Below are positions 1 through 53,006 of a stretch of DNA of 53,006 bases, piece by piece. Each line of letters begins with the position of its first letter. Within the stretch, counting starts at the first letter, position 1. The notes beneath the pieces are model-generated. The model saw only the letters and a program-made list of their open reading frames with translations, was not told the origin of the DNA and did no database searches. Position numbers and translations under genes: made by a program. The stretch is from an uncultured Candidatus Altimarinota bacterium (GTDB lineage: Bacteria > Patescibacteriota > Gracilibacteria > BD1-5 > UBA2023): the NCBI GenBank assembly GCA_936941205.1, contig CAKZJF010000072.1, positions 1 through 53,006 on the forward strand, in the 5' to 3' direction.

Positions 1-9
1 ATATAAAAA

Positions 10-1131
10 CTATTTATATTTTAAATACTCATATTCAGTAATAATTTCTCAATCTTTATAATAATTATTTTTATCTTTTCAAAAAAATACATATTTGTTT
101 TCATCTGATATGAATATTACATTTAAATCTTCAAAAGTATTAATATCAGTATTTGAGATTCTTTTTTGTTTAAAATAAACATTATTTTTATCTTTTGAAT
201 ATACTTCATTAATAGGATTAAAAGTAATATAATCTATACCAGTTATTATATTACTTTCATAAAAGATGTTTATATTATCTTTAGAATAATATCATCATGG
301 TACTCAATTTGCTAAAGGTATTTTTTCAAAAAATGAAACATTAACTCCTTCTATAGCTTTATTCTGGAAATATGCATTGTTAATATCCTTAGAATATCAA
401 TAGGATAAAGTTATAAATGATTCTTTATTAACATTATTGATAACCTTATTTGCCCAATAAATATTATTTTTATCTCTTCAAAAATCAAAATTAAAAGTAC
501 TTCAATCAGGATGTGTTAATGCAACTATAGGTTCAAAACTATTATAATCAACGTTTTCTATTTTTCATTTAGCACATGAAAAAATATTAACTCAATCCTT
601 AATATAAGGCATTTTTATAACTTCAACATTCTCAATATAAACACCTTCTATTTACTTTCAGCCACAAAACAGACAATTAGTATCTTTATAAAGTGTAATT
701 TCTAGTACTTCCACTGTACTCGGATCAATATTTTTTACCACAACTCATGCTTCATAAAAATATTTTTTATCTTTTGCATAAAATAAGTCTAAAGCTTTAA
801 AGGTAGACAAATCAGCATTCTTTAATTTTTGACCATTAAAATACACATAATCTTTATCTTTTGCATAATAATTAAAATATTTTTTTAAATATAACTTATC
901 TTTTATCAAATTGCTTTCTTCAGGATATAGAACATCAAAAGAATCATAATCAGATAGAAGGAGTTGGTTATCGAAGTAAATATTATTTCCATCCTTACTA
1001 TAATTTCATCATAAATTATATTTTTTATCTATTTTATTTCCTTTTATCTCACTTAAATTAGTATTATTTTTATAATTTCAACAAGAAATTAATATAAAAG
1101 ATAAACAAAATATTAAAATAATATTTTTCAT
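10..1131 (-). pseudogene. DKNYY-type repeat lipoprotein interrupted by in-frame TAA
   Basis: The reading frame starts with a lipoprotein signal (MKNIILIFCLSFILISC; lipobox LISC) and continues with repeats of the type YAKDKxYVYFNGQ, the hallmark of the DKNYY family, whose function is unknown. After 159 codons there is a TAA at 652-654. The same frame then continues for about 213 more codons with the same repeats (SKDKNNVYFKQ, FFGKDKNNYY) to a TAG at 10-12. Because the frame and the repeat pattern are preserved, a recent nonsense mutation or a base error is likelier than two genes. UGA encodes glycine several times (SCG, NLGG, CGGK). If TAA is a real stop, the expressed product would be a 159-residue outer-surface lipoprotein from 652 to 1131. 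Confidence 0.7.
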
Positions 1132-1167
1132 ATTCTTTTGTTAAAAATAAATTTATCTATTTTCACT

Positions 1168-1440
1168 TTACCAATTACTTAATTTTTTTCAATTTAATTT
1201 TGCAACCAACTCAAAAAGTGCAGGTGCTATTTCTTTAGTATATTTTCTGATATTGCTCTCAGCCTCTCTAATTGTAACATCATCAGTATAATAAGCTGAA
1301 TTTATCCATATCCAATTTTTTACCTTTGTTATCAATATAACTTTCTCAGTTTCCTATATTTTTTTAGTTAAAATATAAAGCAAAAACTACCTTGTGGTCC
1401 TCAAACTTTAAATTTATCTATTTTTAAGCCATTTTGCAAA
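1168..1440 (-). pseudogene. Decayed gene fragment
   Basis: Protein-like pieces lie in different frames with stops between them. One piece reads KIDKFKVGGPQGSFCFIF, another YIDNKGKKLDMDKF, and the 3-prime part reads INSAYYTDDVTIREAESN and onward to KLNGKKLSNW before TAA at 1168-1170. They look like one ancestral protein broken by at least two frameshifts. The family is not recognised. It sits between the broken DKNYY gene and the terminator of the tRNA cluster, so this end of the window looks like a decay zone. Confidence 0.45.
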
Positions 1441-1445
1441 ATATC

Positions 1446-1484
1446 AAAAAAGCACCTTTCTTTTATACAAGAGAAAAGTGCTTT
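1446..1484 (-). terminator. Rho-independent terminator of tRNA cluster
   Basis: Inverted repeat AAAGCAC...GTGCTTT with extra inner pairs, followed on the minus strand by a T run. It lies directly downstream of the three minus-strand tRNA genes. Confidence 0.7.
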
Positions 1485-1503
1485 ATCTAAGTTTTTTAAA
1501 AAA

Positions 1504-1580
1504 TGGTGGATCGGGAGGGACTCGAACCCTCGACCTTGGCCTTAAGAGGGCCCTGCTCTAACCAACTGAGCTACCAATCC
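1504..1580 (-). tRNA. tRNA-Lys (CUU)
   Basis: Full cloverleaf on the minus strand: 7-bp acceptor stem GGATTGG/CCGATCC with one G-T pair, D arm GCTC/GAGC, anticodon loop CTCTTAA with anticodon CTT, T arm GAGGG-TTCGAGT-CCCTC, and encoded CCA at 1504-1506. It decodes AAG. The 27-43 pair at the top of the anticodon stem is a G-A mismatch. Confidence 0.95.
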
Positions 1581-1601
1581 AGAAGGGGAAATATCAAATG
1601 A

Positions 1602-1676
1602 TGGTTGCGGAGGTGTGAATCGAACACACGGCCTCCAGGTTATGAGCCTGGCGAGCTACCACTGCTCTACTCCGCG
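1602..1676 (-). tRNA. Initiator tRNA-Met (CAU)
   Basis: Cloverleaf with anticodon loop CTCATAA (anticodon CAT), T loop TTCGATT and encoded CCA. The first base C faces A at position 72, the unpaired C1-A72 end typical of bacterial initiator tRNA, which formyltransferase recognises. The anticodon stem CCAGG/CCTGG has only two G-C pairs next to the loop instead of the usual three. Initiator identity therefore rests mainly on the C1-A72 mismatch. Confidence 0.85.
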
Positions 1677-1688
1677 GAAATGAATGTA

Positions 1689-1765
1689 TGGTGCCAATGG
1701 GCGGACTTGAACCGCCGACCTCAGGGTTATGAGTCCTGTGCTCTAACCAGCTGAGCTACATTGGC
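1689..1765 (-). tRNA. tRNA with CAU anticodon (elongator Met or Ile2)
   Basis: Cloverleaf with perfect acceptor stem GCCAATG/CATTGGC, D arm GCTC/GAGC, anticodon loop CTCATAA, T arm GGCGG-TTCAAGT-CCGCC and encoded CCA. The paired first base excludes an initiator. A CAU anticodon can be elongator methionine or the lysidine-modified isoleucine tRNA reading AUA; the sequence alone does not separate them. It is first in the three-tRNA transcript. Confidence 0.92.
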
Positions 1766-1807
1766 AAGAAGAGTATGAACTGTTTCTTGCAATCGGACAG
1801 TGGGCAC

Positions 1808-1834
1808 ATTATATGGAAAAATTGAAACTGTCAA
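1808..1834 (-). promoter_or_regulatory. Promoter of tRNA cluster
   Basis: On the minus strand TTGACA (1829-1834) and TATAAT (1808-1813), both perfect sigma-70 consensus, are separated by 15 bp, somewhat short. They lie about 40 bp upstream of the first tRNA. Confidence 0.7.
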
Positions 1835-1851
1835 ATATTTCTTTTTAAAAT

Positions 1852-1880
1852 AAAACTCTCTTCGGAGAGAAGAGAGTTTT
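1852..1880 (-). terminator. Terminator downstream of rpsU
   Basis: Hairpin AAAACTCTCTTC...GAAGAGAGTTTT followed by T-rich sequence on the minus strand, 14 bp past the rpsU stop. Confidence 0.75.
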
Positions 1881-1893
1881 TAAATATGAGTTC

Positions 1894-2106
1894 TTAACGA
1901 CGACCTGAACTTGTACCAGTTCCATTTGCTCGGTAGTATTCACGAATAATTGCTTGTTCACGTGCTTTTCTCTTAGAAACATCTCGTGAGTGAGTTTGAC
2001 TATTCTTAAGTCGATTAGCAGTACGAGTTTGAAAGAATGCTTTCTTGTAGCGGAGAATAAGTTTTTCGTTTGATTCACCTTCTTTACGAGTTGCGAAGCA
2101 GATCAT
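1894..2106 (-). CDS. rpsU: 30S ribosomal protein bS21-like
   Basis: 70 residues, very basic. The N-terminus ATRKEGESNEKLILRYKK fits the bS21 pattern of a short strand followed by E-x2-LIxRFK, and the middle RDVSKRKAREQAIIREYY fits the long basic helix. bS21 binds the 30S platform near the 16S 3-prime end and helps base-pairing with mRNA leaders. The tail ends in Gly/Thr/Ser and RR. A longer overlapping ORF in another frame has no such pattern and was discarded. Single-gene unit ended by the hairpin just downstream. Recognition is by pattern only, since bS21 is short and variable. Confidence 0.7.
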   Translation of the reverse strand: MICFATRKEGESNEKLILRYKKAFFQTRTANRLKNSQTHSRDVSKRKAREQAIIREYYRANGTGTSSGRR

Positions 2107-2163
2107 GAAAAGAGAAATAAGATATAAAAAATGATGAGTGAAAGTATATGAAATATAGAGGAG

Positions 2164-2397
2164 ATGTCAAATAAATTCATACAAATTATATTTTATATTC
2201 ATTTATACTATTATTGTATTGTCAATATATCTTTTCCGATACTTTGGTACTTATTTGTATCAGCTTTCTTTTTGTGGCACAATAGTGAATATATTATTGT
2301 TTTTTTTATCGTATATGTCTTATACAATTCTTCAGAAAAAAATGAATACACGCATTTTTTTAAGCACTTTCGAGGAAGGTGGATGAGAGAGTGTTAA
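2164..2397 (+). CDS. Short hydrophobic ORF, possible N-terminus of the giant protein
   Basis: 77 codons ending in TAA, with two strongly hydrophobic stretches (around PILWYLFVSAFFLW and YIIVFFIVYVLY). It overlaps the 5-prime end of the giant gene in another frame. Losing one T from the T7 run at 2355-2361 would fuse it in frame to the giant protein and give that protein a two-helix membrane anchor. It is therefore either a small membrane protein, a frameshifted N-terminus, or a chance ORF in T-rich DNA (T-rich sequence gives hydrophobic residues in all frames). An AGAGGAG lies directly against the ATG, too close to work as a ribosome site. Confidence 0.3.
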   Translation: MSNKFIQIIFYIHLYYYCIVNISFPILWYLFVSAFFLWHNSEYIIVFFIVYVLYNSSEKNEYTHFFKHFRGRWMREC

Positions 2398-5300
2398 AGA
2401 AAAGCAAAAAGAAACTGTTTCACGAAATGAAATCCTAAAAAAATGGCCAGAACTTCAAAAATTTTCACATGAGCTGTATCGAAAATTTGAAGCGCGTGCT
2501 ACTATTTTATCTGAATTACAAGATGCACTCAATCATCCGACAAAATATTCTATTCTCTGATTAACTGATACAGAAAGAGATTCTGTTGAAGTGATTATGC
2601 AATCATTGATAAAAGTAGAAAATCCTAGTCCACAGAAACAAGTTATTGGTCGAGGAAAATTTGGGCTCTATAATCAAAAACAAGAAATGACATATTTTTT
2701 ATGACAACTTCTAAAGAATCCAGTCGTTTTAAATAATTTTTTTTCCAAATCACTTGATAGGCAACCACTCGATCCAGATAAAGAAAAAAATATTTCTCGA
2801 TTGTCTCGATTTCTTGTAGCTTTTTCAAATCACCCAGATGCAAAGAAATATACAACTCAAATACGAACATGATTACAATTTGCTGATCAATGAGACTATG
2901 AAAAACTCAAGAAATCGGTTGAATGAATTATTACAAACTATTCATCGATTTCTATAGGGGCCATTCTGAGTCCTGATGAGTCAGAAGGTCTTTGAATGGT
3001 ACTTCGTCAATTATGAGACACAAAAAATGCAGGAGATATATTTATTAAAGAATGACAGCAAACTATTCAACGAGCAGTTGAAAAAAATGTTGTTTCCCCT
3101 GAACAGAAGGCACTTGGGGAGTATTTGAATAACAATATGCGTACGGTATCAACCAATATATCAATGCCAATAGCAGAAATTCAGTATAATAAACTTGTAC
3201 AAGCACTTCCAGTAAATCATCCACAGAGAATACTTCTCGAGAATGATCCAAAGGCGAAAGAAAAGATCGCAGAAGCACATGCAGCTATATATTGTATTGA
3301 TACTTTTATTAAAGATCAATGAGACAAGGGTCTCTGAGCTGCATTTTGAAAATATAATGACATGAAGGGGTTATACGGGATAGATAATTGGAGTGATGAG
3401 AATATTAAAATGACAAAAGAGATGGCTATTATGGTTGCATCTTTTGCGTTGACAGCTGGTATTTGACCACTTCTTGGCTCACTTGGAGTTGGAGCTCGAA
3501 TCCTTCAATGAACCAATCTTGCACGAGCCACCAATCTTGCTCAAGAAGGGAAGGTTATGCGTGCAGGAATAGCAACTACAAAAGCAAAAACAGCACAATG
3601 AACTGCATGGACTCTCGAACAAGCTGCACAGATTGGACAAACAAGTACTATGGCTCGTTTCGGATCAGAGGCTTTAAAATTTACTACTCTTGATGCTTTT
3701 ATTCGAAATCGAGTACGCGCTCCAGGTGAGGTTGATTGATTTGATGAATTTATAAAGAAATTATCAACGAACTTTGTCATGTTTTGAGCTTTTGCGGGCA
3801 TGGAAAAAGTTATAGGGAAACTTTTACCGGTTTGAATTGCAAAGGCAGAATGATTCCAGATTCAAAATGGTGTAAAATTACTTGCATTTACATCATGAGA
3901 TGTTGCTGTTATGCAAGCACTTCATGCTGCAGAGACAGGAAATATTGAATGGGACTGGATGAGTGCATTCCAGGCATTAGCATTTCGTGTTGGGATGAAA
4001 GGTACTCAAAAACTTCCAGATATTATTGCAAAGCAATTTCCAAATCTTTCAACAAAATGGGAATTAGCAAAATTTGAAGCAGGAGAAATACGAAATGGAT
4101 CATTATCTCCATCCAAATGATATATAGAACCTCTACGATCTCCTGAGACTCAAATCTTTCAAGTAGAAAGTAGGAAACCAGCTCAATTAGGAAACCAGCA
4201 TTGAGTTCGTGAAACTTGATCTCAAGAAGTGGTCAATGCTTCTAAAACAATTAAAGATGTATTGAATAGAGACGTATTTAAATCAACTCTAGCTTCTCCG
4301 GATGGGCTTATACGTATACGTATTGGTGAACTGGGATTTCCTGATATTGTCGTTGTTAAGTATAAGAATACTGGCAAAAGTGATAAGCAATATACATTTG
4401 AATGAGGGAGTGATAAGAATTTCTATTCACTCTCAGAAATACGAGCTAAAATACAACAAATGCAAGAATCGGCAGGAATTCAATTTGCGACTCAAAATAT
4501 TTCAGGTCAAAAAAAGGCATATGAATCAACTCATCCTGAATCTATATTAGCAACACCAGAAATTCTTAATATAATTGATCAAGGAGTTAAGGATAATCCG
4601 CTTTTTATAAAAGCATGGTGAAGATATAAAGAATTATGATGAGAACTTTATCTCCATCCTGAATCTTGGATATCTTCCTCAGCAATTTGATGAAAATTAA
4701 ATTGGGAGAATACTTTTATAAATATTTGAATCGGTAGAGGATGAGAAGGTTTGCATATGAAAATGCAAGAGCTTTATAAAGCTTTTTGAATTGAAACCGA
4801 GTGACATATAAATACTGTATTTCGTCATGAAATCGGACATGATATTACTATTCGATACCTGCAGAATCATCCTGAAGTTAAGAATCATCTTGAGTCTAAG
4901 TATCAAGAGCTAATGGCATGAACCATATCACCAATGGCTATGGATTGATTTTATATAGGAGCATGACGAAATGTTCAGATTCTTGAAGATTTTGCTGAGA
5001 TGATGAGTTTATATATAAAGAAACCTGAAGTTTTTACTTCTTACATGCAACAATTAAAAAATGCAACAATAGATATTCCTGTAAAGAATTTTCTTAATGT
5101 TTTTGAAAATACTATTTATGGGTCTTATAGGGAATATATAAATTGAAGTAATCAATCTATAAATCCTAGTTCTAAAGCTTCAAATTCTATTATATGATCA
5201 AAATCAGAGAAATTACAATGAGTCAATTCACATACTATTTCTACCTCTCAAGAAGCTATAGATACTGCCATAAATCGTGTAAAAAGTATTCCAAAATGAA

Positions 5301-6442
5301 CTGGGGAAGAAAGAGTTGAGCTTCTAGGAAATAAATATACTATTAATCGACATACTGATGGGAATAAGCTTGATACTGTAATAGATGGTAAAGTAAGAAC
5401 TTTTGATACGGTAGAATCTTTTATTTCAGAGATTGCTCATTTGAGCAAAAAAATGGAATGAAATTGAATCACTTGAGGTATAGAAAAAAAGTCAAACCCA
5501 ATTCTTTCCAGTAAGGGCTCAATAGATTCCAGGTTGCCTGTGAATGGATTGAAATATGTAATCACGAAAGAAGTTCGGTGAGATATTGCTGATTCTATGA
5601 AACGAGGGGCGGAGTGAGATGTAAGTAAGCGTATTCAAACCGGAGATACTGCAAAAATACGGGAATATGATACCATAATCAAAGACACGGTACTGAGGGT
5701 AAAACAATTGGATTCAATCCCTGAAATCAAAAAAGCACTTGAGATGAATATAGTCTGACCACGAAAGCCTGGAACAGAAGTAGTTGATACTATTGAACGA
5801 GAAACACTCAGGTTGCGTACAGAAGAAATTATCCAATCGAAGGCACCAGAGATTGTGCGAATTTTATCGAATCCTCAGGCACTTGAGGAAGCTGTAAAAG
5901 ATCCAATAAATTGGAAAAAATGGTCTCTTGCTGGAATTATCCCCTGAGTTCTTTTACTTGCTTATCTTGCTAATAAAGATAAAGATCCATCTTCCTGACT
6001 CACTCTTCCAAATGATAGAGATACCACTTCGTCAGAAGCTGCAGCAAATTATTGTAAAAAATGTTACTCAGGTCCATCAGCAGTTTTGGATATTAAGAGA
6101 GAAATTAAAATTAATGGAAAAGTAAACATAGCTGATGAGAAGTATAGAATGTGAGTATCGAAGCGATGGATGGGATGAACACAATGGAAAAGTCTTGTTC
6201 CTGAATACCAGGCATGGCATGATTCGTTTGAAAATACTGATTTTAAAACAACAATGGATACAATTTTAACAAATAATTTTACCAGTAATGACGTACGATT
6301 ATTACAACATTGTATAGGTATGTTAGATAATGGTAAATCACTGGATTCTAAATACTCACAAGACGGCATGCTGGGGACAAATACTACAAAAGCAATTTTG
6401 GATTATATGCATACCTGTGTTGGTGAAACGAAGAAGTCATAA
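2342..6442 (+). CDS. Giant membrane-associated protein with zincin-like HEIGH motif
   Basis: About 1,366 residues, continuous only when UGA is read as glycine. Near residue 829 is HEIGHD, an HExxH zinc site, followed about 60 residues later by EDFAEMM, which could supply a third, acidic ligand as in gluzincin or lethal-factor-like peptidases. Hydrophobic segments occur near residues 365-385 and 470-490, and a clear TM helix (SLAGIIPGVLLLAYLA) near 1193-1210. The roughly 150 residues after it contain CKKC, and the C-terminus (DVRLLQHCIGMLDNG, then DGMLGTNTTKAILDYM) resembles peptidoglycan-binding-like repeats, weakly. No named family was recognised. The start is uncertain: ATG 2342 is used here, ATG 2315 is in frame, and the frame is open back to 2159. 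The next gene starts 14 nt downstream. Confidence 0.75.
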
Positions 6443-6456
6443 AAAATTATCATACT

Positions 6457-7365
6457 ATGCCCCAATTTCCCTCTTCCTACAATTCCACAGACAATCATCC
6501 GAAGATTTCTATAACATCCCCAGAGAAATCTCCTGAACTGGATCATCTTACTGAGACAGTTCAAGCAAAAATTCCGGATATTTTCAAAGCAAACATATCT
6601 TCACAAATGGGAGAACTTTTATGACGACTTCCAGCATTTGAGTCTCTCATATCAAGGAATCATCGTATATTTGGTGTAGAAATTTACCATTTTCTTACTT
6701 CTCGGTGATACGAAATAAAGACGACATCAAAAAATGAACAACAGAAGTACAGAGAAAAAGTTACAGAGTTTATAAAACGTTGAGAAAGTCTTGGTGCGCA
6801 TATTGATGCAGATGTCTTTGTAGAGACGGAGATTGTATCATGAGCTCCTCGATGAAATACAACATTTAAATACTATCAAACATTTACTGAATCTGCCTGG
6901 AATCAATATATCGATAAACTCCCTGAGCTCTATGGTATGATTGCGCGAGAATTTGGTGATAATTCAGGTGAGAGAATTAGCGCAAAATTCCCAGCCTTTC
7001 TTTCTGGATATATGGAAAAGTGCGATAATTTGGTAATATATTGTAGAAATCAAGATAACCTTCCAAGAATTCAAAAAATGGTAGAACAGTGGATTCTTCG
7101 GTATTCTCTTCCAGCAGTGAATCGACCATTTTATCGAAGTGCTTTTTGAATCGATACGGCACCCGCTCATTGACAGGACAAGACAAGTTTCTCAGATTTG
7201 TGCGCTATTTTATCCATTGAATATGCAAAAAAATATGAGTCATGGTATAAAAAACAAACCGGAAAAACTCTTACTGAAAGAGAATATAATATTTTAGTAC
7301 TTGGACAAGCATGCATGATGGCATCGAGCGAACCAAAAGAATTGAAAGCAGTTACAAAAAGATAG
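6457..7365 (+). CDS. Protein of unknown function next to the zincin gene
   Basis: 302 residues, no signal peptide or TM helix, with many UGA glycine codons. The N-terminal 30 residues are Ser/Pro-rich. The C-terminal half (NLVIYCRNQDNLPRIQKMV, then VNRPFYRSAFGIDTAPAHG and a helical end) faintly recalls the HopA1-like effector fold, in which a similar strand-rich core is followed by a P-x-x-SF segment; this is weak and could be chance. It starts 14 nt after the giant zincin gene and is probably co-transcribed, which suggests a shared role. It converges on mnmA, whose stop is 7 nt away. Confidence 0.75.
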
Positions 7366-7372
7366 TGAAGTA

Positions 7373-8419
7373 CTATTCTATAATTCCACTTCAAAGCAGG
7401 AATCCATCAGGTGAGTAGAGAGTAAATATTTGGCCATTGGTGATAGCTCTTTGTGGATGTAAGAAAGTAACATGAATACAATTATTATCCCATGAATCTA
7501 TGGTTACATCCTGATCTTCTTGCCGATAACGAATTTTTCATTTTCCAACATAGGGAAGAGGGGGTGGATTTTTTGAAGACCATAACCATTCTGTTGCTAT
7601 AAGAGTATTTTTATAGAGTTCAATATCTTCATCTCATCCAACTGTGATAGTGTTATTTTTTACATTTTTTTCAACAACAAACCGTGCAGGTCCACCACCT
7701 ACGCCAATTCATTTTCGTTGTCCAATTGTATAACTAAATGCCCCATCATGTTCTCCAATTATTTTCCCATTCATATCGAGAATATTGCCAGGTTTTTTTG
7801 ATATTCTTTTTTCGAGAAATTCTTTCATACTTACCTTTCCAATAAAACAAAGTCATTGCGAATCTTTTCTTTTTGCATTTGGAAGACTCATTCGTTCAGC
7901 TATCACTCGTACTTCAGATTTTTTAAGATGTCCTATTGGAAAAATTGCATGTGATCGTTGGTATTCAGTGAGTCGAGAAAGAAAGTATGATTGATCTTTT
8001 TCTGGATCGATTCATTTTTTTAGTATATATTCAGTATCCACGTGTTTTATTTGAGCATAATGACCAGTAGCAATAGCATCAAATCAAAGACCAAGAGCTT
8101 CTTCCATGAAAATATCGAATTTTATGAGATTATTACAAAAGACATCTGGATTGGGAGTACGTCATTTTTCATATTCACTATAAATATATGCTATAATACG
8201 ACGCTCATATTCTTCTCGGTAGTCAAATGTATAGAGCTCTATTCAGAGATGGGTAGCAACTTTTTTTGCTTCCATAAGATCAGTTTCCGTTGGACAATCT
8301 CATTCATCTGCAATATAGTTAATCATAAAACCTCCAACTACTTCGTGTCATTGCTCGAGTAAAAGTCCAGCTGAGACAGCTGAATCAACTCATCAAGAAA
8401 GTCAAACAAGTATACGCAT
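7373..8419 (-). CDS. mnmA: tRNA-specific 2-thiouridylase MnmA
   Basis: 348 residues, normal for the family. MnmA activates the wobble uridine of Lys, Glu and Gln tRNAs with ATP and inserts sulfur to form 2-thiouridine. The N-terminal PP-loop is GLSGGVDSA, three of whose glycines are UGA codons. Further family landmarks are [14 protein letters not shown] with the catalytic Cys, ATGHYA, DQSYFL, DSQGLCFIG with the second catalytic Cys, and [15 protein letters not shown]. Start ATG gives MRILVGLSGG. Last gene of a four-gene minus-strand operon; the Nudix gene ends 8 nt upstream. Sulfur donor genes are not in the window. Confidence 0.97.
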
Positions 8420-8427
8420 AAAAGAGT

Positions 8428-8829
8428 TTAGAGAAATATATGAGGATATTGTTTTAGTAAATTTTGAATAGGGAGAAATAATGGTTTCGGGAGATTATTT
8501 CCACTATACCATTCCCATCATTCACATTTCTCTTCTTCCAGTGTTTCTGGTACTCATTTAAATGAATCTACTTGAACAAAGAAAGTAACATAATGATTTT
8601 CAGTAGAAAAAATATCTTCTGTGAATCAGAGTATTTTGCCTTGAATACATTGTATTCAGGTTTCTTCTTTGCATTCGCGAAACGCACATTCAAGAATGGT
8701 CTCATTCATTTCTAGATGTCATCAAGGAAATCAGTAAACTCCTGATCAATGTTTACTTTTTCTTTTTCCTATGAGAATTTGTGATCCATTTTTAAGAATA
8801 CATGCAACTCAAATTCGAGGATTTGTCAT
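8428..8829 (-). CDS. Nudix hydrolase
   Basis: 133 residues. The Nudix box is complete: GGHLEMNETILECAFRECKE followed by ETGI, matching Gx5Ex7REUxEExGU and binding the catalytic magnesium. The family cleaves nucleoside diphosphates linked to another group, for example oxidised nucleotides; the substrate cannot be read from the sequence. UGA codes for glycines before and in the box (GVYGFPGGH). Sits between the HAD gene (5 nt gap) and mnmA (8 nt gap) in one operon. Confidence 0.93.
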
Positions 8830-8834
8830 GGGTA

Positions 8835-9440
8835 TTAAATAATTTCGTGCCATCCTTGAACACGAGTAATATATGGATGATCAATTGATTTTCATTTATT
8901 CCATGGCTTTTCGATAAGAATACACTCAATATCTCTATAGGCAAGATCGAGAGCATTTATCTCATTATCATCAATCATAAGAGTGATGCCTAATTCTTTG
9001 CAGACTTCGGACTTTGGTTTGTGACTATCAGAATAATGATTTACAAAGAATATTCTATCCTCAAAAATATCCCCAAAATGATAATGAACATAATCTATAG
9101 TAGAATCCTTTCGTTTATCCTCATTTCTTGCTGTAATAATTGAAAGCTTCTTTCATTGTGCACAAAGTTTTTTGATGGATTCTTTTGCGAGTGGCATGAG
9201 AGGAATTTCTCGTTCTTCTTGAGTATTAGAAAAAGTATCCCATATGTGACTCATTTCATGAGCAGTGATGTCAATATTAGGAATGCTCGTGATTTCATGC
9301 TCTATAATATCTTCCAGTGTTCGAAGTTGCATGAGTTTCCCAAGGGAATGTGCATATGCAAGCATTCATCAAAAAGTGAGTGCAAGTGTTTCATCAAGAT
9401 CAATTCAGATATGAGAATGTCAGTGAAGATTGTTATACAT
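8835..9440 (-). CDS. HAD-superfamily hydrolase, 5-prime nucleotidase-like
   Basis: 201 residues. HAD motifs appear in order: IGIDLDETLA (nucleophile and acid-base Asp), SIITARN (motif II Thr), HKPKSEVCKE (Lys of motif III) and LMIDDNE (motif IV acids). The long helical insert between motifs I and II is a C1-type cap. The layout resembles the 5-prime(3-prime)-deoxyribonucleotidase-like group, so a phosphomonoesterase on nucleotides or small phosphates is plausible. Second gene of the ABC-HAD-Nudix-mnmA operon, 12 nt after the ABC gene. Confidence 0.85.
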
Positions 9441-9452
9441 GAAAAAAAGAGA

Positions 9453-10181
9453 TTATTCAATTCGAAATGTTCCATGCGTATTCGCTTCAATGGCTTTTAC
9501 AAAGAATGTTTCTAACGGCTCCTGAAGTGAAGAAATCGTGTTATTTGCAATAATATTTCCTTTATGAATGATTGCAAAGTTATCACATATTTCTTCTACA
9601 TCAGAGAGGATATGGGTATTAAAAAATACAGTAGTTCCATCTTTTCCCAGTTCAATAATCAAATCTTTTACCATTTTTCTACCAATTGGGTCAAGCCCAC
9701 TCATAGGCTCATCGAGAAATACAATTTCGGGTTTATGGATAATTGCTTGAGCAAGCCCAATTCTCTGGAGCATTCATTTTGAATATTTAGCAAGACGCTT
9801 GTCTCCAGCATGATCAAGTCCAACTTTCACAAGGATTTCTTCTATTCGTTCTTTAAGAATATCAGAGGGGATATCATAGAATTTCCCGTTAAATTCTAAA
9901 AATTCTCTTCCTGTTAGATACTTATAGAGGTATGTATTTTCTGGCATAAAACCAATCTTTTTTTTAATTGCTTCCGTTAACTGGTCATTTCCAAGAATAT
10001 GAATACTACCTTCCTCTGGAATAATGAGACCAAGAATACATTTCATGGTTGTAGTTTTACCAGCACCATTTGGTCCAAGGAATCAAAAAATTTCTCAATT
10101 TTTAATTGTGAGAGATATATCGGTAAGAATTTGTTTTTTATCGAGCCATTTCGATACATGGGAGAGTATAATTGCTGACAT
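9453..10181 (-). CDS. ABC transporter ATP-binding protein (ABC-2/export type)
   Basis: 242 residues. Walker A is [10 protein letters not shown] near residue 37, with two UGA glycines just before it (NGEIFGFLGPNG). The Q-loop region reads [11 protein letters not shown], the signature [14 protein letters not shown] uses UGA for its invariant glycine, and Walker B with its catalytic Glu is [13 protein letters not shown], followed by the H-loop NTHIL. The layout is that of drug or lipid exporter ATPases (CcmA/DrrA-like). No permease gene lies nearby, so the partner must be elsewhere. First gene of the operon. Confidence 0.95.
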
Positions 10182-10370
10182 GGGGATTTTTTTTATGAGA
10201 ATAATAGTCTTTTTATATAAATATATATATTTCCTTTTAATAAGCCATAATATGTCTATTGAATATATGACGTATTATGTTGTAAACAATATAACTTCTT
10301 TAGTGTATGTATTTTTCATGGGAGTCAAGATGTGAGAAGGTGACAATTGTTCCAATTTTTATATGATTGT

Positions 10371-10380
10371 GTGATACAAT
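10371..10380 (+). promoter_or_regulatory. Extended -10 promoter of the H1-like gene
   Basis: TGA directly followed by TACAAT (10375-10380) fits an extended -10 element. No good -35 was seen. Transcription would start about 17 nt before ATG 10404, which favours that start over an in-frame ATG at 10347 that lies upstream of the promoter. Confidence 0.45.
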
Positions 10381-10403
10381 ATATTATTTTAATTATTCAT
10401 TAT

Positions 10404-10787
10404 ATGGCTAAAAAAACTACAACAAGTAAACTTGTAGAAACTCTTGCAACTCTTCAGAAACTCCATAAGACTGAAAAGAATGCTGATTTAAAAAATCTAA
10501 TTAGCTCTGTTGTTGCTCTTCTTGATGGAAATGTACTTTTGGCTCCTCAAGCTAAACCAGTGAAAGCTCCAAAGGTGAAGAAAGAGAAGGTAGCAAAAGT
10601 AAAGAAGGTAAAAGCTCCAAAGGTGAAGAAAGAGAAGGTAGCAAAAGTAAAGAAGGTAAAAGCTCCAAAATCTCCAAAGGTTGCAAAGGTTTTAAAGCCA
10701 GTAGTTTCTAAAACAGCGAAAACACCTGCTGCACCAAAGGCTGCTCCAAAAAAAGTGATTGCAACTCCAGAATTAGCTGCAGAGTAA
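10404..10787 (+). CDS. Histone H1-like Lys/Ala/Pro-rich protein
   Basis: 127 residues. Residues 1-50 form a predicted helical, neutral domain (SKLVETLATLQKLHKTEKN, then ISSVVALLDGNVLL). The rest is a Lys/Pro/Ala/Val tail made of KAPKVKKEKVAKVKKV units, like the C-terminal tail of eukaryotic H1 and of bacterial H1-like proteins. Such tails bind nucleic acid without sequence specificity, so chromosome compaction or RNA binding is likely but inferred. It has no UGA codon. Single-gene unit with its own promoter and terminator. Confidence 0.75.
   Translation: MAKKTTTSKLVETLATLQKLHKTEKNADLKNLISSVVALLDGNVLLAPQAKPVKAPKVKKEKVAKVKKVKAPKVKKEKVAKVKKVKAPKSPKVAKVLKPVVSKTAKTPAAPKAAPKKVIATPELAAE
10563..10658 (+). 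repeat. Two tandem 48-bp units in the H1-like gene
   Basis: Two adjacent 48-bp copies (10563-10610 and 10611-10658) encode the 16-residue unit KAPKVKKEKVAKVKKV twice and appear identical. A third, diverged copy starts with KAPKSPKVAKV. The DNA identity points to a recent duplication, so copy number may vary between strains. Confidence 0.9.
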
Positions 10788-10803
10788 TTTCAAAAGAACT
10801 TTT

Positions 10804-10833
10804 AAAAATACCATTCATATGAATGGTATTTTT
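10804..10833. terminator. Bidirectional terminator
   Basis: Perfect hairpin AAAAATACCATTC...GAATGGTATTTTT between the H1-like gene and the convergent Fur-family gene, with T runs on both strands. Confidence 0.8.
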
Positions 10834-10863
10834 TAGTTTCAGATAGTGAATATAGATATAATA

Positions 10864-11211
10864 TTAATTGGTTGATACTTTCTTAAGTGAGATACGAATT
10901 TCATCAATTTCATATCACAAAGGAATATGAGTTATGTGTATATTTTCAAGAGAGAAGTCTTTAATTACTTCCTCTTCTTCAAATATAAGATGTGCATGAG
11001 CTCCAGGAGTAGCTTCAAAATACGATTTTCCAAATACTCCAGGAACTTTTCGAATCATTCCAGAGCTACTCATATCTTCTAGGTTTCTATAAATGGTAGC
11101 TTTTCCAATTTTTGGTTCTATTTTCTTTACCTCAAGAAATACCTCTTCAGCAGTGAGGTGTTTGCAATTACAGAGAGAACAGATTATATCACGGTATTCA
11201 TGAGTACGCAT
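10864..11211 (-). CDS. Fur-family metal/peroxide-responsive repressor
   Basis: 115 residues from ATG 11211; an in-frame ATG at 11265 would add 18. The N-terminal winged helix is typical (LTAEEVFLEVKKIEP, GKATIYRNLEDMSSSGMI). The C-terminal part has GAHAHLIFEEEEVI, part of the metal site, but the two CxxC pairs that bind structural zinc in most Fur/PerR proteins are absent and the domain is short. It is divergent from dps, and palindromic Fur/PerR-like boxes lie between them and before the peroxiredoxin gene. Together this suggests a PerR-like peroxide or iron sensor that represses dps, the peroxiredoxin gene and itself. Confidence 0.85.
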
Positions 11212-11282
11212 ACAACGAGGTGTGAAAATATATTTTATATATATAGATAAAATATAAAAATGCAAGCAATATTTCTATATTA

Positions 11283-11297
11283 TGATAATAATTATCA
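11283..11297. promoter_or_regulatory. Fur/PerR box 1
   Basis: TGATAATAATTATCA is a perfect 7-1-7 inverted repeat, the core of known Fur and PerR boxes. It lies between the divergent fur-family and dps genes, just upstream of the dps -35 element. Confidence 0.8.
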
Positions 11298-11303
11298 TTA
11301 AAA

Positions 11304-11332
11304 TTTGCATTCAAATCGTATACTCATATAAT
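11304..11332 (+). promoter_or_regulatory. dps promoter
   Basis: TTTGCA (11304-11309) and TATAAT (11327-11332) with 17-bp spacing. Fur box 1 is just upstream and box 2 covers the end of the -10, so repressor binding would block it. Confidence 0.75.
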
Positions 11333-11346
11333 GAGAATTAATATCA
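11332..11346. promoter_or_regulatory. Fur/PerR box 2 (imperfect)
   Basis: TGAGAATTAATATCA matches the 7-1-7 palindrome at 5 of 7 pairs and overlaps the expected dps transcription start. Confidence 0.5.
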
Positions 11347-11362
11347 TATTAAATATTAATTT

Positions 11363-11800
11363 ATGACACATACTATTCACAGATTACAAATATTAGTAGC
11401 TTGAGTTTCAGTACTTTCTCAAAAATCTCGCTTATGCCACTGGAATGTTGAATGAGCTGGTTTTCTTGAGCTCCATGAGTTTTTTGGAGCATATTATGAT
11501 TTTCTTTCTAATGAGGTAGATAATTTTGCAGAGAGAATCCGGGCTTTGGATAATTATCCAAAAGCAACATTTCAGGAATTTCTTTCTATTTCTCCCATTG
11601 AAGAACAGGGAGGCATGACTTCGAAAGAGATGATTCAAACTCTGCTCCATGATACAGAAATTATTACTACACTAGTGAGAGAATGGATTCAGGATGAATC
11701 TGATCTTATAACCCAAGATATGTTCATTAGTTTTATATATGATCTTGAGAAGAAAGCTTGGATGATGAAATCTTTAAAAAAGGTATGAGTTATTGGTTAA
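11363..11800 (+). CDS. dps: Dps-like ferritin
   Basis: 145 residues, one four-helix bundle. Dps oxidises Fe(II) with peroxide, stores the iron in a 12-mer and protects DNA. The ferroxidase segment reads HWNVEGAGFLELHEFFGAYY then EVDNFAERI. Both His ligands and the later Asp and Glu are present, but the aspartate that usually follows LHELF is a GGA-coded glycine. Two UGA glycines occur (VAGVS, VEGAG). Divergent from the Fur-family gene and followed by a large palindrome and the peroxiredoxin gene, so it is part of a peroxide/iron defence cluster. Confidence 0.88.
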
Positions 11801-11827
11801 TATAAATGAGAACAATTCTCATTTATA
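11801..11827. promoter_or_regulatory. 27-bp palindrome with Fur box 3 (operator, perhaps also dps terminator)
   Basis: Perfect 12-bp arms around CAA, starting one base after the dps stop. The core TGAGAACAATTCTCA matches boxes 1 and 2 and lies just upstream of the peroxiredoxin promoter. The arms would also form an RNA hairpin followed by T-rich sequence, so it may both end dps transcription and bind the repressor. Confidence 0.65.
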
Positions 11828-11828
11828 T

Positions 11829-11856
11829 TTGATTTTTTCAAGAGTATTCTTATAGT
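11829..11856 (+). promoter_or_regulatory. Peroxiredoxin promoter
   Basis: TTGATT (11829-11834) and TATAGT (11851-11856) with 16-bp spacing, directly downstream of the palindromic box. Confidence 0.55.
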
Positions 11857-11902
11857 ATTACCTGTAGTTATCTACACATTTATTATTCTAAAAATTATTA
11901 CT

Positions 11903-12520
11903 ATGTCTTGTTGTGAAAATGAATTCTACTTTTCTCAGGTAAAAATTGATACAGAAGCACCGACTTTCGATCTTCCAGCATATGATCCAATTAAGGATGA
12001 TGAAGCACATGTTTCGAGTGAAGATATGAAAGGCAAATGGACGGTACTTTTTTACTATCCTGCTGATTTTACTTTCGTTTGTCCTACGGAATTAAAAGAT
12101 ATGGCTGAAGCAAAATCAAGGTTTGATGAGCTCGGAGTTACAGTTCTTGCTATATCTACTGATACAGTATTTTCTCATCGTGCATGGGTAAAACATGAGG
12201 GTCTTATGAGAAATTTTCCTTATCTCATGCTTGCTGATCATGGACTAGAAGTTGCAAGTACATATAACATTCTTGATGAGAAGTCTGGAATTGCAGGACG
12301 AGGAACTTTTATTATAGATCCTAATGGAATTTGCCGTGGAATCGAAGTAACATCTGGTCCACTTGGACGAAATTCTGATGAACTTCTTCGAAAAATTGAA
12401 GCACTACAGTTTATGGCTGCAAACCCAGGAACTGCTTGTCCTGCAAAGTGGGCAATTGGTGCTAAAACACTCAAACCTTCTATTAAGATTGCTTGAGAAG
12501 TTGAGGCTCAACTTCAATAA
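11903..12520 (+). CDS. 2-Cys peroxiredoxin (AhpC/Prx1 type)
   Basis: 205 residues after reading through one UGA near the end. Reduces hydrogen peroxide and organic peroxides. The peroxidatic Cys is near residue 60 in ADFTFVCPTEL; the resolving Cys is in GTACPAKW near the C-terminus, as in typical 2-Cys enzymes. RGTFIIDPNG and the GR of the active site are present. The N-terminus MSCCENE adds two cysteines not usual for the family. No AhpF-type reductase is nearby. The upstream palindrome links it to dps and the Fur-family regulator. Confidence 0.95.
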
Positions 12521-12532
12521 TTCTTTGAGTTG

Positions 12533-12562
12533 AAAAATCCTTCAAGTTTGAAGGATTTTTTT
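12533..12562 (+). terminator. Terminator after peroxiredoxin gene
   Basis: Hairpin AAAATCCTTC...GAAGGATTTTTTT with a T run, 12 bp after the stop. Confidence 0.85.
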
Positions 12563-12673
12563 AATATCTTTTTCCTATTTGAGTGAAAAGTTCAAAAGAT
12601 CTCATCTTAGATGTCTTTCCTAGAAAGATTTCAACTTTTAATAGCTTCTTTTTCTGTTTTAATTGTATTTTTT

Positions 12674-13993
12674 ATGCGAACACTTTTTATTTTCAGACAG
12701 GATTTACGACTTCATGATAATAAAGGTTTATTAGAAGCGATGCGAAATTCCAAGAAAATTCTTCCTATTTTTATTCTTGATTCCAATATTCGCAAGGAAT
12801 TTGGAGTGAAAGATCCTCGATTTTGATTTATTCTTGAAGCTGTGGAGGTTCTAGATAGGGAATTACAAAAATATGGAGGGAGGCTTTCTGTATATATTGG
12901 AGATCCATTGGAAGTGGTAAAAGATATTATTCAAAAAGAAAAAATTTCGAGTATTTTCGCAAATCGTTCTTATTCCCCTTATGGAAAAAAACGAGATGAT
13001 GCTATCAATGATTTTGCACTGAGTAGAGGCATTCCATATGTACTTGTAAAAGATTTTCTTCTTGTAGAACCTGAGGAAGTGGAAGTTCGAAAAGTATTCA
13101 CTCCATTCTCAAAACTATGGAGAAAACATATTGAATTTAACCATATATATGCTTCTCCCATTTCTTTTGATATTGAAGATGAACTATTGTGATGAATCAA
13201 TTGGTATATCCCACTTGAGAGGAGAGATATATGAGAAGTTTTTTGATATCCAAAATTTCATCCTTACTGGACTATTCCTTTTGGAAAAAGCCGATTAAAA
13301 ATAAATTGGGATACATATGATGATACCAGAAATTTTCCATGAATCGATGGATCTACACGATTATCGCCGTATATTCGATTCTGAATCTTTTCAATACGAG
13401 AACTTTTTCGCCAATTCCAATATAATCCAACTATTATAAATGAGCTTGCATGGAGAGAATTTTGGTATCATATTGCATATTATTTCCCAAATATATATTA
13501 TGAAGAATTTCAGGAAAAGAAGCGTCATATTCAATGGGAAATGAATGATTATTTATGGAGTAAGTTTCAAAATGGAGAAACAGGATATCCTTTAATAGAT
13601 GCTGCTATTCGTCAGCTTTATGAAACGAATTGGATGCATAATAGACTCCGTATGGTTGTTGCCTCTTTTCTTACCAAGAATCTTTGAATTGATTGGAGAA
13701 GGGGAGAAAAGTGGTTTCGTCAGTACCTTATTGATTATGATGAGGCTATAAATATAGGAAATTGGCAATGGAGCGCGTCAGTTGGGGCCGATCCAAAACC
13801 TATACGAATATTTAATCCACTTCTCCAATCAGAGCGATTTGATTTACAAGCTGTTTTTATTAAGAAATATCTTCCAGAATTACAAGGAGTAAGTGCGAAA
13901 GATATTCATTCATTAAATCTTTCTCATCTGTATATTCCAACAATTGTTGACCAAAAATTAAGCGCTGCAAAAGCAAAAGAACGATATAAATAA
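12674..13993 (+). CDS. phrB: Deoxyribodipyrimidine photolyase
   Basis: 439 residues. Light-driven repair of cyclobutane pyrimidine dimers with FADH and an antenna cofactor. N-terminal photolyase domain starts RTLFIFRQDLRLHDN. The C-terminal FAD domain has ELAWREFWYHIAYYFP, NWMHNRLRMVVASFLTKNL, DYDEAINIGNWQWSASVGAD and PIRIFNP, all family landmarks. An ATG at 12611 is in frame but would put a hydrophobic extension before RTLFIFR, so 12674 is chosen. Single gene between peroxiredoxin and infB. A photolyase implies the cell or its host meets light. Confidence 0.96.
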
Positions 13994-14019
13994 AAACTAA
14001 AATGGGTGAAGGCTTTCTT

Positions 14020-14047
14020 TTGACATTCTCTATATTTTCTATAGAAT
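14020..14047 (+). promoter_or_regulatory. infB promoter
   Basis: TTGACA (14020-14025) and TAGAAT (14042-14047) with 16-bp spacing. The implied leader of infB is about 100 nt. Confidence 0.6.
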
Positions 14048-14114
14048 TTCCCTCGTTCTCCTTGATCAGGAGTATTTTCGTTCACACTCTTTGCCGAATT
14101 TACCTTTTCAGGAG

Positions 14115-14132
14115 CGGGTTCCATTGAACCCG
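14115..14132 (+). promoter_or_regulatory. GC-rich hairpin in infB leader
   Basis: CGGGTTC-CATT-GAACCCG, a perfect 7-bp stem with a 4-base loop in an AT-rich leader, 23 bp before the start codon and followed by a T-rich stretch. Possible attenuator or translational control element. Confidence 0.45.
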
Positions 14133-14155
14133 ATTATTTCGTATTTTTTCTTTTC

Positions 14156-16639
14156 ATGACACAGTTACACGAACAAGATGATTATTATGCACATTTAAAA
14201 ACCGATCAAAAGAACGATGAATCTGACACAAAAAAACCTTTAAAATTAAAATTAAAGGTGAAGAAACTTGAAAGTGATGAGAAAATACCTGAAATGGAAT
14301 CTACACCTGCTATTTCTGATACGCCAGTGGAAACACCGAAACCACAGGCAAGACTTATCGCACGTGAACCAATTAAACCTATAAAACCAAGAGAGGAAAT
14401 TTCTATAAAACCAAGAGAGGAAATTTTAAAAAAGGAATTTGTTCGCAGAGTTTCACCAGTTTTCAATCGTGAAGAGAAAAAAGATGAACCAAAGAAACGA
14501 TTTACTCCAGCTATTTCATTTAAACCAGCTCCATCTCCATTTAAGGCCTTGGAAAATCGACCTGTCATGAGTGGAAATGGGAGCTCTACCCCTTCGGTAA
14601 ATTCTGGAGATAAGAAGCGTCTTCGTGATGATGCAAAACCAATTTTTCAGCGAAATATTGGTTACACCACTCCTACAAAAGATGGAACCGGAAAGAAAGG
14701 AAAAAATGGTAAGCCTTATACATCATTTGATGAAAAATGATGAAAAAAATGAGTAAAAGTACTCTCTGTTCATGATGATGGATCATTTCGTCGTGGACAT
14801 AAGGTAGCACAAAAGAAAAAAGAAAAGTCTGCCGAAGACATTCAACAGATACTCGTAGATCGTACTGGACAAGAAGTTCCTATTCCAGAAGTTATTTCTG
14901 TAAAAGAATTTTCTGATAAAATCGGTATTCCCGTGGCAAAGGTTATGGCTGAACTTATGAAGAATGGAATGTTAGTAAGTTTAAATGCGCCAATCGATTA
15001 TGATACATGTTATTTAATTGGTGAAACGTTTGGAATTAAGATTACAAAAGAACTTTCCGATGAGGTATCAGTGAATGATCTTATGGATGGAAATATTGAG
15101 GAACTCTTGAAAGAAGATGATACGAGTAATCTTGTGAGTCGTCCACCAATTATTAGTGTTATGGGACATGTTGATCATGGAAAAACATCGATTCTTGATT
15201 ATATTAGAAAAAGTACAGTTGCTGCAACTGAAGCTGGTGGAATTACTCAAAAAATTGGTGCATACCAGATTGAGAAAAATGGAAAAAAAATTACATTTCT
15301 TGATACTCCAGGTCACGAAGCTTTTAGTATTATGCGTGCCCGTTGAGCCAAACTTACGGATATTGCAGTCATTGTTGTCGCGGCAGATGAAGGAATGAAA
15401 CCACAAACCATTGAGTCTATTAATCATGCAAAGGCTGCAGAAGTTCCAGTGATTGTTGCTATTAATAAGATGGATAAGCCTGGAGCAAATCCAGATCTTG
15501 TAAAATGACAATTAGCAGAACAAGGTCTTCAACCAGAAGATTGGGGAGGAACAACCGTTGTTGTTCCAGTATCTGCACATACGGGTCTTGGAATGGATAT
15601 ACTCCTTGATATGATTATTCTTCAGGCTGAACTTCTTGAGCTCAAAGCAAATCCAATTCGTAATGCGGTAGCGACTGTTATTGAAGCTCATCTCGATCAA
15701 AAACTCGGTTCTGTTGCTACTATTCTTATAAATGGTTGAGTTATTCGAAAGGGGGATAATATAGTCTGTGCGAATTCATACGGTAAAGTACGAACATTAA
15801 AAGATTTTAAAGGAAAAAATATTGAAGAAGCTGGACCTGGTACGCCTGTACAGATTACAGGGCTTTCAGGTGTTGTAGAAGGTGGCGATATTCTTCAAGT
15901 TGTAGTAAGTCAGGAGGTTGCAACTGAACGAGCCAAAGAATACAATCTTGCAAAAAGTCGACATTCGATTAATGCATTTGAGGGAGCCTCTCTTAATATG
16001 CTCATGGCACGAATAAAGAGTGGTTGACTCAAACAATTAAAAATTGTTTTAAAATGTGACTCAAATGGTTCACTCGAGGCTCTAAAGGCTGCTTTATGAA
16101 AATTATCAACCAATGAGACACAAGTAACCTTTCTTCACGCATGAGTAGGTGATATCAATCAATCTGATGTCATTATGGCTGGAACGTCCCAAGCACTTCT
16201 TATAGGGTATAATGTTGGAGTAATTGCAAGTGCCCGAAGTACTCTGTCAAATTCTAAAATTGAATTTATTGATAAGAAGGTAATTTATCATATTCTCGAA
16301 AAAGTAGAGGCAATTATCACAGGAATGATTGATATTCGTTTTGAAGAACTTGAACTTGGAGTAACAAAAGTAAAAGCTATCTTTTATACAAAGAAAGGTG
16401 GTTCAATGATGATTATTGGTCTTGGGGTAGAATCATGAAAGATTGAAAACCGTGCAAAGATTCGTATTATTCGTGATGGACGAAAAGTAGGTTCAGGAGA
16501 AATTGTGAACCTAAAAATGGGGCCACTTGATGTTCATGAAGTACTTGAGTGAGATGATTGTGGTATAAATTATAAATGAGACGTACAGATAATCGAATGA
16601 GACAATATTGAGGTATATAAAATGGTTCAAAGGAAATAG
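14156..16639 (+). CDS. infB: Translation initiation factor IF-2
   Basis: 827 residues. GTPase that brings formyl-Met-tRNA to the 30S subunit and promotes subunit joining. The first 250 residues are low-complexity, rich in Lys, Glu, Pro and Ser, with a repeated KPREEI unit. Then comes the IF2N-like helical domain ([20 protein letters not shown]). The G domain starts near residue 330: GHVDHGKT (G1), [10 protein letters not shown] (G2), DTPGHE (G3), NKMDKP (G4). Domains II-IV follow with the final IF-2 C2 domain. UGA glycines include RARGAKLTD in the switch region. The next gene is 14 nt downstream. Confidence 0.98.
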
Positions 16640-16653
16640 TTCTTAATTTTAAT

Positions 16654-17079
16654 ATGACAAATCTTGATTTTGATCTTTTTTCCACTCTCTCAACAAGTGA
16701 GAAAGATACATTAATGCTTTTTTGTCAGGAACGTATTCTTCAACCATGAGAAGTACTCTTTCATGAAGGAGAGCTTGCAAATGTATTTTATATTGTGTTT
16801 GAATGAGATATTGTTGTCTATAGAACAATAGGGAAAGATGATGAACAGTATCTTTGAACGGTTACGCCTCGTGGTTATTTGTGAGAAATGGCACTTTTTG
16901 ATCCATTGGCAAAGAAAGTTCGAATGGCAAGTGCTCGATCTACTTGAATTTCTCGAATTTTAGTTATGCTTGATTATGCAATAGAAAATTTTGCAATAAA
17001 ACATCCTGAAATTCTTGCTTGTATACAAAAAGTAATCGACGAACGGAAGACTATGAATAGAAAAATCACTTGATTATAA
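16654..17079 (+). CDS. Cyclic-nucleotide-binding (Crp-fold) domain protein
   Basis: 141 residues, one cupin-like cNMP-binding domain. The sequence ERILQPGEVLFHEGELANVFYIVFEGDIVVY is the classic start of this fold, and GYLGEMALFDP corresponds to the phosphate-binding cassette. The Arg-Ser pair that binds the cyclic phosphate is not obvious (KKVRMASARSTG follows). There is no DNA-binding domain, so it is not a Crp transcription factor; a single-domain sensor is more likely. It lies 14 nt after infB and is probably co-transcribed with it. Confidence 0.85.
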
Positions 17080-17108
17080 GAAAATAATAGGAAAAATGTA
17101 AATTTGAT

Positions 17109-17136
17109 TTGCATTTAACCCCTTTCCTTATATAAT
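17109..17136 (+). promoter_or_regulatory. Promoter of the ribosomal operon
   Basis: TTGCAT (17109-17114) and TATAAT (17131-17136), 16-bp spacing, about 44 bp upstream of infA. Confidence 0.65.
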
Positions 17137-17179
17137 ACGCGAGCTTATTTTTTATAAGTGACCACTTTTTCCTTTACTC

Positions 17180-17428
17180 ATGCCAAAAGACGATAAGATC
17201 GAGGTTGAATGAACTGTACTCAAAGCACTTCCTTGAGCTGTTTTTGAAGTACAACTCCCAGAAACCTTTAATAGTATGGTTATTCGGGCATATGTATCAG
17301 GAAAAATGCAGAAGAATTTAATTCGTCTCATCCCGTGAGATAATGTGGTGGTGGAGCTCACGCCGTATGATCTCTCGCGATGAAGAATTACCTTCCGCAA
17401 ACCCGTTGTTAAAAATAATCCTTCTTAA
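17180..17428 (+). CDS. infA: Translation initiation factor IF-1
   Basis: 82 residues, a single S1/OB fold that binds the 30S A site. [21 protein letters not shown] and [22 protein letters not shown] match the family, and SRGRITFRK is the usual end. Four glycines are UGA codons, high for a translation gene. It begins the ribosomal operon; rpmJ starts 2 nt after its stop. Confidence 0.97.
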
Positions 17429-17430
17429 GT

Positions 17431-17547
17431 ATGAAAGTTCGTCCATCTGTTAAGAAAATCTGTGATAAGTGCGTTATCATCCGTCGAAAGGGTGTTATTC
17501 GTGTAATTTGTTCTTCTGAACCAAAGCATAAGCAACGTCAGGGGTAA
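17431..17547 (+). CDS. rpmJ: 50S ribosomal protein bL36
   Basis: 38 residues: [20 protein letters not shown] and a C-terminus with C-x-x-x-x-x-H. The three Cys and the His (CDKC, VICS, PKHKQ) form the zinc ribbon of the zinc-type bL36. Too short for most ORF callers. No UGA codon. It follows infA by 2 nt, the usual gene order. Confidence 0.98.
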
Positions 17548-17576
17548 TTTTTTATTTTCTTTTGTAAATAGTCAAT

Positions 17577-17942
17577 ATGGCTCGTATAGCTGGTGTAAAT
17601 CTTCCCGATCAAAAACATGCTGAGATATCTCTCATGTACATATATGGTGTTGGTCGTCCTCTTGCTCAACAAATTCTCGATAAAGTAGGAATTGAACGTA
17701 ATCGTAAAATGTGAGCACTTTCTGAAGAGGAACTCGATAAAATCCGTGAGGAACTTAAGGGTTTTGTAATTGAAGGTGATCTTCGTCGAGAAGTTGCTTG
17801 AAATATTAAACGTCTTCAAGAAATTGGTTCTTACCGAGGAACTCGTCATAAAAAGCGTCTTCCGGTTCGTGGTCAACGCACAAAAACGAATGCTCGTACT
17901 CGTAAGGGAAAAGCAGTCGCTATTGCCAATAAGAAGAAGTAA
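17577..17942 (+). CDS. rpsM: 30S ribosomal protein uS13
   Basis: 121 residues. Begins [20 protein letters not shown] and has [13 protein letters not shown], then the basic tail [20 protein letters not shown] that contacts tRNA and 16S rRNA in the subunit head. Two UGA glycines. Second ribosomal protein of the operon, ahead of rpsK as usual. Confidence 0.98.
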
Positions 17943-18024
17943 TACTTTTTTGAGTATAAATTGCACCCCTCAAACCTTGTATCTAAAACACTTTTCTCTT
18001 ACACACAATTAATTTCATTTTATT

Positions 18025-18414
18025 ATGGCAAAAGTTTTGAAACGTTCTAAGAAAACTCGTAAAAATATACCCGAAGTAGTAATTCATGTGAATGCTACTT
18101 TGAATAATACTCACGTTGTTGTTTCTGATCTTGATGGACAAGTTCTTACTTGGTCTACAGGTGGTACAGCAGGATTTAAGGGTGCACGTGAAGCTACTCC
18201 TTATGCAGCTCAAATTACAAGTGAACAAGCAGTGACAAAAGCAAAAACACTTCATGCAATTGAACGTGCAACTATTTACGTAAAGGGAATTGGTTCTGGT
18301 CGTGAACAAGCAGTTCGTGGTGTTGTAAATTCAGGTGTTGAACTTATTGCAATCTACGATGTAACCCCAGTTCCACATAATGGTTGTCGTCGTCCAAAAA
18401 GAAGAAAACTCTAG
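18025..18414 (+). CDS. rpsK: 30S ribosomal protein uS11
   Basis: 129 residues. Platform protein. NNTHVVVSDLDGQVLTWSTG and GSGREQAVRGV, then DVTPVPHNGCRRPKRRKL at the end are all invariant features. It contains no UGA codon although it has many glycines. The start is preceded by T-rich sequence with no Shine-Dalgarno motif. Confidence 0.98.
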   Translation: MAKVLKRSKKTRKNIPEVVIHVNATLNNTHVVVSDLDGQVLTWSTGGTAGFKGAREATPYAAQITSEQAVTKAKTLHAIERATIYVKGIGSGREQAVRGVVNSGVELIAIYDVTPVPHNGCRRPKRRKL

Positions 18415-18453
18415 TCACTTCTTAATCATATACTTCATTTCTCTTATTATATT

Positions 18454-19083
18454 ATGCGTTATACTGGTCCTAAAGTAAAACTCTGTCGCCGTGAATGATA
18501 TAATCTCTTCGGTACAGAAAAATACAATCTCAACGATAATCATCGTAAGCCTCTTGGTGGAGGTCGTGGATCGAAGCTTTCTGAATTTGGTGTTCAGCTC
18601 CGAAAGAAGCAGGCTGCAAAGCGTATGTTTGGTCTTTCTGAAAAACAATTTGCTCGTTACTATAAGGAAGCATTTCGTCGTCAAGGAGTTACGGGTGATA
18701 ACATGCTTCAAATGTTAGAACGTCGTCTTGATACTGTAATTCTTCGTGCAAACTTTGCTCGAACTATTATGCAAGCTCGACAATTTGTAGGGCATGCTCA
18801 CTTTACAGTAAATGGTCGAAAAAATAATATTTCCTCTTTTCAAGTTTCTATTGGTGATGTTATTACCATAAAAGAACGAATGAAGGAATCTCCAATTTAT
18901 AAGACTCTTCTTGAAGAATTTCAAGAATTTGCTTCTAAAAATAAGAGCGCAACAGTATCTACATCTAAATGGCTCGAAATAGATGCAAAAAACCTCACGA
19001 TCAAAGTTGTTGCACTTCCGGAAAAAGGAGATTTTGATCAGATGATTGATATTCAGCGTATTATTGAGTTTTACTCTAAGTAA
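18454..19083 (+). CDS. rpsD: 30S ribosomal protein uS4
   Basis: 209 residues, normal length. Begins [20 protein letters not shown] and contains the S4 RNA-binding domain ([20 protein letters not shown], then [17 protein letters not shown]). Primary 16S binder. The N-terminus has a single Cys, so it is the zinc-free form. One UGA glycine. Confidence 0.98.
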
Positions 19084-19127
19084 TTCCTCCTGAAACATCT
19101 TTACCTCCCATCCTTTCCCTTTCCTCT

Positions 19128-20102
19128 ATGCATATCATTCATAATACTATCGGTGTGCCAAAGGTACGTCATGATAATATATCTGCAAGTGAAGCACGGT
19201 TCATTATTGAACCACTTCCAAGTGGATATGGAGTGACTCTTGGTAACTCACTCCGTCGCGTTATGCTTTCTTCTATTCCTGGAACTCGTGTTACTGGAAT
19301 AAAGGTTCACGGTGCGGCACATGAATATACAACTCTTCCATGAGTTCGAGACTCTGTTCTTGATATCATGTTAAATCTCAAATGACTTATTGTAGAAAAA
19401 AGCGACGTTGGTGTTGAATGGATTCATTTAAAAAAGAAAAAAGCCGGACTCGTTACAGCTTCTGATATTACAGCTTCTGGAGTAAAAATTATTAATCCAG
19501 AACTTTATATCACGAGTATCGATGAATGATTTTCTTTTGAAATGGATATACGTATTGAACGTAATGTTGGCTACGTGAGTATTGAAGATCTTAAGAAGAT
19601 TGAAGAAGATCCACAAGTTCTTTTGATTGATGCAAATTTTTCCCCAGTTCAAAACGTAAAATATGAAGTAACGAGTACTCGTTACTGAGAGATAACAAAC
19701 CTTGATTCACTTGAGATTACTATCCGAACAAATGGTGTAATGTCTCCTTCAGATGTTCTTCATTTTGCTGGAAAAATGCTTGAATCATATTTTGCACTCT
19801 TCAATGATGAAGCTCTTCAAGTTGGTGGTGAATTCATTGCTGATATTAAACAAGTTATTGAGAAAGAAAAACAAGAAGTAAAGAGTGAACTTGAAAAGGA
19901 AACGTATACACCAATCGAAATTATGTGACTTTCTCCACGCACTTTGAATGCTTTAGTAAATTGAGATATCTTCTCTATTGAACAACTTACAAAATGTACG
20001 GAAGCAAAATTATCTTCCATTAAGGGATTTTGAAAGAAAGCTATGACAGAAGTACGAGATGCACTTAAGGGGCGAGCCCTCAAGCTTCTCGGTGATGACT
20101 AA
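19128..20102 (+). CDS. rpoA: RNA polymerase alpha subunit
   Basis: 324 residues. The N-terminal domain has [20 protein letters not shown] and [19 protein letters not shown], the dimer interface. The C-terminal domain follows a charged Glu/Lys linker (around residue 245) and reads [20 protein letters not shown], with the two helix-hairpin-helix motifs that contact UP elements and activators. Several UGA glycines. Standard position between rpsD and rplQ. Confidence 0.98.
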
Positions 20103-20208
20103 TTATACCACCTCAAGCTCCAGATTATAATACTTTTTCCCAACATGGCGGTGATAAAAGTAGGTTAGTCGGAAAAAATCATTTTACACAGTTTTTAAAT
20201 TTTATCGT
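20103..20208 (+). promoter_or_regulatory. Intergenic leader before rplQ
   Basis: 106 nt, the longest gap in this operon. It contains TATAAT (about 20129-20134) without a clear -35, and TTTTTCC...GGAAAAA arms that could pair. It may hold an internal promoter or a ribosomal-protein binding site. Nothing firmer can be said. Confidence 0.25.
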
Positions 20209-20568
20209 ATGCGACATCGAGTTAAGAAACATCTGCATTTCAAGAAGAAAGATTGTGCTCATAGAGATGCAGTTATCCGTAATCTCCTTACAAGCTTTTT
20301 CACACATCGCGCTCTTGTTACTACCGAGAAGCGAGCTGTGGCTCTCACTGGATTTATTGATTCCGTTATTAATCTTGTTAATTCTTCTAAGGAGGAGTTT
20401 AATAAGATTCGTACCCTTAATGAGTCAATGTATACAAAAGAAGCTGGAATTGCTGCTATGCAGATTGCAGGTGAATATAAAGAGCAGAAGAGCGGATTTA
20501 CTCGAATTACTCCGATTAAATACCGTGATGGCGATGCTGCTAAGCTCGTTAAAATTGAACTTATTTAA
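20209..20568 (+). CDS. rplQ: 50S ribosomal protein bL17
   Basis: 119 residues. Starts MRHRVKKHLHFKKKDCAHRD, then RNLLTSFFTHRALVTTEKRA, and ends in RYRDGDAAKLVKIELI-type sequence as in bL17 (here KYRDGDAAK). It lies near the exit tunnel. No UGA codons. Confidence 0.97.
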   Translation: MRHRVKKHLHFKKKDCAHRDAVIRNLLTSFFTHRALVTTEKRAVALTGFIDSVINLVNSSKEEFNKIRTLNESMYTKEAGIAAMQIAGEYKEQKSGFTRITPIKYRDGDAAKLVKIELI

Positions 20569-20589
20569 TTGCTATTTATAGAATCATTT

Positions 20590-21021
20590 ATGAAAACGAT
20601 TGTTGCGAAACAACTCCGCGGAAATGAGCGTGCATGGTACGTCGTTGATGCGAATGGTATGAATCTTGGACGCCTTGCAACTCAAATTGCTCGTATTCTC
20701 TCTGGACGAAATCGTGTTGATTTTACTCCACATCTTGATAATGGTGCTTACATTGTTATTCTTAATGCTGGAAAGGTATCAGTTACTGGTACAAAAGAAG
20801 CAGTAAAAATGTATCGTTCCCATTCTCAATATATGGGTGGACTCAAAGAAACTACTCTTGCAAAAATGCGTGAAAAGAATCCAGTTCACATCTTAAAGCA
20901 TGCCATTAGCGGTATGCTTCCAAAGAATCGTCTCCATGATGGAATGTTAGATCGTCTGAAGCTTGAGCTCGGTGATACTCATCCATATGCTGCACAAAAG
21001 CCTGAAACTCTTAGTTTGTAA
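20590..21021 (+). CDS. rplM: 50S ribosomal protein uL13
   Basis: 143 residues. AWYVVDANGMNLGRLATQIA, then the VDFTPHLDNGAYIVILNAGK segment and MLPKNRLHDGMLDRLKL near the end are typical. ATG 20590 (MKTIVAKQLRG) is preferred over an in-frame ATG at 20569. No UGA codons. The rplM-rpsI pair is here joined to the alpha operon, as in several bacterial lineages. Confidence 0.97.
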   Translation: MKTIVAKQLRGNERAWYVVDANGMNLGRLATQIARILSGRNRVDFTPHLDNGAYIVILNAGKVSVTGTKEAVKMYRSHSQYMGGLKETTLAKMREKNPVHILKHAISGMLPKNRLHDGMLDRLKLELGDTHPYAAQKPETLSL

Positions 21022-21038
21022 TCTGTCTTCATTAGTAT

Positions 21039-21434
21039 ATGACTGCTAACAAGTACATTTATGCTGTCGGACGTCGAAAGACTGCCGTAGCCCAGATTCG
21101 TCTCCACACTGGAAAAGGAGATTCAAAGATCAATGGTCTTGCTTTTGATAATTATATCAAGCGTTCCGATCTTTTCCATGTTATTCTTGCACCTCTTAAG
21201 GTTGCTGGAGTATTTGATACATATCATTTTGAAGTAACCGTTGAAGGTTCTTGAGAAAGCGCTCAAGCTTGAGCTATTCGTCATGCACTTTCTCGTGCAT
21301 TGGTTGAATCTGATGTTAACCTTAAGAAAGTGTTGAAAGGAGCAGGATTCCTCTCTCGTGATGCACGTCAGGTTGAACGTAAAAAGCCAGGTCTTCATAA
21401 GGCTCGTAAGGGTCCATCTTGGTCAAAACGTTAA
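21039..21434 (+). CDS. rpsI: 30S ribosomal protein uS9
   Basis: 131 residues. Begins with [20 protein letters not shown] and ends [18 protein letters not shown], the C-terminal tail that reaches the P-site tRNA. Two UGA glycines (EGSGESAQAGAIRHAL). Follows rplM by 17 nt. Confidence 0.97.
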
Positions 21435-21469
21435 TTTTATTCCGATATTTTCTCTTTTATTTTCTCGTT

Positions 21470-21892
21470 ATGCCTACAATTAATCAGCTCGTTCGTAAGA
21501 AGCGTAAGGATGTTTCTCGCAAGAGTAAAACTCCAGCACTTCAAGTGAACCGAAATTCTCTTAAAAAGGAGAATACTCCTCTCGCTTGCCCACAACGTCG
21601 TGGAGTATGTGTTAAGGTGTATACTTCTACTCCAAAGAAACCAAACTCTGCTCTCCGTAAGGTTGCAAAGGTTCGTCTTACGAATGGTTATGAAGTAATC
21701 TCTTATATTGGAGGTGAATGACACAATCTTCAGGAACACTCTGTTGTTATGCTTCGTGGAGGTCGTGTGAAAGATCTTCCAGGTGTACGATATCATATCG
21801 TTCGTTGAGTTCTTGATTGTCAAGGTGTTGACAAACGAGGACAAGGACGTTCTCAATATGGTACAAAACGACCGAAGGCTGCGAAGAAATAA
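21470..21892 (+). CDS. rpsL: 30S ribosomal protein uS12
   Basis: 140 residues, slightly longer than usual because of an N-terminal insertion after [19 protein letters not shown]. Decoding-site loops are intact: [20 protein letters not shown] and [20 protein letters not shown]. The residues whose changes give streptomycin resistance (PKKPNS lysine and the GHNLQEHS region) look wild-type. Two UGA glycines. Confidence 0.97.
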
Positions 21893-21926
21893 TCCACTTT
21901 TTTGATTCCCCTAAAATATTATTCTT

Positions 21927-22382
21927 ATGAGTACGAAAGGAAGCGTATCATTTGTAACTCGAAACGATCGACTTAATAAATTCGTGAATTATGTCATGAA
22001 GGATGGTAAGAAGACTCTCGCTTACAAGATACTTAATAAAGCATTCGATATTCTCCGTGAAAAGGGTTATACTAATCCGGAAGAAGTATTCGATAAGGCA
22101 CTTGATAATACAATGCCAAAAATTGAATGTCGTCCAAAACGTGTTGGTGGAGCTATCTACCAGGTACCAATGGAGGTAAAGCCAGGTCGTTCTCTTGCTC
22201 TTGCATGTCGTTGGCTTCTTGCCGCAGCACGCTCTAAGAGTGGAAATGATTTTGCTTATTTTCTTGCACAAGAAATTATTGATGCTGCCGGTGAAACTGG
22301 AGTTGCTATCAAGAAAAAACTTGATGTCTATAAAATGGCTGAAGCGAACAAAGCATTTGCTCGTTTTGCTAATATGAAATAA
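21927..22382 (+). CDS. rpsG: 30S ribosomal protein uS7
   Basis: 151 residues. FVNYVMKDGKKTLAYKIL, NTMPKIECRPKRVGGAIYQV and ALACRWLLAAARSKSG match uS7, the head-organising 16S binder. No UGA codon. fusA and tuf, which usually follow, are absent here. Confidence 0.97.
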   Translation: MSTKGSVSFVTRNDRLNKFVNYVMKDGKKTLAYKILNKAFDILREKGYTNPEEVFDKALDNTMPKIECRPKRVGGAIYQVPMEVKPGRSLALACRWLLAAARSKSGNDFAYFLAQEIIDAAGETGVAIKKKLDVYKMAEANKAFARFANMK

Positions 22383-22416
22383 TTACTGACTTTATCTCTA
22401 TTAATTTTAATCCAAT

Positions 22417-22689
22417 ATGGCTCATAAAAAGGCGATGGGTTCGACCGTCAACGGTCGAGATAGTGTAGCGAAGCGACTTGGAGTCAAAGTATATGGACAA
22501 CAGTCAGTAATCGCTGGAAATATCATTGTTCGTCAGAAGTGAAATAAATTCTGGCCGGGTGAAGGTGTTCAACAGGGTACTGATTTTACACTTTTCGCAG
22601 TACGTGATGGTGTAGTTTCTTTTACTGAGAAGCGTCGAGTTCGTTTTGACGGACGTGTTTATCGTGATATCTATGTTCACGTAAGCTAG
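22417..22689 (+). CDS. rpmA: 50S ribosomal protein bL27
   Basis: 90 residues. [20 protein letters not shown] and then [20 protein letters not shown] match bL27, whose N-terminus reaches the peptidyl-transferase centre. The usual KKAGGST is KKAMGST, a Met for Gly change close to the active site. No rplU neighbour. Last gene before a strong terminator. Confidence 0.97.
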
Positions 22690-22712
22690 TTTATTATACA
22701 ATTCCATTCTAG

Positions 22713-22744
22713 AAATCTCTTCAGTGTATGAAGAGATTTTTTTT
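22713..22744 (+). terminator. Terminator of the ribosomal operon
   Basis: AAATCTCTTC...GAAGAGATTT stem with 7-base loop and a long T run. Confidence 0.9.
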
Positions 22745-22820
22745 GTCTACCGTTTTTTTTGTTTATATGGTATCTATTCTTATTTTAAATACTATATAAT
22801 GTGTCTTATTATGAGATTGT

Positions 22821-22854
22821 ATATCAATATATAGTATATACTATATATTGATAT
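22821..22854. promoter_or_regulatory. 34-bp palindrome, NrdR-box-like pair
   Basis: Perfect inverted repeat centred on GTATATAC; each half contains CAATATATAGTA or its complement. This fits two abutting NrdR-type sites. It could also extrude as a cruciform. No T run follows, so it is not a terminator. Confidence 0.55.
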
Positions 22855-22983
22855 TATCACTTGGCAGTATGATTTTTTTATGTCAATGTATTCAGTTCTC
22901 CTATTTCCTATGCTATTTTGGCAACCTGGTGGAATCTTTGGTGATTACTTTTTCTAAAATTCTTTTGGTATTATTGTATATTT

Positions 22984-22995
22984 ACAATATATTGT
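22984..22995. promoter_or_regulatory. ACAATATATTGT palindrome, possible NrdR box
   Basis: Perfect 12-bp palindrome 60 bp before the nrdD start, close to the published NrdR box pattern ACAC-AT-rich-GTGT as I recall it. Confidence 0.4.
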
Positions 22996-23055
22996 GCTTC
23001 GTTAACAACAAGTACAACTATATATAGATATATTTATAATATTTATTCTCATAAT

Positions 23056-25260
23056 ATGGCAATATATAAGATACGAAAACGAAATGGTATCATTGATACC
23101 TTTGATCGGGTGAAAATTGAAACCGCGATTGCGAAAGCTATTGAGGCAGTTGGAGGGCAGGATTACTCACTTATAGAAGGTATTACAAATCAGGTTATTT
23201 CTCTTATATCTGTTCGTCAATGAGATGCTATCCCTGATCTTGAAATTATACAAGATACAGTAGAAGAGGTATTGATTAAAGATGGTCATGATACAGTCGC
23301 AAAAGCATATATCCTATATCGTGCTAAACGAGCTGAAATTCGTTCTGATGAAGCAGTGATGATTGAGGTGGGGAAAACCATGGAAGAATATCTTGAAAAG
23401 AGTGATTGGCGTGTAAATGCAAATGCAAATTCTGGTTATTCCCTCGGATGACTTATTCTTAATACTTCATGAAAAATCACGGCTAATTACTGGCTTTCTC
23501 ATATTTATCCAAAAGATGTTTGAAATGCTCATAGAAATGGAGATTACCATATTCATGACCTTGATATGTTTTGTTGATATTGTGCTGGATGGAGTTTGCG
23601 CCAACTGCTTGAGGAGTGATTTAATGGTATGCCGAATCGTATAGAATCTGCACCACCGAAGAACCTACAGGCAGCTGTTAATCAAATGATAAATTTTCTT
23701 TGAACTCTTCAAAATGAATGGGCTGGAGCACAAGCCTTTTCGTCATTTGATACCTATCTTTCTCCCTTCGTTCATAAGCATATGGAAGAAGTTCGGTCTG
23801 ATATAAAAATGTATAATATGCAGTTTGATACTATCGAACTGCAGGAGAAATTTATTGAAGAAAAGACCTATCACTATGTCCTTCAACAGATGCAAAATTT
23901 TGTTTTTTGACTGAATGTACCTTCCAGATGGGGAACACAAACACCATTTACAAATATTACACTTGATTGGTCATGTCCAGAAGATTTGATAGATAAAGCA
24001 CTTCATCTTGGTGGATATGAAAAAGGTTTGTATATGAAAACGTACGGGGAATTGGATCACGAACGTGAGATTATTAACCGTGCACTCTTGCAGGTATACT
24101 GAGAGGGAGATTATCGAGGTCGAGCATTTACATTTCCAATTCCAACCTATAATATTACAGAAGATTTTCCATGGGAAAGTGATGCAGTAAATAGTATTTT
24201 TGAAATGACCGCAAAGTATGGTCTCCCATACTTTCAAAACTTCATAGGTTCACAGTATAAGCGTGTTCATGATGAAGATGGTATCATACAGCGTGTTCCC
24301 AATAATGATGCATATAAACCATGAGCAGTGCGCTCTATGTGCTGTCGTCTTCAGCTTGATTTGCGTGAGCTTATTAAACGATGAAATGGTCTGTTTGGTT
24401 CTGCTGAAATGACAGGTTCAATTGGGGTAGTTACAATTAATGTTGCACGTATCTGATATTTAAATAAGGGCGACAAGGAATGATTTAAGAAGCGCATTCA
24501 TGAACTCATGGATCTTGCTAAAACTTCACTTGAGATTAAACGTAAAGTTCTTTCTGATTGGTTATGAAAAGGATTATATCCTTACACTTATCGATACCTT
24601 CGATCTTTCCGAAATCATTTTTCAACTATTGGATTAAATGGTATGAATGAAGCAATTCTGAATTTTACGAATGGTGCTGAAGATATCACGACTGATCAAG
24701 GAAAGGCTTTTGCTATTGAAATTCTTGATTTTATGCGAGAAATTTTGAAAGAATATCAAGAATCTACTGGAAATATGTACAATCTTGAGGCAACACCAGC
24801 AGAATGAACTACCTATCGATTTGCTCGTGAAGATAAACGACAACATGCTGATATTGTCCAGGCGGGCACTCCTGAAAACCCGTATTATACCAATTCAACT
24901 CAGGTTCCTGTGAATTTTACTGATGATGCATTTGAAGCATTGGAATATCAGAATGAGCTTCAGTGTAAATATACATGATGAACCGTACTTCATCTATATA
25001 TGGGGGAACGTATAACTGATGCAATTGCTTGTAAGAATTTTGTTCGAAAAGTAATTGAGAATTATCAGCTTCCGTATATCACGGTAACTCCGACTTTTTC
25101 GATTTGTCCAAAACATGGATATATTACCGGTGAGCATGATTATTGTCCGAAGTGTGATGCAGAAATTGGATATTCTGGCCAGAAATTTGATATGAACGCA
25201 CGTATTCCTTATACGGCAGATGATCAAAAACGAAGTGATCTTGAAACTATTTTACTTTAA
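23056..25260 (+). CDS. nrdD: Anaerobic (class III) ribonucleotide reductase catalytic part, lacking the glycyl-radical domain
   Basis: 734 residues, about 17 UGA glycines. Reduces ribonucleotides to deoxyribonucleotides without oxygen. An ATP-cone allosteric domain fills residues 1-92 (IRKRNGIIDTFDRVKIE). The barrel has NGDYHIHDLDMF, PSRWGTQTPFTNIT and SMCCRLQLDLREL, with candidate active-site Cys residues. Near the C-terminus FSICPKHGYITGEH and YCPKC form the zinc site. In Thermotoga-type NrdD the CEVYSRVVGYLRPV-type glycyl-radical segment should follow, but here the protein stops with SDLETILL-TAA. That segment is the next ORF, 19 nt downstream in another frame. Confidence 0.95.
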
Positions 25261-25279
25261 TTTTTATAATATTTTTTCT

Positions 25280-25450
25280 ATGGACTATTTTTATAATGCA
25301 AATGGGGATAAAGTGGAACGAACACGTTGTGAGATTTATACACGAGTAATGGGGTATTATAGACCAGTAACTCAATTTAATAATTGAAAAAAATCTGAAT
25401 TTTATACAAGAAAGTATTTTACAGAAGGAAAAAGTGTTTGTAATTATTAA
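25280..25450 (+). CDS. Stand-alone glycyl-radical domain of ribonucleotide reductase
   Basis: 56 residues, missed by length-limited ORF callers. The core CEIYTRVMGYYRPVTQFNNG followed by KKSEFYTRKYF matches the C-terminal glycyl-radical loop of class III NrdD (R-V-x-G-Y, then N-x-GK-x-x-E). The radical glycine would be the GGG-coded Gly of RVMGYY. It has its own ATG, no Shine-Dalgarno, and a frame different from nrdD, so it must act in trans, much as the YfiD spare part does for pyruvate formate-lyase. It is followed at 12 nt by the iron-repair gene and then by the activase gene. Confidence 0.85.
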
Positions 25451-25462
25451 TTCTGTCTTTTT

Positions 25463-25981
25463 ATGATACAGAATATCCAAAGTACAAAAGATATGATTTC
25501 ATTTATTATCGAAACGTATCATATTCCCTTAAAAGAAATACTTCCAGAAATATCTACCATGCTTACGAGAATGATCGAGGTACATGGTAAAGAACATCCA
25601 GAATTAGAGTTATTAAAGAAGTGTTTCATAGCTTTTCGTACTGATATGGAAAAACATCTGAGAAAAGAAGAGGATATTCTTTTTCCAATGATTCTACAGC
25701 TTGAAAATGCATATACGAAGAATGCTGAGAGACCAAAATTTCACTGTGGGAGTATTGAAAATCCAATTCATCAAATGGAATATGAACATGAGCAATTTGA
25801 TGACTTATTTAAACAAATGAAACATATTACTCATAATTTTATTCTTCCAGATGATGCATGTAAATTATTTATAAAATGTTACGGAACATTTTTAAAAATG
25901 ATAGAAGATACTGAGATTCATGCAACGTATGAAAATACTATTTTATTTGCACGGGTTAAAGAGCTTACTCATTTGTTGTAA
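25463..25981 (+). CDS. Hemerythrin-like iron-sulfur repair protein (RIC/YtfE/ScdA type)
   Basis: 172 residues of helical bundle with di-iron ligands: ETYHIPLKE, IEVHGKEHPE, KHLRKEEDILFPM, IHQMEYEHEQFDDL and EIHATYENTILF. These match the hemerythrin domain of RIC proteins, which donate iron to clusters damaged by oxygen or nitric oxide. The N-terminal ScdA_N domain is absent. Lying between the two halves of the reductase and its Fe-S activase, it plausibly maintains the activase cluster. Confidence 0.88.
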   Translation: MIQNIQSTKDMISFIIETYHIPLKEILPEISTMLTRMIEVHGKEHPELELLKKCFIAFRTDMEKHLRKEEDILFPMILQLENAYTKNAERPKFHCGSIENPIHQMEYEHEQFDDLFKQMKHITHNFILPDDACKLFIKCYGTFLKMIEDTEIHATYENTILFARVKELTHLL

Positions 25982-25983
25982 TT

Positions 25984-26685
25984 ATGTATATTTCCTGACT
26001 CCAAAAACTTTCTCTTATTGATTATCCTGGAAATATTGCCTGTATTGTTTTTACTCCAGGATGTAATTTAAGGTGTGGTTATTGTCACAATCCTGATTTT
26101 GTTCTTCCAGAACGTATCCAAAAACTTAAAAATTCCTGGATGAATGAAGAGTTGTTTTTTGATTTTCTCAAAAAACGACAATGACTCATCGATGGAGTTT
26201 CAATTTGTTGAGGTGAACCAACATTGCAGGGGGATATTATTCCTTTTTGTGAAAGAGTTCATTCGATGGGTTTTTCTATAAAACTTGATACCAATGGAAC
26301 AAATCCGCATGTATTACAAGATCTTCTAAAGCGAAAAATTATTGACTATGTGGCCATGGATATCAAAGATATTTGGGGATGATATGAGAATCTTACAGGT
26401 ATTTGTATGGATATTGAGAAATATAAAGAGAGTGCTCATATTATTATTGCACATGCTCCGCAATATGAATTTCGAACAACAGTCATCGCATGAGTACATA
26501 CTCCTGAATCTATCTGAATTATTGCATCATATATCCAGGGTGCATCCAATTATTTTTTGCAGAATTATCGACCAAAAGATACACTCAATCCAAACTTTAT
26601 TGGATCGAGTGTATCAGATGAGATACTTATAAAAATGCAATCACAGGCATTATATTTTGTGAAAAAATGTGAGATCCGGAACTAA
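25984..26685 (+). CDS. nrdG: Anaerobic ribonucleotide reductase activating protein (radical SAM)
   Basis: 233 residues. The radical SAM motif is CNLRCGYCHN near residue 27, binding the 4Fe-4S cluster that cleaves SAM to make the glycyl radical. The start GLQKLSLIDYPGNIACIVF and VSICGGEPTLQGD are typical of the NrdG/PflA group; its length fits the longer NrdG2 type. It begins 2 nt after the repair gene. Its TAA directly abuts the TAA of the convergent gene (TAATTA). Confidence 0.95.
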
Positions 26686-27408
26686 TTATTTTTGTTGTAT
26701 TTTACAAAATGCTCTCTCATTATCAGTATAACGTTCTTTCCATTCTTCAGGATTTCAGTAATCAGCAAAATCTTTATACCATGGATGGGTATGTCGAGGA
26801 TGACTCGATGCTTTGAGTGGACACCAGTATCGTTCGGTTCTTGCTCAGATTTCAACTGCATATGAAAATACACCATTCATATAACTACAATAGAGACAAT
26901 TAATTTTTTGAAACCAGTTGAGATAATCAAGAAATCGCCTTTCATATATAAAATAGTCACTTCTTTTTACATAGGGAATTCTATAGAGGGTAAAAGCAGT
27001 GTATTGGTAGAAGGTAAGAAATATATCAAGTATAAGACCAGGTATAACCATCATATAAATGAATGGTATTGAAAGGAGATGACGTATTGGTGCATTAAAT
27101 ATCATTCGAATGAATGATTCTTTGAATGATTTATTTCGTTTTCTCATCTCTTCTAGAAATATTACTCTCTTTTTTTGTACAGAGAATCCATATTTTTCTG
27201 AAAGTGCTGCATATTCCTTTCGAAGATCTTCTTTCATAGATTCAAATCTTTCGAGCAACTCTGTAATTTTATCGTGCATACTGTTTGTATAATTATTATG
27301 TCGATAGTATAGGAAGACTTGTTTGTCTTTCAATATTTCTTTTGACTTCTTTTTCTTGCTGTCCATAATCAATATATATTCTTTTCCTTCTATTGTATAT
27401 GAATTCAT
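26686..27408 (-). CDS. Membrane protein of unknown function with CLYCSY motif
   Basis: 240 residues from the ATG at 27408; in-frame ATGs exist at 27447, 27414 and 27366. The N-terminal half is a charged, likely coiled-coil region (KITELLERFESMKEDLRKEY). A membrane hairpin follows (LLSIPFIYMMVIPGLILDIF). The C-terminal cytosolic part has INCLYCSYMNG and ARTERYWCPLK, three cysteines in a conserved-looking pattern I have seen in hypothetical proteins of other bacteria. Its start overlaps that of the divergent nitronate monooxygenase gene. Confidence 0.75.
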
Positions 27409-28580
27409 CTTCATCACTTCCAGAACTAACCATAGGGAATAAATCAACTTTTCCTATCATACAATGATGAATGGGGGTTTGAATTTCAAATTGGAGACTA
27501 GCATGAACAGTTGCAAAAGAATGAGCAGTATGAACCCTTTCATCGGTAGGACATTCAGTAACTCCAGCATATAAACCACTTTTTAATGCATTGATTAAAG
27601 AAAAAAAAGCGTATTTTGGATGAAAGATTCCAGAACATGAGTTTGAGCGTATTTTTTATGATGCAAATATTGCTGCAATTTATGAGGAGGTGAAAAAAGC
27701 AAAAGAAGTAGCACAAGGGAATTGAGCTCTTTGGATCAATGTTATGGTGGCTGTAAATGATTATACACGACAAGTATTGGCTGCATGTGATGCTTGAGTA
27801 GACGGTATTGTTTCAGGTGCAGGATTACCACTCAATCTTCCTGAAATTACAAAAGAATATCCAAATGTTTCACTTATTCCTATTTTATCAAATCTGAAAG
27901 GAGTTCGTATTTTATTAAAGAAATGGGAACGACTTGGGCGTATTCCAAATGCAATTATTCTTGAGGATCCATCGCGAGCTGGTGGACACTTATGATCAGC
28001 CAGTGTAAATAATGTAGATAATTCTGACACTACTCTTGAGGTTGCTGTTCCGGAAGTAATAGAATTTTTAAATAAAGAATGACTCCATGTTCCTGTTATT
28101 GCTGCTGGATGAATTGTTTCTCGTGATGATATGAACCGGGTTTTGAATCTTGGTGCATCCTGAGTCCAGATGGGAACACGTTTTCTTGCAACCCATGAAA
28201 GCTGAGCGAGTGATGATTTTAAGAATGCTATTTTACATGCAAACGAAAAAGATATAACTATTTATACGTCAAATGCTCTTTTACCAGCACGGGCAATTGC
28301 TACAAGCGGGATTTTTCATATGATTGAGTGACGAGTAGCTGAAACAAGAAAGTGTATTGAAAATTGTTTGATTCATTGTTGATATCGGGACTGAATAGGT
28401 GAACTCAAGGGGAGTGGTGATACACCAGCTCAAATGTGTATTCTTCATGCACTTGCTCGTGGTACAGAATGAAATCGTCCTCATGCTAAGAGTGAAGCAC
28501 TGTACTTTACAGGGGTTTCTGCTCTAAAAATCAGTACTCTGAAAAGCGTGAAAGAGATTATAGAAGAACTTACTTATTAG
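27399..28580 (+). CDS. Nitronate monooxygenase family protein (FMN-dependent)
   Basis: 393 residues. TIM-barrel flavoprotein: PIIQGGMGVGISNWRLAGTV at the N-terminus, VDGIVSGAGLP, EDPSRAGGHLG (the active-site His region), VIAAGGIVSRDD and GVQMGTRFLAT bind the FMN phosphate. The family oxidises nitronates, but some members are enoyl-ACP reductases (FabK), which share these motifs; no fatty-acid genes are nearby. Many UGA glycines. Start overlaps the divergent gene. Confidence 0.9.
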
Positions 28581-28583
28581 ATA

Positions 28584-28607
28584 AAATAACTACGTATGTA
28601 GTTATTT
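28584..28607. terminator. Hairpin between convergent genes
   Basis: AAATAACTAC...GTAGTTATTT, symmetric, between the stops at 28580 and 28609. It probably ends both transcripts. Confidence 0.6.
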
Positions 28608-28608
28608 A

Positions 28609-29496
28609 CTAGAAAAAGATGAATCCCATTAATATGCCAGTCATTATCCCAATAATAATCCATTCTTTTAGAGGATATTGTCTTTTAAGAATTATTGCCA
28701 TACAGGCAATGGTAGTAATGTTTTGTGACATCAGAAGAATATTGACTATATTTGCTGGGAGGAATTTATAAGCAAAAAACCAAGTCATTCCAGCAAGTGC
28801 TAGTAAGATTCAGAGAAATATTTTCATTCATGTTATATTTTCTCTGAGTGTTTTTGTTGAGATTTTTGATGTGTTTTTATAGAAAAATATTATAAGCGCA
28901 ATGAAAGTAATAATTCCCTCCAATGCAACAAGTGTGGTAAGTGGAGAAAGAATAGATTGTTTGATTATATAAGTAGATGTTCATGAATATATCATCCATG
29001 ATATACCAGTTGCTATAGGGAAGAATAGCTTCTTAGTTGATATCTTTTTTTCTGACCGAGTATCCCAGACAAGATATCCAATCCCAATAATAAAAATGCT
29101 TCCTAGTATGATTTTTGTAATAGAGAGCATCTCATTACCTCCATAGAAAAAAATATTCCAAAAAAACAATATAATAATATAACTATTTCCTATAAGCATC
29201 GTGAGGGTTGGTCATGCATTTTGAATGCCTGAAAATAGAGAATATATTCCAGTATAACCAGCAATTCATCCGATAAGAAGCACTCAAATCTCTTGAAAAT
29301 GAAAATCTCCTATATGCCCTATTCAAAAAAGAGTAAGAAGCCCTATTCATATGAGGAGATTTACAGAATATTGGATGGCTATGAGTTGATATTTTCATCC
29401 TGTTTCATTTTCTCGAGAAGAGAGCGCATTAAATAACCCATATCATAGGGATGAAATCAGAACAAGAAATACTCCTATAAATTCATTAGATAACAT
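28609..29496 (-). CDS. EamA/DMT-family transporter
   Basis: 295 residues with about ten hydrophobic helices in two halves, each opening with an EamA-like segment (FLVLISSLGYGLFNALSS; ILLALAGMTWFFAYKFLPAN). The family exports or imports metabolites such as amino acids or nucleotide sugars; the substrate is unknown. Glycines in the membrane helices are mostly UGA. Its start lies 11 nt inside the end of grpE, so the two are translationally coupled. Confidence 0.85.
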
Positions 29497-30016
29497 TTGC
29501 TTCTCAGTTTCCCGTTACCACTTTTGCATGACGAAGCACTTTATCATTGAGCATATATCCTTTTTCGAATTCAAAGACAATTTTTCCTGCCTCACCAGTT
29601 GTCTGACTCATGACCTCATGTTTATCAGCATTAACTTCTTCCCCTATAGAATCAAATGTTTTTACATTCATATCTGCAAGAGTTTTTTCAATTCCTCAGA
29701 TAGTAGAACGAACCCCATTTACCCAAGCATCGGATTCATCTCACTGTTTTGTTGCAATAGCACGTTCAAGATTATCAATGTGGGGAAGGAATTTTTTTAC
29801 AACTCCAGAGGTAATAAACCACATCATTTCTTCACGATCACGCTCCATACGTCTCAGGAGATTTTGATAATCTGCTTGTGCACGAGAAAGTGCATCACGA
29901 AGCCTTATCAGTTCTTCACTTTCTGAAACTGGTTGTGTTTGTTGAGTGGAATCTTCTTCTGATTCTTGAATGGTTTGATTATTTTCTTCTTCTGGAAGAT
30001 TTATTTCATCTGACAT
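29486..30016 (-). CDS. grpE: Nucleotide exchange factor GrpE
   Basis: 176 residues. GrpE releases ADP from DnaK. Acidic N-terminus (DEINLPEEENNQ), then a long coiled coil (LIRLRDALSRAQADYQNLLRR), the four-helix part (VVKKFLPHIDNLERA) and a C-terminal beta domain with ADKHEVMSQ and GYMLNDKVLRHAKVVTGN. dnaK is not in the window; dnaJ is 9 kb away. No CIRCE element is visible; two hairpins lie upstream. Confidence 0.96.
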
Positions 30017-30066
30017 AAGTATAGTATTTAATAAACTAAAATGCGTTGCATATTGTCTCGAAAAGC

Positions 30067-30089
30067 ATGAGAAAATCAAGTTTTCTCAT
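30067..30089. other. Hairpin in grpE upstream region
   Basis: ATGAGAAAA-TCAAG-TTTTCTCAT, a perfect 9-bp stem located about 50 bp upstream of grpE and next to the strong terminator. It may be a regulatory site or an RNA structure. Confidence 0.4.
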
Positions 30090-30095
30090 CGAAAG

Positions 30096-30123
30096 AAAAA
30101 CCCCGGATTATTCCGGGGTTTTT
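30096..30123. terminator. Strong GC-rich terminator
   Basis: AAAAACCCCGGA...TCCGGGGTTTTT, 12-bp stem, T run on both strands. Mainly terminates the minus-strand coiled-coil gene just upstream. Confidence 0.9.
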
Positions 30124-30134
30124 CAGAATCCTTT

Positions 30135-30662
30135 TTATTTTTTGGATGATGTATCTTTCCGTTGTATTATATCAAGTATTTCTTGATAACTTGAATCGAG
30201 TTGTGCTTTTAAAGATTCAACCCAATGAATGAAGTCATCTTTTGTATCAGTCATTTCATCATTTAATGTATTTCCATGATCTTTTACTTCTTTAAGAAGT
30301 TCTGTTTTTTTATCATATAGATATTTCAGTGCATCTTCTATTTTTTCAACTCCATTTTCTTCGGATGATTTTAAAGTTTCTAAGAGGTTATCTGCCTCTT
30401 TCTTAAAACTCTCCAGAGTAAATGAGGCTTTTTCTTTCAGTGATTCAATGTCTTTGCATTCTTCGATAGTAGATTGCATTTTATTTTTTATTTCAGAAAA
30501 AGCATGCTTATGAATGTCAACAATATCCTCAATGATGGTCGGTTTTTTTTCTTCCGTATCAATATTTAATTTTTCCTGTCTTGCTTCTTTTTTATACTTG
30601 AGAGCAATTGCAAGTCCTGCTGCATATCATGCAAGGAGAGTGATAATTCATTTTTTACTCAT
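30135..30662 (-). CDS. YtxH-like membrane-anchored coiled-coil protein
   Basis: 175 residues. One N-terminal TM helix (GIITLLAGYAAGLAIAL, with two UGA glycines) followed by KYKKEA, the layout of YtxH-domain proteins, then about 130 residues of charged helix (LKEKASFTLESFKKEADNLL and similar). Function unknown; in other bacteria YtxH proteins are stress-linked. Separated from grpE by a strong terminator, so it is a separate unit. Confidence 0.75.
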
Positions 30663-30723
30663 AGAAAATTGTGAAAGAATACGGCTGCATTGTACCACAA
30701 AAAAAAGATTTTTCAATTATTAT

Positions 30724-30752
30724 TTGAATGCAGTTAAAAAACGTGATAGAAT
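30724..30752 (+). promoter_or_regulatory. Promoter of the EEP-fold gene
   Basis: TTGAAT (30724-30729) and TAGAAT (30747-30752), 17-bp spacing, about 25 nt leader. Confidence 0.55.
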
Positions 30753-30784
30753 GGTTATTATAACGTATACGATTTCTAATAAAC

Positions 30785-31507
30785 ATGCATACAAAAATAA
30801 AGAATTTTGGAACTCCAGATAATAATGAGGTAGATGGTACTTTCAATGTTCTTATTTGGAATGTTCATAAATGCTTGTCCAATGTACTTGAGCAAGATTT
30901 AAAATATATGCTTCGATATTGTGATATAGTCCTTATGCAGGAAGCAGTTATTTCTGAATATTGGGAAAAAGCACTCGCATATTTTGATCGTTTTGAATGG
31001 AGTTTTTTCAAAAGTTTTAATCTTCGAAAAAATAGTGAGACATGAGTTCTTACCGGAAGTCGCTTCGATCGGATTGCACAATCGATTCTTCCAACAAAAC
31101 ATAAAGAACCTATTCTTCGGACACCAAAAGCCTCAGGAATTTCACTTTTCCCAATTAAGAATTCAATGGAGAAACTCATGGTAATAAATACACATGCTAT
31201 GAATTTCAATTTTTGAACCCCATTTATGGAACAAATTTCTGAAATTGCAGAATCCATTCAATGACATATTGGACCGATGATTTGGGCGGGAGATTTCAAT
31301 ACATGGAGTAAGTGACGTATGGAATTTCTTATGCAAATTGCAGAATCTCTCTGACTTGAAAAAATTGATTTTTCATACGATCCACGCTTTTTAAAGCTTG
31401 ATCATATTCTCTATAGAGGTTTGGCCCCGATAACATGTGAAATATTTGATACAGTGAAAAGTTCTGATCATTATCCGATATCTGCACAGTTTGAATTAAT
31501 AAAATAA
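30785..31507 (+). CDS. Endonuclease/exonuclease/phosphatase-fold protein
   Basis: 240 residues. EEP catalytic motifs appear in order: FNVLIWNVHK, IVLMQEA (metal-binding Glu), VINTHAMNF, MIWAGDFNTW (Asp, Asn), LDHILYRG and SSDHYPISAQF (catalytic Asp-His). The fold cleaves phosphodiesters in DNA, RNA or phospholipids; it is not close enough to ExoIII to name a substrate. No signal peptide. Its 3-prime end overlaps the convergent pepP by 12 nt. Confidence 0.9.
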
Positions 31508-32680
31508 ACTTTCGATTGGAATACAATTTGAAAGATTCTCTATTCCGTTGTGAGTGATACGTATATCATCTTCGATACGTATTCCTATTCACTCTTCAGG
31601 AATATATATTCATGGTTCACAGGTGAGTATCATATTTTCCAGAAGGGCTGATTTTCTATCTCCAACATCATGTGTATCGAGACCAAGATAGTGTCCAATC
31701 GAATGAGGAAAGTATGGATTTGTCAGAGGGGTATATTCTGTCATTTTGAGTCATAACTCTATACAGATAGTATATGCCATATCTTTTACTTCCTTATTCC
31801 AATCTGCAATTTTTATTCATGGATGGAGAATATTCTCGGCATATTCCTTTATTTTTTGTACACTTTCAAATACTTGCATGTAACGTTTATTTGATTTTCC
31901 AATCAGAAATGATCGAGAAATATCTGCAGCATATCCATTTATTTCTGCCCCAAAATCAATCAATAACCAGTCATTACAAGAAATCTTTCGTGAATGTTTT
32001 GTATAATGTAGGGTACAGCTATTTTTATTGCTTGCAACAATACTTGGGAATGCTTCTGTTGAATGATTTCTTCGAAATATATATGCAATCATAGCCTCTA
32101 TCTCATATTCGAACATTCCTGGCCGAAGAGTATTCTTAAGAAATTCGTAAGCATTGTGAGTTATTTGTATTGCAGCTTTTATAGTTTCAATTTCATCAAG
32201 CGTCTTTATTTGCCGGAGAAGATGAATGTTTTCTCATATACCGAGTTGTTCTTGTTTTTCGAAAAGAATATTTGGAACAAAAGGCATATCTTTTCTATAG
32301 AGTATGGTATCTTTTTGCATCAACTCCTGTATGATTTCTTGAAATTTTTCTTGAGGATAGATATCTTGAATTCAAGATATCTGAGTAATAGTATATGGGT
32401 CCATTCGATTCGTTCCCCATAGAAGTTCTTTCTCATTCATGGGTTCTGAAAATATAAGACACAATGTATCATTCTTTTCTCATCATTTATAGAGAACGAA
32501 TATACAATATGGCGATGAAATTCCAGTGAGATATAAAAAATCAGAATCTTGTCTATAAGAATAGTGTATATCTCCATTTCGGATATATTCTTGTCCAGAG
32601 TAGAGAATACAAATCGAGTTTTTTCTCATGGTTTCTATCAGTTTATTTCTTCTGATAGTATATATATTGACATTTAACAT
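31496..32680 (-). CDS. pepP: Xaa-Pro aminopeptidase (M24B)
   Basis: 394 residues. Removes N-terminal residues preceding proline. Creatinase N-terminal domain (GDIHYSYRQDSDFLYLTG), then the pita-bread domain with dinuclear metal ligands: LLIDFGAEINGYAADISRSF (two Asp), PHSIGHYLGLDTHD (His), TCEPGIYIPEEGIGIRIEDD (two Glu). All key ligands are present. Monocistronic; its end overlaps the convergent EEP gene. Confidence 0.95.
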
Positions 32681-32719
32681 TATGAATGTATATTATGTTT
32701 AATATTAGTAATTTACTTT

Positions 32720-33517
32720 ATGCAGTGTCGTTTTTGAATGAAGGGAATTATGAGAAGTATTTCAGATAATGATTTACGTTCAAGTATCCGATGTATTTCA
32801 CATTATACAATACATTCACTCTCATCATATTATCGATTTGTTCGTCAAGCGCAACATCCATGAAGCTATACACGACTTTCTTCTAAATTGGAATTACTTG
32901 CATCTGAATTATGCATATTCTTTTCGGGTGAAAAAATTGACCCAATTATTTTTATTGCTTACTGGTATTATATAGAGGGGAAAAGTATTCGTGATATATC
33001 TTTTTGATTACAGAGAGATTTCCAGATTTTTTTTCCAAAGAATTCTTTATCTCATATGTTGGTAAACATATTTGAGTGGGAGCTTCGATCAAATAATTCC
33101 CATGAAACCGCTCTCTCACTTCAGAAACATGCAAAGAACGGTTCTTGAAAGTTTTCTATTGAAAAATTTAACTCCGAGCGAACTACTCAAAAAACAAAAG
33201 AAGTTCAAAAGATGGTAAACCAATGTATTCATCAGTTGCCATTATGTGATCTTGATGAGGTGGCAGTTCATTATGAATGAGCAAAGAACCTGAGTGAAAA
33301 GATTGATACTATTCTTTGTATGCGACACGGAAAAGATACATTCTCGTATATGCAATTTTTACAAGCCTCAGGGATGAGTATGACAATGATTGCAACATTT
33401 CTTTCTGAAATTATATATCACTTCTTTGAAGAGGTTTGAAAAGATTCAATCCATATTCCAAAAATTACAGGTTCAGAGGTAAATAAGCTATTACAAAAAA
33501 ATAAAGAAGAACGTTAG
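32720..33517 (+). CDS. Protein of unknown function with HTH-like segment
   Basis: 265 residues. MQCRFGMKGI start, then RFVRQAQHPGSYTRLSSKLELL and YIEGKSIRDISFGLQRDF, the latter resembling a helix-turn-helix of the type seen in transposase or resolvase N-termini, but no catalytic domain follows. The second half is mixed helix. Possibly a DNA-binding protein; no family recognised. Its TAG overlaps the TAA of the convergent methyltransferase gene (shared TTAG). Confidence 0.7.
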
Positions 33518-34944
33518 TTCTTCTTTATTTTTTCGAGCCGTACTACTGTTTCAATATGATGTGTATGAGGAAACATATCAACAGGAGTAACATCGGTAAT
33601 CATATATGTATTTTCTTCAAGGAGAATCATAAGATCGCGCACAAGGGTTGCAGGATTACAACTTACATACATGATAATATCCGACCCAAAAGCAAGTAGG
33701 TCCTTAGTAGCTTTTGGATGCATTCCATCTCGCGGAGGATCAACAATGAGTGTTACGGGCTCATTTACTTTTTGTTCTATAAATCCAGGAAGCCACTCTT
33801 CCGTCTTCATATTTATGAACTCTACATTATGAATGTTATTCAGGAGTGCATTCCGTTTTCCATCTTCACTTGCTTCTTTTACCAACTCTACCGAGTATAC
33901 TTTTTTGAAGTGTTGAGAGAGTAGTATTCATATCGTACCAGTTCATCCATAGAGATCAAGTAGAATTCAGGATGGGGTTGAACTCTCTTTTTTATCAAGA
34001 AGATTTATAGTAGTAGTATAGAGCTTTTCAGCTCAGAGTGAGTTCGTCTGAAAAAAGCTTTTCGGATGAATTTCAAATCGATTTCAGAGAAGTTCTTCAG
34101 TAATAGTTGATTTTCCATGAAGAAGAATTGCTTCCCCGGTAACAATATCAGCTCGTCCAGTATTATAGAGAATATATACACTTACGATATCATTATATTT
34201 TTGTGTAAGGGTATTTATGAAAATACGAAGATCTCATTCTTCTTTTCGTGACCAATGAGGATAATTCGTATTTGCACTGAATATTACCATAGTTTCTCCT
34301 GTTTTCTTGCTTTGTCGAATGACAAGGTGTCTCCAAAATCCTTCCCCTGTCTTCGGGTCATAGGTTGGAAGTCATGATAGGCGCGAGTATTCATCAACAC
34401 TTCGAAATATTTCATTCACTCTGTCATCTGCAAGAATGCAGTGAGTGCAATTTATAATTCTATCAAATTGTCCTGGTGCATGAAAGCCAAAGCGAAATTC
34501 ATCGTGTACTCATTCTTTTGCGCTAATATATTTCCCCCAAGAAAATTCTACTTTATTTCTATATCATTCAGTTTCAGGAGATTCTACAATAGAGTGGAAT
34601 TGTGTACTCTCTGTTTTATCTTTGAGTATATGGAATGCTTCTTTTATTTGATTTTCTTTTATCTCGGTCTGCACTTTATAGGGAATAGCTAACCACTTAC
34701 AACCTCCATAAATTTGCCAATGTGTAGGTAATTCTCGTTCATACGGTGAACGAGTTGTTACTGCCATTATTTGTGCTTCAAATCTATTCTTATGAACCTT
34801 GAGTATTCTAAGGGTAACTTTACTTCTTGGAATCGCTCAGCCGGTAATGATAATTTTACGTCCATCTTCTGCTGTTGCGAGTCATTGTCAACCAAATATG
34901 AGTTTTTCAATCTCTACATTCTCGATGATGTCATTTTTTTTCAT
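33514..34944 (-). CDS. 23S rRNA or tRNA (uracil-C5)-methyltransferase, RlmD/RumA type
   Basis: 476 residues. N-terminal TRAM-like domain (IIENVEIEKLIFGGQGLA), central domain, and a SAM-dependent methyltransferase with LLDLYGGTGTIGILLSQH (SAM site), VDPPRDGMHPKA, the nucleophile in YVSCNPATLVRDL and the final DMFPHTHHIETVVRL. RumA-type proteins carry a 4Fe-4S cluster bound by four Cys starting with CGGC; here that segment reads YGGC, so the first Cys is missing and the cluster may be absent or altered. Whether it modifies 23S rRNA or tRNA cannot be decided. Confidence 0.9.
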
Positions 34945-34987
34945 GGGAGTATTTCAAAAATAGTGGGTAGAATATACATGAAAAATA

Positions 34988-35019
34988 AAAAAACGGAAAC
35001 CTATTTTTGTTCCGTTTGT
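34988..35019 (-). terminator. Terminator overlapping a coding end
   Basis: AAACGGAA...TTCCGTTT stem followed by a T run on the minus strand. It includes the last codons and the stop of the 35001-35555 gene. Confidence 0.65.
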
Positions 35020-35555
35020 AAATTATGATAATATTTCTCTCCAAGTCTTCGCAATCATTCAGCTAATTCATCATATCGAGAGAATGCTTTTGAATTATGG
35101 GCCCCATTTTCAACTCCTGTTGGAAACTGTTCAAGATGAACAGGTATTCATTTTTGGAAAAATGTTTGTTCTAGAATTTTAAGAAAAAATGGGACACCTT
35201 GAAATGTCGAATGGAATCTATATGCAATATGTTTATCTCGGGATCACTGCAATTGTTTTATGATAATTTTTTCATTTTCCACTTCCCAAGAAAGCGCACA
35301 GGTTGGTCTATATTTTTCCTCTTTTTCACGCTTATAGCGTACTACAAGAGCGTATCTTCCATCAATGAGAAGGGAATTTCAAAAACTTCCATCTGAGAAT
35401 TCTCATTCTGCATGTTGAATTCATCCGAGAATTTCCACCATCAGTCGAGTGCTGTCTAATATTTTGCAACAAGGATTATGTGGATTTGTTAAAAAATTCC
35501 GGAATTCCGGAATTTTTATTTCATGTATTGTTTCATTCAGAAGAGAATTTTTCAT
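35001..35555 (-). CDS. Protein of unknown function
   Basis: 184 residues from ATG 35555, 7 nt after the stop of the upstream membrane gene; a GTG start at 35606 is also possible. No signal or TM helix. Central beta-rich part (ALVVRYKREKEEKYRPTC, LSWEVENEKIIIKQLQG) and C-terminal helices (AFSRYDELAEGLRRLGEKYY). Two adjacent Cys (NPCCKIL) are notable. No family recognised. Confidence 0.75.
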
Positions 35556-35562
35556 AAAGTTA

Positions 35563-36093
35563 TTATAGACGAGTTCAACTATTTGTAAGAAGATAGGTTT
35601 TTCCACTTGCAGTAAAATCGGTTTCGATAATATTTATTGGTTCCCCTGATTTCTCTTTGAGAATAGGGAATCGGATAAGTTCTGTATGGGTTTTTATATT
35701 CATTGGATTCTTAAAGGTAATCTTTACCTCGGTCATTCCTAGATTTTTATTTTCTTCAGTTATCACTGCTCATTGTATGAGGAGTTCACCAGTTCCTAAG
35801 TGCACAGTATCTGGATTGTGAACTATAATTGCACGGAGGGTACTTACTGATAACATCGGATTATTTGCATGAAAATTCAGTGTATTTTCTTTTTTTGTTA
35901 GAGTAACATCAATGGTACTAATATTCATTGAGGCACTTTCCAACTGGTAAACAGAAGCAAGAATTCCAGGTCCTGTTGTTTGCATTGGCTGGAGAAAAAC
36001 ATTGATAGAAAAGGCAAATATTCCAGCAATTAATCCACTCACAATATAGTCTTTACGAACTTTTTGTTTATATTCACGAAAGAGGTCTTTCAT
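35563..36093 (-). CDS. Membrane-anchored protein of unknown function
   Basis: 176 residues: short cytosolic basic N-terminus (MKDLFREYKQKVRKDY), one TM helix (IVSGLIAGIFAFSINVFL), then about 140 residues outside with a beta-sandwich look (STIDVTLTKKENTLNFHAN; TEVKITFKNPMNIKTHTELI), like small adhesion or pilin-like domains with an uncleaved anchor. First gene of a pair with the 35001 gene. Confidence 0.75.
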
Positions 36094-36164
36094 ATTTTAA
36101 AAAAAATATATAATACTGGTGACTTTCCTAGTGTACTATATATTCATATTTTTGTCAAAATATT

Positions 36165-36536
36165 ATGGCTCTTCGTATTTACATGTTTTTGCTTGCTTGA
36201 ATCTTTTTCACAAGCACTCTTTCTATGGGTTTGTTATTTTTTTATATGAATCCGGAATCAAATCTCCAAATTGCTTTTTCCCTCTTGGCGCTTGCAGTTT
36301 TTCTTTCATGAATGAGTAGCGGTGCCTTCTTCATTTTCTTTTTTAAGAAGATATATTACCGTTGAGAGGCTTATATTGATGCTATGCATCGAAGTGTTCG
36401 TCAATCATCACTCATCGTATTTGCTATTTTAGCATGTATAGGTTTGTATGCATATGATATCTTTCATTTTCGACTGGTTGCATTGATATGGGCAACAGTA
36501 ATATGTTTTGAAGTTATGCTTCAGACACTCGATTAA
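36165..36536 (+). CDS. Small integral membrane protein
   Basis: 123 residues with about four TM helices: YMFLLAGIFFTSTLSMGLLF, IAFSLLALAVFLSGMSSGAF, SLIVFAILACIGLYAY and LVALIWATVICFEVML. No recognised family or charged active-site residue in the membrane. Divergent from the 36093 gene; ends in the terminator hairpin at 36535. Confidence 0.75.
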
Positions 36537-36563
36537 AAAAACACTCCAAAGGAGTGTTTTTTT
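36535..36563. terminator. Shared terminator of convergent genes
   Basis: AAAACACTCC-AAA-GGAGTGTTTTTTT; overlaps the stop codons of both neighbouring genes (36536 and 36562). Confidence 0.85.
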
Positions 36564-37281
36564 AATTTACCCTTGCAGGACTTTCATTGATTTTTCATTT
36601 TAACATGGTTTCAAGATTTCATTTGTAGTTAATAAATTTTCAAGCTAACATTTCAAAGGTATCTTTTACTTTTCACATGAAAGCATTTTTATCATTTTGA
36701 AAACTTTTTTGAATATTTTTATTTGCGAGTGTCCATGCCATTGATCGATAGGTTGCCATTTTTCTTTGCAACATTGAATCACAGAGTGCTTTTCATTTTC
36801 CATAAATAAAATTTGGTACCGTATCGGTTGGAACACTTGAAAAATATTCTGAAAGCGATGTAGTTGCATAGTTCCCACAAATTTTATCTGCATTCTCCCA
36901 TAATTTACACACATCTCTTGGAGATGGATCAAAAATATCAGAAATAGTATTTGTCCAAATAGCAACATCTTTACTTCTTTCTTCTTTGAGTTTCTCAAGT
37001 ACCTTCTTCACTTCTTTATCCACATATTCCCACATGAGTGCACTTACGGCTGCTTGATATGCTCGGTCAATTTCCGTATTCCCACCACATGCAAATGTTC
37101 CATGGAGTGTTATAGTACTTGAGTAGGGTTTTTCTTCAATACATGTTTTTATTGCTGTTTGTGCCTTACTTATAGCACTTGAATCTATTGCAGTTGCACT
37201 ACATCCACTTGCATATCAAGTATGAATATATGATACAGAGAGAAGAAAAATGAGAATAGATGAGATATATATATGTTGCAT
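36562..37281 (-). CDS. Secreted Cys-containing protein of unknown function
   Basis: 239 residues. Signal peptide MQHIYISSILIFLLSVSYIH with a likely cleavage after GYASG or nearby. The mature part has about six Cys (GCSATAI, KTCIEE, FACGG, DVCKLW, KICGNY, ALCDS), suggesting disulfides, and a helical body (YVDKEVKKVLEKLKEERSKD). Last gene of the glycosyltransferase-Hsp20 operon, starting 4 nt after the preceding stop. No family recognised. Confidence 0.75.
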
Positions 37282-37285
37282 AATA

Positions 37286-37528
37286 TTACTTTCAAAAAAT
37301 GGTACGAAAGAATCCTTTTGATTTTTTTGTATTTTCTTCACTTTTCTCATCGAAGAGGGTGGTTTGGTCTATATTTGTTTCTTTTTGTAGAATGCCTTTC
37401 TTTTCGTGTGCTTTTTTTATTCCATAAATAGAAGCAATAACTCATCAAAGAATTACTCAAGTAACGATAGCATCCACGGTTTTAATGCTTTTATTTGTTA
37501 TAGTATTAGGACTTTTTTGATCTGACAT
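37286..37528 (-). CDS. Small single-TM protein
   Basis: 80 residues with one TM helix (TVDAIVTGVILGGVIASIYG, three UGA glycines) followed by KKAHEKKG and a charged cytosolic tail ending in GFFRTIFGK. Topology resembles the YtxH-type anchor at 30135. Lies between hsp20 and the secreted protein gene in one operon. Function unknown. Confidence 0.7.
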
Positions 37529-37546
37529 AAGGATATGATTGTAATT

Positions 37547-38071
37547 TTATTCATGAGATGTTCAGGTTGTTTCTGATTCTATTCATATTCTACCGATTTT
37601 TATAGATTTGCTTGGAAGTTTAATCTTCGGTATCTGAATAAATAAAGCATTATGTTCTGTAGATGCCTTTATTTTATTAAAGGCAAGATTTTCAGGAAGA
37701 ATAACGGATCGAGAAAATTTACCATAAAAACATTCTTCCACAAGAAGTCGTATTGTTTCTAGGTAGATAGGAGCATGATTTCTTTCTCCTGAAATAGTAA
37801 GAATATTTCGAGCAATCGCAATATCAATATAATTCATATCAACTCAAGCAATTGGAGCGATAATAACTATATCATTTTCAGTTTCCAATATATCGAGTGC
37901 TATTTGACCAATATCATCATTATGAGATGCTTCATCTGATATATTTACATGAATTTCATCTTCATCATGCATGTATTCATCAGTATGTTTTGCTTCATGA
38001 AAGTGACTCTCCTCTTTGTGAGATGAACTGTGTTTTTTTTTGTCTTCGCCAACACCAAAAAGTTGAAACAT
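37547..38071 (-). CDS. Small heat-shock protein, Hsp20/alpha-crystallin family
   Basis: 174 residues. The alpha-crystallin domain spans about residues 55-155: LDILETENDIVIIAPIAGVD, NILTISGERN, CFYGKFSRSVILPENL and ALFIQIPKI. The usual C-terminal IxI motif may be represented by SIKIGRIGI. The first 50 residues are unusual: rich in His, Glu, Asp and Ser (KKKHSSSHKEESHFHEAKH), potentially metal-binding. ATP-independent holdase that prevents aggregation. Second gene of the operon after the glycosyltransferase. Confidence 0.88.
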
Positions 38072-38105
38072 ACAAGAATAGTAAGAAGGTTAATTTCTGT
38101 CTATC

Positions 38106-39299
38106 CTATTGAACTTCTTGTGTTTTGCAAGTTTCTCAGAGAAGGTTACAAATACTTTTTATAATAGATATATTGTCTTTCTGAGATGCGATAAGTTGAT
38201 TATTTTTAGAATGTATATTGGTATGTATATAGGTATCACAGTTTACAATTGATTCAGTAATACCTCGTTCCTTATTGGCTGCACAAATGAAATGATAGGG
38301 GGTTTCTCCTACAATTTCTTGAAGTATATCAAGTGAAGAATGTACAATCGGTATTTTCGAGAGTTTTACACGATTTAAAAGAGGATTCCATCCGTAGTAA
38401 AGTGGAACAAAAAGAAATCCACTTGCTTCTTGATAAATGATATTCGTTTCCTCTTCTTTGAGAGATCAGAGTATCTTTATATATTTTTGTATCCCAAGTT
38501 GTGAGATATGATTTCGTATATCCTTGTAGTCTTCTTTTTCTCTTCAGAGAATAACTAATTCTAAAGGATGTTCATGCTGTTTTTGTTTTATGTACTCTCC
38601 ATAGGCAATAATCATTCTACTGAGATTCATATGTGCCCCCCATCATCCATCATATAAGAAATAACCATTGGTAAGATGATATTGTATTCGAACTTTGGTA
38701 ATTTGAGCATCCGTATAACTGAGATGGATATCTTGTTCATAGGGTGGTATAACCTGAACCTTTTCTTCCTGTATATTAAATATATCAATTATATCTCTTG
38801 AAAGTGCTATATATGGTACAATAATGGCATCTGCTTTTTTAATTGAATTTCGTAACTTCCTTCCTGTATGAAATCGATCAAGCATTCCTCTTTTTGATCG
38901 ATTGGGATAAAGGATAGGAGTGAGATTACTCAGAAAGAGCACTGACTTTTTTCTATAGAGTCGAGGAATTGGATTATCTATACTGAATAAGCAATCAATT
39001 TTGAGATCTAAATATTTTTTTGTAATAGAAAAAGTTTCATGAAAATATCATCGTTCTGATGAAATCAGTATTTTTATATTCTGTTTTTTTTCTGGATTAT
39101 AGATGGAATAGAGTGGTTCAGTCAGAAAAAAAACACAAGGAACATCCGTTATGCTCTCAAAAGCATTGAGAAACGCATGCATCCATGTAATTCGATTTGT
39201 ATCAGAGTCTGTAATTCGTGCATCGACTCAATAAATCATAAATATTGGAAGGATAAAAAATCTTTCTTCTATTGTATCATAAGTTTTTTGATTTCCCAT
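38106..39299 (-). CDS. Glycosyltransferase, GT4-like
   Basis: 397 residues, two Rossmann-like halves. Features: IMIY then VDARITDSDTNRI at the start, FHTGRKLRNSIKKADAIIVP and YIALSRDIIDIFNI of a GT-B acceptor domain, YFLYDGGWGAHMNLSRMI and LELVILGREKEDYK of the donor domain, then ASGFLFVPLYYGWNPLLNRV where GT4 enzymes have the E-x7-E motif; here the first Glu is not obvious. A surface glycan or glycolipid role is likely. First gene of a four-gene operon. Confidence 0.75.
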
Positions 39300-39447
39300 G
39301 AAATTTCTCTTGTCATTTAGCTTTATTCATCGGAGAATAAACTTCTTTGTTTGATTTTTTTATATTTTTTATACAATGAGAGAGAACCAAATTCCCAATT
39401 AGATTACAGGGGTATGGTTTTATTTTTTCAATTATTTTCAATACTGT

Positions 39448-40548
39448 ATGGCTTTTGAATATTATGATTTACTTTGAGTAGAGCGAGCAGCAAGTGCTGA
39501 TGAGATTAAACGTGCATTTCGAAAGAAGGCTATGGAATGTCATCCAGATAGACATAAAGGAGACAAGGAAAAGGAAGCGGAATTTAAAAAAATTAATGAA
39601 GCCTATTCAGTTCTCTCAGATGTACAAAAGAAAGCACATTATGATCGATTTGGTTCGGCCGAGTGAACTTCTGGATTTTGATGAGGAGGTGGGTTTTCCC
39701 AGGGTTTTGATGTTGATTTTGGTGATATTTTTGAATCATTCTTTGGAGGTGGTTTTTCACAAGGAAAAAGATGACAACGGCGCGATATCGGTGAGGATAT
39801 TGAAATATTAGTCCGTATTTCACTTGAGGAAGCAATCCGTTGAACTACAAAAACCCTCTCTTTTAAAAAGCGGATACTTTGCAAGGACTGTAAATGATCT
39901 GGGGCGAAAGATGGGAAATATAGTGAATGTAGTACGTGTCATGGAACCGGACAAGTTCGTCATCGTACACAGACGGTTTTTTGAGTTATGGAACAAGCAG
40001 CGCCATGTCATGTTTGTGGATGAACAGGGCAACAATCCGTTGAAAAATGTACTACTTGCCATGGTAAGAAATATGAAGATATATCATGCAAGAAAGATGT
40101 GGAAGTTCCTCCAGGAATTGAATCCAATATGAGTATAAAGATGCGTTGAGAAGGGCATGAAGGGAAAGATGGAAACGGTGATTTATTTGTTACATTTGAA
40201 GTTCCAGAGAAAGAAGCCTGATTTACTCGAGATGGATCAACATTACATTATACGGTAAATATAACCCCCCCAGAAGCAGTTCTCGGTATCAAAAAAAACA
40301 TTGATTTACCAGTTCTTGGCAAGAAAACAATAAACATTGATGCATGAACCCAACATGATACAATTATGAGGTTTCGTTCTGAAGGAATGGAAATTGTATG
40401 ACGTTGAACAAAAGGAGATCTCCTTTTGCATATAGCAGTAATAACTCCTCAGAAACTTTCTTCGGATGAAAAGAAACTCTATGAAGCCCTTCTAGAGTGT
40501 CAATCATGAAAAAAGATGGAAAAATCTTTTTGGGAGAATCTCTTTTAA
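39448..40548 (+). CDS. dnaJ: Chaperone DnaJ
   Basis: 366 residues. J domain with HPD ([12 protein letters not shown]), a Gly/Phe-rich linker with several UGA glycines ([15 protein letters not shown]), four CxxCxGxG zinc repeats ([32 protein letters not shown]) where UGA supplies invariant glycines, then the two C-terminal substrate-binding domains. Co-chaperone of DnaK. In the window the standard code breaks it into five pieces. Confidence 0.98.
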
Positions 40549-40551
40549 TAG

Positions 40552-40584
40552 AAAAACCATCACACGAAAGGTGATGGTTTTTTT
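40552..40584 (+). terminator. Terminator after dnaJ
   Basis: AAAACCATCAC...GTGATGGTTTTTTT, strong stem and T run. Confidence 0.9.
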
Positions 40585-40644
40585 GACTTTCTGTCTCTTC
40601 TGTGTTAGCATTCTTTCTAGTTATTATTCAATAATTATGATTGT

Positions 40645-41442
40645 ATGGAGAAAGTTCATCTTGATAAACTTACCACGAAAGCACCAGAGGATATTTCACG
40701 GGAGAACATAGAAAAACGTCTTGAAGAAATTCGGGCAGAGATTATTGAAATCCAAAAAAAATTTCATGCAGATGGAAGAAAAGGAATTCTTGTTATTCTT
40801 CAATGAATGGATGCTTCTTGAAAAGATTCAACAATTCGTAAGGTATTTTCTTGAATCAATCCACTATGAGTTCATGCTGTTTCTTTTGGGAAACCAACCT
40901 CAGACGAGTTTAAGCATGATTTTCTTTGGCGTATCCATAAAGAGATTCCAAAGAAATGAATGATTACTATTTTTAATAGATCACATTATGAGGATATTCT
41001 CGTACCAAGTGTGGAGGGGTATATTGATAAGAAAACAATTGAAAATAGATATGAACATATCAATGCATTTGAGAAAATGTTAGCAGATGAAGGAGTGATT
41101 ATATTAAAGTTCTTTCTTCATATGTCTAAAGAGGTACAGAAGAAACGTCTCGAAGAACGTATTACTATAGAGCGAAAATTTTGGAAATTTGATCCTTCTG
41201 ATACGGCAGCAAGAAAGAAATGGGATGATTATATGGAGGTATATGAAGAAATTTTTGAAAAAACAGATACAAAATGGGCACCTTGGCATATTATTCCTAC
41301 AGATGATAAGTGGTATAAGGCATATCTGGTAGCAGATGCTATTTTAGAATCATTAAAATCACTTGATCTCGTATGGCCAAAACTTTGAAATGAGTCTATT
41401 CTTCTTGATGATTATAAACTTGTAGAAATTATTGACAAATAG
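40645..41442 (+). CDS. Polyphosphate kinase 2 family protein
   Basis: 265 residues. PPK2 uses polyphosphate to phosphorylate nucleotides. Walker A is ILQGMDASGKDSTIRKV, with two UGA glycines, the lid region has GINPLGVHAVSFGKPTSDEF, Walker B is FNRSHYEDILV, and FFLHMSKEVQKKRLEERI plus WKFDPSDTAARKKWDDY are typical of the class. NMP versus NDP preference cannot be inferred. It would let a reduced-metabolism cell regenerate NTPs. Monocistronic. Confidence 0.92.
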
Positions 41443-41489
41443 TTATATAGTATATATAGTATAAATACAGTAGAAATTCAACTCTTTAG

Positions 41490-41496
41490 AAAGGAG
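41490..41496 (+). promoter_or_regulatory. Strong Shine-Dalgarno site
   Basis: AAAGGAG, 6 nt before ATG 41503, part of AAAGGAGATAACC. It is the only textbook ribosome-binding site noticed in the window; other genes start after T-rich sequence without a purine run. Confidence 0.85.
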
Positions 41497-41502
41497 ATAA
41501 CC

Positions 41503-41769
41503 ATGTTTACGACATTGGTAACGTATGGAATCCTTCTCTTTATAGCGTATTATCTTCGAGATGTACTCTTTAAAGTTGTAGGCTTCTTACTAGCTGCTGC
41601 GGCCGCTGGATTCGTATGGTTATTTGTCACGGGAGTGACGGGTATACCATTACTCGGATTCATAGCCGGTGTGTGTGCTATTTACGTATTCATGTCAAAG
41701 GTAAAACCTTGGCTTGAAAAGAAAATCAAACCACTTCTTGGAAGTGGTGGAGGTGGCGCACATCATTAA
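41503..41769 (+). CDS. Small two-TM protein with Gly/His tail
   Basis: 88 residues: TM helices VTYGILLFIAYYLRDVLF-like and VVGFLLAAAAAGFVWLFV, then IPLLGFIAGVCAIYVFMS, and a basic amphipathic end with GSGGGGAHH. All glycines use GGN; there is no UGA. Higher GC, a strong Shine-Dalgarno and codon use unlike its neighbours suggest a gene under different expression demands or one acquired from a standard-code donor. Function unknown. Confidence 0.8.
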   Translation: MFTTLVTYGILLFIAYYLRDVLFKVVGFLLAAAAAGFVWLFVTGVTGIPLLGFIAGVCAIYVFMSKVKPWLEKKIKPLLGSGGGGAHH

Positions 41770-41773
41770 TTCT

Positions 41774-41801
41774 TCCCGTCCAATTGGACGGGATTTTTTT
41801 T
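41774..41801 (+). terminator. Terminator
   Basis: TCCCGTCC...GGACGGGA stem followed by eight T, just past the two-TM gene. Confidence 0.9.
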
Positions 41802-41854
41802 GGAAAAATTGGAAAAATTTTGCTTTTCATAATTTTCTTCATAGGATATAATCT

Positions 41855-42109
41855 ATGTCTACATCATACGCAGATTTGGTAAATGTTTCATCTTTTGGAA
41901 AAAAACGTGAAGATAACTTCAATCCTGAACGGGGAGAAGTGGCTTTTTATTGTAAAGATTGTCAAAAGGTGGTTGATATTAACCGGTTAGAGCCTTCAAT
42001 TCCTCAAAAGAAAAAATGAAGAGAGTATATCTTTCAGTGTATGACTTGTTCTGGAGAAAATATCTCAGTTTGAACAGTAGAATGACTAAAAGATTTCTAT
42101 AAACGATAA
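41855..42109 (+). CDS. Zinc-ribbon protein
   Basis: 84 residues. Two CxxC pairs, FYCKDCQKVV and FQCMTCSGEN, spaced 27 residues, form a zinc ribbon. N-terminal STSYADLVNVSSFGKKRED is polar; the end (GTVEGLKDFYKR) is helical. Small zinc ribbons often bind nucleic acid or proteins; no function can be named. Monocistronic with its own terminator. Confidence 0.75.
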
Positions 42110-42117
42110 AAGTATAC

Positions 42118-42148
42118 AAAAATCTCACTTATAAAAAGTGAGATTTTT
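42118..42148 (+). terminator. Terminator
   Basis: AAAATCTCACT...AGTGAGATTTTTT hairpin after the zinc-ribbon gene. Confidence 0.85.
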
Positions 42149-42221
42149 TATTGTGGATATAGGATACTTATTTTTTTCAAAAATATATTTGCTTATTTAC
42201 GCATTATGAATATATATAGTT

Positions 42222-42236
42222 GTATACTTTGTATAC
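42222..42236. promoter_or_regulatory. Candidate LexA operator
   Basis: GTATAC-TTT-GTATAC, two self-complementary hexamers, ends 4 bp before the lexA start codon. Position suggests autoregulation. A matching site was not found before recA, so it is unproven. Confidence 0.4.
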
Positions 42237-42240
42237 TTCT

Positions 42241-42867
42241 ATGGAACAATTATCTAACAAGGAACAAATTCTTTTACAAAAAGTTCGAGAATTTTTGGCA
42301 AATGGAGAAAAGATAACTATTCGACTTCTTCAGGAATCACTCGGTTATGCATCTCCACGTTCTATTTCTGTTCTCTTGGGATCTCTTATTGAAAAATGAC
42401 TTCTCTATAGGGATGCAAGGGATATGATACAATCTACTCCAAATTTTTCAACTGACAGTTATCAGGTGAAATGAATTCCTTTGATCTGATCTATTGCTTG
42501 CGGTATGCCAATATTTGCAGAAGAAAATATTGAAACTGAAATTCCTGTTTCTACAAAACTCCTGTATCCATCTGAAAAATATTTTTTTTTAAGGGCTCAA
42601 GGTGATTCTATGAATCAAAAAGGAATTCAAGATGGTGACCTTGTTCTTATAAGACAATCAGTTATTCCTGAACCTTGAAAAATTGTAGTTGCCCTTATTA
42701 ATGATGAAGCAACACTCAAAGAATTTCGAAGAGAATGAGAACATGTCTTTCTTCTTCCTCATTCGGATAATCCACGGCATAAACCGATTATTCTTGATGA
42801 TTCTGATGGAAACATACTGATTCAATGAATATTTATACGAAGTTTTCCAGGGAATTTATTTTCATAA
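42241..42867 (+). CDS. lexA: LexA-like SOS repressor, S24 peptidase
   Basis: 208 residues. N-terminal winged helix (KITIRLLQESLGYASPRSIS, then LLGSLIEKGLLYR). The autocleavage site is IGSIACGMPIF, a Cys-Gly bond as in UmuD rather than the Ala-Gly of most LexA proteins. Catalytic Ser is in RAQGDSMNQKGIQDGD and Lys in NDEATLKEF. Several UGA glycines. recA follows in the same direction 148 nt downstream, so a complete SOS switch sits here. Confidence 0.9.
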
Positions 42868-43015
42868 TTATATACCTATGCGTTCTTATATTCCATCTTT
42901 TGTTATTGAGTCTGATTTTAATACAACAACTTTTTGAATTCGTTTCAAAAAGAAACAGTCGAATAATTCGAGTCAACAGTTACGTATTTTTTCTTAATTT
43001 TTTTCTTTTTATACT

Positions 43016-44002
43016 ATGAACGATAATCGTAAAGAAGCTCTTGCTTCAGCACTTGCTATGATTGAAAAGCAATTTGGCGCATGATCAGTAATGAAACTTG
43101 GTGAAAAAACCCATATGAAAGTTGAAACGAGTTGATCTGGTTCTATAGCGCTTGATGATGCACTTGGTGGTTGATATGCAAAAGGGAGAATTATAGAAAT
43201 TTACTGACCCGAATCTTCTGGAAAAACTACGTTAACTCTCCATGCAATTGCGGAAGTTCAGAAGGCTGGATGAACAGCAGCATTTGTTGATGCAGAACAT
43301 GCACTAGATCCAGCATATGCACGAAGCATTTGAGTAGATATTGATAATCTTATTATTTCACAGCCAGATTATGGTGAGCAAGCCCTTGAAATAGTTGATG
43401 CTCTTGTGCGATCTGGCGCCGTCGATTTAATTGTTGTCGATTCGGTAGCAGCACTTACTCCGAAGGCAGAAATTGAAGGAAATATGGGAGATAGCTTTAT
43501 GTGACTTCAGGCTCGTCTTATGTCACAGGCTCTCCGCAAGATTACCGGTGTTATTAATAAATCCAACTCTACTGTTATTTTTATTAACCAAATTCGAATG
43601 AAAATTGGTGTTATGTTCGGAAACCCAGAAACCACTACTGGTGGAAATGCCTTGAAATTTTATGCTTCTCAAAGACTTGATATCCGAAGAAAGGAAAAAC
43701 TTGAATCGGGTACTTGAGATGATAAAGAGGCAACAGGAAATCGTGTAAAGGTAAAAGTGGTAAAAAATAAGATTGCTCCTCCTTTTAGAGAGGTTGAAAT
43801 TGATGTTTTATTTAATGAATGAATCAGCCGTGCTGGTGAAATTATAGATATTTGAGTTGAAAGGGGTATATTAAAGAAGGCGGGTGCCTTTTATTCATAT
43901 TGAGAAACACGACTTGGACAATGAAAAGAAAATGCTCGTGAATTTCTTAAGCAGAATCTCGACCTCCTTACAACTATTGAGGCTGAAATACGCGCAAAGT
44001 AA
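43016..44002 (+). CDS. recA: Recombinase RecA
   Basis: 328 residues. [17 protein letters not shown] is the Walker A region near residue 64, with UGA for its first glycine: the cleanest single proof of UGA = Gly here. [15 protein letters not shown] is Walker B, then [20 protein letters not shown] (loop L1), [19 protein letters not shown] (L2 edge) and [20 protein letters not shown]-dependent strand exchange and LexA co-protease. The C-terminal acidic tail is short. Confidence 0.99.
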
Positions 44003-44022
44003 TATTATTTGCATTTTTTATA

Positions 44023-44056
44023 TAATAGGCTATCATATAGGTAGCCTATTATTTTT
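44023..44056 (+). terminator. Hairpin directly before a start codon
   Basis: AATAGGCTA...TAGCCTATT stem with T run ending at the base before ATG 44057. It looks like the recA terminator, but leaves no room for a promoter, so the next gene would depend on read-through or the hairpin may regulate it. Confidence 0.55.
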
Positions 44057-44362
44057 ATGACAGAACAAGTACTTATTCCATCTCATTCAGATCCTCAAGA
44101 ACTTCTATCAAATGATGAGGTTTTTTCACGTGATACACATGATGATATACTTTCATTGCTTGATAAATGAAATGGTTCAGTCGTTCGTCAACTTATGAAA
44201 GAAGTAAGTAATCACCCATTTATTGCTTTTTTTCTCTGAGAAAATTTTGATCCAAAGATAGCTGATAATCTTGTAAAAGCACGCAATAGATGGTCTCGTA
44301 TTATGTTACATAAGGATAGTCTACCTTCATCAAATAATGATACCTTCAAAGATGCTGCTTAG
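44057..44362 (+). CDS. Small protein of unknown function downstream of recA
   Basis: 101 residues, acidic, no TM. VIPSHSDPQELLSNDEVFSR and then SLLDKGNGSVVRQLMKEVSN and FLGENFDPKIADNLVKARNR. Three UGA glycines in the middle, a real coding signature. No family recognised. Flanked by hairpins on both sides. Confidence 0.7.
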
Positions 44363-44381
44363 ATATATTTGTCTTTTTTCT

Positions 44382-44411
44382 ATCTCACCTATAATAGGTG
44401 AGATTTTTTTA
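44382..44411 (+). terminator. Terminator
   Basis: ATCTCACCTAT...AGGTGAGATTTTTTT, 20 bp after the stop. Confidence 0.85.
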
Positions 44412-44422
44412 TCACTTTCAAA

Positions 44423-45094
44423 ATGAAAAAACTTTCTGCCACTCTCGTTCATAAAATTCAATTAACCCATGATGTTTATGAATTAACATATTCTCTTCCT
44501 GAAAATCCAAGTATTGCTCCATGACAGTACATGATGTTTCAGCTCGAACCCTGATTGAATAGATCATATTCTATTGCTTCATTTTCATGATTGAACTGTA
44601 CTCTGATTGTAAAACGTATATCAGATGGGAAGGGGAGTCCTCGTATCTGTGATGCTAGTATAGGTGATATATTTCAAATTATGATTCCATTGGGACATTT
44701 TATCCTGAAAGCAACAAGTATTCCAAAATGTTTTATCGGTACAGGTACAGGTTTTGCGCCTCTTTTTTCTCAAATAAATGCAACGGCAGATATGTGAATT
44801 ACTGATATTGTTGCTTTTATTTTTGGAGTTCGGAATATTGATGATATCTTTTATGAAGATATCATTCGGGACTTGGGGGAAGGATTTTTAAATTTTAAAT
44901 ATGAACAGTATCTCTCTCGAGATGAAAAAGATGGATATCGCAAGTGATATGTTACAGATTGGATTACAAAAGAAAATATAGAGAATTTTGGTGAGTTTTA
45001 TATATGTGGTAGTCCTATTATGGTGAGAGATGCACGTACTAAACTTGAAGAACTTGGTATTCAGAAAGACAATATTTTCTTTGAGCAATTTTAG
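44423..45094 (+). CDS. Ferredoxin/flavodoxin-NAD(P) reductase-like oxidoreductase
   Basis: 223 residues. FAD domain: APGQYMMFQL and NRSYSIASF (RxYS motif binding FAD phosphate). NAD(P) domain: FIGTGTGFAPLFSQI (dinucleotide loop) and FYICGSPIMVRDARTKL (CG motif). It lacks a ferredoxin domain. It transfers electrons between NAD(P)H and a small redox protein; the partner is unknown, but flavin reduction could serve nrdG or the peroxidase. Monocistronic. Confidence 0.88.
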
Positions 45095-45102
45095 TATATA
45101 TT

Positions 45103-45128
45103 AAAAAACACCTGAATGGTGTTTTTTT
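45103..45128. terminator. Shared terminator of convergent genes
   Basis: AAAACACC...GGTGTTTTTTT; overlaps the stop of the large minus-strand gene. Confidence 0.8.
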
Positions 45129-48100
45129 ATTGGAGTCTATAATTCGTATTCATTGGAACTCGTTCTGTGCCATATTTTTTTTGTACTTCCTTGAGTTCTA
45201 TATCATATCTTTCTTGTGTCCAGTCTTCTGTAAATCCATATCAAATTCCATTTGGAACTTCCTTAAATGTTTCCATTACCTCAAACATTAGTTTAGTAGT
45301 ATCAAATTTCTTTGATAATACCTCATAAAACATATGTGACTCATGACGAACATTTATAAGAAGTGTGTGTGCCATTTTGGTAGCATCATCTATGGAACTT
45401 TTGATTACTACAAGCTCTTCGGGATGAACATATTTGAGAAAATGAATATTTAAATCATTCATGTTTCATTCTTTGATTCTTCTTCGAAGTTCTTGCCAAT
45501 AAGTTACTGCGAGTTCTATATTTGTTCCAAATGTAATTGCCTGATAACGAAGTAAGTGAAGATATTCATTTGCTTCATCTTGTGATAAATATTCTTTTCT
45601 TTTATGAAGAAGTTCAAATCTGCAAAGAGCATATTCTTTGATTCCATCATAGAGTTTTGGATTTAATTTATCAAGTATTTCCTGATCACTTCCTCAGAGA
45701 AGTTGCACTGCCTTGAGACGTTCATTTGCATCTCAGCGAAAGTGGTACTCAATCCAGAGTTCCGTTGCTTCTTCTACTCTTCCCATTTCATCAAGTTGAA
45801 TAAGAAACGGTCTTGCTTGTATATAAATACCTCACTCTATAGCAGTACTTGCTAATAATGTAAGAATCTGTATGGAATCAGTATTTTTAAATGTTTCAGA
45901 TAATAATTGAAAAGATTCAATATATTTTCATGAATCTCTTAGAAATTGTGCATATTCATAAACAGTTCATTCAAATTCATTTTTTGTAAATTTATGTACT
46001 ATTGGGTCTGTTTGGATTTTTTCCTCTTTCAGAAATTTTGTACTGAATTCAAGGGAATCAGAAAAGTGTCTTTCCGCTTTCTCTCTATGAAATATAGCCC
46101 TTTCCTCTTTTTCAGAATCTTTTCATCTTGATAATGTTTGAAGATTACATGCCTCCATCCAATGAGCAAGCCCAAGGATTTTTAACATTCTTGGTAGTGT
46201 TATATCATCTCGGGAATGAAGACGAACTTCATTTTCTATTTCTTCAAGAAAATAGAGGAAATTGTAACTTTCTCACTGATATGAGAGCTCATCAAGATTC
46301 GCTGCAAAATTGGTATAGATTTCCATAATTCTCTCAGGATTGTGGAGTCAGAGCTTACAAATGTGTTCTAGAATATCAGGATCATCAGGGTGACATGTTT
46401 CGGTCAGCATACTTATAGCTAAATCATTCAATCCATATTCATTTGCAAATAATCATATTGCCTGGGCTTGAGTATCATCTATTCACTGTTTTTGAAGAGC
46501 TTGAATACTACTATCAATTGCAGTATCATTGATAAATAAACATCCAAGCATAAGTGAATAAATCATTAGGTCAGTATCATTTTGATGAGGTATAGCACCA
46601 TGTTGAAATTGTACAATGTATTCAATCTTTCGAAGGAACATTTCCCCATACTTTTCATATACTTTTCGTTGAAAACTCAGAAAGTTGCTACGTATTTCTA
46701 TTGGTATGTTGTTAAGCGTTCCTCTGGTATGTTTATAAGAAGCCTCCTCTGTATCTATTGCTTCAATCATTTCCTCATCATGGATTTGAAGTTGAGAAAG
46801 TATCTTTCGAATTTTTTCAAATGTTCCCGTGTGAACGTGGGAAGTACCAATGTGTTGAAGAATAAATTGAATATGATCTACAAAAACAGCAGCAAAAGTT
46901 TGAGGTTCACTTTCATATTCTTCTCCTTCTTCTTTCGCTCTTTGTTTTTCAAAAAATTCTACAAGTTTCATGACATGTGGAACTGGATGGGATTCAAAAA
47001 AATTATATAAAAATTCATATCCTCCAGGTGTTTGTGAAAATTCATCAATATAATGAAGGTATGATCCTATCATTGTAAAATCAAGATATCAAAATATTGA
47101 ACGATGTAATAAAAGAAGTTGTTCCATGCTAAGACGCATATATTCTTCTTCAAAACCGTGTTCTTTTTGAAGTTCTGAATTTTCTCATAAATATTGTAAT
47201 ATCCGAGCATTCCTTGAAAGTTCTCGTATACTGGTTGTATGTACTTGTTTTTCTAATTCTTTTCCAAGAATATGTTCACCAGGCTCTGTATGGTAGAGAG
47301 TAATCATATCATCAAGAGATGATATATCAGCAATGGATAATTCTTTTTTAAATGCGTATACTGGATCTGGATTTGGAATAATACTGCTATAGGTATTGTA
47401 TAGCTTATAGGCTTCTCTATCATCTCATGCACGAAATCTCAATGCTATAAGGCTTTCGATATAATGAATATCTTTATATTTCTCCCATCATGTTTGGAGA
47501 ATTGAAATAGCTGCTTGGATATCTTCTGCATTTTCAAGGAGTTCACAGAACGGTGCATGACACATATCATCTCATAACTGGATTCATGCTTCATAATATT
47601 CACTGGCACTTGTATAGTCTCACTCAAGTTGCATATAGAAATCTCCCGCTAGTCAAAAAAATTTCTTTTCTTGTTCATTCAGAGTATTTTTCTTTCCGTC
47701 AATAATTTTTTGTGCCTTTCAAAATAGAAAATCTACCCCATCAACTATCATATGAGAGATTTCTTCTTCCTCATCAGGAAGTGTTTGAAGAAATTCACGC
47801 GCTCATGAAAGTATCTCGGAAAAGTATCTCGGATCAAATTCCCCTGTTCGATCGAGATAATGCTTTGCAAGCAAAAATCATTTTTTTATAATACTTTTTT
47901 CTCATCCAAGAAATCATTTCTTTAATACCTCAAGAGAGAGAAGCTTTGTTATACTTGCATCATGTTCAGCGAGGATATCATTTCTATCATAAAAGTCCCT
48001 GAGTATTTTCTTTTGTGCTCGATGAGACCGATGACGAAATATTCGTGATTCTGGATTGAGCAGTGCCTCACATATTTTTTGTACGTCTGATAGTACTTTT

Positions 48101-48168
48101 ATGTTTTCGCTTATATCCGGAGGTATTGTTGATTCCGGAAGATTTGATAGAGTCCTTTCTTGTATCAT
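45127..48168 (-). CDS. 1,013-residue helical-repeat (TPR-like) protein
   Basis: Continuous frame of 1,014 codons with about 35 UGA codons; the standard code leaves only fragments. Almost wholly alpha-helical. Repeats of paired helices are visible, for example LAGDFYMQLEGDYTSASEYY followed by AAISILQTGWEKYKDIHYIE and FRAGDDREAYKLYNTYS, the A-helix/B-helix spacing of TPR or related solenoids. No signal peptide or TM helix, so probably a cytosolic scaffold. It lies downstream of a BatD-like gene; TPR proteins (BatB/BatE) accompany BatD in other bacteria, but this one is much larger. Function inferred only as protein binding. Confidence 0.75.
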
Positions 48169-48264
48169 ACGTATATATGAAAAATATATATACTTATAAT
48201 AATAAAAAATATATTGTCAATATTATGTGTTCGTATATTTTCTTGGGAAAAAGAAAGTATATAA

Positions 48265-48564
48265 TTAGAATTTTGTCGGAAAATCAGGTGGTTTACTTCA
48301 GAAATCACTCGGCTTTATTCAGAATCGATTTCACTCAGCTTCTTCATCAAAATTATTCATAATATCTTGATTCCATCGACTGAGGGCATATTGATTATCG
48401 TTTAGGCTCATATTTCTCCAATCGATAATAAAATCATCCGTTTCTGTTTCATCTCATGCTATAAAATATGCCATCATCACAGAATATCCTTGTTGTTCAG
48501 CAAGTTCATTGATTCGTTTTATGTATTCTTGTACTTTATCGGTAAATTCCTGTCTTGAAGGCAT
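48265..48564 (-). CDS. Small acidic protein of unknown function
   Basis: 99 residues. Helical start (EFTDKVQEYIKRINELAEQQ), core SVMMAYFIAGDETETDDFII and WRNMSLNDNQYALSRWNQDI, then a Pro/Gly-rich tail SDFGSKPPDFPTKF. No signal or TM. Located between the BatD-like and the TPR-like gene, 18 nt after the first. Confidence 0.7.
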
Positions 48565-48582
48565 AGTATAATAGAAATAAGA

Positions 48583-49362
48583 TTATATATTTTTATGTAT
48601 AAATTCTTGAAATAAGTTATTTAGTATGGTTTCATCTATATCTTCTTTTGCAAATTCTTTCATTTCTAATAGCTTTGAAATTGAGTGAAGAGATTTTTGT
48701 TTATCATGAGGGCAGAATGGAATCAATTCACGGAGTGTCTTTGAAAAGGCATTTTCTACTCATTGATTTGCAAAGTATTGCCTAATTTCATCTTGTATTT
48801 CATATGAATGATATTGATATAAGAAATTTTTTTCCTCTTTGGTTGGTTTTAATTTTCTTCATATTTGATAGTATCAAATAATAGTGCTTATAAAACCAAG
48901 TCCTAAAATAAGGAGAATCCAAGTTGTATAGTTTTTATCTGAATTGTATTTTGTTTGTTCCTTCTTTTCTCATTGTATGGTTTGTAGTATAGTTTTTTCT
49001 TGTGTTGTAATAGAGATTGTATTGCTTAAGGATTTTCCATAGGATGCTGGTCATAGTATATAAACTCCTATAGTTTCAGGAAGAACTTGTATAATGGTTT
49101 CTTTTATAACGCTTGATTCTCCATTTATTATTTCAATATTCATACTTTCTGAACGACCTATAATTTTCATAGTATCAATTCCACTGAATACAAGTTGTTC
49201 ATTTTGGTCTGAATTCGAACCAGTAAATACTGCTTTTATAGCAATATTACATATACTTTGAATTTTTTTTCCATCACAATCTGATGAAAGAAGTATGGGT
49301 GACCCAGCATACAATATTGATGAATACAGAATGCTAATGAGAAATAGAAAATATCGAATCAT
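48583..49362 (-). CDS. BatD-like membrane protein
   Basis: 259 residues. Signal peptide MIRYFLFLISILYSSILYAG, an outside beta domain (LVFSGIDTMKIIGRSESMNI, then IQVLPETIGVYILGPASYG) that matches the repeat pattern of BatD oxygen-tolerance proteins (G-x-D ... S-x-S ... P-x-x-x-G-x-x-x-I-GPA), one TM helix (TWILLILGLGFISTIIWYY) and a cytosolic helical C-terminus. Much shorter than the usual BatD, with only one beta repeat. No BatA/BatB von Willebrand protein is in the window. Confidence 0.65.
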
Positions 49363-49375
49363 AAATATTTATATA

Positions 49376-50008
49376 TTACTTCCTTTTCCAGACAATAACA
49401 TCTTTTTTATTGGTTGTAAGTGTTAAGATGGAATCTTGAATGGTATACTTGAAAAGAGTAGAGTTTATAAATTTTTCTTCCACACGCATTCCATCGTTGT
49501 CACAGTACATGCGTGTCGAGAATAAATTCATACGAAGCGTTCATTTACTACTAATTTGATAGCTTCCACCAAATGCATTACAGAGTTTTCCAGCTATCTT
49601 TTTTTCCTTGAATTCCAGAGTTCCTGAATGAGTAATGTTTTTCCCATTCAGACTTATTATATTCCACTGAGTTCCTACAAATGAGAATGGAACAGATTTT
49701 TGAGAAAGTACTTTAATAAGAATATAGTCATTATTTTTCTTTTCAACTTTTAAGATAGAAATAGAACCTGGGAGAAATGTAAATCCTTGAATAATTCCAA
49801 AGAAATTTTCCCATTTTTTTGTCTTTGAATTTTGTACTTGAAGACATTTTCTCGATACCTTTTTTTGAATGCAATCTTTTAATTCTGATCCAATTGTAAG
49901 AGTTGACATAACTTCATTCTTTTTTTGTATTTTTATTTCTCAGGAAACAGTGTTTGCATGAGTAAAATTTGGGAGAAGTACGAGAAGAAACAGTATAAAA
50001 TATTTCAT
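49376..50008 (-). CDS. Secreted DUF4377 + META domain protein
   Basis: 210 residues. Signal peptide MKYFILFLLVLLPNFTHA. Residues about 40-115 match DUF4377 (CLQVQNSKTKKWENFFGIIQ, GFTFLPGSISILKV). Residues about 120-210 are a META/HslJ domain: VGTQWNIISLNGKNI, LCNAFGGSYQI and STRMYCDNDGMRVEEKF, ending LTLTTNKKDVIVWKR. META domains occur in envelope stress and motility proteins; biochemical role unknown. Paralogue of the 51646 gene. BatD-like gene follows 13 nt downstream. Confidence 0.85.
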
Positions 50009-50093
50009 AAAAATAGAAATGAATAAGTGCTAATAAGTATAATAAAAACCCATGAAATAGAAAGTTTTTCTATCGTACATAGAAACTAAAATA

Positions 50094-50582
50094 CTATTTT
50101 TGCACAGTACTTATATAGGTATCTCGAGTTTGCTCTATCACTCGTATGAGTTGTGGACTTGGTCCTATATAGTTTCTTGGACTCATGCCAATTTCTTTCA
50201 TAATTGCTTGAGTTTTCTGTGTATCACTTTGAATCCATCAACCGAGTCATACATTATTAAGTGTCATATAGAAAATATCTTCTTCAATATATCCTGATAC
50301 GGTTTCAAAGTGAGTATTCATCACGAGTACTTCACCATTTCATCTGAGGATATAGGTATTATATGCATCTACATACTGATCTTTAAAACGAGTACCAATC
50401 ACACAACCGGATGATGGATTTTCGGAAATGGGATGAACGGTGATTTCGAGGATATTTCCAAATGGACTACAGAGGAGTCTATGTGGAAGTTTTTCACGTA
50501 GATATTCTACATTCATGGGATGAATGCTTCGGAAAATTGGAGCTTCTTTTTCTTCTGTTGCCTGATTATTCAAAAACTGCAT
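50094..50582 (-). CDS. Protein of unknown function
   Basis: 162 residues, soluble. MQFLNNQATEEKEAPIFRSI start, then YLREKLPHRLLCSPFGNILE and NPSSGCVIGTRFKDQYVDAY. Alternating beta-like segments, two Cys, and a C-terminal helix (TQAIMKEIGMSPRNYI). UGA glycines at RGNGEV and WLGGW. No family recognised. Probably first gene of the minus-strand group to 45127. Confidence 0.7.
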
Positions 50583-50652
50583 ATTGTATTATTTTAATAT
50601 AAAAATAAATATACGAAAGAGCAATATAAATGCAAGATGAGAAAATATTTCT

Positions 50653-50682
50653 TTGACAATTTTATTTATTATCTATTATAAC
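50653..50682 (+). promoter_or_regulatory. Promoter of 50706 gene
   Basis: TTGACA (50653-50658) and TATAAC (50677-50682), 18-bp spacing. Confidence 0.6.
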
Positions 50683-50705
50683 AATTAAAAATTAATTATA
50701 CATAT

Positions 50706-51617
50706 ATGTCAAACAATGTAGTAGAATGAAGATTTTGAAATCCAAGGAAAATATGAGATTCTCCTGTGAGTATTCAAGTTGTTGTCTCACATACATGAGC
50801 GACTGTCCATTCTCTTTCATCTCTTGTCTATATCCCATGGGTAAAAACCGCCCTTGAACGTGTACAAAAAAGAGATCCGATTTTTCGAGAGTTCTTTGAT
50901 AGCCTCTTTCGAATTCAATCAGTATCGATTCAAAGTGATGAACCTGAGATTACGCTTGCTTCTATTATGAAAGTGACTGATCCTGAAACCAATGCAGAAT
51001 GGGAACTTGATGTAGCGAATTTTATACGCTTTGTTGATATTCCTCCTCATGCTCTTGCTGATGAAGAATTTACTGAATTTATAAGTAATCTTATGAATGT
51101 TGCAGATATTACTGTTGGACTTTCTGTGAATGATAATGAGAATGACGAAGCAAGTCAAAATAGAACACGTGATATTAAAGATGCTCCAGATTTTTTATTA
51201 TCAAAACCACTTCTTGCTCGTTGGGATGGAAAGCAATTTGTTGATGATTTTGAGTTGGTTATTAACACGACAGATGTGGAAAATTCTCTCTATATACATG
51301 CAAATCGCTTCCGTAATCCTCATGAGATTCCACTCTGGCATATGGCACTTCATATGGCACTTCAATGATTAGAGTCGGGGATTTCTCCAGAATCCAATAT
51401 TCCTGTGGAGATTACTCATTATAAGGATGATATGACTGATACCGTTTGTATGAAATTTTCCGAGCTTCTTGAACTCATATATGATGCACTGGTTTCCCAA
51501 TTTCCACTCTATGCAAATTTTTGAGATAGATTCCAAGTATTTCTCAAGGTGCATAAAAAATATATAGATTCTATGATTCTTCCACTTGATGAAATTCCAT
51601 TCGATGAAGAAGAATAA
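50706..51617 (+). CDS. Acidic protein of unknown function
   Basis: 303 residues, strongly acidic with no TM or signal. RFGNPRKIGDSPVSIQVVVS, then FIRFVDIPPHALADEEFTEF, NTTDVENSLYIHANRFRNPH and an acidic end (DEIPFDEEE). The order of short strands and helices is regular, but no catalytic motif was seen. Single-gene unit with promoter and terminator. Not recognised. Confidence 0.75.
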
Positions 51618-51647
51618 AAAATCCCTCCAAATTGGAGGGATTTTTTT
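51616..51647. terminator. Shared terminator
   Basis: AAAAATCCCTCCAA...TTGGAGGGATTTTTTT; overlaps the stops of both convergent genes. Confidence 0.9.
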
Positions 51648-52524
51648 AGAGATTCCAAACGATGATATCACCTGATTTAGTAGTAAGAGTAAGGATACTA
51701 TTTTTTATATTCCATTTTGCTCAGTCAATATTCATTGCACCTTCAAGAGTCATTCCATCTCCTTCACAGTACATCATGGTAGAAGCAAGTCATGGGGACT
51801 GTATAGTATCACCTTTAAGTGTATATCCTCCGAACATAGTATTACAAATTTTTGCCTGCATCTTATTGTATGTAAAACTGAGACTTGCAGGGGATTGAAT
51901 CTTTTTTCCATTGAGCGTATCTATTTTCCAAGTAGTTCCTGCGAGTGGAGTTTTTGATATCACTTTCGCAAGGGTATATATTTTATTGGAAGCATCGGCT
52001 GGAGGATTTTCAATACTTTCTGAAATAACACGAAGACGATAGGTATATCCTGGTTCATAGGTAAAACCAGAAATAGTACTATACCAGTTTGACCATGTTT
52101 TCACGGCACCTATTTTTACTTGAAGACACTCCATTGATATTATTCCTGTACAAGTAGAAGTTTTTGGTCCAACTGTGAGAATATGTGTTTTTACTTCCCA
52201 TGAGCGTACACATTTTGTAAGTTCTTTGTTCCAGCTATATCCAGCAGCAATAAGACAACCATGTAAATCTTTATCACCACCAATTGGTTTTGCATTTATT
52301 TCACATTCTCCTTGACTGATATTACTTGCTCAGGCAGCCTTTGCCATACAATTATTCCCAAAGGTTTGTTTTATTGGATCACATGGAGCCTGGATACACT
52401 GTACTTGTACAGATCCACAAACAGGCGCGTATTCCATGGTACACATGGTTTGAGTTTCAGCAGAGACTGACTGTGAGAAGCCAAGTATAGTCAATAGAAG
52501 AATAGAAAAAATAGAAGTATTCAT
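51646..52524 (-). CDS. Secreted Kazal-like + DUF4377 + META domain protein
   Basis: 292 residues. Signal peptide MNTSIFSILLLTILGFSQSV with cleavage after VSA. Residues about 27-70 resemble a Kazal protease-inhibitor domain (EYAPVCGSVQ, TFGNNCMAKAAG, GEC). A short Cys segment (LHGCLIAAGYSWNKELTKCV) follows, then DUF4377 (CLQVKIGAVKTWSNWYSTIS, GFTYEPGYTYRLRV) and a C-terminal META domain (LAGTTWKIDTLNGKKI, ICNTMFGGYTLKG, MMYCEGDGMTLEG). May inhibit proteases at the cell surface. Paralogue of the 49376 gene with the extra inhibitor-like domain. Confidence 0.88.
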
Positions 52525-52630
52525 AAGAAAAAATAAGAAAGTAATAGAGTTGTACTGTATATGACGAATTTAGAGAAAATAGGTGACAAAATTATATGTA
52601 TTTTGATATAGAATTCTATAAAATATTTAT

Positions 52631-52658
52631 TTGACAATATATTAAACATATATATAAA
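52631..52658 (+). promoter_or_regulatory. Promoter giving an apparently leaderless mRNA
   Basis: TTGACA (52631-52636) and TATAAA (52653-52658), 16-bp spacing. The expected start of transcription, 6-7 nt after the -10, falls on the ATG at 52665. Confidence 0.5.
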
Positions 52659-52664
52659 ATATAA

Positions 52665-53006
52665 ATGAAATCAATTACTGAAAATTCAGAGGAGCAGGGT
52701 GAAAAATACCTACAAATCCTTAAAAAAATCTTGGACGCAGTAAAAAAATGAGTGAATAATTTTGATATTTTTGCTGAACTCGTGAGTAGTATGGTATGGC
52801 AATCTCCAAAATGACTTGCGGTAAAATGGATTGAAAAGGTAGCTTCTGATGACTGGAATTCCCTTCAAGAGACTATAGATGATACTCTAGCAATAAAGCA
52901 GTTAAAACACCTGACACGAAAACAAGTTATTTCTTGATGCTCCCAACTAGTGTATCTGCTTGCTAAGAATCCAACATTTCTTCAGAAGATGACAACTCGA
53001 CTTGCT
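52665..53006 (+). CDS. Partial protein of unknown function (runs off window)
   Basis: First 114 residues only. Helical: EKYLQILKKILDAVKKGVNN, FDIFAELVSSMVWQSPKGLA, then LKHLTRKQVISGCSQLVYLL. Three UGA glycines support coding. No domain recognised; its 3-prime part is outside the window. Confidence 0.75.

What the first reader, a model, noticed from the sequence alone, without database searches (positions are those of the whole stretch)
2342..6442. Giant membrane-linked protein with HEIGHD zinc site and no recognised family
A 1,366-residue protein carries a zincin motif with a downstream EDFAE, internal hydrophobic segments, a late TM helix and a Cys-containing C-terminal domain. With its 14-nt-spaced neighbour it could be a surface protease or a contact-dependent effector of a host-attached cell.
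Basis: partly seen in the sequence, partly recalled or inferred. Interest (0 to 1): 0.65.

Follow-up and report, generated by a model that had tools for sequence, protein, structure and literature searches.

The report
Envelope-anchored giant protein with zincin module
A tiny recoded bacterium (Gracilibacteria) makes a giant, apparently cell-wall-anchored protein built like a toolkit, in which one probably interchangeable part looks like a zinc protease; that part is shared with a second, unrelated-looking giant protein, but whether it acts on the host or inside the cell is not known.

Summary
In detail: window 2342-6442(+) is one 1,366-residue ORF, but only under code 25 (TGA=Gly, 50 sites). 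It has HEIGH at residues 829-833, EDFAE at 882-886, a late TM (1193-1211) and a four-Cys C-terminal domain; the next gene starts 14 nt later. No Pfam, NCBIfam, PHROG or PDB match is significant. The protein is modular. Its N-domain (28-590), a small middle module (587-713) and its C-module (1141-1359: TM, paired Cys, peptidoglycan-binding-like repeat) each recur in other giant proteins of the same family, none of which holds HExxH. The zincin module (about 775-902) instead recurs at the C-terminus of a different 1,471-aa giant in another family of the order (z=13.9), with HExGH and EDxAE conserved. It is also linked, through those two motifs only, to a zincin family with N-terminal hydrophobic segments found across the class. 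Best reading: an inserted gluzincin protease module in an envelope-anchored giant. 'Surface protease' is not established: simple topology puts the zincin on the cytoplasmic side of the anchor. 'Contact-dependent effector' is possible but unproven (no signal peptide, no conserved immunity neighbour). Structure predictions were too weak to test the fold.

The parts
2342..6442 (+). giant modular protein P0001, 1,366 aa, genetic code 25 (50 TGA read as Gly)
   Evidence: single copy in own genome
2423..4111 (+). N-domain (residues 28-590), mainly helical, shared with giant proteins of four other genomes of the family and, more weakly, with a 544-aa protein of a non-recoded class member
   Evidence: BLAST E down to 6e-117; alignment A1; low-confidence model almost all helix
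3422..3478 (+). conserved hydrophobic segment, residues 361-379, KD 1.79 (1.8-2.1 in siblings)
3776..3832 (+). second, weaker hydrophobic segment, residues 479-497 (KD 1.24)
4100..4480 (+). small middle module (residues 587-713; core about 640-713), shared with two other giants
4664..5047 (+). zincin module (residues about 775-902), shared with the C-terminus of a 1,471-aa giant in G288
   Evidence: score 107 against shuffled mean 33, z 13.9; hhalign P 1.4e-9; blastp 2.8e-5
4826..4840 (+). HEIGH (residues 829-833), inferred zinc ligands H829 and H833 and catalytic E830
4985..4999 (+). EDFAE (residues 882-886), inferred third zinc ligand E882, 49 residues after H833
5762..6418 (+). C-module (residues 1141-1359): TM anchor plus outer domain, shared with two other giants
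5918..5974 (+). TM helix, residues 1193-1211
6053..6418 (+). four-Cys outer domain (C1238, C1241, C1324, C1359); C1241 and C1324 are absent together in the G003 homologue, so probable disulfides are 1238-1359 and 1241-1324
6362..6394 (+). peptidoglycan-binding-like repeat DGMLGTNTTKA (residues 1341-1351)
   Evidence: hhalign of the C-domain to sibling repeats Prob 93.6, P 2e-7; column shuffles at most 0.5; Pfam itself gives no match
6457..7365 (+). co-directional neighbour P0002, 302 aa, no family; weak relatives in one other genus and none beside a giant gene there

Best explanation
P0001 is an envelope-anchored giant protein of a recoded Gracilibacterium. It is made of a long helical N-domain with membrane-seeking segments, small linker modules, a gluzincin-type zinc protease module, a TM helix and an outer, probably disulfide-bearing, peptidoglycan-binding-like domain. 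The protease module was probably inserted into a chassis that relatives carry without it. Expected working: H829, H833 and E882 hold one zinc ion, E830 activates water, and a peptide bond of a protein held near the envelope is cut while the C-domain tethers the molecule to the wall. Shown here: the modules and their separate recurrence, conservation of the two motifs in a homologous module, and the TM with paired Cys beyond it. Inferred: zinc binding, proteolysis, wall binding and N-in/C-out topology. The substrate is unknown; the most likely uses are processing of the cell's own envelope or attachment proteins, or attack on host proteins.
For: Modules match separate sets of giants. The zincin module is homologous to the C-terminus of a 1,471-aa giant in another family (z 13.9; P 1.4e-9; z 4.1 with both motifs masked). 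HExGH and EDxAE are invariant across the 7-row alignment and, as HExxH and EDFxE, in 27 of 27 zincins of the class-wide family, though part of those rows were picked by the motifs. Weak matches to TIGR04549 (0.0037) and Peptidase_Mx1 (0.042) fall on the same residues. The C-domain matches sibling peptidoglycan-binding-like repeats, one of which reaches Pfam PG_binding_3 at 1.2e-5.
Against: The AlphaFold model of the zincin module has mean pLDDT 43 and cannot confirm the fold. The link to the class-wide zincin family vanishes when the two motifs are masked, and a profile of that family alone scores P0001 hardly above the best shuffle (0.02 against 0.031). The residue after HEIGH is Asp (HEIGHD), where the usual zincin pattern has an uncharged residue (from memory). 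No sibling with the same N-domain holds HExxH. Topology is inferred from hydrophobicity and Cys only.
Confidence: 0.58

Rival explanations
1. A contact-dependent effector with an interchangeable payload: the N-domain and its hydrophobic segments carry enzymatic modules (a zincin here; a zincin and a glycosyltransferase-like domain in the G288 giant) across the membrane of an attached host cell.
For: A shared N-domain with differing middles; conserved Gly/Ala-rich hydrophobic segment; the zincin sits in two different giants; the G288 giant also has a stretch with GT2-like motifs, seen by eye, on which weak glycosyltransferase matches fall (best 0.0045); Gracilibacteria are predicted symbionts (PMC6851277), and giant membrane proteins are proposed for host contact in Vampirococcus (PMC8080830).
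Against: No signal peptide or export signal found; no conserved immunity-like neighbour; the C-terminal wall anchor does not fit a released effector; no Pfam toxin domain in any sibling; the zincin lies inside the protein, not at an end.
Confidence: 0.17
2. A housekeeping or regulatory membrane protease: the zincin faces the cell's own cytoplasm and cuts a bound regulator or envelope protein when the outer domain senses the wall.
For: N-in/C-out topology is the simplest reading: no signal peptide, paired weaker inner segments, and disulfide-type Cys only beyond the last TM. Signalling proteins with an outer wall- or sugar-binding domain and an inner working domain are known (RsgI type; from memory).
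Against: The related class-wide family has N-terminal hydrophobic segments suggesting export, pointing to outside substrates; patchy occurrence (6 of 27 genomes of the family match any part) does not suit housekeeping.
Confidence: 0.15
3. The zincin module is a degenerate or non-enzymatic remnant and the protein is a structural surface or wall scaffold.
For: Siblings do without the module; Asp follows HEIGH; giant membrane proteins held to form the fibrous surface are described in Vampirococcus (PMC8080830).
Against: All inferred ligands and the catalytic Glu are kept, also in the distant G288 homologue.
Confidence: 0.1

Closest known systems
TIGR04549 LP_HExxH_w_tonB, Pfam Peptidase_Mx1 (PF15890) and Peptidase_Mx (PF15887), gluzincin-type putative zinc peptidases
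   Same: HExGH with a downstream ExxAE motif about 50 residues on; weak TIGR04549 and Mx1 matches on exactly these residues
   Different: Scores are far below the curated cut-offs (16.5 of 75 bits; 13.6 of 25.6 bits); those models are 236-261 positions long, while here the module sits inside a 1,366-aa anchored giant
Class-wide zincin family of Gracilibacteria (example: own genome, L055:8279-8980)
   Same: HELGH and EDFAE at nearly the same spacing; profile-profile P about 1e-7
   Different: Mostly about 230-310 aa with an N-terminal hydrophobic segment; similarity is carried by the two motifs only
C-terminal module of the 1,471-aa giant in G288 (L056:8006-12421, minus strand)
   Same: Homologous over about 130-145 residues with both motifs
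   Different: Different N-terminal part, no peptidoglycan-binding-like end, a glycosyltransferase-like stretch before the zincin
Peptidoglycan-binding domains PG_binding_1 and PG_binding_3
   Same: DGxxGxxTxxA repeat in the C-domain; profile match to sibling repeats
   Different: No direct Pfam match in P0001; extra paired Cys
Giant membrane proteins of Vampirococcus lugosii (PMC8080830)
   Same: Very large membrane proteins in a related predatory lineage, proposed for host contact
   Different: Those carry WD40, PKD and adhesion domains; no zincin module is described in the passages read

Membership tests
Gluzincin metallopeptidase (clan MA(E)) | HExxH motif conserved in homologues | tested here: met
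   HEIGH in P0001, HELGH in the G288 homologue
Gluzincin metallopeptidase (clan MA(E)) | third ligand Glu in a downstream helix motif | tested here: met
   EDFAE at +49, EDLAE in the G288 homologue; invariant in A4; sequence level only
Gluzincin metallopeptidase (clan MA(E)) | zincin fold with the three ligands meeting | tested here: inconclusive
   single-sequence AlphaFold, mean pLDDT 43; both motifs fall in predicted helices but without confidence
Gluzincin metallopeptidase (clan MA(E)) | zinc binding and proteolysis | not testable with these tools
   needs purified protein
Peptidase_Mx1 / TIGR04549 | score above the curated cut-off | tested here: not met
   13.6 against 25.6 bits; 16.5 against 75 bits
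Peptidoglycan-binding domain family | Pfam gathering score | tested here: not met
   no match for residues 1141-1366
Peptidoglycan-binding domain family | DGxxGxxTxxA repeat in a homologous domain | tested here: met
   DGMLGTNTTKA; hhalign Prob 93.6 with clean shuffles
Polymorphic or contact-dependent toxin | conserved carrier with differing effector parts | tested here: inconclusive
   shared N-domain, differing middles, but only one middle has a recognisable enzyme
Polymorphic or contact-dependent toxin | adjacent immunity gene | tested here: not met
   the neighbour's relatives are not beside giants; the G019 giant is followed by a short ORF on the other strand instead
Polymorphic or contact-dependent toxin | export signal or secretion-linked domain | tested here: not met
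   no N-terminal hydrophobic segment from ATG 2342 and no Pfam domain

The most novel reading that the evidence does not exclude
Gracilibacteria hold a family of membrane- and wall-anchored giant proteins that act as carriers with exchangeable enzyme modules (zincin, glycosyltransferase-like) and pass them into, or expose them to, an attached host cell.
Probability: 0.17. Interest if true: 0.8.

Novelty: new variant of a known kind. Interest (0 to 1): 0.42.

Why it matters
How host-dependent Gracilibacteria act on their hosts is largely unknown, and many of their giant proteins match no family. A modular giant with a probable protease module shared between otherwise different giants gives a concrete, testable candidate and a way to look for further modules of the same kind.

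Tried and rejected
Phage or plasmid origin: no match to P0001 or its zincin part nor in viral contigs. Direct family assignment: nothing significant. Simple membership in the class-wide zincin family: rejected as too strong, since the signal is lost on masking the motifs and a profile without P0001 scores it near the best shuffle. Operon partner as immunity gene: not conserved. Fold test: both AlphaFold jobs gave low confidence, so no fold search was run. A last search for further copies of the zincin module in 31 chosen genomes was empty, but without a positive control. Literature searches for HExxH proteins or metalloprotease effectors in this group found nothing in the held library.

Full report
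Observation. The stretch 2342-6442(+) is interrupted by 50 TGA codons in table 11 and is open as 1,366 aa when TGA is read as glycine, code 25. The nearest named relatives are Candidatus Gracilibacteria genomes, a lineage for which UGA=Gly has been shown by proteomics (cited in PMC6851277). The motif pair is rare by chance (0.14% of shuffles). There is no significant match in Pfam, NCBIfam, PHROGs or PDB sequences.

Modular anatomy. Searching the family and class found partial relatives only. BLAST among the recovered giants splits P0001 into parts: an N-domain (28-590) shared with giants of G019, G003, G015 and, over a shorter stretch, G005; a small module (587-713) shared with G019 and G009; and a C-module (1141-1359) shared with G003 and G009. 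The G019 giant seems to follow the same plan without a zincin: N-domain, middle module, a weaker hydrophobic stretch and a peptidoglycan-binding-like repeat. None of these relatives contains HExxH. G003 and G015 are incomplete, so absence there is not proven.

The zincin module. A fragment search of the class gave weak hits, several of them lying on HExxH and EDxAE. One is the C-terminus of a 1,471-aa protein in G288, a genome of another family in the order. The two align over about 130-145 residues: score 107 against shuffled mean 33, sd 5.3; blastp 2.8e-5; hhalign P 1.4e-9. With both motifs masked the same alignment still scores z 4.1. HExGH and EDxAE are kept in both. Other hits belong to a family of zincins with N-terminal hydrophobic segments. 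A profile made from seven sequences, P0001 and G288 included, found matches in 290 of 341 class genomes, and three places in the window's own genome: P0001 itself and two others. That family matches TIGR04549 (4e-8), Peptidase_Mx (4.8e-6) and ATLF (4.7e-5), the Pfam ones just under their cut-offs and TIGR04549 far under its own. Its link to P0001 is real by profile comparison (P about 1e-7 to 1e-8; shuffles at most Prob 0.7) but rests on the two motifs. I therefore call the module gluzincin-like, not a member of that family.

Anchor and topology. The C-module has a TM, then a domain with four Cys and a DGMLGTNTTKA repeat. In the three-way alignment two Cys columns are in all members and the other two are lost together in G003, a pattern expected of two disulfides and so of a location outside the cytoplasm (inference from three sequences). 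The repeat matches sibling repeats by profile. With no signal peptide, the simplest topology is N in, C out, which leaves the zincin on the inner side unless the hydrophobic segments in the N-domain cross the membrane an odd number of times and the C-domain lies inside. This is the main unsolved point and decides between a surface protease, an inner processing enzyme and a delivered effector.

Context. Upstream on the other strand lie three tRNA genes and two DKNYY-family ORFs. Downstream, P0002 starts after 14 nt; its weak relatives in another genus are not beside giants. Nothing in phage, plasmid or viral collections matches.

Structure. AlphaFold on the zincin module alone gave mean pLDDT 43, and on the N-domain with four sequences 45.5. 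Both motifs lie in predicted helices, but at this confidence that is no test. Loci from whole-genome searches are not among the inputs the structure tool lists, so the G288 homologue was not used there.

Verdict. The new element is the chassis and module arrangement in an unnamed giant family, with the same zincin module in a second giant that also carries a glycosyltransferase-like stretch.

Noticed in passing
L055:8279-8980(-) (own genome contig C79); relatives at L025, L027, L029, L058:4840-5649: A stand-alone zincin with an N-terminal hydrophobic segment and HELGH...EDFAE; a profile built mostly from this family matches 290 of 341 genomes of the class. Below Pfam cut-offs for Peptidase_Mx, Mx1 and ATLF, so probably unnamed.
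   Followed up: partly
L091:1217-1609(+) (own genome contig C11): A third short zincin-like ORF, HEIGHYFYF...YEDFAENF, 130 aa, among small ORFs.
   Followed up: no
L056:8006-12421(-): 1,471-aa giant with GT2-like motifs (by eye; weak NCBIfam glycosyltransferase matches) followed by the zincin module; residues 68-1037 match a giant in G009 (L017:7000-10513) in two blocks at 44-46% identity.
   Followed up: partly
L016:668-9610(-): Tandem array of three giant proteins with a small lipoprotein-like ORF between two of them in G009; the first shares the four-Cys C-domain with P0001.
   Followed up: no
L018:599-5602(-): 1,667-aa giant with three peptidoglycan-binding-like repeats.
   Followed up: partly
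window 45127-48168(-): 1,013-aa ORF with only weak TPR-like matches.
   Followed up: no
window 10-1131(-): Two adjacent DKNYY-family ORFs, one with a lipoprotein-like N-terminus.
   Followed up: no

Follow-up and report, generated by a model that had tools for sequence, protein, structure and literature searches.

The window, i.e. the whole stretch of 53,006 nucleotides analyzed here, encodes a class III ribonucleotide reductase (RNR) whose catalytic core and glycyl-radical segment lie on two separate open reading frames (Table 1). It belongs to a genome (G000) of 1.3 Mb in 90 contigs with a completeness of 99 %, and it was translated with code 25, in which TGA encodes glycine and on which both ORFs depend. 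The large ORF matches positions 2-529 of the 562 positions of PF13597 (E-value 6.6e-169, 563.6 bits, cut-off 26.2), scores 1030.6 bits against NCBIfam NF006126 (cut-off 548) and carries an N-terminal ATP-cone (PF03477) ahead of the barrel. The small ORF matches positions 532-562 of PF13597 (E-value 6.3e-8, 32.2 bits, cut-off 26.2), and the two ORFs together span this family exactly once. The small chain (25280-25450) has RTRCEIYTRVMGYYRPVTQFNNGKKSEF. Besides PF13597, no other Pfam family was found in the 56-aa ORF at E-values up to 1, a range in which the HMMER filters drop most matches above 0.1, and the Gly_radical domain of the pyruvate formate-lyase (PFL) type was not found in it either. 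A search of the window's own genome for a fused NrdD copy at E-values up to 10 gave none, and the two ORFs are its only NRDD matches.

In current descriptions, a class III RNR is a single-chain alpha2 enzyme that bears the radical on its own C-terminal domain, and oxygen destroys it through a cut at this place. The position of the radical domain as the C-terminal part of the class III chain follows PMC9669993 and PMC9531940, the double-cysteine class of the finger-loop motif was assigned according to PMC9669993, and the NxN flap is described in PMC11226230. At the locus studied here, the initial annotation had placed the radical segment on an ORF of its own with its own ATG and TAA, 19 nt downstream of the large ORF and in another frame, and these coordinates were confirmed. 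It had also let the large chain end right after the zinc site, which proved wrong: 34 more residues follow, which are largely conserved in near relatives and have no counterpart in the fused NrdDs that were read.

Table 1. Features of the split nrdD locus and its neighbors, in window coordinates.
Feature	Position	Strand	Remark
Large subunit, class III RNR (NrdD) core	23056..25260	+	734 aa, code 25; without glycyl-radical segment
NANAN motif, NxN flap of class III RNRs	23416..23430	+	read from translation
MCCR finger loop, double-cysteine class	24337..24348	+	read from translation
Zinc site C-x2-H...C-x2-C	25105..25155	+	complete on large chain
C-terminal tail past the zinc site	25156..25257	+	residues 701-734; largely conserved in near relatives
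Intergenic gap, 19 nt	25261..25279	+	frame differs across gap
Small subunit, separate glycyl-radical ORF	25280..25450	+	56 aa, ATG to TAA
Cys17 codon, R-T-R-C-E	25328..25330	+	in small ORF
Radical glycine codon Gly25, RVM-G-YYRP	25352..25354	+	in small ORF
TGA read as Gly, N-N-G-K-K	25385..25387	+	Gly invariant in 30 aligned small ORFs (window included)
Hemerythrin / iron-sulfur-repair-like protein, 172 aa	25463..25981	+	PF01814, E-value 1.8e-12
NrdG activase, radical SAM	25984..26685	+	TIGR02495, 193.3 bits (cut-off 131.15)

The 56-aa protein was matched in 33 of the 59 genomes searched, the window's own included, and remained without a match in 26. All 30 loci that were read are split, namely that of the window and 29 of relatives, which represent three families of the order. 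In each of them, the large ORF stops soon past the zinc site and is followed by a distinct radical ORF, whose matched part begins 19-379 nt past the large stop; frame offsets of 0, 1 and 2 all occur. In the relatives, the tail of the large chain is largely conserved, with the consensus GYxGxKFDxxxRxxYTxD, and is shorter in three of them. Class-wide, the small protein found matches in 90 of 288 genomes, none of them on a frame longer than 249 aa, as judged from the matches and, for part of these genomes, from reading. One genome of the same class (G263, locus L178) has a fused NrdD that is broken by an in-frame TAG, and the class is thus not entirely free of fused forms.

The frame of the small ORF is open upstream to about 25088, where it overlaps the large ORF. 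Therefore, the frames alone are no proof of two genes, and this proof is supplied by the relatives. A sequencing or assembly error, by which one lost or gained base breaks a normal fused nrdD, could be suspected from these overlapping frames and from the origin of the window in a single metagenome bin, but its probability is practically nil because all 29 loci of the relatives are split with differing gaps and frames, the tail is absent from fused enzymes, and the split also occurs in annotated plasmids and isolate genomes. The initial annotation had proposed such a survey and had named fused relatives and a single-genome assembly error as the findings that would speak against a split; neither was encountered among the near relatives.

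Split loci occur in CPR lineages, in an Obscuribacterales bacterium, in Proteobacteria and in Sulfuricurvum. The phylum sample comprised 379 genomes, of which 78 matched, 44 of them on frames of up to 162 aa, including the doubtful G344, and 34 on longer frames, three of which are cut by contig ends or short. From the scan of named genomes, the 80 best of the 593 confirmed loci were kept, a selection in favor of near ones, and the plasmid records gave 29 matches, 14 of which were opened. A total of 135 loci were processed with one script, and 132 of them had a large NrdD, the window and repeats included. Among these 132 loci, 111 were called split, 19 fused, and 2 fused with another radical domain, where the 111 comprise three repeats, one locus that is really a fused gene with a TAG (L178), and one with the large gene in two frames (L225). 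The two loci of the last kind are L177, with an extra small ORF, and L194, with a second fused NrdD.

The initial annotation had stated for the window that both parts keep their expected motifs. Across the 132-locus set, all 107 distinct split loci retain the radical glycine as well as the cysteine before it, and the zinc site is present in all 106 distinct split loci with enough coverage. Of 100 sufficiently covered, distinct large chains of the split type, 99 have MCCR and the remaining one (L170) has RCCR. The small radical proteins are 45-149 aa long, with the middle half between 59 and 66 aa. In the Pseudomonadota, PF13597 was matched in 34 of 299 genomes, and 9 of these show separate core and radical-segment matches. 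Together with G854, which proved split on reading, and G938, the enzyme is split or interrupted in 11 of these 34 genomes; the other 23 gave single matches that run through the radical segment and were taken as fused. Each of the seven named genomes in which split loci occur gave a single large match and a single small one, and none of them a fused NrdD at an E-value of 0.001.

Some individual loci are described here in their own right. On the Thiothrix plasmid pTfr153 (L225), the large nrdD lies in two frames (2196-3980) beside an intact small ORF and nrdG, and it is probably broken. In L213 (G148:C1:79500-84000), the small ORF frame (2964-3449) has a C-terminal glutaredoxin/thioredoxin-like domain with CPKC (PF00462, E-value 4e-6), which perhaps links the radical subunit to the reductant. 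Small radical ORFs are also present on pALVIN01 of Allochromatium vinosum (L221:3992-4201) and pAt1 of A. tepidum (L224:2460-2645), neither of which gave a large NrdD match on the plasmid itself. In L249 (G175:C63), the frame at 3007 is a second, divergent small radical ORF with no large NrdD in the 5 kb read, and it could be contamination. Among phages, the only tblastn match came from the ANMV-1 virus and lies within an annotated anaerobic RNR gene.

An NrdG ORF on the same strand is present in 110 of the 111 split loci, and in 100 of these loci its frame starts within -200 to 1000 nt of the end of the small ORF. In the window, a hemerythrin-like gene sits between the small subunit and nrdG. 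Its product has an E-value of 1.7e-37 against TIGR03652, yet its 129.4 bits lie below the cut-off of 204.7. The hemerythrin gene was rejected as a part of the operon, as the ORF set searched contained a homolog in just one further locus (L094). On the Azospira plasmid pAZI09 (L226), the split nrdD pair and nrdG are flanked by the two genes annotated as the alpha and beta subunits of class I RNR.

The window's own genome also encodes class I NrdA and NrdB, so that the gene content provides no argument that the cell needs NrdD. The presence of both class I genes would fit a decaying nrdD, left as a relic in a cell that relies on class I RNR, and so would the lack of a match to the small ORF in 26 of the 59 genomes searched. 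However, both ORFs are under purifying selection. Between the window and the relative G009 (L207), nonsynonymous sites are changed at 0.13 in the small ORF and 0.11 in the large ORF, while synonymous sites are saturated, which indicates for the small ORF that it is no chance frame. Moreover, every motif is kept, and the same state is found in several lineages with NrdG retained, so that decay is hardly credible as an explanation.

On plasmid pHG1 of Cupriavidus necator, the large gene (676 aa), the small gene (66 aa) and nrdG are consecutive, and no further NRDD matches were found on this plasmid. The nrdDG genes of pHG1 are reported to be essential for complete denitrification in the account given in PMC2864759, and from this report the split operon most likely works in vivo. 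The initial view of a genuine split with a radical domain predicted to act in trans, and not of decay, is thus supported by the relatives, by the recurrence in CPR and Proteobacteria, by the radical glycine retained in every distinct split locus, and by the pHG1 operon.

The arrangement of the two ORFs was compared across 106 split loci after repeats had been dropped. The gap between them has a median of 26.5 nt and a range of -41 to 1536 nt, with 13 overlapping pairs, and the three frame offsets occur 28, 40 and 38 times. The short gaps in many loci, together with some ORF pairs that are in frame and separated by one TAA (L126) or one TAG (G938), would be expected if programmed frameshifting or stop readthrough yielded one fused protein. 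This is nevertheless very unlikely, given the spread of the offsets and the longest gaps, and given that the small ORFs have their own start codons and are preceded by a Shine-Dalgarno-like string in 52 of the 106 loci, in many cases a Proteobacterial AAGGAG. In L105 and L171, another gene even lies between the large and small nrdD genes, which is dihydroorotate-dehydrogenase-like as read by eye from the sequence. No Shine-Dalgarno-like string was found at the small ORF of the window, but only 1 of 59 window ORFs has one and the scan took the first ATG per frame with spurious ORFs included, so this absence carries little weight.

The junction itself also has a regular form. In 20 of 21 fused enzymes, 3-11 residues separate the zinc CxxC from the motif [CTAN]-E/K-V/I-Y/W-S/T/A-R, mostly with C at the first position; the exception is L185, which is without that CxxC. 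Split large chains read CPxCD in 106 of 106 cases with enough coverage and are nearly all tailed, and split small chains have a leader followed by the motif as in fused enzymes. This rule is broken by L270, which has CPRCV on the large chain and Ala in place of the Cys. The Cys before the radical motif was considered as a split-specific feature and rejected, as most fused enzymes carry it too and L270 is without it.

Two more distant NrdDs have the radical stretch in frame after one stop and may be further cases. In the Pseudomonadota genome G938 (L256, G938:C1:443000-446500, 487-2748), the NrdD is remote from that of the window (79 bits), and one TAG separates the core from a 64-codon radical stretch with its own ATG; a split, recoding or a nonsense mutation are all possible. 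In G308:C77 (L274), a distant NrdD-like chain with 97 bits to the window protein is followed after one stop by a 77-aa frame with the radical motif, possibly yet another split.

The two-gene class III RNR is real, widespread and has long been kept. For the locus in the window, the separate ORFs, their conservation, the linkage to nrdG, the conserved motifs and the recurrence across the tree argue for a two-subunit class III RNR whose radical subunit is predicted to act in trans, a reading to which we assign a probability of roughly 0.92; the predicted trans action itself is very likely. From these data, we infer separate translation of both ORFs in the host as well as docking, radical formation and catalysis in trans.

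To relate the two chains to known structures, an AlphaFold2 model was built for L108, a code-25 relative with in-frame ORFs, as one read-through chain with 40 other alignment rows. The window's own chain is one row of this alignment, and its fold is taken from L108. The model has a pLDDT of 84.1 and a pTM of 0.81, with values of 82-85 in the radical region and under 50 at the artificial join (723-733), which is disordered. Residues 125-757 align to 26-587 of T4 NrdD with an rmsd of 2.2 Å over 500 residues, radical loop included, and the alignment to Prevotella copri NrdD extends to residue 773 (Z 35). With Z-scores of 28-35 to the NrdDs of T4, T. maritima, P. copri and S. thermophilus, the model has the RNR/GRE barrel fold. 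Based on the constant offset of 170 at the ends of the aligned range, Gly750 of the model would be T4 Gly580, and Gly25 of the window's small chain would correspond to the same residue. The model is compatible with the small piece occupying the place of the radical domain in fused enzymes. Since a read-through chain was modeled and fused rows were part of the alignment, the docking is partly built in and the model indicates compatibility rather than proof.

The proposed mechanism is as follows. The large protein, which retains the zinc site as well as the cysteines of the finger loop, is predicted to fold into the usual ATP-cone and 10-stranded barrel, and the 56-residue protein carries the glycine that NrdG would convert to a radical. 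The small chain would dock non-covalently at the zinc end of the large chain, and its radical loop would enter the barrel beside the MCCR finger loop. There, the radical would move to a cysteine, and the reduction would then proceed as in fused NrdD.

The direction of change between the two forms was addressed with quick, unrooted trees without bootstrap. In the tree built from 99 split and 21 fused large chains (120 in total), 91 split and two fused rows form one supported clade, the neighbor of which is a group of five fused CPR enzymes, and 8 split rows lie elsewhere, amid fused CPR enzymes. Five changes between fused and split are needed on this tree, at least three of them forced by well-supported branches, and a 70-row tree needs five as well. 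In other glycyl radical enzymes, the fused state is ancestral. If this applies here, there would have been about three splits and two re-fusions (Acidiphilium pACMV3 and Actinomyces oris). One early split with repeated fusion is also possible, at an equal cost of five changes by our count, and would be favored by the end CPxCDxEIGY, which is common to two split groups. The hypothesis that all split forms are one clade was rejected with an AU test (p 6e-53) on a quick 67-row tree, for a grouping of 50 rows (48 split ones together with L217 and L218, which are fused) versus the other 17 that was named after the first tree had been seen. This rejection is still compatible with one early split followed by repeated fusions.

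A possible route between the states is suggested by three genomes. In G551 (L177), a fused NrdD (PF13597 1-562) is followed by a 94-aa frame (3131-3413) and then by NrdG, and this frame encodes a CxxC...CxxC zinc ribbon together with its own glycyl-radical motif. The order in G263 (L178) is the same, with the extra ORF at 3021-3333 and the TAG in its NrdD frame. These extra ribbon/radical ORFs are candidates for an NrdD spare part. In G595 (L270, G595:C1:217500-222500), the large NrdD is without a radical segment, and the radical glycine is found on the zinc-ribbon ORF only, which is 64 % identical to that of G551; G595 also adjoins G551 in the 70-row tree. The pattern in these three genomes suggests as one route that the radical domain was duplicated and the fused one then lost.

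A link of the split to class I RNR, taken as a sign of oxygen exposure, was tried and rejected. Among 77 CPR genomes, NrdB is present in 12 of 43 with a split and 10 of 34 with a fused NrdD (Fisher p 1.0, no association), where the state was assigned by frame length for genomes not read singly, and where G344 was left out owing to a weak match (7e-4) with no large NrdD beside it. Instead, NrdB tracks lineage: of the 12 split genomes with a window-like small ORF (>80 bits), 10 have it, compared to 2 of the 31 other split genomes. The NrdB proxy thus gives no support to oxygen as the overall driver of the split.

Whether the split brings a benefit is a separate matter, and we see about even odds that it is functional but neutral, i.e. 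that fission and fusion were fixed by drift and the two chains form a permanent complex with no exchange or repair. The state changes within lineages that the tree needs, among them the two fused rows inside the main split clade, would be in line with this. On the other hand, the state has changed repeatedly and has persisted for long across phyla, which suggests that it brings some benefit, and extra radical-domain ORFs exist beside fused enzymes. The initial annotation had suggested that an oxygen-cut radical domain could be replaced. In this view, the small chain would be a putative radical cartridge: NrdG would load it, docking would be reversible and an oxygen-cut copy would be replaced, so that the costly 80-kDa core survives. 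The ribbon ORF of G551 and G263 would then be the first spare part of an RNR, and G595 would mark the route from a spare part to an obligate subunit. We put this forward tentatively, as a possibility on the doubtful side.

The closest known systems include the fused NrdDs (PF13597; NF006126/PRK08270 type; T4, Thermotoga maritima, Prevotella copri), which share with the split form the ATP-cone in many cases, the barrel, NxN flap, finger loop, zinc site, radical-loop motif and nrdG. In contrast to them, the split form has a separate small radical protein with an added leader, and most of its large chains are tailed past CPxCD. The predicted use of a small free glycyl-radical-domain protein in trans resembles that of YfiD/GrcA and phage T4 Y06I/vs.6, which serve pyruvate formate-lyase; PMC1524935 lists vs.6 as a Gly_radical ORF, and a T4 protein is named a cofactor for PFL in the title of a reference in PMC11194802. 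However, these proteins serve as a backup for an enzyme that is itself complete and fused, once oxygen has cleaved it, whereas the split NrdD core is without a radical glycine of its own and the window's own genome gave no other NRDD match. The split class II RNR NrdJa/NrdJb of Pseudomonas aeruginosa likewise consists of two chains, the second with the C-terminal domain, but it is a B12 enzyme, whereas the large chain in the window is NrdD. RNR genes in pieces, nrdD included, are also known from phages, such as nrdA-a/nrdA-b of Aeh1 and six split nrdD genes, e.g. in phiAS4 and Lactococcus phage 949 (PMC3653736). Unlike the form described here, these are individual cases in single phages, attributed to introns, inteins, homing endonucleases or an unexplained cause, and they are not presented there as a conserved two-gene enzyme.

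The case was initially considered unusual. It proved common, but no account of a conserved split NrdD was found in the open-access literature searched, from which subscription papers are mostly missing. Existing annotation calls both pieces RNR, and the pHG1 table lists the 66-aa product as nrdD and the 676-aa product as ribonucleoside triphosphate reductase. In P. copri, dATP control loosens the glycyl-radical domain according to PMC11226230. With a natural two-chain form, the loading, docking and replacement of the radical carrier can be tested independently of the core, and titration of the small subunit would provide a clean handle on radical transfer and dATP control.
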